Part shown: piece by piece, positions 1 through 64,000 of the stretch
Numbering within the stretch: the first letter of the stretch is position 1
How the letters are laid out: each line of letters starts with the position of its first letter
Assembly (NCBI RefSeq): GCF_024919275.1
Contig: NZ_JANWGH010000001.1
Coordinates: 806,001 to 870,000 of the forward strand
Direction: 5' to 3'
DNA length: 64,000 nt
Source: Algoriphagus limi
GTDB lineage: Bacteria; Bacteroidota; Bacteroidia; Cytophagales; Cyclobacteriaceae
Translations under genes and position numbers: made by a program
The notes under the pieces: model-generated
What the model saw: the letters and a program-made list of their open reading frames with translations, nothing else
Told to the model about the DNA's origin: nothing
Database searches by the model: none

Positions 1-2
1 AT

Positions 3-1175
3 CCACGGATGCCCACTATATCTGGATTGAGAAGAAGAGGATATACACCTGAATCTATTCGAAAATTTAGTGATGTTTCGGGTATTTCGAAAAGAGATAA
101 TGTGACGGATGTTTCACTTCTTGAATACTGTATTCGAGAGGATTTGAACAAACGTGCAACCCGTGTGATGGCAGTTTTGAATCCAGTAAAATTGGTAATT
201 ACCAATTATCCAGAAGGAAATACAGAAATGCTATCCATGGAAAATAATCCAGAGGATCCTAATTCCGGAACTCACGAAGTGCCTTTCTCACGTGAATTAT
301 ACATTGAGCGGGAAGACTTTAAGGAAGACGGAGGAAAGAAATTCTTTAGACTTTCCTTAGGAAATGAAGTTCGACTGAAAAGTGCCTACATCATTAAAGC
401 TGAGTCTGTGGTTAAAGATAAGGATGGAAATATATTGGAAATCCTGTGCACATATGATCCTGAGTCTCGCTCCGGAAGTGGTACTGAGGCAAGTATGCGA
501 AAAGTGAAAGGAACTCTCCATTGGGTTTCAATAGATCACGCGATCAAAGCTGAAGTAAGAGAATATGATCGACTCTTTTTAGATGAGGCACCTGATTCGC
601 ATGAAGACAAGAACTTCTTGGATTTTGTGAATCCAGAGTCCTTGAGAGTGATTAAAGAAGCATATCTAGAGCCCTACCTTTCAAATGCCACTTTGGATGA
701 CAAGTTTCAATTCCAGCGTTTAGGCTATTTCACACTTGATACAGATTCCAAAGAAGGTCAGCTGATTTTCAATAAAACCGTAGGATTAAAGGATACTTGG
801 GCTAAACAAAGTCAACAAGCGACACCTCAAGCTCAAAAAGCCGCTCCTGCTCCTTCCAACCAAGGAAAGCGAAAAGCACTGAATGAAATCCAACAAATCA
901 GTAAAAAGCTAACCAATTTCTCTGGGGATAAATTGGAAAGTGCTTTGTCCTCAATTTTGGATTTGGCAGAAGAAGTTAGCTATGAAGAGTTGGAACCTTT
1001 GTTCAATACGGCTGCAAAAAAAGTGGGAACCCGAATCGGTGTAATGCTTAGCCTTGGAGTTTTATTGAAAAAAGGACAAGCACGAAATGAAGCAATAAAT
1101 AGCTTTATTGAAGCTGGATTGGCAGATGATAATGAATTATTGAAAAGAGAGGCAGAAAAAGTAAATAGCCTTTAA
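3..1175 (+). CDS. glnS: Glutaminyl-tRNA synthetase, C-terminal part (5' end outside window)
   Basis: Charges tRNA-Gln with glutamine in the cytoplasm. The frame is already open at base 3 (Pro-Arg before the first ATG), and the residues that follow match the class I GlnRS segment after the KMSKR region (PRMPTISGLRRRG, then SCIREDLN-like and VKLVITNYPEG), so the true start lies upstream of the window. The beta-barrel anticodon-binding domains run to about residue 268 from the first ATG (ending FNKTVGLKDTWAKQ, where the E. coli enzyme also ends). An Ala/Pro/Gln-rich linker and a roughly 95-residue helical tail follow. The tail is an extension not found in E. coli GlnRS; it is faintly like the YqeY/GatB tail module, but I cannot prove that. 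A strong hairpin terminator follows. Confidence 0.95.
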   Translation, partial: PRMPTISGLRRRGYTPESIRKFSDVSGISKRDNVTDVSLLEYCIREDLNKRATRVMAVLNPVKLVITNYPEGNTEMLSMENNPEDPNSGTHEVPFSRELYIEREDFKEDGGKKFFRLSLGNEVRLKSAYIIKAESVVKDKDGNILEILCTYDPESRSGSGTEASMRKVKGTLHWVSIDHAIKAEVREYDRLFLDEAPDSHEDKNFLDFVNPESLRVIKEAYLEPYLSNATLDDKFQFQRLGYFTLDTDSKEGQLIFNKTVGLKDTWAKQSQQATPQAQKAAPAPSNQGKRKALNEIQQISKKLTNFSGDKLESALSSILDLAEEVSYEELEPLFNTAAKKVGTRIGVMLSLGVLLKKGQARNEAINSFIEAGLADDNELLKREAEKVNSL

Positions 1176-1195
1176 GATTTACTATAATTAATAAA

Positions 1196-1226
1196 AATAA
1201 AGCCACTGATAATCAGTGGCTTTATT
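1196..1226. terminator. Bidirectional intrinsic terminator between glnS and the molybdenum enzyme operon
   Basis: A 15-bp inverted repeat (AATAAAGCCACTGAT / ATCAGTGGCTTTATT) with almost no loop as written; the innermost pairs must open. A/T tails on both sides let it serve glnS on the plus strand and the convergent molybdopterin gene on the minus strand, whose stop is only a few bases away. Confidence 0.85.
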
Positions 1227-1230
1227 GGTT

Positions 1231-3393
1231 TTAGGATCTTCTAATTTCGAGTTTGATATCTGAAAATTCCTTTTGCTCTATAAAAGGTTGACTTCTTAGC
1301 CTCCTTCCGGTTGCAGCGAAGATTGCATTGGCAATAGCTCCGCCAGTTGGAGGTAGAGCTGGCTCACCCAAACCGGTAGGATCGTATCCTGAATCAATGA
1401 AATGTGTGTCAATTTCAGGAACTTCCTTCAAACGAATCAGCCTGTAAGAATCATAATTTCGCTGTTTAGGCAATCCATTTTCAAAAGTCAAATTGGTATA
1501 CATGGCATGTCCCATACCATCTACAATACCACCTCTGACCTGATGATTGGCGCCTGTTGGATTGACTACCATTCCGCAATCTGTCACAGCAGTAATTTTC
1601 TTCAGAACAGGAGTTCCTCCTTGCATTTCGATATTCGCAACTTGAGCCACATAAGATCGATGAGAGAAATAGACACTAAAGCCCTGCTTAACATCAGGAT
1701 TCTTACCCCAATTACCTTTTTCAGCGGCTGTTTTGACTACACCGATCATTCGATCCACATCATATCCAAGTTGACCTACAGGATTGTTTTTCGCTCGATC
1801 TAATAATTCCAAACGGAAAGCAACAGGATCCTTTCCTGCTTCCAAAGCCACTTCATCTAAAAAGCTTTGTTCTGCATATGCTAGGAAATTGGTGATTGGA
1901 GCTCTCCAAGCATTGGTTGTAATGCTTGATTCATAATTAACTGTTTCGATGAGAAGATTATCAACAGCTCCAGATGGGAAGTTATGTTCTCTGGTAGTAT
2001 TTCCAGCATTCATCCCTACTCCTCGCAGTTTATAGCCAATCATTGTTCCGTTTGCATCCAATGCAGCTTCAAAACGATAGCGAACAGCTGGTCGATAAGC
2101 CCCGCCTGTCAATTCATCCTCTCGGCTCCAAGTTACCTTAACAGGTGCATTGATGGCTTTGGAAATATGAACAGCTTCATCAACATAATCCGCCCGAAGC
2201 CTTCTACCAAATCCACCTCCTAATCGTGTGATTTCAACAGTTACATTTTCCGCAGGAATTCCCAAGATGGAGGCCGCAGTTTGTCTGGCTCGATCAGGTG
2301 TCTGTGTAGGCCCGATCAATTCGCAACGGTCTCCTTTGACATGAGCAAAGAAGTTCTCAGGCTCCATAGGAGAATGTGCCAAGAATGGACATTGGTATTC
2401 AGCTGTTACTACTTTTGCAGCATTTTGAAATGCAGATTTGATATCACCGTCTTGGCGTCTTACATCTGATTTACCATTTGCCATTAGCTCCTGGAAAATC
2501 CGATCATGGTCAGCTGAACTTTCTACGGTACTCTCTGCTTCATATTCAATTTTCAAAAGCTTTTTAGCCTTCATCAATGGCCAGGTAGAATTACCAACAA
2601 CGGCTACTGAATTGCCGAATTGAACAACATCAGTAATGCCTGAAACGGCTCTGGCAGCACCATCATCAATTGATTTGATCTTCATTCCAAAAGGAGCTCT
2701 TTGCACCATGGCGTGCATCATTCCTTCCCGATAAAAGTCCAAACCAAATAAAGGCTTACCAGTATAAATTTCATCAGCATCCACGTTCTTTACTGGTGTG
2801 CCAATGATCTTGAAATCTTTTTTGTCTTTAAGTTGTACTTCTTCTGGAGCTTCCATCTGCGCAGCTTCAGCTACAAACTCTCCGAAATGCCCAGACTTTC
2901 CTGATCCTTTATGAGAAATGATTCCATTTTCAACCGTAATTTCTTCCGCTGGAACATTCCACATTTTAGCAGCTGCTGCTACCAATACATATTTGGCAGT
3001 TGCTCCAGCTTTTCGAAGTCTTTCCCAGCTGTGAGGCATGGCGCCTGAACCACCGGTCAACTGACGGTCGTATTTTTCTGTATCCAAATTTGCCTGAATA
3101 ACACGCACCTTTTCCCAATCAGCGTCTAATTCTTCCGCAACTACCATTGGGAATGAGGTTTTGATATTTTGTCCCAATTCCGGGTTAGGAGAATAAATCA
3201 CCACATCTCCAGTTGGGGAAATGGAAAGATAGGCATTGAAAGGCTTGGCTTGCGCCAATACTTCTTCGGTGCTCAGTACTTCAACTTTTGGCGAATCGCA
3301 GCTAAACCAGTTGAAACCGATAAACAATCCACCAGCTGTGGTGCTGGCTATCTTTAGAAAATCTCTTCTACTTTCTCTAGTGACAGTTTTCAT
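1231..3393 (-). CDS. Molybdopterin-binding large subunit, isoquinoline 1-oxidoreductase/aldehyde dehydrogenase type
   Basis: Large subunit of an exported molybdenum hydroxylase of the xanthine oxidase superfamily (IorB-like, 720 residues, a usual length for this branch). The N-terminus has a twin-arginine signal (SRRDFLK followed by a hydrophobic stretch, residues 8-27), so the folded cofactor-loaded complex should be exported by Tat. The substrate-binding domain follows, then two cofactor-binding domains; the catalytic-glutamate motif GLGEPALPPTGG lies near residues 674-685. The [2Fe-2S] subunit gene sits 2 bp upstream on the same strand, so they form an operon. No FAD subunit is encoded nearby, as in IorAB-type enzymes that pass electrons to a cytochrome or the respiratory chain. 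The actual substrate (aldehyde or N-heterocycle) cannot be read from sequence. Confidence 0.88.
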   Translation of the reverse strand: MKTVTRESRRDFLKIASTTAGGLFIGFNWFSCDSPKVEVLSTEEVLAQAKPFNAYLSISPTGDVVIYSPNPELGQNIKTSFPMVVAEELDADWEKVRVIQANLDTEKYDRQLTGGSGAMPHSWERLRKAGATAKYVLVAAAAKMWNVPAEEITVENGIISHKGSGKSGHFGEFVAEAAQMEAPEEVQLKDKKDFKIIGTPVKNVDADEIYTGKPLFGLDFYREGMMHAMVQRAPFGMKIKSIDDGAARAVSGITDVVQFGNSVAVVGNSTWPLMKAKKLLKIEYEAESTVESSADHDRIFQELMANGKSDVRRQDGDIKSAFQNAAKVVTAEYQCPFLAHSPMEPENFFAHVKGDRCELIGPTQTPDRARQTAASILGIPAENVTVEITRLGGGFGRRLRADYVDEAVHISKAINAPVKVTWSREDELTGGAYRPAVRYRFEAALDANGTMIGYKLRGVGMNAGNTTREHNFPSGAVDNLLIETVNYESSITTNAWRAPITNFLAYAEQSFLDEVALEAGKDPVAFRLELLDRAKNNPVGQLGYDVDRMIGVVKTAAEKGNWGKNPDVKQGFSVYFSHRSYVAQVANIEMQGGTPVLKKITAVTDCGMVVNPTGANHQVRGGIVDGMGHAMYTNLTFENGLPKQRNYDSYRLIRLKEVPEIDTHFIDSGYDPTGLGEPALPPTGGAIANAIFAATGRRLRSQPFIEQKEFSDIKLEIRRS

Positions 3394-3395
3394 AA

Positions 3396-3854
3396 TTACT
3401 TGTTTTTAGCAGCTAAAGCCACAGCTTCCCGAATTTTGTGATAAGTACCGCAACGGCAAATATTCCGATTCATAGCATTGTCAATTTCTTCCATGCTCGG
3501 ATTAGGATTTTGCTCTAAAAAGGCAGCAGCCTGCATGATTTGCCCGCCTTGACAATAGCCGCATTGGGCCACATCTACTTCTTTCCAAGCTTGTTGCACA
3601 GGATGATCCCCGTTTTCTGAAAGCCCTTCAATGGTGGTTACTTCTGAATTTCCTACGCTGGAAACAGGTGTTACACAGGAAAAAGTTGGGTTTCCGTTGA
3701 TATGGACTGTACATGCTCCACATTGGGCGATTCCACATGAAAATTTGGTTCCAACCAAACCCAAATGATCTCGAAGAACCCATAGTAAAGGGGTATCATC
3801 CTCGACCTCTACCTGGAAACTCTTTCCGTTTACTTTAAGATTGAAACTAGCCAT
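3396..3854 (-). CDS. [2Fe-2S]-binding small subunit of the molybdenum hydroxylase (IorA-like)
   Basis: Electron-transfer subunit of 152 residues that pairs with the adjacent large subunit. The N-terminal plant-type ferredoxin domain has cluster cysteines C40, C45, C48 and C60 (CGIAQCGAC then C). The C-terminal four-helix domain binds the second cluster through C98, C101, C133 and C135 (CGYC and CRC). It has no signal peptide of its own and most likely travels with the Tat-tagged large subunit. The gene is first in the two-gene minus-strand operon, with 2 bp between the genes. The family is certain; physiological substrate and electron acceptor are unknown. Confidence 0.93.
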   Translation of the reverse strand: MASFNLKVNGKSFQVEVEDDTPLLWVLRDHLGLVGTKFSCGIAQCGACTVHINGNPTFSCVTPVSSVGNSEVTTIEGLSENGDHPVQQAWKEVDVAQCGYCQGGQIMQAAAFLEQNPNPSMEEIDNAMNRNICRCGTYHKIREAVALAAKNK

Positions 3855-4061
3855 GGTTATTTTTTTTAGGTAAGTTACAAAAAATCAAGCCTCTGAAAAT
3901 GCCATTTGTGGAATTCTACCATGAAATTCCTAGGAAGTGAAAGCTTAATTTTGTTCTTCCATTCATTTATTGCTTAAAAAATCTCGTTGAAGGGATTTAT
4001 TTAATGAGAATATTGTTTGAACCTATATTTCGAAAATTCACATCTCTAAACACTTTCTAAA

Positions 4062-5177
4062 GTGATTCGGTATCTTCTGCTTATCCCTTTGGGGATTATC
4101 GTTTTTCTCATAATATCAGTTGGATTATTTGTAAATCTCAGTCCTCAATTCGGAAGTAATCCCAGTGAAGAGCAGCGAATAGAATTCGAAAAACTCCCAC
4201 ATTATTCTGAAGGGAAATTTCAAAATTTGATACCGACGGAAATGAGTATGGATTTCGGAAAAAGCCTTAGGTTATTGCCGGAATTCTTCAAAAATGATCC
4301 ATCTCGACAGCCAGATTTTGAATTACCCATTGAAAAGGTTAACTCTATACAACTAGCTGAACCTTCAACGAATAATTTGATTTGGTTTGGCCATTCTGCT
4401 TTTTTAATTCAATTAGACGGAAAAAATATCCTGCTCGATCCTATGTTTGGAGATGTCCCTGCTCCACATCCTTGGCTAGGAAATAAGCGCTTTTTTGATG
4501 AATTGCCAATAGAAATTGAGCAGCTTCCAAACATTGATATGGTCTTATTTTCACATGATCACTATGACCATTTGGATTATGAATCTGTTATGCGATTAAA
4601 ATCCAAGACAAAGATGTTTTTGGTTCCCTTGGGAGTTGGCGCCCATTTAGAATCCTGGGGAATTCCAAAAGAAAATATTCAGGAATTGGATTGGTGGGAT
4701 GAAAGGAGTTTGAATGGAATTCAATTAGCCTTTGCTCCGAGCAGGCATTTTTCTGGCCGTGGATTATCCAATCGGTTTAGCACCTTGTGGGGTTCTTGGG
4801 TGATTAAAGGACAAAACGATAGCATCTATTTCAGTGGTGATGGAGGATATGGACCACACTTCAAAGAAATTGGAGAAAAATATGGTCCTTTTGATTTGGC
4901 TCTACTCGAATGCGGGCAGTACAATGAAAACTGGAAAGAAATACATATGGTGCCTGAAGAAACCGCTCAAGCAGGCTTGGATGTAAATGCAAAACAAATA
5001 ATGCCAATTCACTGGGGAGCGTTTAGTCTTGCCATGCATGGATGGACAGAACCAGTTGACAGGCTTTTAATCAAAGCAAATGAATTGGAAGTATCAGTAC
5101 AAACTCCCTTGATAGGAGAAACTTTCTATCTCCGAGGAGAAGAAGTGTACAATAGGAAATGGTGGATTAGACCTTAA
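4062..5177 (+). CDS. Membrane-anchored metallo-beta-lactamase-fold hydrolase (NAPE-PLD/UlaG-like)
   Basis: Zinc-dependent hydrolase of 371 residues. Residues 4-26 form a transmembrane or uncleaved signal segment. The metallo-beta-lactamase fold begins near residue 104, with the dinuclear metal motif HDHYDH at 165-170, a later FSGDGGYG segment providing the bridging Asp, and a histidine in the IHWGAF segment near the end. The arrangement resembles bacterial NAPE-PLD-like and UlaG-like proteins (outer-membrane-facing lipid or lactone hydrolases), but substrate cannot be assigned. The start is GTG at 4062; it is the only start that keeps the hydrophobic N-terminus. The gene stands alone between a divergent operon and a dehydrogenase gene. 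Confidence 0.82.
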   Translation: MIRYLLLIPLGIIVFLIISVGLFVNLSPQFGSNPSEEQRIEFEKLPHYSEGKFQNLIPTEMSMDFGKSLRLLPEFFKNDPSRQPDFELPIEKVNSIQLAEPSTNNLIWFGHSAFLIQLDGKNILLDPMFGDVPAPHPWLGNKRFFDELPIEIEQLPNIDMVLFSHDHYDHLDYESVMRLKSKTKMFLVPLGVGAHLESWGIPKENIQELDWWDERSLNGIQLAFAPSRHFSGRGLSNRFSTLWGSWVIKGQNDSIYFSGDGGYGPHFKEIGEKYGPFDLALLECGQYNENWKEIHMVPEETAQAGLDVNAKQIMPIHWGAFSLAMHGWTEPVDRLLIKANELEVSVQTPLIGETFYLRGEEVYNRKWWIRP

Positions 5178-5333
5178 TAATAATTCCACATTTCCTTCAA
5201 CGGATTTTATTTTCCCCTTATTATCAAAAGCTATTTTCTGCCAAAGGGAAAAATGGGATTTCCAGATGCTCGATTTATAAGCATTTTTCATAATTTGAAC
5301 ACTCAATCAAATAATTAAAAACCTACATAACCT

Positions 5334-6482
5334 ATGTCTAAGAAAATCAATGCTGCTATAGTGGGTACAGGCTTTATTGGCCCGGCTCATTTAGAAGCAC
5401 TTCGAAGAATCCCAAATATTGAGGTAATAGGACTCGTGGAAGTCACTCAAGAGCTTGCAGACGAAAAAGCCAAGCTACTTGGAATTCCGAAGGCCTATAC
5501 CTTTGATGAAATGTTAAAAGATTCGGAAGTCGATGTAGTACATATCTGTACACCGAACTTTTTGCATTATCCCCAAACCAAAGCCGCTTTAGAAGCTGGA
5601 AAGCATGCGATTTGTGAAAAACCACTTGCTGTAAAAATCGAAGAAGCTGAAGAGTTGGTTGCGATTGCAAAAGAAAAAGGATTGGTAAATGCGGTCCACT
5701 TCAACCTTCGCTATTACCCAATGATTCGCCAAATCAAAACCATGCGTGAAAAAGGTGAATTGGGAGATGTTTACAATGTAATGGGTTCCTATTTACAGGA
5801 TTGGTTGTTTTTGAAGACTGACTACAACTGGCGCTTAGAGCCTGATAAATCAGGGGATTCAAGAGCAATAGCTGATATTGGATCTCACCTTTTGGATATA
5901 ATTGAATATACCACGGGATTGAAAATTACCGAGGTTATGGCGGATTTCTCAACTGTTCACAAAACTCGCTTGAAGCCATTGAAAGCCATTGAAACCTACT
6001 CTGGCAAAATGCTTACCATGGACGATTATGAGGAAGTTCCAATCAATACAGAGGATCATGCAACTGTGATGCTTCGATTTGATAATGGGGCAAAAGGTTC
6101 TATCACCGTTTCACAAGTGAATGCCGGTCGAAAAAATCGATTAAACATTGAAATAGCAGGATCCAAGTGCAATTATGAATTCAATTCAGAAAGACCCAAT
6201 GAATTGTGGATTGGAAAGCGGGAAACTGCTAACGGGCAATTGATGAAGGACCCTTCCCTTTTCCATGCCGAGGCTTCTGCATTAATCAGTTTCCCAGGCG
6301 GTCATAATGAAGGCTTCCCTGATACTTCCAAGCAAATGTTTAAAGAAGTTTACGCAGCAGTAAAAGAAGGTAAGCAACCTGAAAAGCCAAGCTTCCCAAC
6401 ATTTGCAGATGGTCTTCGGGAACTGATTATCGGTGAGCGAATTATTGAAAGTAATAAGAAACAAGCCTGGGTTAAGGTTTAA
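5334..6482 (+). CDS. Gfo/Idh/MocA-family NAD(P)-dependent oxidoreductase
   Basis: Predicted sugar or cyclitol dehydrogenase, 382 residues, cytoplasmic (no signal). The Rossmann motif GTGFIGPAH is at 11-19, the conserved CEKPLA loop with the catalytic Lys at 94-99, and the DIGSHLLD motif with the active-site His at 181-188, all standard for the family. C-terminal substrate-binding domain from about 130. The family is broad (inositol, glucose, myo-inositol-like and anhydro-sugar substrates), so no specific activity is claimed. Single gene; a GC-rich hairpin without a T-tract lies just after its stop. Confidence 0.88.
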   Translation: MSKKINAAIVGTGFIGPAHLEALRRIPNIEVIGLVEVTQELADEKAKLLGIPKAYTFDEMLKDSEVDVVHICTPNFLHYPQTKAALEAGKHAICEKPLAVKIEEAEELVAIAKEKGLVNAVHFNLRYYPMIRQIKTMREKGELGDVYNVMGSYLQDWLFLKTDYNWRLEPDKSGDSRAIADIGSHLLDIIEYTTGLKITEVMADFSTVHKTRLKPLKAIETYSGKMLTMDDYEEVPINTEDHATVMLRFDNGAKGSITVSQVNAGRKNRLNIEIAGSKCNYEFNSERPNELWIGKRETANGQLMKDPSLFHAEASALISFPGGHNEGFPDTSKQMFKEVYAAVKEGKQPEKPSFPTFADGLRELIIGERIIESNKKQAWVKV

Positions 6483-6489
6483 AAATCAA

Positions 6490-6524
6490 GAAGCGGGAAG
6501 TGAAGTTTATTTACTTTCCGCTAA
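6490..6524. other. Hairpin after the Gfo/Idh/MocA gene
   Basis: AGCGG at the start pairs with CCGCT at the end, and AAGT with ACTT inside, giving an interrupted stem. There is no clean T-tract, so it may be a weak terminator or an RNA 3' end stabiliser. Confidence 0.4.
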
Positions 6525-6595
6525 CCTTTTGAAGCTAAATCCAGTTTTTAGAATTAATTGAAATTATATACCCTTTAACCTCCTTAAAAAACATC

Positions 6596-7111
6596 ATGAT
6601 GAAATTTAAAAATCTTCTTTTTGCTGCAATCTCATTTGGCGCATTTGTGTTTTCAGCTACAGCTCAAGAAAAGGCAAGTCCAGCTAGAACTGCTGAAGGA
6701 TCTGTCGGTGGAGCAAATATCACAATCAATTACTCCTCTCCTGCTGTAAAAGGCAGAATGATATGGGGAGATCTAGTACCTCTTGGTGAGGTATGGAGAG
6801 CTGGTGCCAATGAAGCAACCACCTTCACCACCGATAAGGACATTATGATTGAAGGTCAGAAACTTCCTGCAGGAACCTATTCCTTCTTTATTATTCCAGG
6901 TGAATATGAATCAACTTTCATTTTCAACACAGAAGCTAAGCAGTGGGGAGCATTTAACTATGATTCCTCAAAAGATGCGCTTCGTGTGAACGTACCCTCA
7001 CAACAAACTTCTACCATGGAGGAGCGCTTGGTATATGAAGTAAAGGCGGATCGATTTGAGATTCGTTGGGAATACGGAAAAGCTGAGGCGAAAATCGCTT
7101 CAGCACAATAA
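6596..7111 (+). CDS. DUF2911 family exported protein
   Basis: Bacteroidota-type DUF2911 protein of 171 residues. The N-terminus is a signal peptide (MMKFKNLLFAAISFGAFVFS, cleavage after ...SATAQ). The mature part has the family hallmarks: an SPA.....G....I.Y..P..KGR.IWG..VP.G..WR.GANEAT stretch and a following LPAGTYSFF segment, forming a small beta-rich domain. Function is not known; these proteins are periplasmic or surface-exposed. Two ATG codons are adjacent (6596 and 6599), so the start is uncertain by one residue. A perfect terminator follows, and the gene is transcribed alone. Confidence 0.88.
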   Translation: MMKFKNLLFAAISFGAFVFSATAQEKASPARTAEGSVGGANITINYSSPAVKGRMIWGDLVPLGEVWRAGANEATTFTTDKDIMIEGQKLPAGTYSFFIIPGEYESTFIFNTEAKQWGAFNYDSSKDALRVNVPSQQTSTMEERLVYEVKADRFEIRWEYGKAEAKIASAQ

Positions 7112-7130
7112 TTTTAAAACCACTTGAATG

Positions 7131-7160
7131 AAAGCCATCGGGAATCCTGATGGCTTTTTT
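7131..7160 (+). terminator. Intrinsic terminator after the DUF2911 gene
   Basis: 9-bp stem AAAGCCATC / GATGGCTTT with a 9-base loop, followed by an unbroken T-run. The first base of the hrpB promoter -7 element overlaps its last T. Confidence 0.88.
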
Positions 7161-7167
7161 AATTTTG
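7160..7167 (+). promoter_or_regulatory. Candidate Bacteroidota -7 element for hrpB
   Basis: TAATTTTG fits the TAnnTTTG consensus of the Bacteroidota housekeeping sigma factor and lies 8 bases before the hrpB ATG, which would give an almost leaderless message. No good TTG at -33 was found, so support is partial. Confidence 0.35.
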
Positions 7168-7174
7168 TGCCTAG

Positions 7175-9664
7175 ATGAGCACTTTTGATCCCCAGGCTTT
7201 TGACCTTCCCGTAGCTGAAATAATTCCTACGGTCCAAGAATCCCTTTCTAAATCCAATTCCTTAATCATTCAGGCACCTCCTGGAGCTGGAAAAAGTACT
7301 TTATTGCCTTTAGCCCTTCTGAATGAGCCATGGCTAAATGGTAAAAAAATCATCCTTCTAGAACCTAGACGTCTAGCTACCAAAAGTATTGCTCAGCGAA
7401 TGGCTTTTATGCTTGGTGAGAATTTAGGTGAAAAGGTGGGATATCGGATCCGATTTGAATCTGCCATTTCCGAGAAAACAAGGCTGGAGGTGATTACAGA
7501 AGGAATTCTCACTCGAATGCTCCAAAACGATAATGCTTTGGAGGATGTTGGCTTAATTATTTTTGATGAGTTTCATGAAAGAAATCTTTTTTCAGAAGTG
7601 GCATTGGCTCTTTCTAGAGAAGTCCAAGAAATCTTGCGCCCAGATTTAAGGATCCTGATTATGTCCGCGACTTTGGATGCACAGAAGCTTTCTGAAATGC
7701 TTGGTGCAAATGTGATTCAAAGTCAAGGAAAACAATATCCTGTAGAGATTCACTATTTACAGGAAGTTGATGAATACGCAATTGGAGAGGATACTGCGAG
7801 GCAAGTTATTCCATTAACCAAACAGCATGAGGGGGACTTTTTGGTTTTTCTACCCGGACAAAATGAAATCAAGAAAGCTGCAGAAATTCTAAAAGGAGCT
7901 TTGCCCGAGGATATCGTTGTTCCTCTTTACGGTCAACTTTCTCCATCCGAACAGCAGCGGGCCATTTTACCGCATCCTTCAGGTAAGAGAAAAATTGTGT
8001 TTTCCACAGATATTGCTGAGACTTCATTTACTATTGAAGGAGTCAGAGTAGTGGTTGATTCTGGGTTTGCTAAATCAAATCGATTCGATCCAAGGTCAGG
8101 TTTATCTCGTTTGGTTTTACACCGAATCAGTAAAGATTCTGCTGATCAGCGAAGTGGGCGGGCAGGAAGATTGACCGCTGGTCATTCCTATCGGCTTTGG
8201 ACCAAAGGCACTCAGTCTCAATTATTAGATTTTAGAACTCCAGAGATTTTGGAGGCTGATTTGACATCATTGGTTTTGGACATGAAAGTCTGGGGAAAAG
8301 AAAATATCCAGGAAATGGTTTGGTTAACTCCTCCTCCATCTGGAACCTTAGCTTTTTCTGAAAAATCATTGGAAGACTTAGGGGCTTTGGATAATGGAAT
8401 ACTGACCGAGCATGGTAAAGAAATTCACCAATTACCGCTTCATCCTAGGATTGCCCATATGCTGCTTTTCGCTAAAAAAGAAGGTCAATTGCCCTTAGCG
8501 ACAGACATTGCTGCAATTTTGGAGGAGCGAGATCCTTTGCCACAGAATTCAGGGGTAGATATTAATCTCCGGATCGAAGCACTTCGAAAATATAGAGATC
8601 GAGGAGTAAGCATTGCTCGCATCAAAAAGATCGAAAAAGTAGCCGATCAATACCGAAAAATGTTTGGGATAAAAGCAGAAAATCAAATAGTTGACCCTTG
8701 GCAAACGGGTTTACTTTTGGCTTTTGCCTACCCAGAACGAATAGCGGCAGCTCGCCCGGGAAACAATGCTCAATTCCAATTGTCAAATGGAAAAATTGCT
8801 CAAATCAGCCATCGGGATGATTTGGCACATGAGTCTTGGCTAGCTGTGGCACATGTGGATGCTCGTGAAGGAATGGGGAAAATTTGGCTAGCTGCTCCCT
8901 TGAATCCAAAAGACTTAGCTCCTCTTCTAAAGATCAAAGAAGTTTTGACTTGGGATAGGAAAAAAGGAGGCTTGATTGCCCATTCAGAAGTTCGAATTGG
9001 TGCTATAATTTTGGGTACAAGACCATTGAAGACCATTCCCAAGGATTTGGCAATACAAGCTGTTATAGATGCCATTGTGGATGAGGGTGAGTTTTTATTG
9101 GATTGGAATGAGGAGGTAATTCAACTGCTCTATCGCGTCCAATCACTTAGGTTTTGGAATTCAGATCAAAATTGGCCTGAATGGTCAGTGATGAATTTAT
9201 GTAGAAATGCTGAAGAATGGTTGGAGCCGTATTTGGAATCCGTTTCTAAAAATGAGGATTTGAAAAAATTAAACCTTGTTCAAATTTTAACACACAGCTT
9301 GGATTTCGAGCATCAGCAAATGTTAATTGAATTAGCTCCTGAACGAATTGAAGTTCCTTCAGGAAGTAAAATCAAAATTCAATATAGGTCAGATGGTGAG
9401 GCCCCAATCCTATCCGTAAGACTTCAAGAACTCTTTGGATTGACAGATACTCCGAGGATAAATCAAGGAAAAACTCCTGTATTAATTGAAATGCTTTCTC
9501 CGGGTTTTAAGCCCGTCCAAGTCACACAGGATTTAAAAAGTTTCTGGACTAACGGTTACTTCGAAGTCAAAAAGGAATTGAAAAGACGATACCCCAAGCA
9601 CTATTGGCCAGATAATCCATTAGAATCAGAAGCTGTACGTGGCGTTAAGAAAAAGAAAAATTAA
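7175..9664 (+). CDS. hrpB: ATP-dependent RNA helicase HrpB
   Basis: DEAH-box helicase of 829 residues, the normal HrpB length. The Walker A motif PPGAGKST is at 35-42, the DEFH box (motif II) at 131-134, motif III SAT near 164, and motif VI DQRSGRAGR near 326. These are followed by winged-helix/ratchet domains and the HrpB-specific C-terminal region that ends in a basic tail. HrpB helicases are cytoplasmic; their RNA target in bacteria is not firmly established. The last four bases (TTAA) also hold the stop codon of the convergent gene. Confidence 0.93.
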   Translation: MSTFDPQAFDLPVAEIIPTVQESLSKSNSLIIQAPPGAGKSTLLPLALLNEPWLNGKKIILLEPRRLATKSIAQRMAFMLGENLGEKVGYRIRFESAISEKTRLEVITEGILTRMLQNDNALEDVGLIIFDEFHERNLFSEVALALSREVQEILRPDLRILIMSATLDAQKLSEMLGANVIQSQGKQYPVEIHYLQEVDEYAIGEDTARQVIPLTKQHEGDFLVFLPGQNEIKKAAEILKGALPEDIVVPLYGQLSPSEQQRAILPHPSGKRKIVFSTDIAETSFTIEGVRVVVDSGFAKSNRFDPRSGLSRLVLHRISKDSADQRSGRAGRLTAGHSYRLWTKGTQSQLLDFRTPEILEADLTSLVLDMKVWGKENIQEMVWLTPPPSGTLAFSEKSLEDLGALDNGILTEHGKEIHQLPLHPRIAHMLLFAKKEGQLPLATDIAAILEERDPLPQNSGVDINLRIEALRKYRDRGVSIARIKKIEKVADQYRKMFGIKAENQIVDPWQTGLLLAFAYPERIAAARPGNNAQFQLSNGKIAQISHRDDLAHESWLAVAHVDAREGMGKIWLAAPLNPKDLAPLLKIKEVLTWDRKKGGLIAHSEVRIGAIILGTRPLKTIPKDLAIQAVIDAIVDEGEFLLDWNEEVIQLLYRVQSLRFWNSDQNWPEWSVMNLCRNAEEWLEPYLESVSKNEDLKKLNLVQILTHSLDFEHQQMLIELAPERIEVPSGSKIKIQYRSDGEAPILSVRLQELFGLTDTPRINQGKTPVLIEMLSPGFKPVQVTQDLKSFWTNGYFEVKKELKRRYPKHYWPDNPLESEAVRGVKKKKN

Positions 9665-10302
9665 TCTGGGAGATTATCGAGGTAATGCAGCAGGTGTAAG
9701 AATGAGGCAATTGTAAAAGGTGTCATTCCTTGTTTTTTGATTTCATCTAAATAGATTTTTCGTAATACAGGATAGTCTTCCGGGTTGTACAATTTGGCTA
9801 GCGTAATTCCCCTGAATGCATAGTAAACGAAATTTTGTGTGCTAAAAGCTCGTTCTTTTCGATCTGCAAAAGCTTTTTCGAGAGTGGTCGGATTAATCAT
9901 TTGATCCATCCAATGGAATCCATGGGATACAAAAAACTTCTCTGCAGCCATAATCGCATCCGCAAGCTGCGAATCATTTTCAAGGACAAATCGAGCAGGA
10001 ATACCCTTCCCGATTTTATTTGCTTTTTGAATCAATGTAATGGACCGCTGAGCATAATCACTTAAGGTGGGTAAAAATTGATGGATGATTTCTTCAACTC
10101 GATCAATTCGTACCCCCAAATTGTACTCCAGATAACTTGCTTCTGGATATTCGCTGTAATGGATGAATATTACTTGTTTGCCTTGAGGAAAATTCTTGAA
10201 AAACATGAGGTGGCTAGGATGAAAATCGAATCCAAATTCGCCCAAAAACTGGCTATGAAGCTCTATGACATCTAACTCCCTCATACTTTTATTAAACTCC
10301 AT
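9661..10302 (-). CDS. Uncharacterised 213-residue cytoplasmic protein
   Basis: I do not recognise this family. The protein has no signal peptide, membrane segment or catalytic motif I can name. It is acidic-aromatic and predicted mostly alpha/beta, with an N-terminal part resembling small proteins that handle a beta-sheet surface (FFKNFPQGKQVIFIHYSEYPE) and a helical second half. Codon use matches the neighbours. It converges on hrpB with a shared TTAA (TAA on each strand). The next minus-strand gene upstream, a HEAT-like protein, ends only 23 bp before its start, so the two are probably cotranscribed. Confidence 0.75.
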   Translation of the reverse strand: MEFNKSMRELDVIELHSQFLGEFGFDFHPSHLMFFKNFPQGKQVIFIHYSEYPEASYLEYNLGVRIDRVEEIIHQFLPTLSDYAQRSITLIQKANKIGKGIPARFVLENDSQLADAIMAAEKFFVSHGFHWMDQMINPTTLEKAFADRKERAFSTQNFVYYAFRGITLAKLYNPEDYPVLRKIYLDEIKKQGMTPFTIASFLHLLHYLDNLPD

Positions 10303-10325
10303 TACAAACCAAATGTTGTAGGCGT

Positions 10326-10847
10326 TTAAGAAAATAATTCTTTCATTTCTAGCAACATAGGCTCTACTTCCTTTCTTTTAAGTTCGAGACTGTCAGCATC
10401 TTCTGGATTATTCAAATAGTGATTCCAATGCTTTTCTGCTTTTCGGATGGTTCGGGGAGAAATTTCAAATTCTACCTGATCTAAATAATCCTTAGCTAAT
10501 GTTGATGCCTTGAAATTGCCAAATAGGTAAACTCTAAAAACATCCACAAATCGCTGACTGAGGTCAAACTCTTCCAAAATCTGCACAAAGGCCCCCTGCT
10601 TTAATTTATTTTTCCGATCGTAGATGACTTTGAAAATTGCATCCAATGACTCCTCATTCCAAGGAGTTTTGGAGAGAGCTCGGCAAGCTAAATAGGCCTT
10701 TTCCCAATCCTCATCAGCTACCAATTCAATTAAGCGGTCTTTTACCTTTTCATCTGCTTTTTGTCCCAATTTATCCGCAAAATAGTAGGCCTCTGATTCT
10801 TCAGGATCTAGCATTTTTTGGAAAAGCTTTTCGATTTCCTCCTCCAT
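10326..10847 (-). CDS. Small HEAT-like helical protein
   Basis: 173-residue cytoplasmic protein made of short paired helices. The segments around residues 29-60 (ADEKVKDRLIELVADEDWEKAYLACRALSK) and 66-100 look like divergent HEAT repeats, a scaffold for protein contacts. No catalytic residues are seen and no specific role is known. It reads away from the VLRF1-type release factor with only 47 bp between the two starts, and a good TAnnTTTG box lies 18 bases upstream of its ATG. The downstream minus-strand gene follows after 23 bp. Confidence 0.72.
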   Translation of the reverse strand: MEEEIEKLFQKMLDPEESEAYYFADKLGQKADEKVKDRLIELVADEDWEKAYLACRALSKTPWNEESLDAIFKVIYDRKNKLKQGAFVQILEEFDLSQRFVDVFRVYLFGNFKASTLAKDYLDQVEFEISPRTIRKAEKHWNHYLNNPEDADSLELKRKEVEPMLLEMKELFS

Positions 10848-10864
10848 TTTTTTGTTTTTATTTG

Positions 10865-10872
10865 CAAATATA
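10865..10872 (-). promoter_or_regulatory. Candidate -7 element for the HEAT-like gene
   Basis: On the minus strand this reads TATATTTG, a full match to TAnnTTTG, and lies 18 bases before the ATG, the same distance as for several other genes here (gap, DUF4920). A -33 TTG is not evident. Confidence 0.4.
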
Positions 10873-10894
10873 GCCGATCACATTGAGTCCTTCC

Positions 10895-11599
10895 ATGAAA
10901 ATCCCCAATTACCAAGTTATCCGATTTGACCAATGGTCAAAGATTCGGAAAAAAGCTATGGAAATGGGCTTAGACATTGATTATAGCCCGACAAAACATC
11001 AGGTTGAAATTACTTTTCAGCACAATTGGCTGGCAAAGATTTTTCTTCCTTGGGATTATTTGTGGACAGATAATTCACTTCAAAAAATAGATGATTTTCA
11101 TTTAGCACTTGTGTCCATTAAGGCCGGTCAAGCTTTTACTGGATATTTCCATAATGGTCATCTGATTGATCACAAAGTTTTTCGGGCATATATGGTGCGA
11201 CAAAAACAAGGGAAATCCCAAATCAAACATCTGAAAACAAAAGGAAAATCACGAGCAGGCTCGAGAATTCGACTAGCAGAAACCGAACGATTTTTTATTG
11301 AGATCAATGAGCGGTTAAACTTTTATGCAGATCAATATCCCATTACTAGATGGGGGATTTCATGTGGTAAAACCTTATGGCCCTTTTTCTTTGATGCTGA
11401 AACCCCTCCTCCATTTTCCTCCAAGCAGACAAATTTTATATCTATTCCCTTTCATTATCAGCAAGCTTCCTTTGAGGAGTTAGAGAATAGTTATCATTCA
11501 TTGACCCAGTTTCATCTTTTGCTTTCAGAAAAAGGAAAAGAATACTTTGAAGAAGGACCGGAAGAAAGTGAAGAGGCTTTTGATGATGACAATTGGTAA
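10895..11599 (+). CDS. Bacteroidota VLRF1/Vms1-type peptidyl-tRNA release factor
   Basis: 234-residue protein that I assign to the VLRF1 branch of the eRF1-fold release factors (related to yeast Vms1/ANKZF1, which frees nascent chains from tRNA on stalled large subunits). Around residues 101-130 it has the family signature: a VRQKQ run, then G106-K-S-Q109 as the GxxQ catalytic loop, then a basic segment and the SRAGSRIRLAE block at 119-129 that matches the SAG-x-RR-x-E region of Vms1. The C-terminus is very acidic. The ATG at 10895 is preferred over the in-frame TTG at 10883. It stands alone, divergent from a HEAT-like gene and followed by a terminator. Assignment rests on motif reading only. 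Confidence 0.72.
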   Translation: MKIPNYQVIRFDQWSKIRKKAMEMGLDIDYSPTKHQVEITFQHNWLAKIFLPWDYLWTDNSLQKIDDFHLALVSIKAGQAFTGYFHNGHLIDHKVFRAYMVRQKQGKSQIKHLKTKGKSRAGSRIRLAETERFFIEINERLNFYADQYPITRWGISCGKTLWPFFFDAETPPPFSSKQTNFISIPFHYQQASFEELENSYHSLTQFHLLLSEKGKEYFEEGPEESEEAFDDDNW

Positions 11600-11603
11600 A
11601 TAA

Positions 11604-11629
11604 AAAAACTCCAGGTTTCTGGAGTTTTT
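11604..11629. terminator. Intrinsic terminator between the VLRF1 gene and the TM2 gene
   Basis: CTCCAG / CTGGAG stem with a GTTT loop, flanked by A and T runs on both sides, so it works for the converging transcripts on both strands. Confidence 0.88.
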
Positions 11630-11653
11630 CGGTTAGTGGTTTAAGAACTTTTA

Positions 11654-12043
11654 TCAAGCGTTAGAGCTATCGCTAGCCTCGTTGACTGAAGGGAATTGAT
11701 TGGATAGCATCGCAAGTGTTTCATGAGCCATTTTTATGTTATACTCATAAGCCAGGCTTTTATAATTCACCAAGTCTACAATGGTACCGATGAAACAAAG
11801 TCCGACAGTAAGGATATACAAAATACCCAAGCCAATCTGACCAAGTATAAATCGGTGAAGTCCGGCAAATCCAAAGAATCCTAATAAAGTAAGAATTAGA
11901 ATCATCTGAGCATCTTTTCTTCTAGCCCGGTAAACTTGGGCAAAGAGGGACGCTTGCTCATCGTCCATGTTTTTCATCAAGCCCTGAATGTAGCCTAATT
12001 CCATTCCTTCTAGTTCGGGCAAGTGTCTCAATACATTAGCCAT
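11654..12043 (-). CDS. TM2-domain membrane protein
   Basis: 129-residue inner-membrane protein. The N-terminal 45 residues are cytoplasmic and charged. The TM2 domain follows at about 46-95, with two hydrophobic helices and the typical GLHRFILGQIGLGILYILTVG pattern and a conserved Asp in the second helix (TIVDLVNYK). TM2 proteins of bacteria are of unknown function. It overlaps the 3' end of the DUF2752 gene by 8 bp, so the two form an operon, and the pairing of TM2 with DUF2752 is a recurrent Bacteroidota arrangement as far as I know. Confidence 0.88.
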   Translation of the reverse strand: MANVLRHLPELEGMELGYIQGLMKNMDDEQASLFAQVYRARRKDAQMILILTLLGFFGFAGLHRFILGQIGLGILYILTVGLCFIGTIVDLVNYKSLAYEYNIKMAHETLAMLSNQFPSVNEASDSSNA

Positions 12044-12341
12044 AATTGTGTGTTGCTTTAAGGTTGTTAATTAAATTCCAAATTCGAGAAAGAATCACCA
12101 CATACGCCAAAGAAGCCAGAGGGTGCATGTCCCAGGAAGCTTGAAACTCCCCTCTTGCGAGTAAGTTCATGGATCTTCCCAATCCACAGCCCGGACACCA
12201 ATCGAATCCTAGATTTTCCAAAGGGCAAAGCGTAAAGTGTTGTGCTCCCCAAGGGTCAATCGTGAGAATCGCTAGGATGCTCCCAATCCAAAAGACAAGT
12301 TCCAACGGAATCTTTTTAAGTCTATGGATGATTGCTTTCAT
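12036..12341 (-). CDS. DUF2752 family membrane protein
   Basis: 101-residue protein with two or three membrane helices (about 12-30 and 70-90) and the family hallmark CPLENLGFDWCPGCGLGRS at 39-57: three cysteines in a C...CxxC pattern followed by a GLGRS turn. The function of DUF2752 is not known; the cysteine cluster suggests metal or redox binding at the membrane face. First gene of a two-gene minus-strand operon with the TM2 protein, overlapping it by 8 bp. Confidence 0.85.
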   Translation of the reverse strand: MKAIIHRLKKIPLELVFWIGSILAILTIDPWGAQHFTLCPLENLGFDWCPGCGLGRSMNLLARGEFQASWDMHPLASLAYVVILSRIWNLINNLKATHNYG

Positions 12342-12450
12342 GTCTTGGAATTATACGAAAAGGATGCCAGCACCTAAATTGCTGTTTTTTGACCACTTTT
12401 AACCAATTTTTCTAAAAATATGCTAAATAAACGAACAAAAAACTGTCCGA

Positions 12451-13533
12451 TTATGAACGCTCAAGGACAGGGATTTGCAATTGTATCAGTTTTCCAAACT
12501 GCTCTTTTTGCTGAGTTTCCATCATGGATCGGATTTTTTGGTAGGTCTTTTTGGAACCATAATTTTTCCAACCCGAGAATTTGAAAATCAAATCTACCAA
12601 GGAGCCAGGTAAATTTATTTCAGAGGAAATCCCTAATACTTGAGAAGCTTCTTTTCCCAAGAAAAAGCTAAATAAAGAATCGACTTGATTTCTGACGATT
12701 TGATCAGGAATGTTATGCTTATAATATTCAGCAAGAGCAGAAATCAATCTTTTTCCTGCCTTGGTTGATTTCATGTGCCTTTTCCTGATTAATCGATCCA
12801 ATTCAAATGCTTCCTTGGGTGATTCTGGCCAAAATTTAACATCTACTCCTAATAGAGCTCCAAGCCATTTCCAATAAGACAAAACCAACTGGAAAGTTTC
12901 TGACTCTATTGAATAGCCCATCTTGGTCAAACCTCGAAGTACAATCATGCTAAAGGCAAGGTTTGTTCCCAGCATATCTTCTTGATTGATAGGAGCACCA
13001 TATTCCACTTTCCAATCAGTTGCATAATGGGAAATAAAATAGCGACTGTATGCATGAATTAATCTGACTTTGGCGCAAGTCAAATAAGGACTTTGGTCCT
13101 TGTAAAACCCTCCAGGTTTGAAAAGCTCCATCACAAAATATCCCGTTTCTGCCAGTCGAATGCCTATCTCATCAACTATTCGCTTGGAGCGAACCAAAAC
13201 CTGCGCTCCATCGCCAAATGCATAACAATATGGCAGGGAATAAAAGCCAAGAAGTCCTAAATAAATATCTCCCGTTTGACTAAAAAATTCTTGTCCCTTT
13301 TTTAATAAATCAGGATCTGCTAGTTCAGCTGCTTCTTGGAAAAAGAAAAAATATTCTCGTAAAACCTTTGGGAAATGACTTGGAAGTGGATCTGGGATTT
13401 GATTCCATCCATTGATTTCCCGAGCTAAATCAGGACTTTCAATCAAAGAGATGACAGCCAAATCTGCCAAGGGATCTTGCCTAGTTCGCAGCTGATCCAT
13501 TTCTTCCTGATTGTAAAGCTTCAATTTTTCCAC
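12451..13533 (-). CDS. MpaB-family (DUF2236) heme oxygenase-like protein
   Basis: 360-residue protein of the family that includes fungal MpaB and the bacterial rubber oxygenase Lcp, which bind a b-type heme and cleave C=C bonds with O2. Family features seen: the GDGAQVLVRSKRI region, a histidine-rich helix RLIHAYSRYFI, and the GAPINQEDMLGTNLAFS block that carries conserved heme-pocket residues. No signal peptide, so probably cytoplasmic. A natural substrate (isoprenoid or fatty alcohol) cannot be assigned. The gene is divergent from the PD40 gene, with 49 bp between the starts. Confidence 0.8.
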   Translation of the reverse strand: MEKLKLYNQEEMDQLRTRQDPLADLAVISLIESPDLAREINGWNQIPDPLPSHFPKVLREYFFFFQEAAELADPDLLKKGQEFFSQTGDIYLGLLGFYSLPYCYAFGDGAQVLVRSKRIVDEIGIRLAETGYFVMELFKPGGFYKDQSPYLTCAKVRLIHAYSRYFISHYATDWKVEYGAPINQEDMLGTNLAFSMIVLRGLTKMGYSIESETFQLVLSYWKWLGALLGVDVKFWPESPKEAFELDRLIRKRHMKSTKAGKRLISALAEYYKHNIPDQIVRNQVDSLFSFFLGKEASQVLGISSEINLPGSLVDLIFKFSGWKNYGSKKTYQKIRSMMETQQKEQFGKLIQLQIPVLERS

Positions 13534-13582
13534 AGCATTCTAACCTTGATTTTGTAATTTGGTTCTGAAATTCATTTCATCT

Positions 13583-14482
13583 ATGCGAAAATTTGTTTTC
13601 CTAGCTAGCTTATTTCTTTCTATCAGCTTTACCAGTTCTTTTGCCCAAAATGCCTTTGACCTTGTAGTAGTAAAGACTGAAGGAAAAGGAAAAAATCTAA
13701 AAATCGTTTCTGGTTCGGAAAAACTTCTGACGGACAGAAATGCCTATGATAATCAACCAAGTTTTATCAATGAATATCAGTTGGTATTTTCAGCAGCTGA
13801 TGAAGATGGAAATCATGACATCATCGTCTACAATTTTGAAAGTGACAAATTCACTAATCTGACAAAAACAGCTGATCGAAGTGAGTTTTCCCCTTCCATT
13901 ACTGAATGCGGTCAGTACATTGCCTCCGTGGTGATGGAGGCAGATGGAACGCAGCGAATCTGGCTCTACCCTACCAATTTTGGAGAACCTGAATTATTGT
14001 ATGACGACATCCAACCGGTAGGATACTATGATTGGTATGACAACAAAGCGGCTATGTTCATTCTTGGCGAGCCCAATCAGCTTGTTTACGCCCAATCACG
14101 GGGTAATATTTTGACTTTGGATGAAAATATCGGTAGGTCTATCAAACGAAGACCCAAAACTGATCAAATCACCTACCTTTCTCTTGATAATCCCCAAGAA
14201 TTATCAGAAGGATCTGCACTTGAGTTGCAGGCCTATGACATGAAGGAGAAAAACAAATCCTCACTAGGAAAGTCTCTTCCAGGCTCAGGAGACTTTATTT
14301 GGTTGGATAAAAACACCATTTTGATGGGGAGAGGTAATCAGATTTTTTCTCGGAAATGGAATGATAATATTTGGAATAAAATCGGAGAAATATCAATTGA
14401 TTCCCACCAAAATATAAGTAGGATGGCATATAGTCCAGATTTAGATGTTTTGGTCGTAGTAATGGAAAGAATTAATCAATAA
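13583..14482 (+). CDS. Exported TolB/PD40-like beta-propeller protein
   Basis: 299-residue secreted protein. The ATG at 13583 begins a clean signal peptide (MRKFVFLASLFLSISFTSSFAQ); the in-frame TTG eight codons earlier is less likely. The mature part shows repeats of the PD40/WD40-like type (for example NQPSFINEYQLVFSAADEDGNHDIIVYN and EFSPSITECGQYIASVVM), the blades of a beta-propeller as in TolB. It probably sits in the periplasm. The SMP-30 gene follows after 6 bp, so both are in one operon and their products may work together. Confidence 0.8.
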   Translation: MRKFVFLASLFLSISFTSSFAQNAFDLVVVKTEGKGKNLKIVSGSEKLLTDRNAYDNQPSFINEYQLVFSAADEDGNHDIIVYNFESDKFTNLTKTADRSEFSPSITECGQYIASVVMEADGTQRIWLYPTNFGEPELLYDDIQPVGYYDWYDNKAAMFILGEPNQLVYAQSRGNILTLDENIGRSIKRRPKTDQITYLSLDNPQELSEGSALELQAYDMKEKNKSSLGKSLPGSGDFIWLDKNTILMGRGNQIFSRKWNDNIWNKIGEISIDSHQNISRMAYSPDLDVLVVVMERINQ

Positions 14483-14488
14483 TACAGA

Positions 14489-15406
14489 ATGAAAAAATAT
14501 CAGATTTCCCTACTTGGATTAGTAGGCTTACTTATGACTACCCAGCTTATGGCTCAGATTGAAGACAAAAAAGGAATAATTGAAAAAGGTGCTGAATTGG
14601 TAAAGGTGAAGGATGGCTTTTCTTTCACAGAAGGTCCTGCCGTTAGCCGAGTAGGTGATGTCTACTTTACTGACCAACCAAATAATCGGATTTTACATTG
14701 GAATGCCATTTCCGGGGAAGTATCGGTTTTCAAAGAAAATGCTGGCAGATCTAATGGCATGTACTTCAAATTAGATGGTACCTTGATCTCCTGTGCTGAT
14801 GAGGAGAATCAATTGTGGGCGATCGATTCGAAAGGAAATGAAACGGTTTTAGTAAAGAATTTTCGAGGTAAAAAACTAAACGGTCCAAATGATGTTTGGG
14901 TCAGACCAAAAGGTGGCATGTACTTCACGGATCCATTGTATGTCCGCCCTTATTGGGAAGGAATTAGAGGAAATGAATTGGAACAAGATGGAGAACATGT
15001 GTATTTCCTTTCAGAAGATGGATCAGAATTTTTCAGAGTAGCTGAAGACCTGGTAAAACCCAATGGAATCATCGGAACTCCTGATGGGAAATATCTTTAT
15101 GTGGCAGACATCGGAGACAGCAAAACTTACAGATATGAAATTCGGGAAGATGGATATTTGATCAATAAAGAGCTTTTCTGTGAAATGGGCTCTGATGGGA
15201 TGACCATTGATAACCGTGGCAATATTTATCTAACCGGCGACGGAGTGACCGTATTTAGCCCGAAGGGTGAGAAAATCGCCCATATTCCTGTCCCGGCAAA
15301 GTGGACTGCGAATGTGACCTTTGCCGCTTTGGATCGAAAAACATTGTTCATCACAGCAATGGATGCTGTGTATACAATTAAGATGAAAGTTAGGGGCGTT
15401 TGGTAA
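14489..15406 (+). CDS. Exported SMP-30/gluconolactonase-family protein
   Basis: 305-residue six-bladed propeller hydrolase of the SMP-30 family (gluconolactonase, luciferin-regenerating enzyme-like). The N-terminal signal peptide (1-22) targets it to the periplasm. Family features: SFTEGPAVSRVGDVYFTD with the metal-binding Glu, GRSNGMYF, KLNGPNDVWV with the metal-binding Asn, and GDSKTYRYEI. The metal is usually Ca or Zn. Substrate is a sugar lactone by family inference only. Second gene of an operon with the PD40 protein; a terminator follows. Confidence 0.88.
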   Translation: MKKYQISLLGLVGLLMTTQLMAQIEDKKGIIEKGAELVKVKDGFSFTEGPAVSRVGDVYFTDQPNNRILHWNAISGEVSVFKENAGRSNGMYFKLDGTLISCADEENQLWAIDSKGNETVLVKNFRGKKLNGPNDVWVRPKGGMYFTDPLYVRPYWEGIRGNELEQDGEHVYFLSEDGSEFFRVAEDLVKPNGIIGTPDGKYLYVADIGDSKTYRYEIREDGYLINKELFCEMGSDGMTIDNRGNIYLTGDGVTVFSPKGEKIAHIPVPAKWTANVTFAALDRKTLFITAMDAVYTIKMKVRGVW

Positions 15407-15434
15407 AATTAATATTGAATACCTACCAAAGAAG

Positions 15435-15459
15435 AAGCTCCATTTTCTGGAGCTTTTTC
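15435..15459. terminator. Terminator after the SMP-30 gene
   Basis: 8-bp stem AAGCTCCA / TGGAGCTT with a TTTTC loop and a following T-run; the minus-strand DsbA-like gene ends three bases later and may use the same hairpin. Confidence 0.85.
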
Positions 15460-15461
15460 TT

Positions 15462-16172
15462 TTAGCAATTCTCTTGGTCTATATCACAGGAATTACCAGA
15501 TTCATTACTTTGAATAGTTATTGAGGATTTATCTATTGAATATTCCAGCCAGGATTTTTCCAAAGTTCCTTCAAACACTTCATCGGGTTGCGCACCTGAT
15601 ATGGCGTATTTTCTATCAAATACAAAAAATGGAACACCTCTGACCCCGATTAATCGAGATTCGTAGATGTCCTGCTCCACTGCTTCAGAATATCTTTCAC
15701 TCTTGAATAGATCATTTATTCCTTCTTTTTTGAGACCTATTTCAAGTACGAGTTTCTCTAAGATGTCAGGGTCATCTACATTCAGCCCATCAACAAAATA
15801 AGCTTTCAGCAATCGCTCCTTCATCTCTCCACCTTTACCATTTTCTTTAGCAAAATGAAGCAAGCGATGAGCTCGATGTGTATTAGCAACCACAGTGTTT
15901 TCAAAATCAAACTTTATTCCCTGCTCAAGGCCCATTTCTACCACCTGAGAGGTTATTTGTCTGACTTGTTCCATGGTCCAACCTTTTGAATTCGCTAAAT
16001 GCTCTAAGCTGCTGATCCTTGGATTTGACTTTTCATCAGGATTTAGCTGAAAACTTTTCCATTCAATCTCAACCTCGTTCTTATTCGGAAATTTTTCTAA
16101 TGCTCGCTCGAGTTTTCTTTTTCCAATAAAACAAAAAGGGCAAACTACATCTGACCAAATTTCGATTTTCAT
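15462..16172 (-). CDS. FrnE-like DsbA-family oxidoreductase
   Basis: 236-residue thioredoxin-fold protein of the 2-hydroxychromene isomerase/DsbA group. The redox motif C11-P-F-C14 lies directly at the N-terminus (MKIEIWSDVVCPFC), without a signal peptide, so it acts in the cytoplasm, as FrnE of Deinococcus does. The helical insert and the VRGVPFFVFDRKYAISGAQ segment with the cis-Pro loop are typical. The C-terminus carries two more cysteines (SGNSCDIDQENC), which FrnE also has and uses as a second disulfide. Single gene, divergent from the zinc-ribbon ORF. Confidence 0.9.
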   Translation of the reverse strand: MKIEIWSDVVCPFCFIGKRKLERALEKFPNKNEVEIEWKSFQLNPDEKSNPRISSLEHLANSKGWTMEQVRQITSQVVEMGLEQGIKFDFENTVVANTHRAHRLLHFAKENGKGGEMKERLLKAYFVDGLNVDDPDILEKLVLEIGLKKEGINDLFKSERYSEAVEQDIYESRLIGVRGVPFFVFDRKYAISGAQPDEVFEGTLEKSWLEYSIDKSSITIQSNESGNSCDIDQENC

Positions 16173-16230
16173 AGACTTTTGATTTACTTAAGGGAGAAAA
16201 CCCAACACCGTCAAAAGAGTTCAATCAATT

Positions 16231-16386
16231 TTGAAAACGAAGGAATGCCCCTCTTGTGCCATGGAAATAGATGAAAAGGCACAAGTTTGTCCTATCTGCA
16301 AATACGAGTTTCCAAAACGCTCTCCTTGGATCACTTGGTTGGCTATTCTCTTATTAATCGTTTGGATATTAACCTATATTCTCTGA
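16231..16386 (+). CDS. 51-residue zinc-ribbon plus single-helix membrane protein
   Basis: A short frame easily missed because it lacks an ATG start. From TTG at 16231 it codes for two CxxC knuckles (ECPSC at 5-9 and VCPIC at 19-23), a typical zinc ribbon, a basic hinge (KRSPW), and one transmembrane helix (about 32-51) right to the end. The next gene starts 9 bp after its stop. Coding character (two knuckles plus helix in frame without interruption, no stops back to 16192) makes chance unlikely. Role unknown; such zinc-ribbon tails are common in Bacteroidota. TTG is the best start, though the exact start is uncertain. Confidence 0.7.
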   Translation: MKTKECPSCAMEIDEKAQVCPICKYEFPKRSPWITWLAILLLIVWILTYIL

Positions 16387-16395
16387 CCCTGCACC

Positions 16396-17649
16396 ATGAA
16401 AAAACGAACCTTTCTTAAATCATTGGCCGGTTTAGGCCTTGGATCCCTTGCTTCCTTTGAATCAAATGCATCTTCCTTTTCTTTGGAAAATCTGGACTTC
16501 AATGCTCCTGACCTTTGGGATCAGATTCGAAAAGGATATAAACTGAAGCCTGATTACATCAATTTAGAGAATGGCTATTACTGCTTTTTGCCGCAGGAAA
16601 CGCTAGAGAAATATATAGAGCATATTCGTGAAGTCAATTACCAAGGTTCTTATTACATGCGAACTGTTCAATGGGATAATAAAGCTAAATCAGCTGCAAA
16701 ACTTGCTGAATTAGTCGATGCGGATCCTGAGGAAGTCGCAATTACCAGAAATACAACTGAATCCTTGGATTTGATTATTGCTGGTTTCCCTTGGAATCGT
16801 GGTGATGAAGCTATCATGTCTAATCAAGATTATGGAAGCATGCTGACCATGTTTGAACTTGCTCACAGAAGGCATGGAGTACATTTGAAAAAGATCGATA
16901 TTCCTATGCATCCGCAATCCGATGAGGAAATTGTAGCAGTCTATGAGCGGGCTATTACCAGTAAGACCCGATTAATCATGGTCCCCCATATTGTCAATAT
17001 CACAGGGCATATTCTTCCTGTACGAAAAATATGCGATATGGCTCATAGTTATGGGGTTGAAGTCATGGTGGATGGAGCGCATGCAGTGGGACATTTTACT
17101 TTTTCCATGAAAGACCTGGATTGTGATTATTACGGTTCCAGCCTTCATAAATGGTTGAGTGTACCTCTTGGTGCAGGCCTTCTCTTTGTCAAAAAAGGAA
17201 AAGCAGAAAAAATCCGCCCACTTTTGGCGCCATACCAATTAGATAGGCCGGGCATATTGAATCTTAATCATACCGGAACTCATCCTGTCGCAACGGATTT
17301 AGCGGTGCTTAATGCGATTGAGTTTCAGGAAAAAATCGGAGGAAAGCGAAAAGAAGACAGGCTTCGATATGTACAAAGATATTGGTCGGATCAGGTTAGA
17401 GGTTTGAAAAATATCGACTTAAATACCCCTATCGAACCACATAGATCCTGTGCTATTGCCAACGTGGGGATCTCCAGCATGAAACCAGCTGAAATGGCTA
17501 AACGATTGATGGATGATTATAAAATCTATACAGTAGCTATTGATGGCTCTGGTGTAAGAGGTTGTCGTATTACTCCAAATATTTACACAAGCACCGATGA
17601 ACTGGATCAATTTGTCTTAGCGCTAAAAGAATTGTCAGGGAACGCATAA
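16396..17649 (+). CDS. Exported class V aminotransferase-fold protein (isopenicillin-N-epimerase/cysteine desulfurase-like)
   Basis: 417-residue PLP enzyme of fold type I. The first 26 residues (KKRTFLKSLAGLGLGSLAS) look like a twin-arginine-type signal in which one Arg is Lys, so export as a folded holoenzyme is likely but not certain. Family motifs: TRNTTESLDLIIAGFPW (phosphate cup), MVDGAHAVGHF with the PLP-binding Asp near 225, and SLHKWLSVPLGAG with the Schiff-base Lys near 251. The catalytic loop cysteine of true cysteine desulfurases is not evident; similar Tat-exported proteins are annotated as isopenicillin-N epimerase-like. The reaction is unknown. Confidence 0.85.
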   Translation: MKKRTFLKSLAGLGLGSLASFESNASSFSLENLDFNAPDLWDQIRKGYKLKPDYINLENGYYCFLPQETLEKYIEHIREVNYQGSYYMRTVQWDNKAKSAAKLAELVDADPEEVAITRNTTESLDLIIAGFPWNRGDEAIMSNQDYGSMLTMFELAHRRHGVHLKKIDIPMHPQSDEEIVAVYERAITSKTRLIMVPHIVNITGHILPVRKICDMAHSYGVEVMVDGAHAVGHFTFSMKDLDCDYYGSSLHKWLSVPLGAGLLFVKKGKAEKIRPLLAPYQLDRPGILNLNHTGTHPVATDLAVLNAIEFQEKIGGKRKEDRLRYVQRYWSDQVRGLKNIDLNTPIEPHRSCAIANVGISSMKPAEMAKRLMDDYKIYTVAIDGSGVRGCRITPNIYTSTDELDQFVLALKELSGNA

Positions 17650-17798
17650 ATAGCCCCAAATTATATTTCACAAATTTTCTATTTTAAAAATATTCAGCGG
17701 TTTTGGTTGTAATATTTTCAATTGATCGGTTGGAAAGAAGAATTTTTTGAAAATTATTTTGGATAATCTTTTCGATCGTTACAACTTTACAGCCTCAA
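17650..17798 (+). other. Promoter-bearing spacer before the arginine leader
   Basis: AT-rich, non-coding. It holds the candidate promoter described separately and no obvious terminator for the aminotransferase gene. I found no convincing palindromic ArgR box (a TGAAT-A/T4-ATTCA pattern) here. Confidence 0.5.
17730..17761 (+). promoter_or_regulatory. Candidate promoter of the arginine operon
   Basis: TTG at 17730-17732, a 22-bp spacer, then TATTTTG at 17755-17761, one base short of the TAnnTTTG consensus. Transcription would start near 17768, about 30 bases before the leader ATG. The spacing is slightly long, so this is only a candidate. Confidence 0.35.
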
Positions 17799-17918
17799 AT
17801 GAAAACCCTCTTTAACATAGCGCAAACTGAAAGTCTCCACAGAGTGTCTGTTGTGGTTTCTGAGCCTATTGTTAATTTTTCTCCAATTAGGAGGCGAAGG
17901 TATTTTTTCAGGGTTTGA
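17799..17918 (+). CDS. Arginine-rich leader peptide of the arginine operon
   Basis: 39-codon open frame from ATG 17799 to TGA 17916-17918, upstream of the arg operon and ending 104 bases before its first gene. Six of 39 residues are Arg. Four are consecutive (codons AGG AGG CGA AGG at 17889-17900, residues 31-34), a fifth (residue 38) is the second-last codon before the stop, and the sixth is residue 15. The remainder is ordinary (starts MKTLFNIAQTE). A run of regulatory-amino-acid codons near the end of a short ORF, followed by alternative hairpins, is the hallmark of ribosome-mediated attenuation (as in trp, his and leu leaders). Not a member of any family I know; coding status is inferred from this design. 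Conservation in relatives would decide it. Confidence 0.68.
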   Translation: MKTLFNIAQTESLHRVSVVVSEPIVNFSPIRRRRYFFRV

Positions 17919-17991
17919 CCCTACAGCATGCATTATTTCCCTACGTGGGAAATCCAATATTCCGCGTTCCCTTTTCTTTAATTCATTTCCC
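17910..17991 (+). promoter_or_regulatory. Candidate attenuator of the arginine operon: mutually exclusive stems
   Basis: Immediately after the Arg codons: stem A AGGGT/ACCCT (17910-17914 with 17918-17922) covering the leader stop. Stem B ATTTCCC/GGGAAAT (17935-17941 with 17947-17953) is a perfect 7-bp pair. Stem C GGGAA/TTCCC (17947-17951 with 17967-17971) is followed by TTTTCTTT, like a weak intrinsic terminator. B and C share the GGGAA strand and cannot coexist. A second ATTTCCC at 17985-17991 offers a further partner for GGGAAAT. A ribosome stalled on the Arg codons would leave stem B free to form (read-through); one reaching the stop would approach ATTTCCC and favour stem C (termination). 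The mechanism is inferred. Confidence 0.6.
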
Positions 17992-18022
17992 GCTGTCAAG
18001 CATTTAATTTCTCCAAAAAATT

Positions 18023-18706
18023 ATGGAAGAAATCACCTTTAAAATTCTGGTGGCTGACGCCAGCCACAAATCCTTTTCTCAGGAAATCACTGATGAAATG
18101 GCAAACTCTGCAAAAGCTCGAGGTACAGGTATCGCTAAGCGAAGCATTGAGTACGTTGAGACCAAGATGGAGGAAGGAAAAGCAGTTATCGCTCTTACCG
18201 GAGATGGCCGATGGGCAGGATTTTGCTACATTGAAGCTTGGGGTCATGGTAAGTATGTTGCCAACTCCGGTTTGATCGTTTCACCTGAGTTTCGAAAGTA
18301 TGGTTTGGCTCGAAAAATCAAACAGGAGATATTTAAACTCAGTCGAAGTAAATATCCGGATTCCAAGATTTTCGGTTTGACCACAGGTCCGGCTGTAATG
18401 AAAATCAACTCCGAGTTGGGTTATATCCCAGTTTCTTATGCTGACTTGACGGATGACAATGAATTCTGGAAAGGCTGTCAGAGCTGTGTAAATTATGAAA
18501 TTTTGATGTCTAAAAACCGTCAAAACTGCCTTTGCACTGCTATGCTATATGATCCCAATGCTCCTAAAAATAAGTTGGCGGAAATGGCATTGCGGAAAGA
18601 TTTTAATAAACGAATCAAATTATTTGACCGCTGGGTAAGACTTAAGAAGTATGTTTTCCTGAAGCTATCCAATTCTAAGAAATCGGTCATGAGTATATTT
18701 ATCTAA
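18023..18706 (+). CDS. GNAT-family acyltransferase, probable N-acyl(succinyl)glutamate synthase
   Basis: First structural gene of the arginine operon; 227 residues. The acetyltransferase (GNAT) core includes the beta4/P-loop-like segment GLIVSPEFRKYGLARKI at about 83-99 for acyl-CoA binding. Residues 152-171 hold a C-x2-C ... C-x-C cluster (C152, C155, C169, C171) that could bind a metal. The order acyltransferase-argG-argC-argD-argF' is, to my memory, also found in Bacteroides, where the corresponding gene was shown genetically to be needed for arginine synthesis and proposed to make N-succinylglutamate. It is not a classical ArgA or ArgJ. The acyl group is inferred from the transcarbamylase in the same operon. 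Confidence 0.75.
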   Translation: MEEITFKILVADASHKSFSQEITDEMANSAKARGTGIAKRSIEYVETKMEEGKAVIALTGDGRWAGFCYIEAWGHGKYVANSGLIVSPEFRKYGLARKIKQEIFKLSRSKYPDSKIFGLTTGPAVMKINSELGYIPVSYADLTDDNEFWKGCQSCVNYEILMSKNRQNCLCTAMLYDPNAPKNKLAEMALRKDFNKRIKLFDRWVRLKKYVFLKLSNSKKSVMSIFI

Positions 18707-18723
18707 TCAGAAAATCCTGAAAA

Positions 18724-19914
18724 ATGAAAAAAGTTGTTTTAGCCTATAGTGGTGGATTGGATACTACCTTTTGTGCCCTGCACCTTTCCAAAGATTTAGG
18801 CTATGAAGTTCATGCTGTAATCGTAAATACAGGTGGCTTCTCAAAAGAGGAATTAAAAACGATTGAAGCCAGAGCCAATTCTTTGGGAATCGCCTCTTTT
18901 ACTATTTTGGACGTAGTTCAAACCTATTACCAAGAAGTGATCAAATACTTGATTTTTGGTAATGTGCTAAAAAATGGGACCTATCCCCTATCTGTATCTG
19001 CTGAACGAATTCTCCAAGCTAAATCGCTTGCAGATTATGCTAAATCCATTGCTGCAAAAGCAGTTGCGCATGGTTCAACTGGTGCCGGAAATGATCAGGT
19101 TCGATTTGATATGATTTTCCAGACTATCGTTCCAGATATTGAAATCATTACTCCGATTCGAGATTTGAAACTTTCCAGACAGAAAGAGATTGAATACTTG
19201 AAAAAACATGGAGTAAGCATGAACTTCGAAAAAGCAGCTTATTCCATCAATAAAGGTATATGGGGAACGTCAGTTGGAGGAAAAGAAACTTTGACTTCTT
19301 CAGATTATCTTCCGGAGGAAGCTTGGCCAACTCAAATCACTGAAAAAGAGCCTAAGGAGGTCTCTTTGACTTTTGTTCAAGGTGAATTGAAAGGTGTGAA
19401 TGGAAAAAGCTTTGATAATCCTGTTGATGCTATTCAAACACTTCAGGAGTTAGCAGCGCCTTATGGAATTGGTCGAGACATCCACGTTGGTGATACGATT
19501 ATTGGTATCAAAGGAAGAGTTGGATTTGAAGCAGCTGCTCCACTAATTATCATTAAAGCACACCAATTATTGGAAAAGCATACGCTTACCAAATGGCAGC
19601 TTTTCTGGAAGAATCAAATGGCTGAGTTTTATGGCAACCACTTGCATGAGGGTCATTATTTGGATCCTGTTATGCGCAATTTGGAAGCATTCTTATCCTC
19701 TACACAGGAGTTTGTGAGTGGAGATGTATTCGTTCGTTTAGAAGAAAAACGATTTACCTTATTAGGAATATCCTCTTCCCATGACTTGATGTCTTCTAAG
19801 TTTGGAAGCTATGGGGAAATGAACAAAGGATATACAGCAGAGGATGTCAAAGGCTTCACTCGAATCTTGGGTAATCAAACTGCTATTTTCCACCAAGTAA
19901 ATCATCATGACTAA
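18724..19914 (+). CDS. argG: Argininosuccinate synthase
   Basis: Joins citrulline and aspartate with ATP to argininosuccinate, the penultimate step of arginine synthesis. 396 residues. The ATP pyrophosphatase P-loop SGGLDT is at 9-14 and GSTGAGNDQVRFD at about 117-129 (family motif GCTGKGNDQVRF-like). Start ATG 18724 is 17 bp after the acyltransferase stop, and its stop overlaps argC by 8 bp, showing operon structure. Cytoplasmic homotetramer by family knowledge. Nothing is missing. Confidence 0.95.
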   Translation: MKKVVLAYSGGLDTTFCALHLSKDLGYEVHAVIVNTGGFSKEELKTIEARANSLGIASFTILDVVQTYYQEVIKYLIFGNVLKNGTYPLSVSAERILQAKSLADYAKSIAAKAVAHGSTGAGNDQVRFDMIFQTIVPDIEIITPIRDLKLSRQKEIEYLKKHGVSMNFEKAAYSINKGIWGTSVGGKETLTSSDYLPEEAWPTQITEKEPKEVSLTFVQGELKGVNGKSFDNPVDAIQTLQELAAPYGIGRDIHVGDTIIGIKGRVGFEAAAPLIIIKAHQLLEKHTLTKWQLFWKNQMAEFYGNHLHEGHYLDPVMRNLEAFLSSTQEFVSGDVFVRLEEKRFTLLGISSSHDLMSSKFGSYGEMNKGYTAEDVKGFTRILGNQTAIFHQVNHHD

Positions 19915-20875
19915 AATCAAAACAGCTATAATCGGTGCTGCCGGATATACAGGTGGTGAGTTGATACGTTTATTGGTTCATCACCCTAACTGTGAATTGG
20001 TTTACATCCATTCGAATAGTCAAAATGGAAAACCTGTTACTACTGTTCATCCGGATTTGATTGGTGATTGTGATCTAATTTTCACGGACAGAGTTGAAAC
20101 TGAAGGATTGGATGCGGTTTTCTTAGGTTTACCGCATGGCCAAACCAAAGCTTTTTTGGAGGAACATCCCTTTCCAGAATCGACTGTAATTATTGATTTA
20201 TCTACAGACTTTAGAGATGAGTCAAATAGCTTTGTCTATGGTTTACCGGAAGTAAATAAATCGAAGATTAAGTCTTCCAAGAAAATTGCCAATCCAGGTT
20301 GTTTTGCTACTGGAATTCAATTGGCTCTTCTTCCGTCAATTGCGCAAGGCTGGGTGAAGGATATTGTACATATTTCTGGAATTACAGGGAGTACAGGTGC
20401 TGGAAAAAAATTGGCAGACACCTCTCACTTCAGCTACCGAAATAATAATATTTCTGTTTACAAGCTATTTACGCATCAGCATCTCAAAGAGATCAAACAG
20501 ACATTTGGACAGGTAAATGTCGGTTTTGATTCAGATCTTCTTTTCGTCCCCTACCGAGGTAATTTTACACGAGGAATCTGGATAACGGCTTATTTTCCTT
20601 TTGAAGGAAGTTTGGAGGAAGCAGAAAAAGCATACAAGGAATTTTATCAGGATTCGCCTTTCACCCATGTAACCTCCGAGAATTTGGACCTAAAACAAGC
20701 GGTTAATACCAACAAATGCTTGATTCAAATTCAAAAAGAAGCAGGTCAATTGGTTGTTTACTCAGCAATTGATAATCTTTTAAAGGGTGCTTCGGGTCAA
20801 GCAGTTCAAAACTTCAATTTAGCTTTTGGTTTAGATGAGAAAACCGGGTTGAATTTGAAAAGCATCGCTTTTTAA
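19907..20875 (+). CDS. argC: N-acyl-gamma-glutamyl-phosphate reductase
   Basis: NADPH-dependent reductase giving N-acyl-glutamate semialdehyde. 322 residues. The N-terminal dinucleotide-binding motif GAAGYTGGELIRLL is at 10-23; the catalytic cysteine is C132 in NPGCFATG; the substrate region SGITGSTGAGKK follows. Overlaps argG by 8 bp. In this organism the acyl group may be succinyl rather than acetyl (see argF'), but ArgC sequence alone does not show this. Cytoplasmic. Confidence 0.93.
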   Translation: MTKIKTAIIGAAGYTGGELIRLLVHHPNCELVYIHSNSQNGKPVTTVHPDLIGDCDLIFTDRVETEGLDAVFLGLPHGQTKAFLEEHPFPESTVIIDLSTDFRDESNSFVYGLPEVNKSKIKSSKKIANPGCFATGIQLALLPSIAQGWVKDIVHISGITGSTGAGKKLADTSHFSYRNNNISVYKLFTHQHLKEIKQTFGQVNVGFDSDLLFVPYRGNFTRGIWITAYFPFEGSLEEAEKAYKEFYQDSPFTHVTSENLDLKQAVNTNKCLIQIQKEAGQLVVYSAIDNLLKGASGQAVQNFNLAFGLDEKTGLNLKSIAF

Positions 20876-20936
20876 AGGAAATATTAAAAAAATCCATGCT
20901 GAGGTAAAAACCAAGCCTCACAAATCTTATTTGAAA

Positions 20937-22067
20937 ATGAAACTATTTGATGTTTATCCCTTGATTCCTGTCACCATTGAAAAAGCTCAAGGCGCAAGAC
21001 TATGGGATGATCAAGGTCAAGAATATTTGGATCTCTACGGGGGGCATGCTGTGATCTCAATCGGGCACACACATCCGCATTTTGTAAAGCGTATTAAAGA
21101 TCAATTGGATGCTATTGCTTTTTATTCGAATTCAGTTCGAATCCCAATTCAAAAAGCTTATGCAAGCAAATTAGGGGAACTTTCGGGTCTTCCTGACTAT
21201 CAATTGTTCCTTTGTAATTCCGGAGCCGAGGCCAATGAGAATGCAATCAAATTAGCTTCCTTCGCAACCGGGAAATCTGGAATGATTGCTTTTAGTGGCT
21301 CATTTCATGGAAGAACTTCAGGGGCCGTTGCATTGACTGATAATCCCAAAATTGTAGCACCCTGTAATGCTCGGGAAGATTTTCATATCCTGCCTTTCGG
21401 AGATTTAGAGGCTGTCGAAAAGGCATTCGAAAACAATTCAATTGGAGGGGTCATCATAGAAGGTATTCAGGGAGTTGGAGGAATTCAAGTTCCGGATGCT
21501 GAATTTCTTTTAGGACTATCCAAACTTTGCAAAACATATGGAGCAAAATTGATTTTGGACGAGGTTCAATCTGGTTTTGGCCGAACAGGAAAATTCTTCG
21601 CTTTCCAGTGGGCTGAGGGTTTACAACCGGATTTAATATCCATGGCAAAAGGAATGGGAAATGGATTCCCAATTGGCGGGCTCTTGATTTCGCCTGATTT
21701 TGAAGCAAGCTATGGGCTACTTGGGACTACTTTTGGAGGAAACCATCTAGCCTGCGCTGCGGGATTAGCTGTTTTGGAAGTTTTAGAATCTGAAGAGCTT
21801 CAGAAAAATGCTCAAAAGTTAGGAGATCGATTGATAGAGGAGTTAAAATCCATCCCACATATCACTGAGGTCCGAGGAAAGGGCTTAATGATAGGAATAG
21901 ATCTAGACAGAGAAGCGGGATCAATCCGTTCTGAACTAGTTTCCAAATACAAAATTTTCACTGGATCAGCCTCAAAAAAAGAAACGATTCGACTACTTCC
22001 ACCCTTGTCAGTTGAATGGAATCAATTAAATTCGTTTATAAGCGCTTTGAAAGCATTATTGGCCTAA
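20937..22067 (+). CDS. argD: N-acylornithine aminotransferase
   Basis: Class III PLP aminotransferase of 376 residues that makes N-acyl-ornithine from the semialdehyde with glutamate as donor. Residue numbers from the ATG at 20937: NSGAEANENAIK at 94-105 (PLP phosphate site), DEVQSGFGRTG at 208-218 (PLP-binding Asp), and the Schiff-base Lys K238 in SMAKGMGNG. The in-frame TTG at 20931 would add two residues; ATG is preferred. A 61-base gap precedes it with a small inverted repeat (TGAGGT ... GCCTCA), and argF' follows after 15 bp. Confidence 0.93.
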   Translation: MKLFDVYPLIPVTIEKAQGARLWDDQGQEYLDLYGGHAVISIGHTHPHFVKRIKDQLDAIAFYSNSVRIPIQKAYASKLGELSGLPDYQLFLCNSGAEANENAIKLASFATGKSGMIAFSGSFHGRTSGAVALTDNPKIVAPCNAREDFHILPFGDLEAVEKAFENNSIGGVIIEGIQGVGGIQVPDAEFLLGLSKLCKTYGAKLILDEVQSGFGRTGKFFAFQWAEGLQPDLISMAKGMGNGFPIGGLLISPDFEASYGLLGTTFGGNHLACAAGLAVLEVLESEELQKNAQKLGDRLIEELKSIPHITEVRGKGLMIGIDLDREAGSIRSELVSKYKIFTGSASKKETIRLLPPLSVEWNQLNSFISALKALLA

Positions 22068-22082
22068 ACGGCTAATCATACG

Positions 22083-23027
22083 ATGAAACAATTCACACAA
22101 TTTGAATCTAGGGAATTAGGACAGGAATTAATTGATCTTGGGCTTGAGTATAAATTCAATCCACGATTGGATATCCAAAAAGGCCAAGGAAAAAGAATTG
22201 GTTGTATTTTTCTAAATCCATCACTAAGAACCCGAGTAAGTACCCAAATAGCGGCTCAAAATTTAGGGATGGAAGCCATTGTCCTCAATATGGATAAGGA
22301 AGGATGGGCCTTGGAAATGCAAGACGGTGCAATCATGAACAAAGGTACTGTAGAGCATATCAAAGATGCCGCTGGCGTCTTGGGATCTTTTTTTGATGTG
22401 TTAGCAGTACGGGCTTTTCCAACTTTGACCCAAAAGCAAGAGGATTTAAGTGATTTTGTAATCAATCAATTCATCAAGTATGCTGGAATTCCTGTAGTTA
22501 GTCTAGAGTCCGCTATTCGGCACCCACTGCAAAGTTTAGCGGATATGATTACCATGCAGGAATATCAAAAGGAAAATAGAAAGCCAAAAGTTGTTTTGAC
22601 TTGGGCTCCACATATCAAAGCTATTCCTCATGCGGTTGCCAATAGCTTCGCAGAATGGTCACTTGGTATGGGTTATGATCTAACCATTACTCATCCGGAG
22701 GGATATGATTTGGATGAAAGTTTTACAAAAGGTGCTACATTAGAATACGATCAAAGTAAAGCACTGGAAGGAGCTGATTTTGTGTATGTTAAAAACTGGT
22801 CATCCTTTCAGGATTATGGTAAAATCCATAGCACAGATCCGAGTTGGATGCTCACCCAAAAGCACCTTGTAAATGCTCCTAACGCGAAGGTCATGCATTG
22901 TCTTCCTGTTAGAAGAAACTTAGAATTATCAGATGAGATTTTGGATAGTGACCGATCCTTAGTCCAGGTCCAAGCAAAAAATCGAATCTTCGCTGCTCAA
23001 GCTGTTTTGAGTAAAATTATTGAATAA
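22083..23027 (+). CDS. argF': N-succinylornithine carbamoyltransferase (SOTCase-type)
   Basis: Carbamoylates N-acylornithine to N-acylcitrulline; 314 residues. The carbamoyl-phosphate motif is SLRTRVST at 47-54, and the family motifs RHPLQSLAD and HCLPVRRN are both present; these fit the Bacteroides SOTCase (RHPLQSxAD) better than the Xanthomonas AOTCase (HPCQELAH). At position 90, in the loop GAIMNKGTVEH, there is Val. The equivalent residue is Pro90 in B. fragilis SOTCase and Glu92 in X. campestris AOTCase, and substitution of that Glu with Ser, Pro or Val was reported to switch AOTCase to succinylornithine (from memory). So a succinyl substrate is likely. Confidence 0.88.
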   Translation: MKQFTQFESRELGQELIDLGLEYKFNPRLDIQKGQGKRIGCIFLNPSLRTRVSTQIAAQNLGMEAIVLNMDKEGWALEMQDGAIMNKGTVEHIKDAAGVLGSFFDVLAVRAFPTLTQKQEDLSDFVINQFIKYAGIPVVSLESAIRHPLQSLADMITMQEYQKENRKPKVVLTWAPHIKAIPHAVANSFAEWSLGMGYDLTITHPEGYDLDESFTKGATLEYDQSKALEGADFVYVKNWSSFQDYGKIHSTDPSWMLTQKHLVNAPNAKVMHCLPVRRNLELSDEILDSDRSLVQVQAKNRIFAAQAVLSKIIE

Positions 23028-23045
23028 TCACCTAGGTCCCAGCCT

Positions 23046-23846
23046 ATGAAAATTTCCGTAATTAAAATCGGAGGAAATGTCATTGACAATCCAGAAAAAC
23101 TGGAAGAATTTCTCCAACAATTCGCCAAGTTTCCGGGCTATAAAATCTTGGTTCATGGTGGAGGGGTTATGGCTTCCAGATTTGGTGAGTCTCTTGGTGT
23201 AATGCCAGAAATGGTGGATGGAAGGAGAATTACTGACAAGGACACCTTGGATATCGTGACTATGGTATATGCTGGATTGATCAACAAAAACCTGGTAGCT
23301 TCACTCCAAGCCTTAGGCGTCAATGCGATTGGGATGACCGGTGCTGATGGAAATGCAATTCGTTCAGAAAAACGTCCTTTCAAGGAAATTGATTATGGTT
23401 TTGTAGGCGATGTGAAGGAAGTAAACACATCCATGATCCGTCATTTATTGGATGCTAATTTGGTTCCCGTTTTCAATGCAATTACGCATGATGGAAATGG
23501 GCAACTCTTGAATACTAATGCCGATAGCATTGCTTCAGCCGTAGCGACAAGCTTATCAAGAGGCAATGAGGTTAACCTTTATTTTTGCTTCAATAAGGCT
23601 GGCGTTTTAGTCGATGAGAAAAATGAAAACTCAATTATCCCATTGATCAATGAGGATATCTACGCCGAACTCAGAAAGGAAAATGTGATCCATTCCGGTA
23701 TGATTCCAAAGCTAGATAATGCATTTGCAGCTTTGCAAAAAGGCGTAAATCATGTTTGGATAGGTAAAGCAGAAAACCTTTTGCTTTCTACAAAAGGAAA
23801 ATTATCAGGAACCGTCATTGAACGGCATCGCTACGATTTATACTGA
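23046..23846 (+). CDS. argB: N-acylglutamate kinase
   Basis: Amino-acid-kinase-fold enzyme that phosphorylates N-acylglutamate with ATP; 266 residues. Motifs: KIGGNVIDN at 7-15 with the catalytic Lys, the glycine loop HGGGVMASRFGESLG near 37-51, and NTNADSIASAVATS near 160-173. It shares the stop/start base with the downstream M20 gene (overlap of one base, TGATGG), a sign of translational coupling. The usual N-terminal helix that mediates arginine feedback in hexameric ArgB is short or absent here, so feedback control through this enzyme may be weak; that is inference. Confidence 0.93.
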   Translation: MKISVIKIGGNVIDNPEKLEEFLQQFAKFPGYKILVHGGGVMASRFGESLGVMPEMVDGRRITDKDTLDIVTMVYAGLINKNLVASLQALGVNAIGMTGADGNAIRSEKRPFKEIDYGFVGDVKEVNTSMIRHLLDANLVPVFNAITHDGNGQLLNTNADSIASAVATSLSRGNEVNLYFCFNKAGVLVDEKNENSIIPLINEDIYAELRKENVIHSGMIPKLDNAFAALQKGVNHVWIGKAENLLLSTKGKLSGTVIERHRYDLY

Positions 23847-24922
23847 TGGATAACTTTGAACTCGTCACTGAAGAATGTATTCAGCTGTTGCAAGAGCTGA
23901 TTTCTATCCCTTCATTTTCCAAGAAAGAGGAGGAAACAGCTACAGCAATCAGCAAATTTTTAGTCAAGAAGGAAGTTGATTTTGAGCGTTTTGGAAATAA
24001 TATTGTTGCTTACGCTAAACCTTTTGACACCAACAAACCAACAGTTTGGCTGAATTCCCATCATGATACTGTAAAACCCAATAAGGCATACACTCGAGAT
24101 CCATTTTCACCGGACATTGAAGAAGGAAAACTGTTTGGTCTAGGCTCTAACGATGCAGGTGGTCCACTTGTCAGCCTATTAGGAGCGTTTTTGATTTTGA
24201 GAGAAAAAGAACTCCCTTTCAACCTTGTTTACATTGCTTCAGCCGAGGAAGAAATTTCAGGTAAAAAGGGTATTGCAATGGTTCTAGAGCATTTGCCTGA
24301 ACCAGAATTGGTGATTGTAGGTGAGCCTACTCAAATGAAAATGGCTTTAGCTGAAAAGGGCTTAATGGTACTTGATGCTGAAGTATTTGGGAAGCCTGGA
24401 CATGCAGCGAGAAATGAAGGAATTAATGCTATTTATTTGGCATTGGATGACCTTGAAAAGGTCAAAAACTTTGAATTCAAAAAGATTTCACCCTATCTCG
24501 GAAAATCAAAAGTAACTGCAACTATCATTCAGGCTGGCAGCCAACATAATGTTGTTCCTGATCTATGTTCATATACCTTGGATGTCCGAGTGACAGATGC
24601 TTATACATTAGAAGAAGCGCTTGAAGAACTGGAAAATTCCCTATCCGCTAAACTTATTCCTCGTTCTCTCCGCCTTCGAAGTTCAAAAACTCCAGATGAT
24701 CATCCAATTATTCGGGCCTCTGCGAAATGTGGAATGGAAACTTTTGGAAGCCCTACTTTATCAGATCAGGCGCTTATCCCCTATCCATCCGTAAAAATCG
24801 GCCCCGGTGATTCAGCCCGCTCCCACAGCGCTGACGAATTTATTTACGTCCGTGAAATTGAAAAAGCTGTGGTTGATTATGTTGTTTTGCTAGAAAAATA
24901 CGCTCAAATCAAATCAGAATAG
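23846..24922 (+). CDS. argE: M20 metallopeptidase-type N-acylcitrulline/ornithine deacylase (ArgE-like)
   Basis: Removes the acyl group from N-acylcitrulline in the route through SOTCase (deacylation comes after carbamoylation). 358 residues. Dizinc motifs: NSHHDTVKP at about 69-77 (His and Asp), GSNDAGGP with the bridging Asp at about 97-104, SAEEEISGKKG with the catalytic Glu pair near 132-142, and HSADEF at the C-terminus with the last His. M20 lid domain in between. Position between argB and argH in the operon, with 4 bases before argH. Specificity for acetyl or succinyl is not readable from the sequence. Confidence 0.9.
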   Translation: MDNFELVTEECIQLLQELISIPSFSKKEEETATAISKFLVKKEVDFERFGNNIVAYAKPFDTNKPTVWLNSHHDTVKPNKAYTRDPFSPDIEEGKLFGLGSNDAGGPLVSLLGAFLILREKELPFNLVYIASAEEEISGKKGIAMVLEHLPEPELVIVGEPTQMKMALAEKGLMVLDAEVFGKPGHAARNEGINAIYLALDDLEKVKNFEFKKISPYLGKSKVTATIIQAGSQHNVVPDLCSYTLDVRVTDAYTLEEALEELENSLSAKLIPRSLRLRSSKTPDDHPIIRASAKCGMETFGSPTLSDQALIPYPSVKIGPGDSARSHSADEFIYVREIEKAVVDYVVLLEKYAQIKSE

Positions 24923-24926
24923 AATT

Positions 24927-26264
24927 ATGAAAATTTGGCAAAAAGCCAGTGGAAATAAAAAAGAGGTAGAACAGTTTACCATCGGAAGAGATCCGGAGTT
25001 TGATATAATTCTAGCTCCTTATGATGTCTTGGGTTCCATGGCACATGCTGCGATGCTAGAAAAAATCGGTCTTTTAACTTCCGAGGAAAATCAAAGTCTT
25101 CAAAAAGGACTAAAAGAAATCTACCAAGAGATCGAGAATGGTGAATTCCAAATTGAGGAAGGAGTTGAGGATGTGCACTCTCAGGTGGAGTTTTTGCTGA
25201 CTAATAGACTTGGGCCAGTTGGGAAAAAGCTACATTCTGGAAGAAGCCGAAATGATCAGGTTCTAGTTGATTTGAAATTGTACTATCGTGCTGCAATTCA
25301 AGAATTAGTAGCTGAAATCACCGATTTAGGGCTTCTTTTAAGCCAACTTTCAGAAAAACACCAATCTGATTTGATGCCAGGCTACACGCATACACAATTG
25401 GCTATGCCTTCTAGTTTCGGGCTTTGGTTTGCTTCTTTTTTGGAAGGGTTGGCAGAAGATCTTCAACTTTTGAAAACAGCTTTTGACCTTTCCAATAAGA
25501 ATCCTTTGGGATCAGCAGCAGGATATGGATCAAGTTTTCCACTTGACAGAACGATGACCACCCAATTACTTGGATTTGCTGACTTACATCATAATGTGAT
25601 TAATGCTCAAAATAGCCGTGGAAAGACAGAACGTACCTTAGCCTTTGCCATGGCTGGAATAGCAGCAACTTTGAATAGAATGGCAGATGATATTTGCCTG
25701 TTTATGAATCAGCATTTTTCTTTTGTGAGCTTTCCTGACGAATTGACAACAGGATCCAGCATTATGCCTCACAAAAAGAATCCTGATGTATTTGAATTGA
25801 TCCGAGCCAAAACCAATCAGATTCAAGCTGTTCCTCAGACCATTTCTCTTTTACTGACCAATTCAACAACTGGATATCACCGAGATTTACAATTGCTTAA
25901 AGAAGAGGTTTTTCCGGCATTGGAAAGTCTAAAGGATTGCGTGCGAATGACCACTTTTATGCTTCAATCCATTCAAATCAGAAAAAACATTCTAAACGAT
26001 CCTTTTTATCAACATGTCTTCTCCGTTGAAGTTGTCAATGATTTGGTTTTGAAAGGAATGCCTTTCCGTGATGCCTACAAAAAAGTAGGTCTAGATATTG
26101 AGTCAGGGGATTTCAATCCAGATCAAACACAAGTTTCCCATAGTCATGAAGGAAGTATTGGGAATTTGAACTTGGAAGAAATCAATCAAAAACTTCAAAA
26201 AGCCATTCGATCTTTTGATTTTGAAAGTGTAGAAAACGCTGTGAATAAATTGATTGGCAAATGA
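24927..26264 (+). CDS. argH: Argininosuccinate lyase
   Basis: Cleaves argininosuccinate to arginine and fumarate, the last step. 445 residues, fumarase/aspartase superfamily. The signature GSSIMPHKKNPD lies at about 277-288 with the catalytic Ser, and LHSGRSRNDQV (LHTGRSRNDQ in others) at about 101-111. Last gene of the arginine operon; only 80 bp separate it from the SulP gene, without a clear terminator, so some read-through is possible. Confidence 0.95.
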   Translation: MKIWQKASGNKKEVEQFTIGRDPEFDIILAPYDVLGSMAHAAMLEKIGLLTSEENQSLQKGLKEIYQEIENGEFQIEEGVEDVHSQVEFLLTNRLGPVGKKLHSGRSRNDQVLVDLKLYYRAAIQELVAEITDLGLLLSQLSEKHQSDLMPGYTHTQLAMPSSFGLWFASFLEGLAEDLQLLKTAFDLSNKNPLGSAAGYGSSFPLDRTMTTQLLGFADLHHNVINAQNSRGKTERTLAFAMAGIAATLNRMADDICLFMNQHFSFVSFPDELTTGSSIMPHKKNPDVFELIRAKTNQIQAVPQTISLLLTNSTTGYHRDLQLLKEEVFPALESLKDCVRMTTFMLQSIQIRKNILNDPFYQHVFSVEVVNDLVLKGMPFRDAYKKVGLDIESGDFNPDQTQVSHSHEGSIGNLNLEEINQKLQKAIRSFDFESVENAVNKLIGK

Positions 26265-26344
26265 TTGTTTGATCTCTTCTTGAAAATAAGCTAGGATTTA
26301 CCTTATATTAGTTATAAGTAAATCTTATCTATTTTCAATCCATT

Positions 26345-27889
26345 ATGCCCCAGTACTTTTCCACCTCATCTTTAAAATATGACCTCAAGGCTTCTCTAGT
26401 CGTATTTTTGGTCGCCCTGCCTCTCTGTTTGGGGATTGCAGTTGCAAGTGGTGCACCTCCTATGTCCGGACTGATAGCTGGGATTGTTGGAGGAATCATT
26501 ATTGGATCACTTTCAGGTTCACATGTAAGTGTGAGTGGTCCCGCAGCTGGATTAACAGTTATTGTTTTGGATTCAATTTCCACTTTAGGAACATTTGAAT
26601 TGTTCCTAGGGACTGTAGTTGTAGCAGGGATAATCCAATTGATTTTCGGCCTGTTGAAAGGCGGAATTTTGGGTTATTATTTTCCCCACTCTGTAATCAA
26701 GGGAATGTTGACGGCAATAGGATTGATTTTGATTCTAAAGCAAATACCACATGCTTTGGGTTGGGATAAAGATGCCATGGGAGATATGGCTTTTCTTCAA
26801 TTAGACAATGCGAATACTTTTTCGGAAATCTGGTACGCCATTCAATATTTTTGTCCAGGAGCAATTCCCATTACCATAATTTCCCTGTTGATCATTTTCT
26901 TTTTTGAAAGGCCTAAAATCAAGAATAATCCTATTCTAGGAATAGTGCCCGGTGCTTTATGGGCTGTTGTTTTTGGAATTTTGGCAAACCAGTTTTACGC
27001 TATTTACATTCCAGATTGGCAATTAACAGGGGAACATTTAGTAAATATTCCGGTGGTTGAAAAGTTAGAAGATTTTGCTGGCTTAGTCACCTTTCCAAGC
27101 TTTTCTATGATTACAAGTGGGGATTTTTGGGTGATAGCTTTTACCATTGCAGTTATAGCAAGTATTGAAACTTTATTGAGCATTGAGGCGGGAGATAAAA
27201 TGGATCCAAAGAAAAGAGTGACTCCTGCTTCCAGAGAATTAGTAGCGCAAGGAATTGGAAATTCTGTTTCTGGATTGATTGGGGGTTTACCTATTACAGC
27301 TGTAATCGTAAGAACATCTGCTAATATTGCCTCTGGTTCGAAAACCAAATTAGCTGCCATTTTGCATGGTGTTTTATTGTTGGTTTTGGTAATTGGAATT
27401 GCTGGCGTTTTAAACCAAATCCCTTTGAGTTGTTTAGCTGCAGTTCTATTTATGGTTGGCTTTAAGCTAGCAAAACCAGCAATTTTTGTTAGTGAGTATG
27501 AAAAAGGACTCAATCAATTTTTACCATTTATCATCACCGTATTTGCCATACTTTTTACAGACCTGCTGGTTGGGATTGGTATTGGTCTTATCGTTGGAGT
27601 ATTCTTTGTAATGCGAACGAATTATCGAAAATCCATACAAATCACAGAGCTCCATGGAAGATATCTAGTCAAACTTCAAAAGGATGTCTCTTTCCTGAAT
27701 AAAGCTCCCCTTCGCAAAGCGCTGGAAACTATTCCAGATGGAAGCGAAGTGATCATTAATGCCACCAAAGCCCAATTTATCGACCATGACATTCAGGAAG
27801 TATTGAATGATTTTATCAATTCCGCTCCCGAAAAAAACATTGAAGTCGATACGGAAGGATTAAAATACAACCTAGAAGAAACACTATGA
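26345..27889 (+). CDS. SulP-family anion transporter with STAS domain, probable bicarbonate carrier
   Basis: 514-residue inner-membrane transporter of the SulP/SLC26 family. Ten or more membrane helices span residues 15-430 (for example LVVFLVALPLCLGIAVASGAPP at 19-40, the family start signature). A shortened STAS-like domain follows to the end (residues about 445-514). It overlaps the carbonic anhydrase gene by 4 bp (ATGA). This pairing strongly suggests bicarbonate rather than sulfate uptake, as in SulP-CA pairs and BicA-type carriers. Ion coupling is unknown. Confidence 0.88.
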   Translation: MPQYFSTSSLKYDLKASLVVFLVALPLCLGIAVASGAPPMSGLIAGIVGGIIIGSLSGSHVSVSGPAAGLTVIVLDSISTLGTFELFLGTVVVAGIIQLIFGLLKGGILGYYFPHSVIKGMLTAIGLILILKQIPHALGWDKDAMGDMAFLQLDNANTFSEIWYAIQYFCPGAIPITIISLLIIFFFERPKIKNNPILGIVPGALWAVVFGILANQFYAIYIPDWQLTGEHLVNIPVVEKLEDFAGLVTFPSFSMITSGDFWVIAFTIAVIASIETLLSIEAGDKMDPKKRVTPASRELVAQGIGNSVSGLIGGLPITAVIVRTSANIASGSKTKLAAILHGVLLLVLVIGIAGVLNQIPLSCLAAVLFMVGFKLAKPAIFVSEYEKGLNQFLPFIITVFAILFTDLLVGIGIGLIVGVFFVMRTNYRKSIQITELHGRYLVKLQKDVSFLNKAPLRKALETIPDGSEVIINATKAQFIDHDIQEVLNDFINSAPEKNIEVDTEGLKYNLEETL

Positions 27890-28539
27890 ATGATTACGAA
27901 AAGCTCCTATTACAAAACAAAGCCTGGTCAGAGGAAAAAACCGGAATCGACGTCAAATTTTTTGAACGTTTGGCCAAGCAACAGAAGCCTAAATTTTTGT
28001 GGATTGGTTGCTCGGATAGCCGTGTTCCTGCCAATGAAATCACTGGTACAGATCCAGGTGAAATCTTCGTTCATCGAAACATAGCCAATATGGTTGTGCA
28101 TACTGACCTTAACCTATTATCTGTCTTACAATATGCAGTTGAAGTTCTAAAGGTTGAGCATATCATCGTATGTGGACACTATGGCTGTGGGGGTGTTGAA
28201 GCAGCTCTTTCCAATAAACATTTGGGCTTGATCAATAAATGGCTTCGAAATATCAAGGAGGTTTATCGTTTATACAGAGATAAAATCGATATGATAGAAG
28301 ATCAAAATGGAAAGCTTGATAAATTAATTGAATACAATGTGATCGAACAATGTCAAGATCTTATCAAGACTTCTATTATTCAGAAAGCCTGGATGGAGCG
28401 TAAAGCCCCACACATTCATGGTTGGGTGTACGGAATCAAAGATGGCTTGGTAAATGAACTTGTTTCCATTCCTGCAGATTTCGATAATATTGACCCTATT
28501 TTCCGATATAGTGAGGAACAATTAAAAGTACCTCATTAA
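27886..28539 (+). CDS. Beta-class carbonic anhydrase
   Basis: 217-residue cytoplasmic Zn enzyme that interconverts CO2 and bicarbonate. Zn ligands C42, H98 and C101 (GCSDSR at 41-46, CGHYGCGG at 96-103), with D44/R46 forming the conserved dyad. Start ATG at 27886 overlaps the SulP stop by four bases, which implies coupled translation and a joint role in inorganic carbon supply. A strong terminator follows, so this is the end of the operon. Confidence 0.95.
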   Translation: MNDYEKLLLQNKAWSEEKTGIDVKFFERLAKQQKPKFLWIGCSDSRVPANEITGTDPGEIFVHRNIANMVVHTDLNLLSVLQYAVEVLKVEHIIVCGHYGCGGVEAALSNKHLGLINKWLRNIKEVYRLYRDKIDMIEDQNGKLDKLIEYNVIEQCQDLIKTSIIQKAWMERKAPHIHGWVYGIKDGLVNELVSIPADFDNIDPIFRYSEEQLKVPH

Positions 28540-28576
28540 AAATTTCTTTTCGGCTTTGCTTTGATTTGTAAAAATG

Positions 28577-28608
28577 GGACACTTACTTTGAAGTGTCCTT
28601 ACTTTTTT
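28577..28608 (+). terminator. Intrinsic terminator after the carbonic anhydrase gene
   Basis: GGACACTT / AAGTGTCC stem (8 bp), loop ACTTTG, tail TTACTTTTTT. It insulates the SulP-CA operon from the SAM-controlled methionine operon. Confidence 0.93.
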
Positions 28609-28615
28609 GGTGAGG

Positions 28616-28726
28616 ATTTATAAAGAAGAGGCGAGAGACAGGCTCTACGACCCTCTGGCAACCTTCCAAAGTGGAAAGGTGCCAAATCCTGCCGGGTGAG
28701 ATGGTCTCACTTGGAACTATAAATTC
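28616..28726 (+). ncRNA. SAM riboswitch (S-box, SAM-I type) upstream of metY-metX
   Basis: The aptamer core fits the S-box pattern: GAGGCGAGAGACAGGCTC then TACGACCCTC, the conserved TGGCAACC, a P3 hairpin with TTCC/GGAA, and AGGTGCCAAATCCTGCC (family aGGTGcTAATTCC). A P4 hairpin GTGAGA-TGG-TCTCAC follows. P1 is closed by ATTTATA (28616-28622) with TATAAAT (28718-28724). S-adenosylmethionine binding should turn down the downstream methionine genes. A second ATTTATA copy at 28741-28747 can compete for the P1 3' strand (see findings). Confidence 0.9.
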
Positions 28727-28789
28727 TTCACGATATGACGATTTATACCCCACTTATTTCCCCTTTTTCTTCAACTCTTCATTCGATGT

Positions 28790-28812
28790 TTAGAATCATA
28801 CTTTGATTCTAA
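28790..28812 (+). promoter_or_regulatory. Leader hairpin between the SAM aptamer and metY
   Basis: Perfect 9-bp stem TTAGAATCA / TGATTCTAA with a TACTT loop, followed by AGGGG... and a T-rich stretch 14 bases later (28826-28834). Position suggests part of the expression platform; it is not a textbook terminator because the T-run is not adjacent. Otherwise the 28727-28857 leader is pyrimidine-rich and without genes. Confidence 0.5.
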
Positions 28813-28845
28813 GGGGTTCACTGTATTCTTTTTTCTAACCTTTAA

Positions 28846-30162
<1,317 letters not shown>

Positions 30163-30164
30163 CC

Positions 30165-31226
30165 ATGAACCTCACCCACCCGATCGTAAACATTGATATG
30201 CGGACTGATATTTTCCAATCAAAAATCCCTTTTGAGCTTGAATCAGGCGAAGCTTTGCCTGAATTAGAATTGGCTTATACAACGTATGGACAGTTAAATT
30301 CTTCTCAAGACAATGTCATCTGGGTAGTACATGCTTTGACAGGAGATAGTCGAGTTGGTGATTGGTGGAGCGGTATGGTGGGTGAGGATCAGTTTTATGA
30401 TCCAGCGGATTACTTTATTATCTGTGTGAATTTGCCGGGATCCTGCTATGGATCAACCAACCCTTTGTCCTCAAATCCCAAAACAGGGAAGAATTATTAT
30501 TATGATTTTCCCTTGTTAACAACCCGAGACATGGCAAATGCTTTGGAATTGATTCGCCAATCTTTGGGAATCAATCAAATCCATACGTTACTGGGAGGAT
30601 CTTTAGGGGGACAAGTTGCATTGGAATGGGCCTATATTTTGGAAGACCGATTACAAAATTTGGTGATTTTGGCATCAACTGCGAAATCTTCTCCGTGGGT
30701 TATCGGATTTAATGAAACCCAGCGAATGGCAATTGAGTCGGATTGCACTTGGGGTGAAGAAATTGCAGATGCAGGTAAAAAAGGACTAGAAACTGCCAGG
30801 GCAATAGCTATGATGAGTTATAGACATCCTTGGGATTTTGCAAAGAAACAGGAAAGTCCTTCAGGAACTCTGGATAATTTCAGATCCTCTTCCTATTTGA
30901 GATATCAGGGTCAAAAATTGGCAAATCGATTTACTGCTTTTTCCTATTGGATACTCAGTAAGGCTATGGATAGTCATGATTTAGGTCGTGGTAGAAATGG
31001 TTATCAGGAGGCCTTACAAAAAATAAAGGCCCGAACCTTGGCTGTTGGCGTAGATACGGACCTTTTATTTCTTCCTGAAGAATCTGTAGAAATCGCAAAA
31101 CATATTCCCAAGGCAAGCTATAGAGAAATCAAATCCACTGCTGGACATGATGCTTTTCTTATTGAATTCGAACAGTTACGATATATTCTTCAATCCTTTT
31201 ATGTAAGCCATGGATCAAAAAATTGA
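30165..31226 (+). CDS. metX: Homoserine O-acetyltransferase
   Basis: Alpha/beta-hydrolase-fold acyltransferase of 353 residues that activates homoserine with acetyl-CoA. Nucleophile S146 in the elbow GGSLGGQ (144-150), acid Asp in VGVDTDLLF near 297 and His in AGHDAFL near 327. Family signature HALTGDS near 56-62. The N-terminus may start at M12; the first ATG is accepted because it is 2 bp after metY. The end of the gene is part of a hairpin shared with the convergent DUF2147 gene. Confidence 0.93.
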   Translation: MNLTHPIVNIDMRTDIFQSKIPFELESGEALPELELAYTTYGQLNSSQDNVIWVVHALTGDSRVGDWWSGMVGEDQFYDPADYFIICVNLPGSCYGSTNPLSSNPKTGKNYYYDFPLLTTRDMANALELIRQSLGINQIHTLLGGSLGGQVALEWAYILEDRLQNLVILASTAKSSPWVIGFNETQRMAIESDCTWGEEIADAGKKGLETARAIAMMSYRHPWDFAKKQESPSGTLDNFRSSSYLRYQGQKLANRFTAFSYWILSKAMDSHDLGRGRNGYQEALQKIKARTLAVGVDTDLLFLPEESVEIAKHIPKASYREIKSTAGHDAFLIEFEQLRYILQSFYVSHGSKN

Positions 31227-31251
31227 ACCAAGGTCAATCTTTTGCCTTGGT
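31227..31251. terminator. Hairpin between the convergent metX and DUF2147 ends
   Basis: ACCAAGG / CCTTGGT stem with an 11-base loop. It lies over the last codons of the DUF2147 gene and just after the metX stop. No T-tract, so termination is only suggested. Confidence 0.4.
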
Positions 31252-31677
31252 CCACTCAACTGTTCTTCCTATCCAAGAAAAACCCATATATCCGGTTACT
31301 TCCAAAACATCGGTGTTTAAAAGCTTGATTTCACATGAATAGGTATTGCCGGATTTAGGGTCGTAAATCTTCCCTCCTTTCCAAGCTCCATTCTTGTATT
31401 GAAGACCTTCCAAAATGGTTAATCCCATCAAAGGTCTTTTGCGAAGTTTTTCATCATCATTTTGATCATCCATCGCTGGTACACCATTCCGCTCTGGTTC
31501 AAGAAGCCAAATGATTTTCCCCATAAATTCCTTTCCATTTTGGGTAATTTGAACCTTGGCGGTTTTCTCTGTATTGTACCAAACTCCCAAGATTGATTCT
31601 TCACTTTGGGCAAAACCTTTCTGAACGGTAATTAAAAATACCAATGCAAAAATTGAAGCGAATTGACGTACTTTCAT
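31234..31677 (-). CDS. DUF2147 family exported protein
   Basis: 147-residue secreted protein. Signal peptide 1-23 (MKVRQFASIFALVFLITVQKGFA). The mature part is a small beta-barrel of DUF2147 type: ILGVWYN near the start, a KVQITQNGKEFMGKIIWL stretch, and a terminal GRTVEW. The family is found widely in the periplasm; its function is unknown. Single minus-strand gene converging on metX. Confidence 0.88.
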   Translation of the reverse strand: MKVRQFASIFALVFLITVQKGFAQSEESILGVWYNTEKTAKVQITQNGKEFMGKIIWLLEPERNGVPAMDDQNDDEKLRKRPLMGLTILEGLQYKNGAWKGGKIYDPKSGNTYSCEIKLLNTDVLEVTGYMGFSWIGRTVEWTKAKD

Positions 31678-31799
31678 AGTTTAGGTGAATTTGAAAATAA
31701 AATCATTTTAGCTTTGAATTTGTTTTGAATTCGGCTCAAAAATCATCTGAGCCAATAACATTCGAATTTATCATCCATTTTAGTGAAAGAAGGGGAAAA

Positions 31800-32444
31800 A
31801 TGCTACTAAGGCACGAAAATGTAGAATTAGAACTTTTGAAAGAAAAGGCGATTTGGTGGTCTGCGGAGCGAACCCTGTTCATTTCAGACCTGCATTTTGG
31901 AAAAGCTTCTCATTTTCGGAAGTCAGGGATTCCTATTCCAGAACCTATCCACCACAAGGATTTATATAAACTTCAGCAGCTATTCCAAACCTACTCTCCC
32001 TCAAAGGTTTATTTCCTAGGAGACTTATTTCACAGCGATTGGAATGAATCCTGGGAAGAACTGATGGATTTTTTGTCACGGTTTGAGGAAATTAATTTTT
32101 ACCTGGTGAAGGGGAATCATGATATTCTGCCTCGAAATATTTATGAAAATGCTCCATTTGAACTTTTAAACCAGCCTGTATTCATTGAACGCTTGGTTTT
32201 ATCCCATGAACCATTAAACGAAGTTCAGGAAGGTTTTTTAAATCTTTGCGGCCATATTCATCCGGGTGTGCGACTAAAAGGTTTAGGGAGGCAATCCGTT
32301 CGAGTTCCTTGTTTTTACAAAAACAATCAGACATTAATTCTCCCTGCATTCGGAGAGTTTACAGGTTTGGCTTTGGTTCAAGCATCTTCAGATGCTTCTA
32401 TTTTTGGAATTACTCCATCGAAGGTATTTCCTATCGTTTCTTAA
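31800..32444 (+). CDS. pdeM: Ligase-associated metallophosphoesterase PdeM
   Basis: 214-residue calcineurin-like phosphoesterase of the ligase-associated DNA damage response endonuclease (PdeM) group. Metal motifs: SDLHFG at 29-34, GDLFHSD, KGNHD, SHEP, and CGHIHPG, all in order, with nothing missing. The ATG at 31800 starts the typical N-terminus; an in-frame TTG at 31725 would add 25 unlikely residues. In many genomes PdeM sits by a DNA ligase, an exonuclease and an Lhr-like helicase; here none is adjacent. A TAGCTTTG box lies at 31709-31716 but far from the start. Confidence 0.85.
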   Translation: MLLRHENVELELLKEKAIWWSAERTLFISDLHFGKASHFRKSGIPIPEPIHHKDLYKLQQLFQTYSPSKVYFLGDLFHSDWNESWEELMDFLSRFEEINFYLVKGNHDILPRNIYENAPFELLNQPVFIERLVLSHEPLNEVQEGFLNLCGHIHPGVRLKGLGRQSVRVPCFYKNNQTLILPAFGEFTGLALVQASSDASIFGITPSKVFPIVS

Positions 32445-32449
32445 AATGA

Positions 32450-32480
32450 TTGGCAAAATCCTTGGGGATGTTTAGCTTTG
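32450..32480 (+). promoter_or_regulatory. Promoter of the ftsX operon
   Basis: TTG (32450-32452), 20-bp spacer, TAGCTTTG (32473-32480), matching both Bacteroidota consensus elements; the ATG is 20 bases downstream of the box. Confidence 0.6.
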
Positions 32481-32499
32481 ACTTGAATTTGATTTTTAA

Positions 32500-33390
32500 A
32501 TGGCAAATTATCCTCGAAAAAAGAAACGACTAGGTCATTTTAAGTTTGGGAGTGTTCTATTTAGCACTACCCTTTCCCTTTTTATCGTTGGGCTCTTCGG
32601 CACAATCCTGATACAGGCAAAAGGGCTGACAAGTATGATTCGGGAAAATATCGAAGTGCAGGTCTTCCTAGATAAGAATTTATCAGATGCTGAACTTCAG
32701 GAATTGGAGAATAACCTAAGAAATAGGCCTTTTGTACTTCGAAAAGATGATTCTGTTTCTTTCCGTTTTATTTCTGACGAAGAGGCAGCTCAAACTTTTA
32801 TCGAAAGTACAGGCGAAGATTTTACCAAATTTCTCGAAGACAACCCCCTACGGGACAGCTTTGTGTTTACTGTGGCAGAGGAATTTCAAACTTCTGAACA
32901 ACTGGATCAAATAAGTCAGGAAATTCAATCTCTTGAAGGAGTATTTGAAGTTTCCTACATGACAGATTTGGTTGAATCAATCAATAAAAATCTCTTGAAA
33001 ATCAGCTTAGTAATGGGAGGTTTTATCTTGATTTTGGTGATTACGGTAGTCATGCTTATTAATAATACTATAAGACTCGCATTATTTTCTCAGCGCTTCC
33101 TTATTAGGTCCATGCAATTGGTTGGAGCTACAAGAGGATTTATTAGAAAACCTTTCTTGGTTCGTTCTTGGGTATTCGGAATGATCGCAGGCCTGATGGC
33201 TTCTTTTATTCTTTATGGATTGATCTCTTATACCCAATCGGCGATAGAAGGATTTGCCCTACTCCAAAATCAAGAATTGCTATTTGCCTTATTTGGCGTA
33301 TTGATTTTGGCGGGAGGTATATTATCTGTTCTCAGCACGTTGAGAGCTGTAAATAAGTATTTAAACATGTCATTAGACGAACTATATTAA
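32500..33390 (+). CDS. ftsX: Cell division protein FtsX
   Basis: 296-residue inner-membrane protein that, with the ATPase FtsE, controls peptidoglycan hydrolases at division. Four transmembrane helices: about 18-42, 163-190, 218-242 and 258-282. A large periplasmic domain at 43-160 (VQVFLDKN... and SFVFTVAEEF) is typical of FtsX. The partner ftsE is not in this window, which is usual for Bacteroidota. First gene of an operon with a DUF3098 gene (3 bp after), truB and ribF. Confidence 0.9.
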   Translation: MANYPRKKKRLGHFKFGSVLFSTTLSLFIVGLFGTILIQAKGLTSMIRENIEVQVFLDKNLSDAELQELENNLRNRPFVLRKDDSVSFRFISDEEAAQTFIESTGEDFTKFLEDNPLRDSFVFTVAEEFQTSEQLDQISQEIQSLEGVFEVSYMTDLVESINKNLLKISLVMGGFILILVITVVMLINNTIRLALFSQRFLIRSMQLVGATRGFIRKPFLVRSWVFGMIAGLMASFILYGLISYTQSAIEGFALLQNQELLFALFGVLILAGGILSVLSTLRAVNKYLNMSLDELY

Positions 33391-33393
33391 GCT

Positions 33394-33597
33394 ATGAGCA
33401 AAGCTTCATTTCCATTTTCTAAGAAAAATTACAAGCTGATGTTTATTGGCATTGGTTTAATTATTTTGGGCTTTGTCTTGATTGCCTTAGATCCTGAGCA
33501 GCATGGCAATGGTGTTCTTGGACTTACCATTGGCCCAATTGTAACCCTGAGTGGATTTTTGTTTGAGATTTACGCCATTTTGGCCAAATCTGAATAA
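33394..33597 (+). CDS. DUF3098 small membrane protein
   Basis: 67-residue protein with two transmembrane helices (about 14-32 and 41-63), a Bacteroidota family typically found directly after ftsX. The N-terminus FPFSKKNYKLMFIGIGLIILGF is the family hallmark. Function unknown; the constant position suggests a link to the division machinery. 3 bp after ftsX and 14 bp before truB. Confidence 0.9.
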   Translation: MSKASFPFSKKNYKLMFIGIGLIILGFVLIALDPEQHGNGVLGLTIGPIVTLSGFLFEIYAILAKSE

Positions 33598-33611
33598 AAC
33601 TCCCCTACTTC

Positions 33612-34304
33612 ATGAATACGCAGCAAGAGGCTTACGCTGAACTCTTCTTAGTAGACAAACCCTTAGAGTGGACTTCTTTCGATGTGGTAAAGAAGATTCG
33701 CAATGCTCTTAAAATCAAAAAAGTAGGGCATGCAGGAACATTAGATCCTTTGGCGACCGGATTACTGATCGTCTGTGCAGGTAAAATGACCAAGCAGATC
33801 GAGACTTTCATGGGAAAGGAAAAAGAATATACCGGAACATTCGTTTTGGGAAAAACCACGGAGTCTTATGATTTGGAAAAGCCCGTTATTGATGTCGCTG
33901 ATCCTTCTCATCTGACACTGGAAGATATTCAAAAAGCAGCGGAACAATTAACTGGGGATATTCTTCAAGTTCCTCCTATGCATTCGGCTGTAAAAGTGGA
34001 TGGAAAGCGGGTTTATGAATCTGCAAGAGCCGGGAAATCACTAAAGCTTGATCCAAGACCTGTACAGGTAAGAGAATTTGAGATTACCAGATATGAAGGA
34101 GATGAAATTGATTTTCGGATTTCTTGTTCCAAAGGAACTTATATTCGAAGTCTAGCCCGAGATTTGGGAGAAATTCTTCAGGTTGGTGCTTATATGAAAT
34201 CCCTTTGCCGAACTCGAATCGGAGAATTTCATCTATCGGAAGCTCATTCGCTCCCTGAATTGATTGAAACCATAAAATCCCGTCATACACATGAAAATCT
34301 ATGA
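33612..34304 (+). CDS. truB: tRNA pseudouridine(55) synthase
   Basis: Makes pseudouridine 55 in the T-loop of most tRNAs. 230 residues; catalytic Asp D45 in GHAGTLDPLATG (39-50); the KPLEWTSFDVV start and the PPMHSAVKVDGKR and SKGTYIRSLARDLG motifs are all present. It lacks the C-terminal PUA domain seen in E. coli TruB, as is common in this phylum. The 3' end overlaps ribF by 14 bp. Confidence 0.95.
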   Translation: MNTQQEAYAELFLVDKPLEWTSFDVVKKIRNALKIKKVGHAGTLDPLATGLLIVCAGKMTKQIETFMGKEKEYTGTFVLGKTTESYDLEKPVIDVADPSHLTLEDIQKAAEQLTGDILQVPPMHSAVKVDGKRVYESARAGKSLKLDPRPVQVREFEITRYEGDEIDFRISCSKGTYIRSLARDLGEILQVGAYMKSLCRTRIGEFHLSEAHSLPELIETIKSRHTHENL

Positions 34305-35214
34305 AGGACTGAGTGAATTCAAGGCTGTTCCCAATCCGGTAGTTACTAGCGGAACTTTTGACGGGGTGCATCTTGGTCATCAAAAAATCCTTCATCGAAT
34401 CCGAGAAATAGCGCGCTCAATTCAGGGAGAAACTATCCTATTGACTTTTTGGCCACACCCAAGATTGGTCTTATATCCTGAGGAACATAACCTAAGGCTT
34501 CTTTCAACTTTTGAAGAAAAGACTAAACTCCTTCGACAATTTGGAATTGATCATTTGATTACCATTCCATTTACTAAGGAGTTTTCTCAAATGACTTCCA
34601 AGGAATTCATTCAGAAAATCCTTGTCGATAAAATCCATACCAAGAAATTGGTTATTGGATACGACCATCGCTTTGGGAAAAACCGGGAGGGTTCATTTAA
34701 TTACCTACAGGAACATGCATCTGATTTCGGCTTTGAATTAGAAGAGATTTCCCGACAGGATGTGGATGCTATTGGAGTTTCAAGCACCAAAATTCGTAAG
34801 GCACTGGAATCCGGAGATATTCAAACCGCAAACTCCTTTTTGGGCAGGTCGTATGAATTAAATGGAATAGTTATAAAAGGACAGCAAATAGGCCGATCAA
34901 TCGGCTTTCCTACCGCTAATGTACATATTCCAAATAGTTACAAACTCATCCCAAAAGATGGAGTTTATGCTGTAGAGGCTGAAGTAAATGGTAGCTTATT
35001 CAAGGCTATGCTGAATATTGGGAATCGGCCAACTGTAGACGGAACCCAAAAAAGTGTAGAAACGCATCTCTTTGATTTTCAAGGAGATCTTTATGGCAAA
35101 CAATTAACCATTTATTTGAAGGCATATCTTCGAGAGGAACAAAAGTTTGAAAGTCTTGCAGCACTTCAGGCTCAACTGTTGAAAGATCAGCAGCAAGCGA
35201 AAATGTTACTATAA
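34291..35214 (+). CDS. ribF: Bifunctional riboflavin kinase/FAD synthetase
   Basis: Makes FMN then FAD from riboflavin. 307 residues. N-terminal FAD synthetase (nucleotidyltransferase) domain: [16 protein letters not shown] near 19-34 and [12 protein letters not shown], with SSTKIRKAL after. C-terminal riboflavin kinase domain: [11 protein letters not shown] near 209-219, [10 protein letters not shown] and a late ETHLFDF. The overlap with truB (14 bp) marks an operon. The CoA-transferase genes follow after 11 bp. Confidence 0.95.
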
Positions 35215-35225
35215 ACTCAAAAATA

Positions 35226-35921
35226 ATGATAAACAAAACGGTTAAAGATGCCCGCGAAGCCGTCAAGGATATCCCTAGTGGAGCCTTTTTAATGATGGGT
35301 GGATTCGGGTTATGCGGAATCCCTGAGAATTCGATAGCAGCTCTCCTCGAAAGGGACATCAAAGATTTGACTATTGTATCAAATAACGCAGGAGTTGATG
35401 ACTTTGGAATTGGTCTTCTCTTGAAAAAACGCATGGTTAAGAAAATGATTTCAAGCTATGTAGGAGAAAATGCGGAATTTGAGCGACAATTACTCAGTGG
35501 AGAATTGGAGGTTGATTTGATTCCCCAAGGAACATTAGCTGAGCGCGTTCGTGCAGGGGGAGCTGGTATTCCAGCCTTTTTTACTCCAGCTGGTGTAGGA
35601 ACCGAGGTAGCAGAAGGAAAAGAAACTCGGGAATTTGACGGCAAACTCTATTTAATGGAGCGTTGGTTACGAGCAGATTTCTCCCTAGTTAAAGCTTGGA
35701 AAGGAGATACGGCTGGTAATTTGGTTTTCAAGGGAACAGCTAGAAATTTCAATCCTATGATGGCGGCAGCAGGGAAAATTACCATTGCCGAAGTGGAAGA
35801 ATTGGTTCCAGCTGGTGAATTGGATCCAAATCAGATTCACACACCTGGAACCTATGTACAGCGGATTTTCCAAGGGGAAAATTATGAAAAGCGGATCGAG
35901 CAAAGAACCACAAGATCCTAA
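35226..35921 (+). CDS. 3-oxoacid CoA-transferase, subunit A
   Basis: 231-residue alpha subunit of a family I CoA-transferase (succinyl-CoA:3-oxoacid type, SCOT/ScoA-like). The glycine-rich oxyanion-hole region [16 protein letters not shown] is at 20-35, and the [22 protein letters not shown] stretch is characteristic of the 3-oxoacid/SCOT branch. The beta subunit follows after 33 bp. Probably used to activate acetoacetate or similar with succinyl-CoA. Only 11 bp after ribF, so may be read from the same transcript. Confidence 0.9.
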
Positions 35922-35954
35922 ACCATTATTTCGTAAACCCAAATATCCAAAGAC

Positions 35955-36611
35955 ATGCTGAGCAAACAACAAATCGCCCAAAGAATAGCTAGAGAGGTAA
36001 AAAATGGGCAATACATAAATTTAGGGATTGGAATTCCCACCCTTGTAGCCAACTATATCCCAGAAGATCTTGAGATTGTTCTCCAATCTGAAAATGGCTT
36101 GTTGGGAATAGGTCCCTTCCCTACTGAAGAAGAAATTGATCCGGATTTAATTAATGCCGGAAAACAAACGATCACCATGGTAAAAGGATCAGCAATCTTT
36201 AATTCGGCTGATTCTTTTGCTATGATTCGAGGAGGTCATGTACACCTAACTATTTTAGGTGCGATGGAAGTTTCTGAGAATGGAGACATTGCCAACTGGA
36301 AAATACCCGGAAAAATGGTGAAAGGAATGGGTGGTGCGATGGATTTGGTAGCTTCCGCAGAAAATATCATTGTTGCTATGCAGCACTGCTCCAAAAGTGG
36401 AGATTCCAAACTTTTGCCTGAATGTACCCTTCCAATCACAGGAATTCGTTGTGTAAAAAAAATCGTCACCGACCTGGCAGTTTTAGAAATTCATCCCCAA
36501 GGAGGCTTTATTCTCAAAGAACGGGCTCCTGGTGTAAGCGTAGATGAAATCAAGCAAAAGACAGCAGGAAAACTCATAATAGAAGGAGAAATTCCTGAAA
36601 TGATCTTCTAA
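35955..36611 (+). CDS. 3-oxoacid CoA-transferase, subunit B
   Basis: 218-residue beta subunit with the catalytic glutamate in QSENGLLGIG (E47 region), which forms the thioester with CoA, and the GIGIPTLVANYIP start. KGMGGAMDLV and a late GGFILKERAPGVS are also family-typical. It forms an A2B2 complex with subunit A upstream. The choice between acetoacetate and other 3-oxoacids (or short acids) cannot be made from sequence. Confidence 0.9.
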   Translation: MLSKQQIAQRIAREVKNGQYINLGIGIPTLVANYIPEDLEIVLQSENGLLGIGPFPTEEEIDPDLINAGKQTITMVKGSAIFNSADSFAMIRGGHVHLTILGAMEVSENGDIANWKIPGKMVKGMGGAMDLVASAENIIVAMQHCSKSGDSKLLPECTLPITGIRCVKKIVTDLAVLEIHPQGGFILKERAPGVSVDEIKQKTAGKLIIEGEIPEMIF

Positions 36612-36670
36612 TACCTTTTCTTCGAAAGGTTTAGCTTGGATTTTGGAAAGATCAGTTTCAAATTTGCGGC

Positions 36671-37015
36671 ATGAAAAAATCAGAGATTAATTTTCAAGTC
36701 GAGCTGGATAAGGATAATCTTCCTAAAGAAATCCTATGGAGTGCAACAGATAAAGAAGATGAAGGTGCGGAATCTACACGAAGTATCAGTGTAAACGTTT
36801 GGGACAACCTAAATCAAAGTACGCTGCGGATAGATTTGTGGACTAACGAAATGTCTGTAGTCGAAATGAAACGATTTTATATAGACATCATTGGAGGAAT
36901 GGCACAGACTATTCTCAACAGCACAGGAGACGAGTATATGTCGGAGGAAATGAAAGACCTCTGTGATCGACTCGTGAGACATGTTAATGAAGAGAATTCA
37001 AGAAATAACCGCTAA
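36671..37015 (+). CDS. gldC: Gliding motility protein GldC
   Basis: 114-residue cytoplasmic protein. It matches GldC of Flavobacterium and Cytophagales (starts MKKSEINFQVELDKDNLPKEILW; ATDKEDEG; the MSVVEMKRFYIDIIGGMAQT helix). In F. johnsoniae GldB and GldC are linked to gliding, where GldC helps efficiency but is not essential. gldB is not adjacent here. The gene stands alone between the CoA-transferase pair and a strong terminator. Its presence places the organism within the gliding Bacteroidota lineages; it does not prove motility. Confidence 0.9.
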   Translation: MKKSEINFQVELDKDNLPKEILWSATDKEDEGAESTRSISVNVWDNLNQSTLRIDLWTNEMSVVEMKRFYIDIIGGMAQTILNSTGDEYMSEEMKDLCDRLVRHVNEENSRNNR

Positions 37016-37023
37016 AAGCAAGA

Positions 37024-37057
37024 AAGAGTCTGGAAAAATCCAGACTTCTTTTTTTTT
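37024..37057 (+). terminator. Intrinsic terminator after gldC
   Basis: AGTCTGGA / TCCAGACT stem with an AAA-rich loop followed by a long T-tract. Confidence 0.92.
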
Positions 37058-37317
37058 ATCAGCTTATTCACTTTTTGATGATTTTCTAATAAAAATCTTA
37101 TCCAACTGATAAATCCTTAATTTTCAATACATATCCTTAATTGTTTTCTTAAAAAGCCGGCTAGTTTCCATTTTAGGTGAAAATTTTCCAAAAAATTACC
37201 TGAATGATTTTCTTTTTTATTCCATTGAATATTCACTTTTTGATATAAATTTCGACTGCAAAAATAGCTTTCACCCAAAGGCTGCAAGCTTTAATCAATT
37301 AAAATCCAAATTAGCCT
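37058..37317 (+). other. Non-coding leader/promoter region of the TonB receptor gene
   Basis: AT-rich stretch without a convincing short gene. Contains the candidate promoter below and a repeated CACTTTTTGAT motif (37069-37079 and again at 37234-37244); the repeat is unexplained. Confidence 0.45.
37225..37253 (+). promoter_or_regulatory. Candidate promoter of the TonB-dependent receptor gene
   Basis: TTG (37225-37227), 18-bp spacer, TAAATTTC (37246-37253; last base differs from TAnnTTTG). The start codon is about 65 bases further. Confidence 0.35.
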
Positions 37318-40300
37318 ATGAGCAATTTTACTTCAAAATTCCAGAGGACGGTACTACTCTGTTTCCTTTTGGTTTCCCTGGGAATGGGAAAAGTTTTTGC
37401 CCAAACAACTATCTCCGGAACAGTTACGGACGCAGAAACTAAAGAAACACTGGTCGGAGTAAACATCATCGTTAAAGGAAAAGTAATTGGTACAATTACA
37501 GACCTTGATGGAAAATACTCCCTCAATGTAAATCAAGCTCCTCCATTCACTTTGATTTTCTCCATGGTTGGATACAGCAGCCAGGAAGTCGAAGTCACCG
37601 GTGGTATGAGCACCTTGGATGTTCAATTATCAGAAGCCACAGTTTTGGGACAAGAAGTGGTGGTTTCGGCATCCCGGGTTGAAGAAAGCGTCATGAAATC
37701 TCCTGTGTCTGTTGAAAAAATGGACATCATCGCGATTCGTGAGGCACCTCAGGCTAGTTTCTACGATGCCCTTAACAACCTAAAGGGAGTGGAAATGAGT
37801 ACTCAATCGCTCACCTTTAAATCTTTCAATACCCGTGGATTTAATGCGAATGGTAACGTAAGAACCGTTCAAATGATCGATGGTATGGATAACCAGGCAC
37901 CAGGTCTTAACTTCTCAGTAGGTAACATTGTAGGTATTTCCGAATTAGACCTAGAGAGTGTTGAATTACTTCCAGGTGCATCTTCTGCCCTATACGGTCC
38001 GAATGCCATAAACGGTATCCTGTTGATGACTTCTAAGAATCCATTCCAATATCAGGGCCTTTCTGCAAATGTTAGAACAGGTATCATGAGCGAAGATGGA
38101 CGATCTACAGCTTCAACTGGATTTTATGATTTCAGTGCTCGTTATGCAAAAGCTTTCAATGATAAAGTAGCTTTCAAAGTAAACTTGCAGTACTTGAAAG
38201 CAGATGACTGGCAAGCAAATGATTTCCGAGATCAATCTTTATTGAATGGATTTGGAATTGCGAATGGTACTCGTGAAAACAACCCTGGGTACAATGGTGT
38301 AAACGTTTATGGTGACGAAACCAACGTGAACATGTTCTCTGTAGCTCAAGGAATGGTTGCTGCAGGTGTTCTTCCTGAAGCTGCATTAGGTATTATCCCT
38401 TCTAATGTTAATGTATCCAGAACAGGTTACTTCGAGCGAGATGTAGCTGATTATGGAACAAAGTCTTTGAAATTGAATGCTGCTTTGCATTGGAGATTAA
38501 ATGACAGAGTAGAAGCTATTCTTCAAGGTAATTATGGATTTGGTACCACAGTTTATACGGGTGCTGATAGATATTCCATCGCGAACTTCAATCTAGGTCA
38601 GTACAAAGCAGAACTTCGAGGTGCTAACTGGTATTTGAGAGGATATACTACTCAGGAGCGTTCAGGTGATGCTTATGCAGTAGGTATCGCTGCTCAAGGT
38701 ATCAACGAAGCTTGGAAGCCAAGTACGCTTTGGTTCCCTCAGTATGTTGGTGCTTATGTACAAGGTATCCAAGGAGGTCTATCTCCTGACCAAGCTCACG
38801 GTGCTGCAAGAGCATTTGCTGATCAAGGCAGATTTATGCCAGGTACAGCTGAATTTAACCAAGCTTTGGCTGATGTAACTTCTAGACCAATTCCTGGAAA
38901 TGCTTCAGGTGTGGGTGCTCAATTTGTGGACAAGACCAATTTATATCACGTAGAAGGTTCATACAACCTACGCGACCAAATCAAGTTTGCTGAGTTTGTG
39001 GTAGGTGCAAACTATCGTGTTTATCAATTGAATTCAGAAAAGACTCTTTTCGCAACTGACGAAAATGGAAACGAATTCAGCATCAAAGAATACGGTGGTT
39101 ATGCTCAAGGATCCAAGTCTCTATTTGATGACAAATTCAAATTGACTGCTTCTGTTCGTTACGATAAGAATGAAAACTTCGCTGGTCAGTGGTCTCCACG
39201 TGTATCTGGTGTATACTCTACAGGAAATCACAATTTCCGAGCTTCTTATCAGACAGGTTTCCGTATCCCAACTACACAAGATCAATACATCGACTTGTTA
39301 ACTCCTCAAGCTAGATTGTTGGGTGGTCTACCTCTTTTCAGAGATCGCTATAACTTCAACACCAATCCAGTTTATACCCTTACCACAGTTCAAAACTTCG
39401 GAGCTGGTGTAGGTGCTGACGTTTCTAATCCTGCGATTATTCAAGCAGCGATTCAGCAGGCTACTCAAATCGTTCTTCAGCAAGTTGCAGCTGGTCAAAT
39501 TCCTAATGACCCTGCCGCTATTGCTGCTGCATTACAAGCTTTGACTCCTCAATTGGTTCCTGTGTTGGCTGCTCAAAACAACCTAGATTCTCTTCAGCCA
39601 TTTGAATTGACTGAATTTAAGCCTGAGCGGGTTAAGTCTTTCGAAGTGGGTTACAAAGGAATTTGGGGTAACAGACTATTGGTAGATGCTTATGCTTACT
39701 TCAACCGATTTGAAAATTTCATCGGTGGTCAGGTATTGGTACAAGACGGCGATCCTAACACAGGAAGCCAAGGTCCTAACCCAATTACTGGTTTGAACCT
39801 TATCGGTGTAGGTCCTGGAGGTAGAAATGTATTCTCTATCCCTGTTAACAGAACTGAGATCATCAAGTCTTGGGGATGGGCTTTGGGCTTGGATTACAAG
39901 TTTAACAAAGGCTACACCTTGGGTGGTAACGTTTCTTACAATACCCTTTCCAACTTGGATGAATTGGCAGAAACTGGATTCCAGCCTTCTTTCAACACTC
40001 CTGAATACCGTTATGTAGTAAACTTTGCAAACCGTGAAGTTTGGAAGAACTTCGGTTTCGCAATGGCCTACAGATGGCAGGGTGAGTTTGTATGGCAGTC
40101 TTCTTTCGTAGGACCTGCTGTATCTGCCGGCCAACTTTCTGTAATGCCAGCATTCGGAACCTTCGATGCTCAAGTTAGCTACAAGTTGAAAAGCTTGAAG
40201 TCCATCTTGAAAATCGGTGGATCCAACTTGTTCAGCAATGGATATCGCCAAGCTTGGGGTAACCCAACTGTTGGTACCATGTACTTCGTGAGCTTGACAT

Positions 40301-40320
40301 TCGACGAGTTCTTGAACTAA
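37318..40320 (+). CDS. TonB-dependent outer-membrane receptor with carboxypeptidase-like N-terminal domain
   Basis: 1000-residue outer-membrane receptor for active uptake of an unknown ligand. Signal peptide to about residue 29 (ending ...KVFAQ). Carboxypeptidase-D regulatory-like beta-sandwich at 30-115 (ISGTVTDAETKETLVGVNIIVKG), then the plug (about 125-235; GVEMSTQSLTFKSFNTRGF, GASSALYGPNAINGILLMTSK) and a 22-stranded barrel to the end, with the terminal aromatic strand YFVSLTFDEF. A low-complexity Ala/Gln-rich segment at about 697-760 probably forms an extracellular loop. There is no SusD partner next to it, so polysaccharide uptake is not supported. Single gene between terminators. ATG follows a 260-base leader. 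Confidence 0.93.
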   Translation: MSNFTSKFQRTVLLCFLLVSLGMGKVFAQTTISGTVTDAETKETLVGVNIIVKGKVIGTITDLDGKYSLNVNQAPPFTLIFSMVGYSSQEVEVTGGMSTLDVQLSEATVLGQEVVVSASRVEESVMKSPVSVEKMDIIAIREAPQASFYDALNNLKGVEMSTQSLTFKSFNTRGFNANGNVRTVQMIDGMDNQAPGLNFSVGNIVGISELDLESVELLPGASSALYGPNAINGILLMTSKNPFQYQGLSANVRTGIMSEDGRSTASTGFYDFSARYAKAFNDKVAFKVNLQYLKADDWQANDFRDQSLLNGFGIANGTRENNPGYNGVNVYGDETNVNMFSVAQGMVAAGVLPEAALGIIPSNVNVSRTGYFERDVADYGTKSLKLNAALHWRLNDRVEAILQGNYGFGTTVYTGADRYSIANFNLGQYKAELRGANWYLRGYTTQERSGDAYAVGIAAQGINEAWKPSTLWFPQYVGAYVQGIQGGLSPDQAHGAARAFADQGRFMPGTAEFNQALADVTSRPIPGNASGVGAQFVDKTNLYHVEGSYNLRDQIKFAEFVVGANYRVYQLNSEKTLFATDENGNEFSIKEYGGYAQGSKSLFDDKFKLTASVRYDKNENFAGQWSPRVSGVYSTGNHNFRASYQTGFRIPTTQDQYIDLLTPQARLLGGLPLFRDRYNFNTNPVYTLTTVQNFGAGVGADVSNPAIIQAAIQQATQIVLQQVAAGQIPNDPAAIAAALQALTPQLVPVLAAQNNLDSLQPFELTEFKPERVKSFEVGYKGIWGNRLLVDAYAYFNRFENFIGGQVLVQDGDPNTGSQGPNPITGLNLIGVGPGGRNVFSIPVNRTEIIKSWGWALGLDYKFNKGYTLGGNVSYNTLSNLDELAETGFQPSFNTPEYRYVVNFANREVWKNFGFAMAYRWQGEFVWQSSFVGPAVSAGQLSVMPAFGTFDAQVSYKLKSLKSILKIGGSNLFSNGYRQAWGNPTVGTMYFVSLTFDEFLN

Positions 40321-40345
40321 TAAACAATCAACCACCAACCCTAAT

Positions 40346-40376
40346 AAAAAGACCGCTGTATGGCGGTCTTTTTTTA
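40346..40376 (+). terminator. Intrinsic terminator after the TonB receptor gene
   Basis: GACCGC / GCGGTC stem with A-run before and T-run after, TGTATG loop. The convergent PIG-L gene ends 22 bases later and could use the reverse. Confidence 0.93.
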
Positions 40377-40397
40377 TGCTGGAAATTTACTTATCGT

Positions 40398-41252
40398 TTA
40401 TTTCACCTCATGAAAATATTCTCTACCAAATACTCGTGAATAGATCCAAGTCGGGATTTGATCATGATAAGGCATTAAATCCTGGAAAACCTTTTGTTGA
40501 CTTTGATGTGCATGCATAGCATCTAAAACCTGATGGAAATACAGATGGGTATCGATGGAAAAATCAGGAGTAGGAAGTCCTTTTTTAGGATCCCTTGGGT
40601 AATTCCGTTGAAATCCAGAAGATACTTTTAAAGCAAACTGAATTTGTTTGGGGGAAAGGGTAACCTGGAATAACTGGGTTGGTGAAAAATCTCCTTGTCC
40701 CTTGTTTTCTAAAAACACCTCTTCCATAGCAAGACCACTTAATCGATGATCTGAATGGCCATATAAACCAACCTTAGAATCATAACTTAAAAGGATATCA
40801 GGTTCAATTTGAGTAATCCAATTAAGTGCTATCCTTTTTAAACTATCCAATCCCAAATCCTCTAATCCACTATCAGGATAATCCAAATGATGTAAATGCT
40901 GGATTCCTAAACTACTTACAGCATCTTGCATTTCCTTTTCTCGAATAGCGCCTAGTTCTTCTCTGGTAAGTTTTCCTTCTGTATCTGCCGCCTCACCTTT
41001 TGTCAAACAAACCAAATGAACTTGATAGCCTGCCTCAATTAAGGAGATCAAGGTTCCTGCAACAGTTATTTCATCATCTGGGTGAGGAAAAAAAGCTAAA
41101 ACAGTTTTGGACGCTTGATTTGAAATCAATAAATCCTTTTCTGGAATATCACGGTCATGAAGAAGTTGATTTCCAATAAAAATCAAAATAAAGGGGAATA
41201 GCAAGATTAAAGAAATCAATCCTGCTATCCCCCATTTCAAGAGTCTTTTCAT
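40398..41252 (-). CDS. Membrane-anchored PIG-L family deacetylase
   Basis: 284-residue zinc deacetylase-like protein (PIG-L/LmbE: GlcNAc-PI or bacillithiol/mycothiol-type deacetylases). Transmembrane segment at 6-28, so the catalytic domain probably faces the periplasm. Zn motif FPHPDDE at 55-61 (His57, Asp60) and the third ligand in YGHSDHRLSG near 165-174; the GEAADTEGKLTREELGAIREKEMQ region is typical. Start overlaps the stop of the upstream cytochrome gene by 4 bases (ATGA), so the two are translationally coupled. Substrate unknown; the context is an exported cytochrome/HEAT protein. Confidence 0.88.
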   Translation of the reverse strand: MKRLLKWGIAGLISLILLFPFILIFIGNQLLHDRDIPEKDLLISNQASKTVLAFFPHPDDEITVAGTLISLIEAGYQVHLVCLTKGEAADTEGKLTREELGAIREKEMQDAVSSLGIQHLHHLDYPDSGLEDLGLDSLKRIALNWITQIEPDILLSYDSKVGLYGHSDHRLSGLAMEEVFLENKGQGDFSPTQLFQVTLSPKQIQFALKVSSGFQRNYPRDPKKGLPTPDFSIDTHLYFHQVLDAMHAHQSQQKVFQDLMPYHDQIPTWIYSRVFGREYFHEVK

Positions 41253-44200
41253 TCTTCTTGATTCAAGGTAGACAAGAAGCTTACTAAATCCCGGATTTCA
41301 CGCTTGCTCAATATTTGCCCCATATTTGGCATACTGGAAGGAGCTAATTTTTTGGACTTGATTTGATCAACAGAATAGGTTTGCTCTTCCCCATTTCCAG
41401 ATCTTAAGCTTACACTTCCTCCTTCATCCGCTAATATGGTACCGCTTACGCTCTCGCCATTGTTCAATTCCAGAGTAACGAATCCGAAATTCGGAGCTAA
41501 CCGAGCACTTGGATCCACCAAAGCAATCAACAATTCCTCTCTGGAAAGTTTATTGGCAATGCCATTCAATTTTGGGCCAGCATTTCCTCCCATATCATCA
41601 TAGGCATGACATCGGATACATTGTGCTGCTTGATTTTGGAAGAAAATAGTTCGGCCATTTCGAACAGTACCTTCTGCCAATGCCCCTTGGAACACTTTCC
41701 ATGCCTCACCATTTGATTTAGCTTCCAACTCCAGATTGAATTGGGAAATCAAATCTTGGTTACCTGTTTTATCAATCGCCTCTTCCAATTCAATCCAAAC
41801 TGCAGGGTCTAAATTTCCAGATTTGAATTCATTCAAAATGGTATTCCAACCAGTAAAAGAACTGGTACCATCAAGTGTAGCTAATGTCAATAAAGCCTGC
41901 CTTTTCTCATCATTGGACCGATTTTGAATAATATTCAATAAAAGGCTTTCCTTCTGCTCAGCATCTAAGCCTGACTGAGATAATAAAGAAAGTCCAGCTA
42001 CTCTAACAGATTGATTTCTATCATTCATTGCGGAGGGAATCGCTTCAGATAATTCAGGAGCACCCATCCTATCCAATGCCTCAAGCGCAGTAACTTTCAA
42101 ATCTGGATCTGATGAAGTTTTTACCTCCGCAAGCAACGCTGGACCTGCTGCCGTAATACCCGCTTTTCCAAGCGCCTTGGCAGCTTCAAGACGAACATTA
42201 GGATTATTGTTTTTTAACAAGCCCAACAAAACAGGATAGGCTTTTTCTCTTAATAAAGTCGGCTCACGATTGACAACTCCTCTATATCGACCATCTACTC
42301 TATCCACCACAGAAGGCTTAGCCCAAGTTCCTATTGCAGCAATGGCTTCTGTTTTAAGTGCTTCAGGAATATTATTTCTAGCAGCATAAGCCAACAAATC
42401 ATTTAACTGTTGCTCACCTCCTACCCGCTGATTAGCACTAATGACTCTTCGAAGCAATGGTTCGTTTTGGAAGGAGGTAGTTCGAATCAAAGCCGCCAAA
42501 TCAGGTAAGGATTCTTCTACCGAAAAATCATCATGAATAGCTCTTGCAGCTTCAGTGACAATTAATTCATTTTCATCATTCAAGAATTGGGAAAGTCCGG
42601 GACTTTCTAATCTTCGAAGGGCAATAACTGCGCCCATCCGAACAGCGGGAGAAGTATGATTATAAAGACTTGTAAGTTTTTCCTCTTGGCCCAATCTTGC
42701 CAAAGCTAAACTAGCAGCGTGCCGTATATAAGCATCCTCATCATTATTTTGAGCTAACAATTCAACCAAACCATCGTAGGCATCTTGATTTGACGTTCGC
42801 CCCAAGGCTTCTGCGGCAAAGAACTGAGCTCTTGCATTTTCATCCTGAAGGTTTTTAATCAATTGCTCACCAGCTTTTGAATAACGGATATCTCCAAGCC
42901 ATTTGGCGGCTTGCGCACGGATTTCGGAGTCTGAATCAGTCAAATAAGGAACTATCAAATCCCCATAGTCCATATTTTCAAGACGAGCCAATTGGCTCAA
43001 GCCCACAATTGCATGAATTCGGGCATATTGATAGGATGGATCAGCCAAAACCTCCTTGAAAATTTCGGCTCCTTTATCACTTCTTTTTGCAAGTTCAAAT
43101 TGTGCCTTTCTCCGGACTCTTAGGTCTTCATGATAGAGTTTGTCTTTTAGCTCTTCCTCGGAAAGCTTTTTATAATCTGATTGAAGTTCTTTTTGTGTAT
43201 CCGCTTGCAACTGCCATCCCTTAGCTGTTTCATCCTCAAGCTTCCAGATTCGACCATAATTTTTTGTACCCCAACCCGTAATCCAATCTGCAAAATACAA
43301 GGTGCCATCTGGTCCAAAATCCATTCCTGTTGGTAAAACTCCAGATAGTATTTTTTCGGTGGTTTTTAATTCAAAAGTGGCTCCTTTTGGTTCAAGGGTA
43401 AATGCATGGATTGCCGAATTTGATGCATTACCTACAAATTCCACTACAAAAAAGTGATCTTTCCATCGAGGACCCAGTCCGGCACCCGGATTAAAAACCA
43501 TTCCCGTAGGTCCGGAGACATAATTTAGAATTGGTGGTGTAATAAAGGCTGCTTGTTTATCCCATCGTGGAGTAAATAAGCGTTCATCCATCCAAACTTT
43601 GTAGGGGTTATTATCCGGGTCACGGTATTTCCCAAATTGCCAGTTGATACGCCAACCTGTATCAGATCCGTTGGTCAGATATACCATTCGCTCTTTTTCT
43701 CCTGCATGATCCCCATCGTTATCTACCGAGATCAAATTGGTATGCGCATCAAAAACAAACTCATGGGTATTTCGAACACCCATCGCATAAATTTCAAAGT
43801 CAGATCCATCTGGATTAGCCCTCGCAATAACGCCTCGATTGGGATATTTCCATTCTTTTCCGTCAGGGCCTTTTCCATTAAAACCGATATCACCTATCCC
43901 CCAATAAATCCTACCGTCAGGTCCCATTTCCAAGCCGGACATCCCATGAGCTCCAAATCCAATATGAATTCCATATCCATGAGATAATGACTCCTTTTCA
44001 TCCATGATACCATCTCCATTGGTATCAATCAAGCGCCAAAGATCAGGACCTACTCCAACAAAAAGGGCATCCTCCCCTTTCATCACAGCCCCTGCCACAT
44101 CGGTTACTTCATCGTTGAAGTCTTCCACTACTAATTGGGATTCATCGGCATATCCATCCCCATCTGTATCAGAAAGGCGATAGATTTGTTCTTTTTCAAC

Positions 44201-44662
44201 CGTCATATCCCGCCAATCATGGGAACCATCTCCATTGAGGTCATCTAACCAGGAATTGATTTCACTCCGTTCCGGAGATAATTCCTCGTGAAGAAATTTT
44301 CGCTTGTCCTCGATGGTTTGAAGACTGATAGAACGAATTTCCCAATCCTGATGACCTCGAATATCAAATTCTGAATTTTTCTGACGAATAGTTCGAGAGT
44401 AATATAAATCCCCATTGTCGGTAATGTGAATTGAGATTGGGTCATAAACCAAAGAATCGACTGCCCAAACCGAGAGATTAAGACCTTCTTTAATAACTGG
44501 ACTAACTTGGGTTTTAGCAGCTTCAACTTGAGTTAGGATTTCCTCTTTGCTTAGTTTCTTTATTCGCAGATCTACCGGTTCCTTTGGCTTACATGCGAAA
44601 ACTAGAGATGTGGAAATAAAAGCACCTAAAAGGAGCTTTGAATAGGAATGTGAAGTAGGCAT
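41249..44662 (-). CDS. Large HEAT-repeat c-type cytochrome lipoprotein (PVC-type heme-binding domain)
   Basis: 1137-residue exported protein. Lipoprotein signal (LVFAC, Cys24). Residues about 60-480 form a six-bladed propeller dehydrogenase-like domain (membrane-bound dehydrogenase family: VGPDLWRLIDTNGDG, EMGPDGRIYWGIGDIGFNGKG, TLYFADWITGWG). Residues about 490-980 are a long array of HEAT-like repeats. A C-terminal heme domain has CIRCH at 1015-1019 with a distal Met in the SSMPNMGQ segment. Such fusions are typical of Planctomycetes and Bacteroidota and probably oxidise sugars or similar in the periplasm or on the outer membrane. Length and domain order are as usual; reaction unproven. Confidence 0.88.
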   Translation of the reverse strand: MPTSHSYSKLLLGAFISTSLVFACKPKEPVDLRIKKLSKEEILTQVEAAKTQVSPVIKEGLNLSVWAVDSLVYDPISIHITDNGDLYYSRTIRQKNSEFDIRGHQDWEIRSISLQTIEDKRKFLHEELSPERSEINSWLDDLNGDGSHDWRDMTVEKEQIYRLSDTDGDGYADESQLVVEDFNDEVTDVAGAVMKGEDALFVGVGPDLWRLIDTNGDGIMDEKESLSHGYGIHIGFGAHGMSGLEMGPDGRIYWGIGDIGFNGKGPDGKEWKYPNRGVIARANPDGSDFEIYAMGVRNTHEFVFDAHTNLISVDNDGDHAGEKERMVYLTNGSDTGWRINWQFGKYRDPDNNPYKVWMDERLFTPRWDKQAAFITPPILNYVSGPTGMVFNPGAGLGPRWKDHFFVVEFVGNASNSAIHAFTLEPKGATFELKTTEKILSGVLPTGMDFGPDGTLYFADWITGWGTKNYGRIWKLEDETAKGWQLQADTQKELQSDYKKLSEEELKDKLYHEDLRVRRKAQFELAKRSDKGAEIFKEVLADPSYQYARIHAIVGLSQLARLENMDYGDLIVPYLTDSDSEIRAQAAKWLGDIRYSKAGEQLIKNLQDENARAQFFAAEALGRTSNQDAYDGLVELLAQNNDEDAYIRHAASLALARLGQEEKLTSLYNHTSPAVRMGAVIALRRLESPGLSQFLNDENELIVTEAARAIHDDFSVEESLPDLAALIRTTSFQNEPLLRRVISANQRVGGEQQLNDLLAYAARNNIPEALKTEAIAAIGTWAKPSVVDRVDGRYRGVVNREPTLLREKAYPVLLGLLKNNNPNVRLEAAKALGKAGITAAGPALLAEVKTSSDPDLKVTALEALDRMGAPELSEAIPSAMNDRNQSVRVAGLSLLSQSGLDAEQKESLLLNIIQNRSNDEKRQALLTLATLDGTSSFTGWNTILNEFKSGNLDPAVWIELEEAIDKTGNQDLISQFNLELEAKSNGEAWKVFQGALAEGTVRNGRTIFFQNQAAQCIRCHAYDDMGGNAGPKLNGIANKLSREELLIALVDPSARLAPNFGFVTLELNNGESVSGTILADEGGSVSLRSGNGEEQTYSVDQIKSKKLAPSSMPNMGQILSKREIRDLVSFLSTLNQEE

Positions 44663-44950
44663 ATTTTAGGTTTAATGGATGTCAATTCTAAAATAGTGAA
44701 AATCAATTGATAGCCTATTCCATTTATCAATTTCAAAATTTTCAACCTGAATTTTAACCCTATTTATTTTAAAGGGATTATCAAAAAATCGATACTCAAA
44801 AAGATTATAAAAGATCTGAAAATTCACTCATAAATGCTTGAAAAGGCATTTTCTCCCTAAGAATTCATCAATTCTTGACAATATCAAAGGAATCTTTACA
44901 AGATTACCTGAACATTAATCTTTTACACGAATTAGGGGTTCTCCTTTTTT
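44663..44950. other. Divergent spacer between the cytochrome and sulfatase genes
   Basis: About 290 AT-rich bases with no gene I can support. It must hold promoters for both directions; the sulfatase -7 candidate is listed separately. A T-rich tract lies at 44943-44956. Confidence 0.45.
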
Positions 44951-44958
44951 TATTTTTG
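44951..44958 (+). promoter_or_regulatory. Candidate -7 element for the sulfatase gene
   Basis: TATTTTTG, an exact TAnnTTTG match. Transcription would begin near 44965, after the first in-frame ATG (44963), which supports the later start at 45002. Confidence 0.4.
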
Positions 44959-45001
44959 TAAAATGAATAAATTCCAAAATATGTTTTTAAAAATATCTCA
45001 A

Positions 45002-46570
45002 ATGAAAAACAAAATTTTACCGCTTTTTCTCGTACTATTTGGGTTCTCCTTTTTTGCTTTTTCCCAAAGTAAAAAGCCCAATATTCTGGTCATCTGGGGA
45101 GATGACATTGGCACTTGGAACATCAGCCATAACAACCGTGGAATGATGGGCTACATGACACCTAATATTGATCGGATTGCCCGAGAAGGTGTTGGTTTTA
45201 CAGATTATTATGGACAACAATCCTGTACAGCTGGCCGTGCGGCTTTCTTGGGTGGAAATGTGCCAGTTAGAACAGGGATGACCAAAGTAGGTATGCCTGG
45301 AGCTCTTGAAGGATGGCAAGAATCTGATGTAACGATTGCTACTGTAATGAAAAGCCTTGGTTACAATACCGGGCAATTCGGAAAGAATCACCAAGGTGAT
45401 AGAGACGAGCATTTACCTACCAATCACGGATTTGATGAGTTTTTTGGTAACCTATACCACTTAAATGCGGAAGAAGAGCCAGAAAATGAAGATTATCCAA
45501 CTGGCCTAATCTTGGCTGATGGAACCAAATTTGAAGACAGATATGGCCCAAGAGGTGTAATCCATAGCTGGGCTGATGGAAAAGGTGGACAACGAATTGA
45601 GGATACGGGACCACTTACCAAGAAGCGAATGGAAACCATTGATGAGGAGACTTTAGTAGCAGCAAAGGAATTTATCAAAAAGCAAGTAGAAGATGGTAAG
45701 CCTTTCTTTACATGGTGGAATGCCACTAGAATGCACTTCCGTACTCACGTAAAGGAAGAGCATAGAGGAATCTCTGGACAGGACGAATACAGTGATGGAA
45801 TGGTGGAGCATGATATGATGGTTGGTGAATTGTTGGATCTCTTGGATGAATTGGGAATCGCTGACAATACTATCGTCTTCTATTCAACAGATAATGGCCC
45901 ACACTATAATACATGGCCTGATGCAGGAACTACTCCATTCCATGGCGAAAAGAACAGCAGTTGGGAAGGAGCATTCAGAGTTCCTGCTTTCGTGAGATGG
46001 CCTGGGCAAATTCCAGCTGGTGTAACCTTAAATGGTATCGTTTCACACGAAGATTGGTTACCTACTTTCGCAGCTGTGGGAGGAGATCCAAACATTTCCG
46101 AAAAAATCATGAATGGTGTAACTCTAAATGGAAGAACATATAAAAATTATATCGATGGAGTTAATCAGCTAGATTATTTGACAGGAAAAGCAAAAGAATC
46201 GCCACGAAAAGGCTTTGTATATGTCAATGATGCAGGTTCTATTGCTGCATTAAGATACTCTGATTGGAAAGCTATGTTTTTGGAAAATAGAGCTGATCAA
46301 TTACAAATTTGGTTAGAGCCATTCGTAGAATTAAGAGCTCCTTATTTGATCAACTTAAGAAGAGATCCATTTGAAAAAGCTCTTTACGGCTCAAACACTT
46401 ATTATGATTGGTACATAGACCGAGCGTATATCCTGATATCAATTCAAGGTTATGCTTTTAATTTCCTATCAACTTTCAAAGATTACCCACCTAGCCAAAC
46501 GGCTGGTGATTGGAGCCTTGGAAAAGTTGAAAAACAAATTGAATCCATGGTTAAAGCTAACAATCAATAA
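45002..46570 (+). CDS. Exported arylsulfatase (S1 family)
   Basis: Sulfatase of 522 residues from the ATG at 45002. This start gives a clean signal peptide (MKNKILPLFLVLFGFSFFAF) and agrees with the promoter position; earlier in-frame ATGs at 44963 and 44981 are less likely. The formylglycine motif is C75-T-A-G-R79 (C-x-A-x-R form), the metal-binding DD is D34-D35, and YSTDNGPH and GKNHQGD segments carry other active-site residues. Needs an anaerobic or FGE-type maturase encoded elsewhere. The TKVGMPGALEGW segment is typical for one clade of bacterial arylsulfatases; the substrate is unknown. A terminator separates it from the HAD gene. Confidence 0.9.
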   Translation: MKNKILPLFLVLFGFSFFAFSQSKKPNILVIWGDDIGTWNISHNNRGMMGYMTPNIDRIAREGVGFTDYYGQQSCTAGRAAFLGGNVPVRTGMTKVGMPGALEGWQESDVTIATVMKSLGYNTGQFGKNHQGDRDEHLPTNHGFDEFFGNLYHLNAEEEPENEDYPTGLILADGTKFEDRYGPRGVIHSWADGKGGQRIEDTGPLTKKRMETIDEETLVAAKEFIKKQVEDGKPFFTWWNATRMHFRTHVKEEHRGISGQDEYSDGMVEHDMMVGELLDLLDELGIADNTIVFYSTDNGPHYNTWPDAGTTPFHGEKNSSWEGAFRVPAFVRWPGQIPAGVTLNGIVSHEDWLPTFAAVGGDPNISEKIMNGVTLNGRTYKNYIDGVNQLDYLTGKAKESPRKGFVYVNDAGSIAALRYSDWKAMFLENRADQLQIWLEPFVELRAPYLINLRRDPFEKALYGSNTYYDWYIDRAYILISIQGYAFNFLSTFKDYPPSQTAGDWSLGKVEKQIESMVKANNQ

Positions 46571-46581
46571 ATTTTAATCTA

Positions 46582-46620
46582 GAGCTATGCCAAATCCAAT
46601 GGCATAGCTCTTTTCTTTTT
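46582..46620 (+). terminator. Intrinsic terminator after the sulfatase gene
   Basis: 11-bp stem GAGCTATGCCA / TGGCATAGCTC, loop AATCCAA, then TTTTCTTTTT. Ends only 8 bases before the HAD start codon. Confidence 0.92.
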
Positions 46621-46627
46621 TACAAAT

Positions 46628-47641
46628 ATGAATACAAGAATTATTCGCAAAAACTGGATTTTCACACTCTTTATATTTGGCCTTGCATGTCAAGCCCCTG
46701 AAGCTCAAAAAGAAGTAAAATCAGATGAGCCTAAATTACCTTCATGGAATGAGGGTGAAAACAAAAATGCAATTCTTGACTTTGTGGAAAAAACCACAAC
46801 CGTAGGAAGTTCTGACTTTGTTCCGGAAAAAGATAGAATAGCAGTTTTTGATAATGATGGTTGTTTATGGAGTGAACAACCATTTTACTTCCAATTAGCA
46901 TATGCTATAGACTACGTCAAAAAGGAAGCTCCAAATCATCCTGAATGGAATGATTCTCCAGTTTTAAAAAGTGCTATTGATGGGGATATAAATGGCATTT
47001 TGTCAAAAGGCGAACATGGAATAATTGAAGTGGTAATGGCCTCTCATACAGGTATGACAGCTGAGGAATTTTCTCAAAATGTAAAAGATTGGTTAGCTAC
47101 AGCGAAACACCCTGAAACAGGAATGGCTTACAATCAGATGATTTATCAGCCTATGGTGGAATTACTTTCATATCTGAGAGCTAATGGCTTTAAAACCTTT
47201 ATTGTCTCGGGAGGAGGAATTGATTTCCTGAGAGTTTGGGCAGAGGAAGCCTATGGCATTCCTCCCTATCAGGTGATAGGTTCTTCAATTAAAGCCCAAT
47301 ACGAAGAAGTAGATGGTAAAAAAGCAATAGTCAAGACACCTGAATTAAACTTTATCGATGATAAAGAGGGAAAACCTGTAGGAATCCATCAACACATCGG
47401 AATGCGCCCAATTATCGCAGCAGGTAATTCTGACGGAGACTATCAAATGCTAGAGTACACTACACAAGGTAGCGGTCCAAGATTAGGAATTTTGATTCAC
47501 CACACCGATTCTGAAAGAGAATTCGCTTACGATAGTTTGTCTCCTATTGGAAACCTGAAAAAGGGCCTAATTGACGGCCCAAGTTTAGGCTGGGTTATCG
47601 TTGATATGGCAAAAGATTGGAGTCAGGTTTATCCTAAATAA
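46628..47641 (+). CDS. Exported HAD-superfamily phosphatase lipoprotein
   Basis: 337-residue haloacid-dehalogenase-fold hydrolase with a lipoprotein signal (FGLAC, Cys21), so anchored in the periplasm or on the surface. HAD motif I FDNDG with nucleophile D75 and general acid D77; motif II in KTFIVSGGG (Ser) near 195; motif IV AGNSDGDYQML near 265. The cap region (helical, about 90-170) is typical of phosphoserine phosphatase-like C1 caps. Substrate is probably a phosphomonoester. Preceded without room by the sulfatase terminator and followed 1 bp later by an outer-membrane barrel gene (same operon). Confidence 0.82.
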   Translation: MNTRIIRKNWIFTLFIFGLACQAPEAQKEVKSDEPKLPSWNEGENKNAILDFVEKTTTVGSSDFVPEKDRIAVFDNDGCLWSEQPFYFQLAYAIDYVKKEAPNHPEWNDSPVLKSAIDGDINGILSKGEHGIIEVVMASHTGMTAEEFSQNVKDWLATAKHPETGMAYNQMIYQPMVELLSYLRANGFKTFIVSGGGIDFLRVWAEEAYGIPPYQVIGSSIKAQYEEVDGKKAIVKTPELNFIDDKEGKPVGIHQHIGMRPIIAAGNSDGDYQMLEYTTQGSGPRLGILIHHTDSEREFAYDSLSPIGNLKKGLIDGPSLGWVIVDMAKDWSQVYPK

Positions 47642-47642
47642 A

Positions 47643-48197
47643 ATGAGGAAAATACTTTTAGCCATTCTCTTTTTCTATGTATGGCAATTTGGCTTTAGTC
47701 AAGAATTAGAATCAGAAAAGTCTGAACAAGAAGAGGAATTCAGTCCAATTATTAGAGTAGCTTTAATTACGGGAAACTCACACGTTCCAAATGCCTTTGA
47801 AGGTGAAAAGCAAGTCTCAATAATTCCCTTTTATGGTTTCGATGTAGACTATTTTGTTCATCCACGATGGTCTTTTGCATTACAGGGAGACCTCAAATTA
47901 CAAAGCTTCGAAGTTGAACATGAAGGAGTAGCTTTAGAGAGAAGCTACCCTTTTTCTTTAGCGACGGTTGCTCATTATCATTTCAAAAGACATTGGTCTG
48001 TTTATTTTGGACCCGGCTGGGAATTTGAAAAAAATGAAAACCTATTTCTATGGAAATTGGGCTCTGAGTACAGCTTTGAAATAAGTGAGACCTTTGAAAT
48101 TGCTCTAAATCTCTCTTATGAAGACAAACAAGAAATTTATGACTCTTGGAATTTTGGAATAGCGTTCAATAAGCTTATTTGGAAGAAAAATAAATAA
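47643..48197 (+). CDS. Outer-membrane beta-barrel protein, hypothetical
   Basis: 184 residues from the ATG at 47643, which begins a signal peptide (MRKILLAILFFYVWQFGFSQ). The mature part is alternating hydrophobic strands ending with an aromatic residue pattern (FGIAFNKLIWKKNK), as in small 8-stranded barrels. No recognised family. An in-frame ATG at 47601 would overlap the HAD gene and spoil the signal peptide. Operon partner of the HAD lipoprotein, with 1 bp between. Confidence 0.75.
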   Translation: MRKILLAILFFYVWQFGFSQELESEKSEQEEEFSPIIRVALITGNSHVPNAFEGEKQVSIIPFYGFDVDYFVHPRWSFALQGDLKLQSFEVEHEGVALERSYPFSLATVAHYHFKRHWSVYFGPGWEFEKNENLFLWKLGSEYSFEISETFEIALNLSYEDKQEIYDSWNFGIAFNKLIWKKNK

Positions 48198-48279
48198 AAT
48201 AAGTTTTTTTAGACTTTTATAAAGTTCTAGATAAATTTAAAGATTATTCGATTTTAAATTCTAGTACTTAACACGAGTC

Positions 48280-49455
48280 ATGCAGTTTTCTTTAGAAATC
48301 AAAGATCTTATTTATCTGGGATCTATTTTTCTTGGATTTATTACCGGGACTGTTTTATTAATTTTTGGGTTTAAAAAGAAAAAAGCCAACATCTTGATAG
48401 GCTTATCCTATCTAACTATTTCTTATGGAGTTTTTTTAGTGTTTTTAATTAGTTCAGGCTACCATATTTATTTACCTCAAATTTATAGAACAGGGAACAT
48501 AGCTGGGTTACTATTTGCCCCCCTTTCCTATTTATATATTCGACAAATCATTGAAGATAGACCTGTCAAGCTAGTGGATATCTTACACTTGGTTCCCGCA
48601 CTATTATTCATTATTGATTTTTTTCCAATTCTATTTTTGATCCCTATTGAAGAAAAAATAGCTTTAATACAGTCAGAAATAGATGATCCTGCGGTATTTG
48701 TCTATTTCAATCAGAGCCGTTTCTTCCCGCCCAACTTTTATACTTATGCAAGAACCTTGTTGATTTTGGCCTATTGGGTTGCTTCAGTAGTTATTCTTTT
48801 CCGGTTTGGTAAAACCTTTGAAGAAAAGAAAAATGCATTCGGTAAAGAGTGGATTATTTGGATGAAAACATTTTTGATCAGTAATCTCTTATTATTCGTT
48901 CCATTCCTTCTTTTATCCCGTATTGTTGATTCTCAATTGGGATTTGATTTATTGCACTTTTCTGGCGCTATCGTGATTTTGATCAACTCAATCATGGTAT
49001 TATTCTTCCCTAAAGTTCTGTATGGATTAGATGAGTTTGATTTTATTCTAAATCAGGAAAAAGAAATAAATGACAAGGATAAAGAAGAATCTCATATTCT
49101 CACACCTGATAAAATCCAACTAATTGAAATGAATCTTGAAAGAGTAATTGAGGCAGAGAAGGTTTTTCTTCAAAATGGATTAACTATTTCTGAATTGGCT
49201 CAAAAAGCTGATATACCTAATTACCTTTTGACCATTTATTTGAATCAAATCTTAGGCGTCAGTTTTTCTGATTTTATTAATGAAAAAAGAGTTGAGGAGT
49301 GTTGCAAAAAAATAAAAGAAGGTAAGCTTCAACAGGTAACACTAGAAGGCTTGGGTATTTCATGTGGTTTCAATAATAGAAATTCCTTTATTGCTGCCTT
49401 CAAAAAATATAAAGGAATGACACCTTCAGCCTTTACCAAATCACTTAATCAATAA
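48280..49455 (+). CDS. Membrane-anchored AraC-family transcriptional regulator
   Basis: 391 residues. The N-terminal half holds about seven transmembrane helices (residues 9-32, 38-60, 68-88, 99-120, 161-182, 199-218, 229-247), an arrangement known from Bacteroidota AraC regulators. Residues about 285-391 form the AraC DNA-binding domain with two helix-turn-helix units (ISELAQKADIPNYLLTIYLNQ and LGISCGFNNRNSFIAAFKKYKGMTPS, the second is the classic signature). It probably senses a membrane or periplasmic signal and regulates neighbouring outer-membrane genes (inference from position). Confidence 0.88.
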   Translation: MQFSLEIKDLIYLGSIFLGFITGTVLLIFGFKKKKANILIGLSYLTISYGVFLVFLISSGYHIYLPQIYRTGNIAGLLFAPLSYLYIRQIIEDRPVKLVDILHLVPALLFIIDFFPILFLIPIEEKIALIQSEIDDPAVFVYFNQSRFFPPNFYTYARTLLILAYWVASVVILFRFGKTFEEKKNAFGKEWIIWMKTFLISNLLLFVPFLLLSRIVDSQLGFDLLHFSGAIVILINSIMVLFFPKVLYGLDEFDFILNQEKEINDKDKEESHILTPDKIQLIEMNLERVIEAEKVFLQNGLTISELAQKADIPNYLLTIYLNQILGVSFSDFINEKRVEECCKKIKEGKLQQVTLEGLGISCGFNNRNSFIAAFKKYKGMTPSAFTKSLNQ

Positions 49456-49627
49456 GGTAAAAATCATCATCTTTTCAAACGATACCTTTTGACCAATAAA
49501 AACACATAAAATCCCCAAGAATCTGTTCATAATCATTGAGAATGGACAAATTCTCAAAAGATAATCTTAAAGATTTCCAATAAATTGTAAGTAAATGTAT
49601 TTGAAACTTCATTCACAAAATCAGACT

Positions 49628-50281
49628 ATGAAAAAGCTAATTGGATTGTTAGTGCTACTTTTTGTGGCTCAGATCACTTATTCCCAAGAAATAAGGCTAA
49701 ATACTTATGGCGGTTATATTTTTAAAAATACTGTAAACTCCTATTACACGAATTCTTCTTTTTACGAAGGAACGATACAAGACGGATTTCGATGGGGAGC
49801 TGGAATAGAATATTACATCCAAGATAAGGGTGGGATTGAAATTCAATATTTAAGGCAAAATACCAATGTACCTACACGCTATGCTGATGGTATTTTTGGT
49901 GGAAATATTCAGTTTACTGATTTTGATTTAGGGATCAATTATATAATGATCAATGGAACAAGGTATTTTTCAGTAAGTGAAAAAGTGGAACCTTTTGCCG
50001 GTGCTGGATTAGGTTTAGGTATTTTTTCGGTAAAGAATCCTGACAATGGAAACAACAATACTGCTACGAAGCTCTCTTGGAATGTAAGAGGTGGGGCTAA
50101 TTTATGGTTAGCCGAAAATGTAGCGTTACGCGTACAAGCTTCCTTGTTTTCGGCCGTGGAGGCCATTGGCGGAGGGTTATACTTTGGAACAGGAGGATCT
50201 GGTGCCGGTCTTAGTACCTACTCAACTATGTACCAGTTTGGTTTAGAGGGAGGATTAGTGTTCCGGATCCCTCAAAAGTGA
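49628..50281 (+). CDS. Outer-membrane beta-barrel protein, porin-like
   Basis: 217 residues from ATG 49628, which starts a signal peptide (MKKLIGLLVLLFVAQITYSQ). The mature protein alternates hydrophobic strands (GGYIFKNTVNSYYTNSSFY, GAGIEYYIQDKGGIEIQY, YFSVSEKVEPFAGAGLGLGIF) and ends with FGLEGGLVFRIPQK, typical of OprF/OmpX-like small barrels in Bacteroidota. Single gene after the AraC regulator with a 170-base gap. Function unknown. Confidence 0.8.
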   Translation: MKKLIGLLVLLFVAQITYSQEIRLNTYGGYIFKNTVNSYYTNSSFYEGTIQDGFRWGAGIEYYIQDKGGIEIQYLRQNTNVPTRYADGIFGGNIQFTDFDLGINYIMINGTRYFSVSEKVEPFAGAGLGLGIFSVKNPDNGNNNTATKLSWNVRGGANLWLAENVALRVQASLFSAVEAIGGGLYFGTGGSGAGLSTYSTMYQFGLEGGLVFRIPQK

Positions 50282-50296
50282 TTCACGACACCATAA

Positions 50297-50326
50297 AAAA
50301 CAAGTTCCCGACCAAAGGCCGGGAAC
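50297..50326. terminator. Intrinsic terminator of the tRNA-Glu transcript (both strands usable)
   Basis: GTTCCCG / CGGGAAC with inner CC/GG pairs and an AAA loop. On the minus strand it is followed by TTGTTTTTT, a good T-tract for the tRNA transcript; on the plus strand it follows the barrel gene with a poorer tail. Confidence 0.85.
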
Positions 50327-50395
50327 TGTTCTCTTTAACCACTAACAACCATAAATAAAAAAGATTTTTTCTCCGGGTGATTGAGTTGGAGATAG

Positions 50396-50467
50396 TAGTC
50401 CGTACGGGAATCGAACCCGTGTTTCATCCGTGAAAGGGATGCGTCCTAACCCCTAGACGAACGGACC
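50396..50467 (-). tRNA. tRNA-Glu (UUC)
   Basis: 72-base cloverleaf on the minus strand, 5' GGTCCGTTCGTCTAGGGG..., anticodon TTC in the loop CTTTCAC flanked by CATCC/GGATG, T-arm CGGGTTCGATTCCCG. The CCA end is not encoded. It is identical to the copy at 50502-50573, of which it is the downstream member; a 34-base spacer lies between. Confidence 0.97.
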
Positions 50468-50501
50468 GGGGTATTTTGATCTAAATAGACCCATGAAATG
50501 G

Positions 50502-50573
50502 TAGTCCGTACGGGAATCGAACCCGTGTTTCATCCGTGAAAGGGATGCGTCCTAACCCCTAGACGAACGGACC
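50502..50573 (-). tRNA. tRNA-Glu (UUC), promoter-proximal copy
   Basis: Same 72 bases as the downstream copy, same anticodon TTC and no encoded CCA. The promoter TTTG-20-TATATTTG lies upstream (minus strand, 50612-50643), so both tRNAs are made as one precursor. Confidence 0.97.
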
Positions 50574-50611
50574 ATTTTTATCGGAAAAGATGCCATTTCC
50601 GAAAGGTTGTG

Positions 50612-50643
50612 CAAATATAGAGGTCTGTTTTAAGAATAACAAA
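50612..50643 (-). promoter_or_regulatory. Promoter of the tRNA-Glu pair
   Basis: Read on the minus strand: TTTG (50640-50643), 20-bp spacer, TATATTTG (50612-50619), a full match to both Bacteroidota consensus elements, the best in the window. It lies 39 bases upstream of the first tRNA. A small CGGAAA/TTTCCG hairpin sits in the leader. Confidence 0.7.
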
Positions 50644-50731
50644 GCACCCAAAAAAAATTCTTTATTTTCTGCCTAAGTGTTTGATTCAAAGGAGGAAAAA
50701 TTTTCACTCCATAAAAGCTTGGAATTATTCC

Positions 50732-50739
50732 TAATTTTG
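50732..50739 (+). promoter_or_regulatory. Candidate -7 element for gap
   Basis: TAATTTTG, full TAnnTTTG match, 18 bases before the ATG. No TTG at the expected -33 distance. Confidence 0.4.
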
Positions 50740-50756
50740 AATCAAATATCAAATAA

Positions 50757-51776
50757 ATGAACCCAAACAAAACCATTCGAGTAGCTATCAACGGATTTGG
50801 AAGAATTGGAAGATATACTGCCAAATTACTTCTCTCTCATCCATTTATTGAATTGGTGGCTGTCAATGACTTAGCAGATAATGCCTCACTAGTTCATTTG
50901 CTAAAGTATGATTCCATCCATGGAAAGTTTGAAAAAGACCTGGTTTTGGAGGATGGTAAATTAAAAATTGGAAACAAAGAGATTAGACTGTTGACTCAAG
51001 CTAATCCTGAATTGCTTCCATGGGCTGATTTGGGTGTTGATATTGTGATAGAGTCAACCGGAAGGTTTACTTCAAGAGAAGCTGCAAATAAGCATATTCA
51101 GGCAGGTGTTAAGAAAGTCATAATTTCCGCACCTGCAACAGATCCATCTATAAAAATGGTTGTGCTTGGAGTCAACGATTCAATATTAACCGGTGAAGAA
51201 AAAATTATCAGTAATGCCTCCTGTACCACCAATTGCCTGGCACCTATGGTTCAGGTTTTAGATGAAGCATTTGGCGTAGAAAAAGGTTATGCTTCTACCG
51301 TGCATTCCTATACCAATGATCAAAACCTGCACGATGCGCCACACCGAGATCTTAGAAGGGCAAGAGCTGCGGCATACTCTATTATCCCAACAACCACCAA
51401 CGCCGGAAAAGCATTGGATAGCGTATTACCCAATTTAGAAGGAAGAATAGAAGCTTCCGCTATGCGGGTACCTGTACCGGATGGTTCACTGACTGATTTG
51501 ATCGTAGAACTGAAAAAAGAAGCAAGTGCGGAAGAAATCAATCATGCGTTTGAGTTAGCAGCAGCAGGAAAATTAAAAGGTATATTAGAGGTAACTCATG
51601 ACCCAATTGTTTCCATGGATATCATTGGAAATCCGCATTCATGTATCATTGATTCGGCATTAACTTCCAGCAAAGGTAATTTGATCAAATTGGTTGGCTG
51701 GTATGATAATGAAGCGGGGTACTCAAATAGACTTGTAGAATTGATTGAATATATTTTCAATCTGGGAAGACAATAG
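50757..51776 (+). CDS. gap: Type I glyceraldehyde-3-phosphate dehydrogenase
   Basis: Glycolytic and gluconeogenic enzyme, 339 residues (usual 330-340). Rossmann motif NGFGRIGR at 12-19, catalytic Cys C156 in SNASCTTNCLAP, and the conserved KVHSYTND-like stretch (here TVHSYTNDQNLHDAPHRDLRRARAAA) with the active-site His. Cytoplasmic tetramer by family knowledge. Single gene with its own -7 element; not next to other glycolytic genes. This may be one of several gap paralogs. Confidence 0.95.
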   Translation: MNPNKTIRVAINGFGRIGRYTAKLLLSHPFIELVAVNDLADNASLVHLLKYDSIHGKFEKDLVLEDGKLKIGNKEIRLLTQANPELLPWADLGVDIVIESTGRFTSREAANKHIQAGVKKVIISAPATDPSIKMVVLGVNDSILTGEEKIISNASCTTNCLAPMVQVLDEAFGVEKGYASTVHSYTNDQNLHDAPHRDLRRARAAAYSIIPTTTNAGKALDSVLPNLEGRIEASAMRVPVPDGSLTDLIVELKKEASAEEINHAFELAAAGKLKGILEVTHDPIVSMDIIGNPHSCIIDSALTSSKGNLIKLVGWYDNEAGYSNRLVELIEYIFNLGRQ

Positions 51777-51786
51777 ATTTTCATGA

Positions 51787-51805
51787 AGTAACCCAAAAGG
51801 TTACT
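51787..51805 (+). terminator. Weak terminator-like hairpin after gap
   Basis: AGTAACC / GGTTACT stem with a CAAAA loop; no long T-tract follows. Confidence 0.4.
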
Positions 51806-52178
51806 AGTTAAAAATTCGAAAAGAGTCTTTCCAACCATTCTTTGAATGATTGTCTCCCTTTTTTGAAAACAAGATTTTTTTAGGTGGAAATTGAATAGCA
51901 GTCTAGAGTAATTCTCGGAAATTTCGCTTATTCAGAATTGAAGAGTCTTCGGTTCAAAAATCAAACTATTTACTTTTCGGTCTGATTTTTTCCACAAACA
52001 CCTATTCCTTACATTTTAGCAATTAAGAGGAGAAGTCTGAAGCTATACTAGACTATCTCTGAAATATTATATCATAAATAGGATATTTTATATTTAGGTT
52101 ATTTTTTAATGTATTTTTTTTATTTTAAAGATATTTGAGCCTATATTTTAACTTTAACCAACCTTTTATTCTTTAATC
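51806..52178 (+). other. AT-rich non-coding stretch before the 349-residue secreted protein
   Basis: About 370 bases without a gene I can support. The second half (52060-52160) is extremely AT-rich with long T-runs, for example around 52105-52130. A TATATTTT box near 52141-52148 could be a -7 element of the next gene. Confidence 0.45.
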
Positions 52179-53228
52179 ATGAAAAAAGCAATCTTTAATT
52201 TATGTGGATCAAAATCATTTGAAAAAAGTGGAATCAGTTTATTTTTAATTTTCGCAATCGCTGGTTTAAGTATGCTATTTAACCAAGCTGCATTCGCTCA
52301 AAAAAGTTTATCTGAAATTGCCGAAATGAATGATAAGCAATGGGATAAACTAGTCAAATCTCATAAAACCGGGTTAAACCACATTTATGCAGTGGAAGGA
52401 CTAATTGGCGCAGAGCTTTTCGAAAAGGAAAATATGCCTGACCCTAAGAAAATCGGGGTTTTGACTTTTCAATTATGGGATGAATCAACTTGGAAATCTT
52501 CTAGTGCAGGAGGCTGGGTCTATTACGAAAAGAACTTTATCACAGAAGAAGGAAGTAATTTTATTTCGAATGAATTATTAGGTCAGATGCTTCCAGTGGT
52601 TGAAAGTAAGTTTTCTGAAGTCGGTATAGAAGTTCAGGAGCCTGATGAATACATTGATAATGAGGAAGAAAGAACATTATACAATGAAGGCCCAAATAAA
52701 ATTGAGTTGAGCGGAATTTTGAAGGTTTTTAGCGGAGGACTTTTAGATAGATTGCAAGGAAAGAAAGATGGTCAGGGAACCGTCTCAGCGGATGGATATG
52801 AATTCTACCCAATTACCCCATCAATATTATCCAGTGATTATAAAGCCCCTTCTACCTTGGGTCTATTGGCTGAGGATCTTGGGGTGGATGCCCTGCTTGT
52901 CGTGGCTGTAAGAGTAAGTATCGAAAAAGCAGGTAAATTATTGGTCTGTAACGGAATTGAAATGGGACTCTATGGTCCTGTAGCAGACGATGAATCCATT
53001 GATTATTCTGGAGTTATTGGAGCAAAGACGGTCAATATATATAGAGGGGGGATGATGTATAGTACAGCATTTTTCGAGGTAGAAGAGGTTCCTTTGGGAG
53101 ATATGGATAAGAATACTGGAGAAATTACCCAGTGGTACACAGACGGCCTTCCTACGATCACCGAAAGGATGATGGATGATATGATCTATGGATTGGAAAA
53201 GTTTAAAGCCATGGATACCTCTAAATAA
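52179..53228 (+). CDS. Secreted protein of unknown function, 349 residues
   Basis: I do not recognise this family. The N-terminus has a long n-region and a hydrophobic segment at 20-40 ending ...NQAAFAQ, a signal peptide. The mature protein is acidic, with one mixed alpha/beta domain (IGVLTFQLWDES at 92-103, GLLAEDLGVDALLVVAVRVSIEKAG near 224-248). A pattern of conserved-looking strands such as VDALLVVAVRV recalls periplasmic lipoproteins of the LPP20/CsgG type, but the match is not firm. Single gene between an AT-rich leader and a strong terminator. Confidence 0.72.
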   Translation: MKKAIFNLCGSKSFEKSGISLFLIFAIAGLSMLFNQAAFAQKSLSEIAEMNDKQWDKLVKSHKTGLNHIYAVEGLIGAELFEKENMPDPKKIGVLTFQLWDESTWKSSSAGGWVYYEKNFITEEGSNFISNELLGQMLPVVESKFSEVGIEVQEPDEYIDNEEERTLYNEGPNKIELSGILKVFSGGLLDRLQGKKDGQGTVSADGYEFYPITPSILSSDYKAPSTLGLLAEDLGVDALLVVAVRVSIEKAGKLLVCNGIEMGLYGPVADDESIDYSGVIGAKTVNIYRGGMMYSTAFFEVEEVPLGDMDKNTGEITQWYTDGLPTITERMMDDMIYGLEKFKAMDTSK

Positions 53229-53243
53229 AATATTTCAAACCTT

Positions 53244-53285
53244 AAAAAAGTCTCCCTCAAAGCAATAATTGGGGAGACTTTTTTA
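53244..53285. terminator. Bidirectional terminator between the 349-residue gene and the glycosyltransferase gene
   Basis: AAAAAAGTCTCCC / GGGAGACTTTTTT with a 15-base loop, A and T tails on both sides. Confidence 0.92.
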
Positions 53286-53321
53286 TTCACTGATTATAAA
53301 GCTGGGAAGAAAAGAATAATG

Positions 53322-53933
53322 TTACCCTGGAATACTCACTATCAAATGTTTTAATCGATTCCAATCATCCAAAGTATCTAGATCAGAAAGCTCAGTAAGT
53401 GATTTATAGCTAAGACCTATCGAGGTACATTTTTTAATAGTTTTCTCCAAAACTTCATTGGTACTCCATGGAATACCTTTAAATAGTTCAGGTCTTGGTC
53501 TTTTCATCCCAATGAGGTAGTAGCCCCCATCCAAAGCAGGACCCAAAACCAATTCATGACTTTCTAAATATTCAAAAGCTTGCTTCAAATGCTCACTAGT
53601 CAATTCAGGACAATCCGTCCCGATTAGCACCACTTTTTCATATCCTTTGGCTAGAATTCTTTGTATGGCTTCATTCATCTTATTTCCTAGATTCCCGATT
53701 TCTTGGATTTGATAGTGAAATCCTTCTGTTCCCGGAATATTTTCAGAAGGTAAATAAGAATCAAAAAACAAGAATTTATCAGCCGGATAGGAGTTGCAGG
53801 TTTTATAGCATGTTTCACAAAGCTTTAGATAAACCTCCAAAGCCTGATCCTCTCCTATATCAGCTGCAAGTCTTGTCTTAACTCTTCCTTTTTCGGGGTT
53901 CTTCTGAAAAATGATAATTGCTTCTTTTCTCAT
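53322..53933 (-). CDS. DUF2064/TIGR04282-type glycosyltransferase
   Basis: 203-residue GT-A-like transferase of the arsenosugar/rSAM-selenodomain-associated group. Family features: the start IIIFQKNPEKGRVKTRLAADIG at 6-27, GTDCPELTSEHLKQA (metal/nucleotide site with Asp-Cys-Pro) near 110-124, and LGPALDGGYYLIGMKRP near 135-151. Often occurs beside arsenosugar or selenosugar genes, but none are here, so the function is open. It lies 58 bp after eda on the same strand. Confidence 0.85.
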   Translation of the reverse strand: MRKEAIIIFQKNPEKGRVKTRLAADIGEDQALEVYLKLCETCYKTCNSYPADKFLFFDSYLPSENIPGTEGFHYQIQEIGNLGNKMNEAIQRILAKGYEKVVLIGTDCPELTSEHLKQAFEYLESHELVLGPALDGGYYLIGMKRPRPELFKGIPWSTNEVLEKTIKKCTSIGLSYKSLTELSDLDTLDDWNRLKHLIVSIPG

Positions 53934-53991
53934 TTTACAAAACCTCTGAATCCATTTTAGATAAAGAGAAAATTGAAAATTTAATTGGGAT

Positions 53992-54657
53992 TTAAATCTC
54001 TTTGAAACTTTCTGCCAAAGCTAGAGCAGCTTGAATTCGATTCTTTAGCTCAGTCCATTGTTTATTTTTGATCAGGTTCTTATCAAAAAGTTGTGAACCC
54101 ATTCCAACCAATAATACACCCGCATCAAACCAAGGCTTCATAGATTCTGCTGTAGGTTCCACTCCCCCAGTTGGAATAATTTCAATAGTAGGCAACACGG
54201 CATGGATTGAACTCACAAAAGTTGGTGTTAGGACATTAGCAGGATAGACTTTAACCAATTCAGCTCCCAATTCCTGCGCTTCCCAAACTTCGGTAACCGT
54301 TCCACATCCCGGAACCCAAGGAATATCATTTGCCATGCACCATTTCCCCAAGACTGGATTCATAACCGGAGCTACAATAAATTCAGCTCTTTGATCAACA
54401 AACTCTTCTGCTTGCCAGGGATGATAGATGGTTCCAACACCAAGAGACAAGCCGGGCATTTGATCTGCCAACTTTCTCAATTCCGGGAATATTCTGGTGG
54501 CCTCTTTTCCACGGTTGACCATTTCAATCACGCGAATCCCGGCCTCATAAGAAACTTCAATCAAACGAAGGCTGGTTTCCAAATCCGGATTATAAAAAAT
54601 GGGCATCATACAAGCGGATCCCATTTTCTGGATAAATTCACTCTCAGGGTTTCTCAT
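53992..54657 (-). CDS. eda: KDPG/4-hydroxy-2-oxoglutarate aldolase
   Basis: Cleaves 2-keto-3-deoxy-6-phosphogluconate to pyruvate and glyceraldehyde-3-phosphate. 221 residues, class I aldolase fold; Schiff-base Lys K136 in ELVKVYPAN, general acid/base Glu E45 in VIEMVNRG (family GxxxEVTxR), and the phosphate-binding end IPTGGV near 166. It follows kdgK by 1 bp, so both enzymes form an operon for hexuronate or gluconate degradation by the Entner-Doudoroff-like lower route. Confidence 0.9.
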   Translation of the reverse strand: MRNPESEFIQKMGSACMMPIFYNPDLETSLRLIEVSYEAGIRVIEMVNRGKEATRIFPELRKLADQMPGLSLGVGTIYHPWQAEEFVDQRAEFIVAPVMNPVLGKWCMANDIPWVPGCGTVTEVWEAQELGAELVKVYPANVLTPTFVSSIHAVLPTIEIIPTGGVEPTAESMKPWFDAGVLLVGMGSQLFDKNLIKNKQWTELKNRIQAALALAESFKEI

Positions 54658-54658
54658 T

Positions 54659-55651
54659 TTATCGTTTTATGGCACCACTATTTCCTCTCAAAACTTCTTC
54701 TATTTCCTCTATAGAAGCTATTAAAACATCACCGGGAATGCTGTGTTTGTATACGCTACAAGCCAATGCAAAATCCAAGCTTTGCTTTGGGCTTTTATTC
54801 ATCAAAAGGCCATAAATCAAACCTCCAGCAAAAGCATCTCCTGTTCCAACTCGGTCTATAATAGGCTGAACACTAATAGTTTCAGTACTCAGTTCTTGAT
54901 CTTTAGTGTAAAGATGAGCTGCTAAATCATTGTGTGAGGCTGAATTTATTTGTCGTTCAGTTCGCACGATCGTTTGAAGATTTGGAAATGTATCGAAAGC
55001 AAAAGATTTGACCTCATTAATAGATTTAAAGTCTCTATTCAAACACTGATTAAAATCTCTAGTACCTGCTATCATCACTTGAGTAAGCTTCATTAAATCA
55101 GGCATAATTTCATGAGCTTGCTTCCCATAATTCCAAAGATTGGAGCGATAGTTTAAATCACCTGAAACAGGAATATTCAAAGCATTAGCTGCTTCCAAAA
55201 TTCGAAATACTAAGTCTGCTGCCTCCTGAGAGATAGCTGGGCTTATTCCTGACCAATGAACCCAATCGGTATTTTTCAGAACTTCTTTCCAGTCAATTCC
55301 TTGTCCATCAAATCTGGAAAAACTACTTGCTGCCCTGTCATAGATAATCTTCGATCCTCGGGAAGCAGCTCCATGCTCTAAAAAATATACACCCATCCTA
55401 CCCTCAGTGAAATGAATTAGCGAGTCATTTATTCCATTTTTCCTAAGGTGGGCTGCAGCAGCATGTCCTAGATCATTTTTTGGAAAGGAAGTAACATGTC
55501 GCACATGAATCCCCCAATTAGCCAAGGCTGCCCCCACATTTGCTTCGGAACCTCCAAATTCCAAATCCAAGGAAGTGGCTTGAGCAAATCGCTGATGATT
55601 AGGTGGAGAAAGGCGGAGCATCACTTCACCAAGTGTAAGAACTGATTTCAT
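54659..55651 (-). CDS. kdgK: 2-keto-3-deoxygluconate kinase (PfkB family sugar kinase)
   Basis: 330-residue carbohydrate kinase that phosphorylates 2-keto-3-deoxygluconate. The GGSEANVGAALANWG stretch (33-47) is the N-terminal PfkB signature, and DRVGTGDAFAGGLIYGLL near 267-284 carries the catalytic Asp and anion hole. Pairing with eda (1 bp apart) supports KDG rather than fructose or ribose as substrate. The upstream uronate enzymes are not in the window. A weak promoter (TTG-20-TAATTTCC on the minus strand, 55660-55710) may be present. Confidence 0.9.
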   Translation of the reverse strand: MKSVLTLGEVMLRLSPPNHQRFAQATSLDLEFGGSEANVGAALANWGIHVRHVTSFPKNDLGHAAAAHLRKNGINDSLIHFTEGRMGVYFLEHGAASRGSKIIYDRAASSFSRFDGQGIDWKEVLKNTDWVHWSGISPAISQEAADLVFRILEAANALNIPVSGDLNYRSNLWNYGKQAHEIMPDLMKLTQVMIAGTRDFNQCLNRDFKSINEVKSFAFDTFPNLQTIVRTERQINSASHNDLAAHLYTKDQELSTETISVQPIIDRVGTGDAFAGGLIYGLLMNKSPKQSLDFALACSVYKHSIPGDVLIASIEEIEEVLRGNSGAIKR

Positions 55652-55733
55652 ATCGTTTGACAGGAAAATGGAAATTACAGTTTCCCGAATCCAATTCCAA
55701 TGCAGGCATATAAAAAATGGAAAGCTTAGGCAA

Positions 55734-55763
55734 TAAAAAAAGCAGCACTAAGGCTGCTTTTTT
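55734..55763 (-). terminator. Intrinsic terminator of the minus-strand lipoprotein gene
   Basis: AAAAAAGCAGC / GCTGCTTTTTT with a 6-base loop; on the minus strand it lies just downstream of the lipoprotein stop (55784). Confidence 0.92.
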
Positions 55764-55783
55764 ATTGAATTAAGGGTGATGAA

Positions 55784-56419
55784 CTACTCTTTAAGTGTAA
55801 TTTCCGCAGAAACTGTAGATTGTCCTTGACCATTATTTGGGTTATACCAACCAGTCACTTGTCCAGTTCCTGTTACTCCTTTATATTTTTTTGTTCCTCC
55901 TACAATAATAACCTCTGCCTGAAACTCAATTCTTTCATTTGAAACAGGAGTAGCAAAATTTGTTTTTGATTCCATGAACAGAGCATGTTCTCCGCCATTT
56001 ACAACTACTGTAGATATATTATCAGTTAAGTCTTCAAGGTCTATACCAAGCTCAACTAATTCTTCGAAAAAAAACATGGTTACAGGAGCTCCTTCTGAAG
56101 TAATAGGCCCTGTAACAACCTGATTAATAAATGAATATGACTTCCCAAGTCTTGAAGCTTTTCCAACCCCTTCACCTGGAAGAAATACTCCATCATTTGT
56201 TGGAGTTGGAATTATTTGATTTTGAAAAGTGTCAACATATTGAAAAGTCCAGCCTTTCCGAAGATTCTCTTCACCGGTTTGTCCGATGTCCTCTAGTGCT
56301 ATTTCTACCTGATCATCTTGAATTACAGGGCTTTCAGCATCAGTCATACAAGAAGTAGCAATCAGGGATCCAGTTAAAAGAATCAAAAGATTCTTTCCTA
56401 AGAAGTAATTCTTTTTCAT
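55784..56419 (-). CDS. Lipoprotein with AOC-like beta-barrel domain, hypothetical
   Basis: 211 residues from the ATG at 56419, which begins a lipoprotein signal (LLTGSLIATSC, Cys24); an in-frame start at 56503 would add 28 residues and bury the signal, so it is rejected. The mature part has an acidic linker and then a beta-rich domain with an IIVGGTKKYKGVTGTGQVTG stretch near 172-191, similar to dirigent/allene-oxide-cyclase-like barrels where GGTGKYxGATG is conserved. No catalytic assignment. Single gene with its own terminator. Confidence 0.75.
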   Translation of the reverse strand: MKKNYFLGKNLLILLTGSLIATSCMTDAESPVIQDDQVEIALEDIGQTGEENLRKGWTFQYVDTFQNQIIPTPTNDGVFLPGEGVGKASRLGKSYSFINQVVTGPITSEGAPVTMFFFEELVELGIDLEDLTDNISTVVVNGGEHALFMESKTNFATPVSNERIEFQAEVIIVGGTKKYKGVTGTGQVTGWYNPNNGQGQSTVSAEITLKE

Positions 56420-56545
56420 TTTAATTTTTTTTAGGTCGATTGAACATTTTAAGGTGTTAGAATTTACTTTAAAGAATACTGGAATCGAAATTTTGTATTT
56501 CATATTCCAATTTTTGAAGTATACACCAATAAAAATGCCAAATTT

Positions 56546-56830
56546 CTAACCTTCAATTAAAATAAATTTTGCAGAGGACCCGGAACTGCGGATTTCCTTT
56601 GCTTTTTGATACTCCTTAGAATAGTACCAATTCCTTGCACTTTCTTTATCTGGAAACTCCAACATAACCAATCGATTATGATCCCATTCCCCTTCTAACA
56701 CTTCTACTGGACTACCTCTTAAAACAAATTTCCCGCCGTGAGCTTTCACGGTATCAGGGGTTAATTTCTTGTACTCATCGTACTTTTCATTATCGAAAAT
56801 ATCGACCTGAACAATTACATATGCTGGCAT
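56546..56830 (-). CDS. DUF1330 family protein
   Basis: 94-residue ferredoxin-like-fold (dimeric alpha/beta barrel) protein. Family features: MPAYVIVQVDIFDNEKYDEYKKL start, GGKFVLRG near 31-38, and DRLV-like HNRLVMLEFPDKESARNWYYSKEYQKAKEIR, all typical of DUF1330. Function unknown. It starts 14 bases after the stop of the TolC-type gene, so it is likely the last gene of the export operon. Confidence 0.9.
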   Translation of the reverse strand: MPAYVIVQVDIFDNEKYDEYKKLTPDTVKAHGGKFVLRGSPVEVLEGEWDHNRLVMLEFPDKESARNWYYSKEYQKAKEIRSSGSSAKFILIEG

Positions 56831-56844
56831 CTTATTCCTATTTA

Positions 56845-58239
56845 TTATTCAAAACCAATTCCGGAAGCATAGCGAACTTTAGCAAAAGCAATCTTTCGCT
56901 TGGCTTCCAATCCATTTAAAGTAATTCGGGCATCAAAAACAGAAACTTCCCGGGCATTGACCAAGAAAAGACTGCTTTCACCCATTTCAAATTTCCTCAT
57001 TTCTGCGGAAAGTAAACGCTCCAAGTTATTGACATTTTCCCTTACTGTCTGCACTTGCATGTTGTATGTATTCCAGGAATTGATTTCTGCTTCCAATTTA
57101 TTCCGAAGTTCCAATTCCTTCAAGTCCCGTGAATTCTGCTTAAAGTCAATCTTGGCTTTTGCTAAACCAACCGATCCCCTAGCCTTTCTCCATAGAATCG
57201 GGGTATAGACAGAAACGCCAAACTTATAATTGTTCTCGAAAAAAGGAGCCTGATCAAACCCGTCTAGTGATTCTACCAGGAAATTGTATTTCAGTTTAAC
57301 CACCGGGAGTAAAGACTGACTCTTTAACCTTCTTTCCACATCTAAACTTTCCAACTCAAAATCAGCCATTCGAAGTTGTGGATGATTTACTACTAGCGTC
57401 CGCAATTCTTCATTGTTGATGGCAAAATTATCCTGAGAACTCAAAGGCTGAGGAATTACTTGCTCTTGCAAAATCATCGGCTCCTCTTCCTCGTTCCAAA
57501 GAAATGCACTCAACATTTGTGTCTGAACGAAATACTGGTTTTGCAATCCTTGCAGACGGTATTGTCTACTAAGTAATTGCGTGTAGGCTTCTACCGTATC
57601 GATAGCTGCCACATCGCCCTGCTCAAAACTTCGCTTTACAGCATCATAACGTATCCTTGTCAAGCGAACAGCCTCTTCGAAAGCTTTCATATTAGAATAG
57701 CTCTCAGACCATTTCCAATAAGTTTCAGCTCCTTTTAAATAGAGTTCATTCAAAAGAGTCAAGCGCTCAGCTTCTGTTGATTGCTGATAAATTTTAGCTT
57801 GTCGAAGTGCAGCTCGACGCTCATCTAAAATCAATCCTTGACCTATATTCACTGAAGCTCCTGCAGAGAACAGACCTCCTGAAGGAACGATATTTTCTGG
57901 GTCAAGAAACTGTCCTGTATTTTGTTCGAAAGTCCCCAGGAGCTCGATCCCCGCCATAGTAGGAATCGTCACTCCTGCCTCTCTCCGATCATAATAATCT
58001 GTGGATTTGTAAGTCTTTTGGTCCAAATTGCCATAAATCAATGGGTCAAAACCTCCTCTTGCAGTACGAACTTCCATCGCACCCATTTCCAGGGTAATGT
58101 CCGCTTGTCTTGAAACAGGATGAAAGACCCTTACCCAATCAAGAAAATCCTGAAAGCGAAGGGTATCCTGAACAAGTTCTTGCCCAAAAGCCCAGTGAAA
58201 GGAAAAAAACAGAAGAACTAAAAGAATATACTTTCTCAT
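56845..58239 (-). CDS. TolC-family outer-membrane efflux protein
   Basis: 464-residue outer-membrane channel of a type I export/efflux system. Signal peptide 1-19. The long coiled-coil helices of the TolC fold (EAVRLTRIRYDAVKRSFEQGDVAAIDTVEAYTQLLSRQYRL at about 180-220 and a matching repeat near 390-430 with FEMGESSLFLVNARE) are seen. It overlaps the HlyD gene by 4 bp, so the channel and adaptor are coupled. Cargo unknown. Confidence 0.88.
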   Translation of the reverse strand: MRKYILLVLLFFSFHWAFGQELVQDTLRFQDFLDWVRVFHPVSRQADITLEMGAMEVRTARGGFDPLIYGNLDQKTYKSTDYYDRREAGVTIPTMAGIELLGTFEQNTGQFLDPENIVPSGGLFSAGASVNIGQGLILDERRAALRQAKIYQQSTEAERLTLLNELYLKGAETYWKWSESYSNMKAFEEAVRLTRIRYDAVKRSFEQGDVAAIDTVEAYTQLLSRQYRLQGLQNQYFVQTQMLSAFLWNEEEEPMILQEQVIPQPLSSQDNFAINNEELRTLVVNHPQLRMADFELESLDVERRLKSQSLLPVVKLKYNFLVESLDGFDQAPFFENNYKFGVSVYTPILWRKARGSVGLAKAKIDFKQNSRDLKELELRNKLEAEINSWNTYNMQVQTVRENVNNLERLLSAEMRKFEMGESSLFLVNAREVSVFDARITLNGLEAKRKIAFAKVRYASGIGFE

Positions 58240-59591
58240 TTTTTCTCTTTCTCTATAGCGTCTTTTTGTTCTTGAGTGTAATAATCTGCCGGGAATCCAT
58301 TTAACTGACGCCAGATTTCATACCATACAGGAACATCATTGAGTAAGGCAATTCCGTCGGCACCAGATCCAATACGAAGCATTTCAGGCCAAGGCTCTTC
58401 CTCAGGATCCTCAACAACCAATACACGGTATTGATTATTTGGTCCGGCAAATTGATCAATGGCGGTAACCACTCCCCCAAAGGTACCATTGGATATTTGT
58501 GGCCATCCTGAGAAAACAATCGCAGGCCAACCGTCGAAGATGAAGCGAACTTTATTTCCAACTTTGATCAAAGGCAAATCCACTGGCTGTACATACATTT
58601 CTACCGCCAAATCCGCATTAGCTGGAACGATATTCAAAATAGCATCCCCTTCTTTGATGGTTTCGCCAATACCTACTTGAATGGATTTGGCTAGATAACC
58701 ATCCTGAGGAGCCAAAATATGCCGGAAGCCTGTTCTTGCCTCATAATTTGAATACTGATTCTCCAACTTTGTTACGGTGGCTTCCGCATCAAATTGTGAA
58801 GACAAGGCTGTATATAACTCAGATTCAGCTTTGGCTAACTTATCTTTGAATTCATTGTCAATTGCATCCAAATCAATTTGTGCGGTAATCAACTCATTTT
58901 GACTGCTCAAATACTGGTTTTCAGCAGCAATTAGCTTGGCCTGGACATCCTGAAACTTCAATCGTCTAGATTCCAAATCAGTCAAGGATCGGATTCCTTC
59001 CTGATATAGTGTTTCCCATCTATCTAACTGCTGTTTACCAATTTCAAAATTGATCTTCGCCTGCTGAAACTTGATACTATCAGATTCCACCTTTAATTCT
59101 GACATTTGAAGTTTATTCTCAGCCTGCTGAAGTTTCAACACATTATTTCTTCGCAGAGCCTCGATCTGATTCCGCAAGGCAACAACCTTACCTTCGTAAG
59201 ATTTTACAGACAAAGCTTTTGCCTCGACCTGCTGTTGGGTTCTTGGTAAGAGCAAGGAGTCGAAGTACTCATCCTTAATTTCAGAAACGGTCAGAATGGT
59301 ATCTCCTTTTTGTACGAAAGCACCTTCATTGACATACCACTTTTCAATCCGACCAGCAATAACCGAATGAATGGTCTGTGGACGCTGATCAGGTCTTAGG
59401 GCTGTCACATAGCCTTTACTTCGAATATTCTGAGTCCAAGGCACAAATAGAATGATAAAGAAAACCATCATAATGGAAAGCAGGATCCTTACCCGCTTTT
59501 GGCTTTCCCGCAAGGGCAAAGTCATCACCAGACTTTTTGCTCCACTGAAAGGAATGGACTCTTTGATTTTGATCCTAGATATATTCAGCAT
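58236..59591 (-). CDS. HlyD-family membrane fusion protein
   Basis: 451-residue periplasmic adaptor. One membrane helix at about 36-54, lipoyl-like motifs split around a long coiled coil (residues about 115-260; VIAGRIEKWYVNEGAFVQKGDTIL is the first half, RHILAPQDGYLAKSIQVGIGETIKEGDAILNIVP the second), then a beta-barrel. It bridges the inner-membrane ABC protein and the TolC channel. The stop of the upstream ABC gene is 1 bp before its start; start overlaps none. Confidence 0.9.
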   Translation of the reverse strand: MLNISRIKIKESIPFSGAKSLVMTLPLRESQKRVRILLSIMMVFFIILFVPWTQNIRSKGYVTALRPDQRPQTIHSVIAGRIEKWYVNEGAFVQKGDTILTVSEIKDEYFDSLLLPRTQQQVEAKALSVKSYEGKVVALRNQIEALRRNNVLKLQQAENKLQMSELKVESDSIKFQQAKINFEIGKQQLDRWETLYQEGIRSLTDLESRRLKFQDVQAKLIAAENQYLSSQNELITAQIDLDAIDNEFKDKLAKAESELYTALSSQFDAEATVTKLENQYSNYEARTGFRHILAPQDGYLAKSIQVGIGETIKEGDAILNIVPANADLAVEMYVQPVDLPLIKVGNKVRFIFDGWPAIVFSGWPQISNGTFGGVVTAIDQFAGPNNQYRVLVVEDPEEEPWPEMLRIGSGADGIALLNDVPVWYEIWRQLNGFPADYYTQEQKDAIEKEKK

Positions 59592-59592
59592 C

Positions 59593-61296
59593 TTATAATT
59601 CCTTTTTCAATTTAACATAACCTGCATAATCGCCCTGATAAATCAGTTTGCCATCATCCAATAGAATAACTTCATCCATTTTGGCTATGGCATTTTCATC
59701 CTGAGTTACTAAAAGCAAGGTCCAATCTCCATTGATTAGATATTCTGTTACCTTTTCTTTCACATCCGCAAACAAATGATCTAAGGCATTCTCCATAACC
59801 ATAGCTTTTGGATGTCCTAATAATGCACGGCATAAAAGGATACTTTGAATTATTCGTTTAGAAAACCCTTTTCCCTCTGGCTGAACCTCTGTATCCAGAT
59901 CATGTGGCATTTGATAAACCTGATCTTTCAGACCAGTTAACTCAAGGATCTCCTCCAGTTGAGCTTGACCATATTCCCTACCAACAGTAATATTTTCTAA
60001 AATGGACCCATGGAATACCTGCTGCATTTCCAGAAAATCACCAACCATGGATCGGTATTTTTCTTTCTGAATCATATCAAGGGAAAGGTCATTGATTGTC
60101 ACTTTGCCTTGATATTCTTCATACAAGCCAGAAAAAAGCATCAGCATGGCACTTTTTCCTGAACCGCTTCGACCTGTTACAGCCACCTTTTTACCAGGCT
60201 CAATCTTCATACTGACGTCTTTCAGAATGGGTGAAAGATTATCCTTTGGCTGGAAGGTTACATTTTCCATCCCAAACTTTAATCCGGTAGAAGTAACAGA
60301 AATAACTTTTTCATTTCCTTCGGCATCCTCCAATTCCAAATCCATCACATGACCAAGTTTCTCTGTAGCAACAAGCGTATCATAAACTGTTTCCAAAGAA
60401 AGAATCAGCTTTTCAACTGAATTGACTACCAAAATAATGATCACCTCGGCCGCTACAAACTGCCCGATACTGATCTGCTCTTCCATCAAAAGCAAACTTC
60501 CTGCAATCAGCAAACTGGCCACGATTAAAACCTTGAAGGCAATCATGATTTTGTATTGGAAAATCAAGACACCAAAGTGTTTGGAGCGGAAGTCCACATA
60601 ATGCTGCAATAACTTATCCGCACGAAGAATAGGCAGCCTTGTATTTCCTACCAGCTTGAAGGAATTCATCGTACGAGCTATTTCTTCCAACCAATAAGCA
60701 GTCTTGTACTTATAAGTGGATTCTTTCAATGCTGTTTCCATTCCTCTCGGTCCAGAGAAATAGAAAATCAAGCCCAGAATACTGATTAAGACTAAACCAA
60801 AGATGATAAAGGTGAAATGGTAAATGGAAAGCAAAAGCAAACCAAATATCACTTGCAACAAGGCCGTGGAGAAGTCGATCAAAATCTTGGCAAGACCTTT
60901 CTGAAGATTGACCGTATCAAAAAACCGGTTCACGACTTCAGGTGCATGGCTGCCATGCATCAACTCCGGCTTTACTCTTGGGAGTCTATAGGCCAATGAA
61001 AGTCCAGCCTTTGCAAATACCCGCTGTTGCAGTTTTTCCATGATCTGCAATTGGGAAATCTGTAGGAATCCTCCAAATGCAACACCTGCTGCCACAATAA
61101 CGACCAAAATCACCCATGAAGTAGAAATCCTACCACCCAAGATAAAATTCAAAATGGCCTGAATCCCTAAGGGTAAGGTCAAGGTGATTAGCCCGTTCAA
61201 GACGGCGTAGAAATAAATAGAATAAACCTGACTCTTTTCCTCTTTTAGCAGTCTGAAGAGGCGAGCCATTGGTGTAATACCAGAATTAGTTGTCAT
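59593..61296 (-). CDS. ABC transporter, fused permease and degenerate ATPase
   Basis: 567-residue ABC exporter half-transporter. Six membrane helices at about 25-300, then a nucleotide-binding domain at 340-567. Walker A is intact (GRSGSGKS 375-382), Q-loop near 425. The other motifs are altered: the signature LSGGQ is FSKRI (478-482), Walker B ends MEN (Glu502 in place of Asp and Asn503 in place of the catalytic Glu), and the H-loop His is Gln532. So it probably binds but does not hydrolyse ATP, unless a partner ATPase helps. Its TetR gene overlaps by 11 bp upstream. Confidence 0.85.
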   Translation of the reverse strand: MTTNSGITPMARLFRLLKEEKSQVYSIYFYAVLNGLITLTLPLGIQAILNFILGGRISTSWVILVVIVAAGVAFGGFLQISQLQIMEKLQQRVFAKAGLSLAYRLPRVKPELMHGSHAPEVVNRFFDTVNLQKGLAKILIDFSTALLQVIFGLLLLSIYHFTFIIFGLVLISILGLIFYFSGPRGMETALKESTYKYKTAYWLEEIARTMNSFKLVGNTRLPILRADKLLQHYVDFRSKHFGVLIFQYKIMIAFKVLIVASLLIAGSLLLMEEQISIGQFVAAEVIIILVVNSVEKLILSLETVYDTLVATEKLGHVMDLELEDAEGNEKVISVTSTGLKFGMENVTFQPKDNLSPILKDVSMKIEPGKKVAVTGRSGSGKSAMLMLFSGLYEEYQGKVTINDLSLDMIQKEKYRSMVGDFLEMQQVFHGSILENITVGREYGQAQLEEILELTGLKDQVYQMPHDLDTEVQPEGKGFSKRIIQSILLCRALLGHPKAMVMENALDHLFADVKEKVTEYLINGDWTLLLVTQDENAIAKMDEVILLDDGKLIYQGDYAGYVKLKKEL

Positions 61297-61966
61297 TTTG
61301 AATGGTTTTAATAACCAGTTGATAGAAAAACTTAAATCGTTCGGCAGAATTAATGGAGTTTTCTGTCATGCCGGGCAAATGCTGTGAGTTGAATGACTGT
61401 AATAAACTCGATTCCAAAACTGTATAAACCAGTGTTTTTGGATACTTATAGTTAGGATTCAACTCAGAAATAATTTCTGCTATTCTTGCCCCAAACTTGT
61501 ACACTTGAGCAAAGACACCAGCTTCATGCTCATGATCCACCTCTTTCGTCAAAAATCCCTTTAATGACTCATTGATGACGATCTCTCGAAGCATAATAGG
61601 ATTCAGGTATTCATTTTTTTGGAAAATTGGACCATCGGATAGTAATCGAATAGCCAATTCCAGTCTTTGGGCAGGATCCTCCTGATTTGCCGTACCAAAA
61701 ACTAGATTATGCTCCATCCAACCCCAATACCAAGCTGTCAAATACAAGAGTAGTTTGTGTTTGTTCTCAAAATACCGATAAATAGCCGCTTCTGTGCTAC
61801 CGATCTCTTGAGAAAGCTTTTTAAATGTAAAATTCTCCAGTCCCAACTCCTTGATTAATCGCGTGCCTTCCTGCACTATTGCGATTCCAAGGGTAGAACT
61901 GAAGGGTTCTTTTTGATAGAGGTTTGGGTTTACCTCTACCTTCATTTTGCTTAGAATTGCCTCCAT
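61286..61966 (-). CDS. TetR/AcrR-family transcriptional regulator
   Basis: 226-residue regulator. The helix-turn-helix lies at about 30-75 (GLENFTFKKLSQEIGSTEAAIYRYFENKHKLLLYL, the TetR signature), followed by an all-helical ligand domain. It is the first gene of the export operon and overlaps the ABC gene by 11 bp, so it most likely regulates its own operon. Phased repeats (61976-62043) lie directly upstream as candidate operators. Confidence 0.92.
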   Translation of the reverse strand: MEAILSKMKVEVNPNLYQKEPFSSTLGIAIVQEGTRLIKELGLENFTFKKLSQEIGSTEAAIYRYFENKHKLLLYLTAWYWGWMEHNLVFGTANQEDPAQRLELAIRLLSDGPIFQKNEYLNPIMLREIVINESLKGFLTKEVDHEHEAGVFAQVYKFGARIAEIISELNPNYKYPKTLVYTVLESSLLQSFNSQHLPGMTENSINSAERFKFFYQLVIKTIQNDN

Positions 61967-61975
61967 TATTTTTCT

Positions 61976-62048
61976 GTAATATGAGGCTATAACGGGTAAT
62001 ACTTCGATTGGGTTTAGTAATATTCAACTTTTTGTTAGTAATATTTAC
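61976..62048 (-). promoter_or_regulatory. Phased GTAATA repeats upstream of the TetR-led operon (candidate operator array)
   Basis: On the plus strand GTAATA occurs at 61976-61981, 61996-62001, 62017-62022 and 62038-62043, spaced 20, 21 and 21 bp (two helical turns). Two of them extend to an identical 11-mer (TTAGTAATATT at 62014-62024 and 62035-62045), and the last is part of a palindrome GTAA-TAT-TTAC (62038-62048). They fill the gap before the tetR start codon. An inverted TATTAC lies at 62060-62065. Confidence 0.6.
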
Positions 62049-62061
62049 AAAAATCAATCTA

Positions 62062-62454
62062 TTACTTACTAAAGCCCCGATAATTCCAAGCCCAAAGCAT
62101 TAAAAGTGGATGAATAATTACCAAACGGGCCCAGGCTACCCATTCTGGAGTACAAAGACTATCTGGTACACATGAACCTATTTGAATAAAATAAACATGA
62201 CTGGGAATGAAAGCCAAAAGCATGAGAATAATTCCGTAAACAGCCCATTTTCGAGATTTATTAAAAATCAACCCAAAAGAAAATGAAATTTCAATGATCC
62301 CTGAAAGAGTATTTAAAATGTCTTGTTGAGGAAAATAATCGGGTATTAAAGGAAGGTAAAAATCTGGATTAAGAAAATGATTAATCCCTGCAAAAAGATA
62401 AAATATAGCTTGAATGTAAAGCCCCAAAGTGATTATTCTATCTTTTAATGCCAT
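62062..62454 (-). CDS. DoxX-family membrane protein
   Basis: 130-residue inner-membrane protein with four transmembrane helices (about 8-26, 47-65, 70-90, 108-124). The GLYIQAIFYLFAGINHFLNPDFYLPLIPDYFP start is typical of DoxX-like proteins. Function unknown, often linked with quinone or oxidative metabolism. The gene ends 95 bp before the TetR gene start, on the same strand, with the repeat array between. Confidence 0.85.
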   Translation of the reverse strand: MALKDRIITLGLYIQAIFYLFAGINHFLNPDFYLPLIPDYFPQQDILNTLSGIIEISFSFGLIFNKSRKWAVYGIILMLLAFIPSHVYFIQIGSCVPDSLCTPEWVAWARLVIIHPLLMLWAWNYRGFSK

Positions 62455-62533
62455 AAGGATTTCATTTTGAAATTAAATCTAGATAATCAGTAAACTCTCC
62501 GGGTTGAAAATGTTTCAATACCGAGAAATAAAA

Positions 62534-62565
62534 AGAGCTTGCCAAAATTGACAAGCTCTCTTTTT
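62534..62565 (-). terminator. Intrinsic terminator of the DUF983 gene
   Basis: AGAGCTTG / CAAGCTCT with extra inner pairs; a T-run follows on the minus strand just downstream of the DUF983 stop (62590). Confidence 0.85.
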
Positions 62566-62589
62566 ACATTTTAAATTACTTATTTAAGC

Positions 62590-62961
62590 TTAGTATCCTC
62601 GGTATTTCAATTTCCCAAGTCCATACAGATATAGAACTTTTGAATAACGCAACATCACGGGAACAAGAAGCAAATTGAGCGAAATAATGGTCGTCAGATA
62701 CATCCAAAGCTCAGGTTTTTCGATCAGGATGTTGATTGCTACAAAAACCGTAATGAATAATGCCACTGAAAAAGCATAGCTGATATACATAGCTCCATCA
62801 TAAAAGCTGGGTTCCGGTTGAAAACTAGCTCCACAAACAGAACAGGTCTTATTTACAGCGGTCAATTTTCTGAAACTCACTATAGAAACCGGAAAGATAT
62901 TTCCCTCTCTACATTTTGGGCATTTCGCCCCCAACATCGCTTGTCCTAATCCTTTTGCCAT
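62590..62961 (-). CDS. DUF983 family membrane protein
   Basis: 123-residue Bacteroidota membrane protein. N-terminal zinc-ribbon-like motif CPKC (14-17) with a later CSVC (40-43), then two transmembrane helices at about 57-78 and 85-105. The sequence matches DUF983 (QPEPSFYDGAMYISYAFS is the family core). Function unknown. Single gene on the minus strand, with a terminator after it. Confidence 0.9.
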   Translation of the reverse strand: MAKGLGQAMLGAKCPKCREGNIFPVSIVSFRKLTAVNKTCSVCGASFQPEPSFYDGAMYISYAFSVALFITVFVAINILIEKPELWMYLTTIISLNLLLVPVMLRYSKVLYLYGLGKLKYRGY

Positions 62962-63049
62962 TTTTCTCTGAAAATATCTGCAAAGCTAGAATTGCTGCTA
63001 CTTTTTTCTGTGACTTGAAGCACTATTGAAAGGTAAAAGGGAAAATAAA

Positions 63050-63253
63050 TCATCGGATTTCTTCCAACTCATAATCCTTCCCTTTTCCCCATCGCAAAAG
63101 TTCTTCCATGGTATAATATTCTAAGGTTTCTAAGTCCTTAACCTTGAAATTATCACCACTTAATCGGGCCATGATTTCCAAATAGCGAACCTCACCCTGA
63201 TTGACGAAGAGGTACTTTCGGCCAACCCGTAAATTATCTAGTGCTATGGGCAT
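63050..63253 (-). CDS. 67-residue uncharacterised protein
   Basis: Small soluble protein, basic/aromatic, no family recognised. Predicted beta-rich (KYLFVNQGEVRYLEIMARL and KVKDLETLEYYTMEELLRW), no signal peptide. It is coupled to the upstream DUF4920 gene by an overlapping stop/start TAATG (shared base at 63253), which argues that it is a real gene read from the same message. Function unknown. Confidence 0.72.
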   Translation of the reverse strand: MPIALDNLRVGRKYLFVNQGEVRYLEIMARLSGDNFKVKDLETLEYYTMEELLRWGKGKDYELEEIR

Positions 63254-63819
63254 TAGGCTTTGTCAAGAATCACAACCCCAGTTGCTTCAAAAGTAATTTC
63301 CTTTTTAGGGGAAACAATCGCATCAATCTCTTCTTGGCTTTTTCCTTGGTCTTTGGCGTAGTGACGTAGCGTTTCAACATCTGTCTCTGTAAAAACTGCT
63401 ACCCCTTCCAAAACAATTGGAAAGCCTTGAGAATTAGTAGGCACAAAAAATCCATAGTCTTTAAAAGTAACTCGGATACTTTCACCATCAGGCAATTCCA
63501 TGGTCAGCCAGCATCCTTTTGAGGTACAAACGTCCTGAATTTCTCCAGTGATTTTTCCTTCATAAGATCCAGAAGCCTCTACTTTTTCTACTAAATCAAC
63601 TAAAGTAATTGCTTCAGCCCCACTAATTTCTGCTCCGTAATTTCCGGGTACAATCTCTGCTACTCCGATTACAGCTTCAGTTGAGCTTTCCTCATGATGC
63701 ATACCTCCTTCATGGTGCATTTCTTCTTCATGAAGAGCCTCGGATGTTTCTGATTTTTGGCAGGAGTAAAATGTAATAGCGGATGCCGCTAATGCTAGGC
63801 CAAAATATTTTTTCAACAT
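63253..63819 (-). CDS. DUF4920 lipoprotein
   Basis: 188-residue periplasmic lipoprotein (signal to Cys20, TFYSC). A His/Glu-rich linker at about 28-46 (LHEEEMHHEGGMHHEES) may bind metal. DUF4920 core at about 60-188 with VCTSKGCWLTMELPDG (two Cys three residues apart), VTFKDYGFFVP and GVAVFTETDVETLRHYA. DUF4920 is Bacteroidota-typical with unknown function. The downstream 67-residue gene is translationally coupled. A TATTTTTG box lies 18 bases before the ATG. Confidence 0.9.
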   Translation of the reverse strand: MLKKYFGLALAASAITFYSCQKSETSEALHEEEMHHEGGMHHEESSTEAVIGVAEIVPGNYGAEISGAEAITLVDLVEKVEASGSYEGKITGEIQDVCTSKGCWLTMELPDGESIRVTFKDYGFFVPTNSQGFPIVLEGVAVFTETDVETLRHYAKDQGKSQEEIDAIVSPKKEITFEATGVVILDKA

Positions 63820-63836
63820 GTTCTTTTTATTTTATC

Positions 63837-63844
63837 CAAAAATA
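63837..63844 (-). promoter_or_regulatory. Candidate -7 element for the DUF4920 operon
   Basis: On the minus strand TATTTTTG, full TAnnTTTG match, 18 bases before the ATG. Nothing else is seen between here and the window end. Confidence 0.4.
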
Positions 63845-64000
63845 AAGGCAATTCCCGAAGTCCTAAAATATTTTAAGTGTGAATTGTCACCAATTGCTCT
63901 TTTGGATTCAATTAGTTTCAGCTCTAATTGCAATAATTATTGCTACCAAAATGATTTAAAACATTTATGACAATAAAACTTCTGAAATTTTGACAATCTC

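Follow-up and report, generated by a model that had tools for sequence, protein, structure and literature searches.

In E. coli trpL the first hairpin has the stop codon of the leader in its loop, and arginine operons are usually described as being controlled by ArgR. The closest described leaders with arginine codons, given here after parts of the papers cited, come from two bacteria. The speF leader orf34 of Salmonella has 34 codons, among them consecutive arginine codons, and acts with Rho, no rho-independent terminator having been found (PMC6386406), and in rbfL of S. aureus rare AGA/AGG leader codons sense arginine limitation (PMC13009471). For 5' regions of Flavobacterium psychrophilum, leader-peptide attenuation has been suggested before amino-acid operons, and an element at hisG was without an Rfam match (PMC9723704); for Bacteroides, sORFs like leader peptides are mentioned (PMC7366714). 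According to the part consulted of one paper, the Firmicutes case that it describes was the first leader peptide known from beyond Proteobacteria and Actinobacteria (PMC2965389). Our literature search, made by title and the start of the abstract and covering few subscription papers, returned no Arg leader of an arginine-synthesis operon.

The window of this study is a stretch of 64,000 nucleotides from Algoriphagus limi (contig NZ_JANWGH010000001.1, positions 806,001 to 870,000), and its features of interest are collected in Table 1. The arginine operon runs in the order GNAT acyltransferase, argG, argC, argD, N-acetylornithine-type carbamoyltransferase, argB, ArgE/DapE-type deacylase (argE/dapE) and argH; the matches for argG, argD, the carbamoyltransferase and the deacylase lie below the curated NCBIfam or Pfam cut-off. 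An earlier reading of the window, made from its letters only (the sequence-only reading), had proposed that a 39-codon frame upstream of these genes is an Arg leader and that the stems behind it make it a classical attenuator answering to charged tRNA-Arg. Its letters were confirmed one by one: the frame with its TGA, the codons AGG AGG CGA AGG with a further AGG at 17910, the 104 nt between the end of the frame and the start of the acyltransferase, ATTTCCC/GGGAAAT at 17935-17953, TTCCC plus TTTTCTTT at 17967-17979 and a second ATTTCCC at 17985-17991. Our own interpretation is that the Arg-codon frame and a hairpin over its stop codon (HP1) probably form a ribosome-mediated attenuator without an intrinsic terminator, which decides on transcription into the operon. 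Elsewhere the window holds a SAM riboswitch (28615-28725, + strand; RF00162, 77.8 bits) and two adjacent tRNA-Glu(TTC) genes of equal score (50396-50467 and 50502-50573, - strand).

Table 1. Features at and around the leader of the arginine operon, in window positions.
Feature	Position	Strand	Basis
Predicted Bacteroidota-type promoter: TTG 17759-17761, 20 nt, CAACTTTA 17782-17789	17759-17789	+	shared forms in 94 aligned upstream regions
Leader peptide ORF, 39 codons, MKTLFNIAQTESLHRVSVVVSEPIVNFSPIRRRRYFFRV and stop	17799-17918	+	counterparts at 69/69 genus and 25/25 other-genus loci; frame test 91/93
Possible long stem in the ORF: strand A AACATAGC 17814-17821, strand B CCTATTGTT 17865-17873	17814-17873	+	suggestive only
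Run of Arg codons, AGG AGG CGA AGG, where the ribosome likely stalls	17889-17900	+	AGG bias; tRNA-Arg(CCU) gene
HP1, AGGG-TTTGA-CCCT, spanning the last Arg codon and the stop TGA (17916-17918)	17910-17922	+	RNAalifold; conservation
HP2, ATTTCCC-TACGT-GGGAAAT, loop CC-YAYGY-GG	17935-17953	+	covariation
G-poor, C-richer stretch, candidate Rho loading region	17954-18022	+	base composition
Arginine operon, 8 genes	18023-26264	+	ORFs; NCBIfam and Pfam matches

An Arg-rich ATG frame stands ahead of the arginine operon at 69/69 Algoriphagus loci and at 25/25 loci of other Cyclobacteriaceae. Frame and Arg run are thus present at 94/94 family loci, and the proposal of an Arg leader upstream of this operon was borne out, in an order in whose sampled genomes no ArgR was found. 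The acyltransferase was located in 69 of the 72 genus genomes, the three misses being genomes that are 74-78% complete. The 25 other loci represent 14 named genera, including Belliella, Indibacter, Cecembia, Mongoliibacter, Aquiflexum, Lunatimonas and Echinicola; they were drawn from a set of 80 loci whose own genus members (L070-L114 and a few more), mostly from the same genomes, were not scored separately. These counts are to be read with the facts that the leader pattern for the 69 genus loci was composed after inspecting alignments and that the anchors for the 25 others demand AGGG. A covariance model (R1) matches all 25 at the leader position, with E from 2e-10 to 0.01. The leader has 34-43 codons across the family (n=94), counted from the ATG that stands 95-115 nt ahead of HP1 (at some loci another ATG in the same frame lies upstream of that one); its end lies 85-116 nt before the acyltransferase gene in the genus and 85-145 nt over all family loci. 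Genus tails are, for example, FSPxRRxRFFFRV, LRTCRFFYRV, LRQSFRV and LRRLFRRA, and those of the other genera are mostly like LRRFRNSFRA. At 91/93 loci (the box was found in 93/94) the Arg run is read in the frame of the first ATG past the promoter box, despite a distance from box to HP1 of 98-129 nt, and this conservation of the frame suggests that the leader is translated. Comparing 95 close pairs over codons 9-22, we counted single differences of which 281 were non-synonymous and 193 synonymous; with so little constraint there, it is the tail that is kept, not the whole peptide. The sequence-only reading had proposed to ask whether the Arg run and the paired strands covary while the rest drifts; the run is kept, HP2 covaries, and the GGGAA/TTCCC stem is not conserved.

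Upstream of the leader, the 94 aligned regions share the forms CTTGCAATT and, about 20 nt further on, AACATTTGC just before the ATG. The corresponding pattern TTG-N16-22-[TA]A..TTT[GA], which we take to be the Bacteroidota promoter form, occurs in 53/93 loci against a shuffled mean of 2.9, one of the 94 loci having been dropped for too short an upstream stretch, and its end lies a median of 13 nt from the ATG. The window's own copy is in the same place, with the ATG 9 nt past the box, and deviates from the pattern letters. Given a promoter-like site upstream of the leader ATG, a transcription start downstream of 17918 is unlikely.

The choice of codons within the tail is strongly skewed. Of the 242 Arg codons found over the final 13 codon positions of the 69 genus leaders, 203 are AGG, as are 189 of the 237 in the 11 codons before HP1 at the 94 loci (HP1's own Arg codon excluded), compared with 9.5% of Arg codons in the 47 window ORFs of at least 200 codons and 2/87 in the arginine operon itself. 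Those 47 ORFs contain no RRRR, no 4-codon stretch with three AGG and, in 17,373 stretches of eight codons, none with five Arg. A tRNA-Arg(CCU) gene is present in the genome, as shown by ARAGORN on the best 30 of 37 tRNA loci. The AGG bias would be more in keeping with a leader that senses tRNA charging than with one that senses through its peptide. As bare strings, neither AGGAGGNNNAGG (1 match in 64 kb, 0.41 expected) nor that of HP1, AGGGTTTGACCCT with at most one mismatch (1 match, 0.14 expected), goes beyond chance; the case rests on conservation, not on bare strings. That the leader is an Arg-codon sensor seems to us very probable.

The sequence-only reading had missed the hairpin around the stop codon. 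RNAalifold, applied to 68 distinct genus regions, predicted HP1 and HP2 and nothing more; the MAFFT alignment (A5), in which the HP1 loop was misaligned between groups, was replaced by A6. In the genus HP1 has the form AGGG-5 nt-CCCT, with rare deviations, its 5' arm containing the last Arg codon, and the first codon of the AGG run lies 21 nt upstream of it in 68/94 loci. The stop codon is in the HP1 loop at 83/94 loci (69/69 in the genus, 14/25 in other genera) and falls 9-12 nt later, just past HP1, at 11 of the 25 other-genus loci. As HP1 hardly varies in Cyclobacteriaceae (its three G-C pairs are present in 77/77 distinct family rows), covariation is uninformative for it there. Elsewhere in the order other letters occupy the place of HP1, namely GGCCCTAGGCC, AGGCGCTAAGCGCCT, GTCCCTAACGGGGAC, GTCCCTAATAGGGAC and CGCCCATAGGGGCG, in each case surrounding the stop codon of an Arg-rich frame. 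A strict detector, whose requirements were an ATG ORF with three Arg or more among its final 14 codons and a hairpin covering the stop, found this combination at 14/60 order loci, one of them (L221) caught via its HP2 and not an HP1, against a mean of 0.1 (maximum 2) in dinucleotide shuffles; in the family it found 75/94 loci against 0.2 in shuffles, and it was failed by 46/60 order loci and 19/94 family loci. The 60 order loci were hand-picked for genus spread among those listed of 235 acyltransferase-positive genomes, and none was removed later. At L180-L186 and L191 (other Cyclobacteriaceae, family f1; genera g2, g3, g9), which failed the detector, several Arg frames end in RIRI or FVRI, and these may be a further leader variant. 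A second covariance model (R2) gave 41 matches at E <= 0.05 in 292 order genomes, 32 of them in the 54 family genomes (all E < 2e-5) and nine in the 238 others (E 0.001-0.05). Four of these nine were compared with the place of the acyltransferase: that of G211 lies at its locus, whereas the acyltransferase lies elsewhere in G103 and G121, as does its best copy in G094. The remaining five are those of G128, G153, G158, G244 and G339. A second weak R2 match in one genome (G037:C2:211870-211941, E 0.009) lies away from the arginine operon.

About 13 nt beyond HP1 follows HP2, whose ATTTCCC/GGGAAAT stem, proposed from the letters of the window, proved to be real: all seven pairs change on both sides. 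Cells changed on both sides numbered 56 in 65 distinct genus rows (slid versions at most 13) and 78 in 77 family rows (slid versions at most 37), values that 0/500 shuffles reached in either case. Against a tree-based null, a simple one of our own, 80 cells compare with a mean of 21.2, and the observed value was reached in 1/1000. The loop is kept as well. The pattern YYYRYGNRR with a stem occurs in 68/94 family loci (1.55 expected) and in 17/57 order loci (1.07 expected), three family loci (L236-L238) having been left out of the order-wide count; 16 of the 17 have a YAYGY loop, and the order loci with this type of loop come from families f1, f5, f11, f12 and f15. Perhaps HP2 is a binding site for some factor, a putative role that we suggest tentatively.

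Two further pairings were considered. The possible long stem inside the ORF, between strands A and B of Table 1, has an energy of -9.78 kcal/mol for a locus's own pairs and -8.06 for swapped ones. None of 500 column shuffles reached its count, yet two slid versions have more both-changed cells and 78/1000 runs of the tree-based null reach the observed value (both the column-shuffle and the tree tests used the 58 of 94 loci with 111-nt leaders), and we regard this stem as suggestive only. A pairing of strand B with CAATAGCA after HP2, suggested by inspection of other genera, was rejected as not specific, with -6.70 kcal/mol for own, -6.41 for swapped and -6.17 for shuffled strands at the 94 loci; in the 25 other-genus loci it was weakly better (-8.13 vs -7.64 kcal/mol). 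In the stretch after HP2, C exceeds G in 93/94 loci, with mean contents of 0.257 for C and 0.104 for G, compared with 0.207 and 0.184 in the leader ORF, a bias that may be taken as a weak sign of Rho, on which leader-peptide attenuators such as speF, tnaC and mgtL depend.

The description of such operons as ArgR-repressed, which the sequence-only reading had repeated, found no counterpart in the genus and order genomes sampled. The C-terminal domain of ArgR (PF02863) was detected in 0/72 genus genomes, the window's own included, and in 0/292 genomes sampled from the order, and the same search was positive in 8/14 reference genomes used as controls, including a Bacteroides. In the class the domain was seen in 12/247 genomes, its absence being common in the class as sampled. 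Another, unrelated repressor could stand in place of ArgR.

Are there comparable leaders before other amino-acid operons of the genus? A His leader precedes hisG at 24/25 Algoriphagus loci (L240-L264), its tail being HH.HH and a few residues, for example ..HHFHHSS before the stop. A hairpin such as ATTCCTCTTGAGAGGAAT encloses its stop codon in 24/24 leaders, against 6.4 in flank shuffles, when at least four pairs with two G-C are required, and in 8/24, against 1.4 expected, with three G-C. By eye, a further conserved element follows the his leader (for example CCGGTGACGCTGATGACAGGGATTCGGCCTTTCACC); four loci tested gave no Rfam match to the his element. Trp leaders were found in 12/12 genus genomes searched (L295-L306) and carry a WWW run, GGCTTAC...GTAAGCC or nearly so, and a T run; a stop-codon hairpin is present in 0/12 of them (2.2 and 0.45 expected at two and three G-C). 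Since the arginine and histidine leaders have the stop hairpin and the tryptophan leaders do not, in this genus it accompanies the leaders without a terminator. A search for a Leu/Ile/Val leader at leuA in 24 loci gave one chance-like match; the first gene of that operon was not located, hence the search is uninformative.

The sequence-only reading had envisaged a classical attenuator, in which ATTTCCC/GGGAAAT competes with an intrinsic terminator formed by GGGAA/TTCCC and the letters following it. These letters are in the window, and a relative in the genus (L004) has the same stem with a U-rich tail. Over the family, however, a complement downstream of the 3' strand of HP2 is found in 16/94 loci against 18.3 in shuffles, so that neither the terminator stem nor a pairing of the second ATTTCCC with the shared strand is commoner than chance, and a U-rich stretch follows such a complement in 3/94 loci (L001, which is the window, L004 and L121). 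A strict scan for intrinsic terminators (at least 6 pairs, at least 4 G-C, 6 T in 8 bases) found them in 12/12 genus trp leaders, 0/94 arginine loci and 0/24 his leaders. With three G-C pairs the counts were 12/12 for trp, 10/94 for arginine (HP1 or HP2 themselves) and 3/24 for his, and an earlier, greedy version of the scan, in which the stem absorbed the T run, gave 4/12, 8/94 and 1/24. Under loose thresholds a terminator-like site appears in 55/94 loci against 3.9 in mononucleotide shuffles, among the sites listed mostly HP1 with its AT-rich follow-up. Could HP1 itself be the terminator? It would stop transcription at the ribosome stall, which is the wrong sense, and the strict scan passes no site; from the wrong sense it follows that HP1 is better read as a possible pause hairpin. 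Mutually exclusive stems were not borne out either: HP1 and HP2 can coexist, and the helix scan gave no competing conserved helix with comparable covariation. What stood of classical attenuation by tRNA-Arg is the translated Arg-codon leader with a promoter-like site upstream; the intrinsic terminator and the exclusive stems fell away, and the complete classical scheme is highly improbable.

It may be asked whether the position of the ribosome sets the translation of the acyltransferase, by translational attenuation or reinitiation, instead of transcription. The short distance from leader to gene and the lack of a terminator would agree with this, and S. aureus rbfL offers a precedent with Arg codons (PMC13009471). 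Against it, neither HP2 nor the start of the acyltransferase switched in folding with a ribosome-sized mask, the predicted accessibility of the start region being 0.505, 0.513 and 0.510 in three ribosome states. With the mask on the first Arg codon HP1 stays closed (0.88); with the mask on the stop codon it goes to zero, solely since its bases were masked, and the formation of HP2 barely changes by ribosome position (0.66, 0.60). As HP2 and the start region barely change, HP1 is the only tested element that depends on where the ribosome is. By eye, moreover, the stretch after HP2 varies between genera. We consider translational control unlikely and lean towards control at transcription. TnaC and the fungal arginine attenuator peptide are nascent chains that sense in the ribosome tunnel, and a nascent RRxRFFFRV, or PRP at the stop, might sense arginine in this way. 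The C-terminal residues are indeed conserved within the family and a PRP preceding the stop is seen again in other families, but the non-Arg residues vary freely across the order and a peptide sensor leaves the AGG codon bias unexplained, and we think an arrest peptide quite unlikely. The kept loop and covarying stem of HP2 in five families of the order could also mean that HP1 and HP2 are primarily a site bound by a protein or small molecule, as in a riboswitch, the ORF being secondary. This is very unlikely in view of the stop hairpins, which accompany Arg-rich ORFs far beyond chance, and of the Rfam search: at the leader no Rfam 15 family, riboswitch or T-box, reached its gathering score, and the one match at E <= 5 lies on the other strand with 14.6 bits against a cut-off of 48. 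Finally, the conserved frame might encode a functional small protein that is Arg-rich by accident, but the little constraint on codons 9-22 makes this barely credible.

How, then, would an Arg-codon leader with a stop-codon hairpin act on transcription? The evidence for its sensor half is good; how its output side would work, and in which direction it responds, we infer. At low arginine, charged tRNA-Arg would be scarce and the ribosome would stall on the AGG run. HP1 would then be closed and RNA polymerase would proceed, so that the operon is on, and a hairpin-stabilised pause together with the coupled stalled ribosome would likely keep Rho off. At high arginine, the ribosome would reach the stop, open HP1 and release, and the G-poor tract past HP2, now bare, would probably allow Rho-dependent termination. 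Rho is a possible but by no means assured executor. At the 11 loci where the stop comes 9-12 nt later, a ribosome that has reached the stop would be placed differently, which speaks against this mechanism. More speculatively, the ArgR-less Cytophagales may run arginine synthesis by attenuators without a terminator, in which the stop-codon hairpin is the switch and is read out by the YAYGY-loop HP2 binding some factor, with the same class serving histidine and the classical type tryptophan; we would hold this loosely.

With an order in which 292 sampled genomes yielded no ArgR and an Arg leader before the complete pathway in Cyclobacteriaceae, arginine sensing becomes directly testable. The layout also gives a starting point for asking how, in Bacteroidota, attenuation could end with no intrinsic terminator, and the arginine and histidine leaders beside a classical trp attenuator in one genus offer a natural comparison of two attenuator designs. 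The Arg leader works like a classical attenuator, yet fails that class on the terminator and the exclusive stems. It shares with trp-type attenuators a short leader and a run of control codons before the operon of that amino acid, and with E. coli trpL also the stop codon within the first hairpin's loop; it differs in having neither an intrinsic terminator nor a conserved antiterminator, in place of which stands a second hairpin whose loop is conserved. The trp leaders of Algoriphagus itself, with a terminator and no stop-codon hairpin in all 12, are unlike its Arg leader on both counts. The following comparisons reach as far as the parts of the papers cited. Like our leader, speF orf34 has consecutive Arg codons and no rho-independent terminator that was found, but it governs ornithine decarboxylase and not arginine synthesis, and high arginine leads to mRNA degradation by RNase G (PMC6386406); by inspection alone, no sequence resemblance between the two was noticed. 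In rbfL rare Arg codons likewise stand in the leader, but this has 8 codons, overlaps the rbf ribosome binding site, acts on translation and represses in low arginine (PMC13009471). The Cys leaders of actinobacterial cys operons resemble the Arg leader in that the codon run stands close to the stop and that no terminator hairpin was found, and their authors suggest a role for Rho; they differ in amino acid and phylum, and the source, as consulted, reports no conserved terminator-capable hairpins and no stop-codon hairpin (PMC1262725). The structured 5' regions of F. psychrophilum belong to the same phylum, but the text consulted does not name an arginine operon and gives no architecture (PMC9723704). 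Leaders with Arg codons had been described in Salmonella (speF) and S. aureus (rbfL), and what is new here, as far as these sources go, is an Arg-codon leader before an arginine-synthesis operon.
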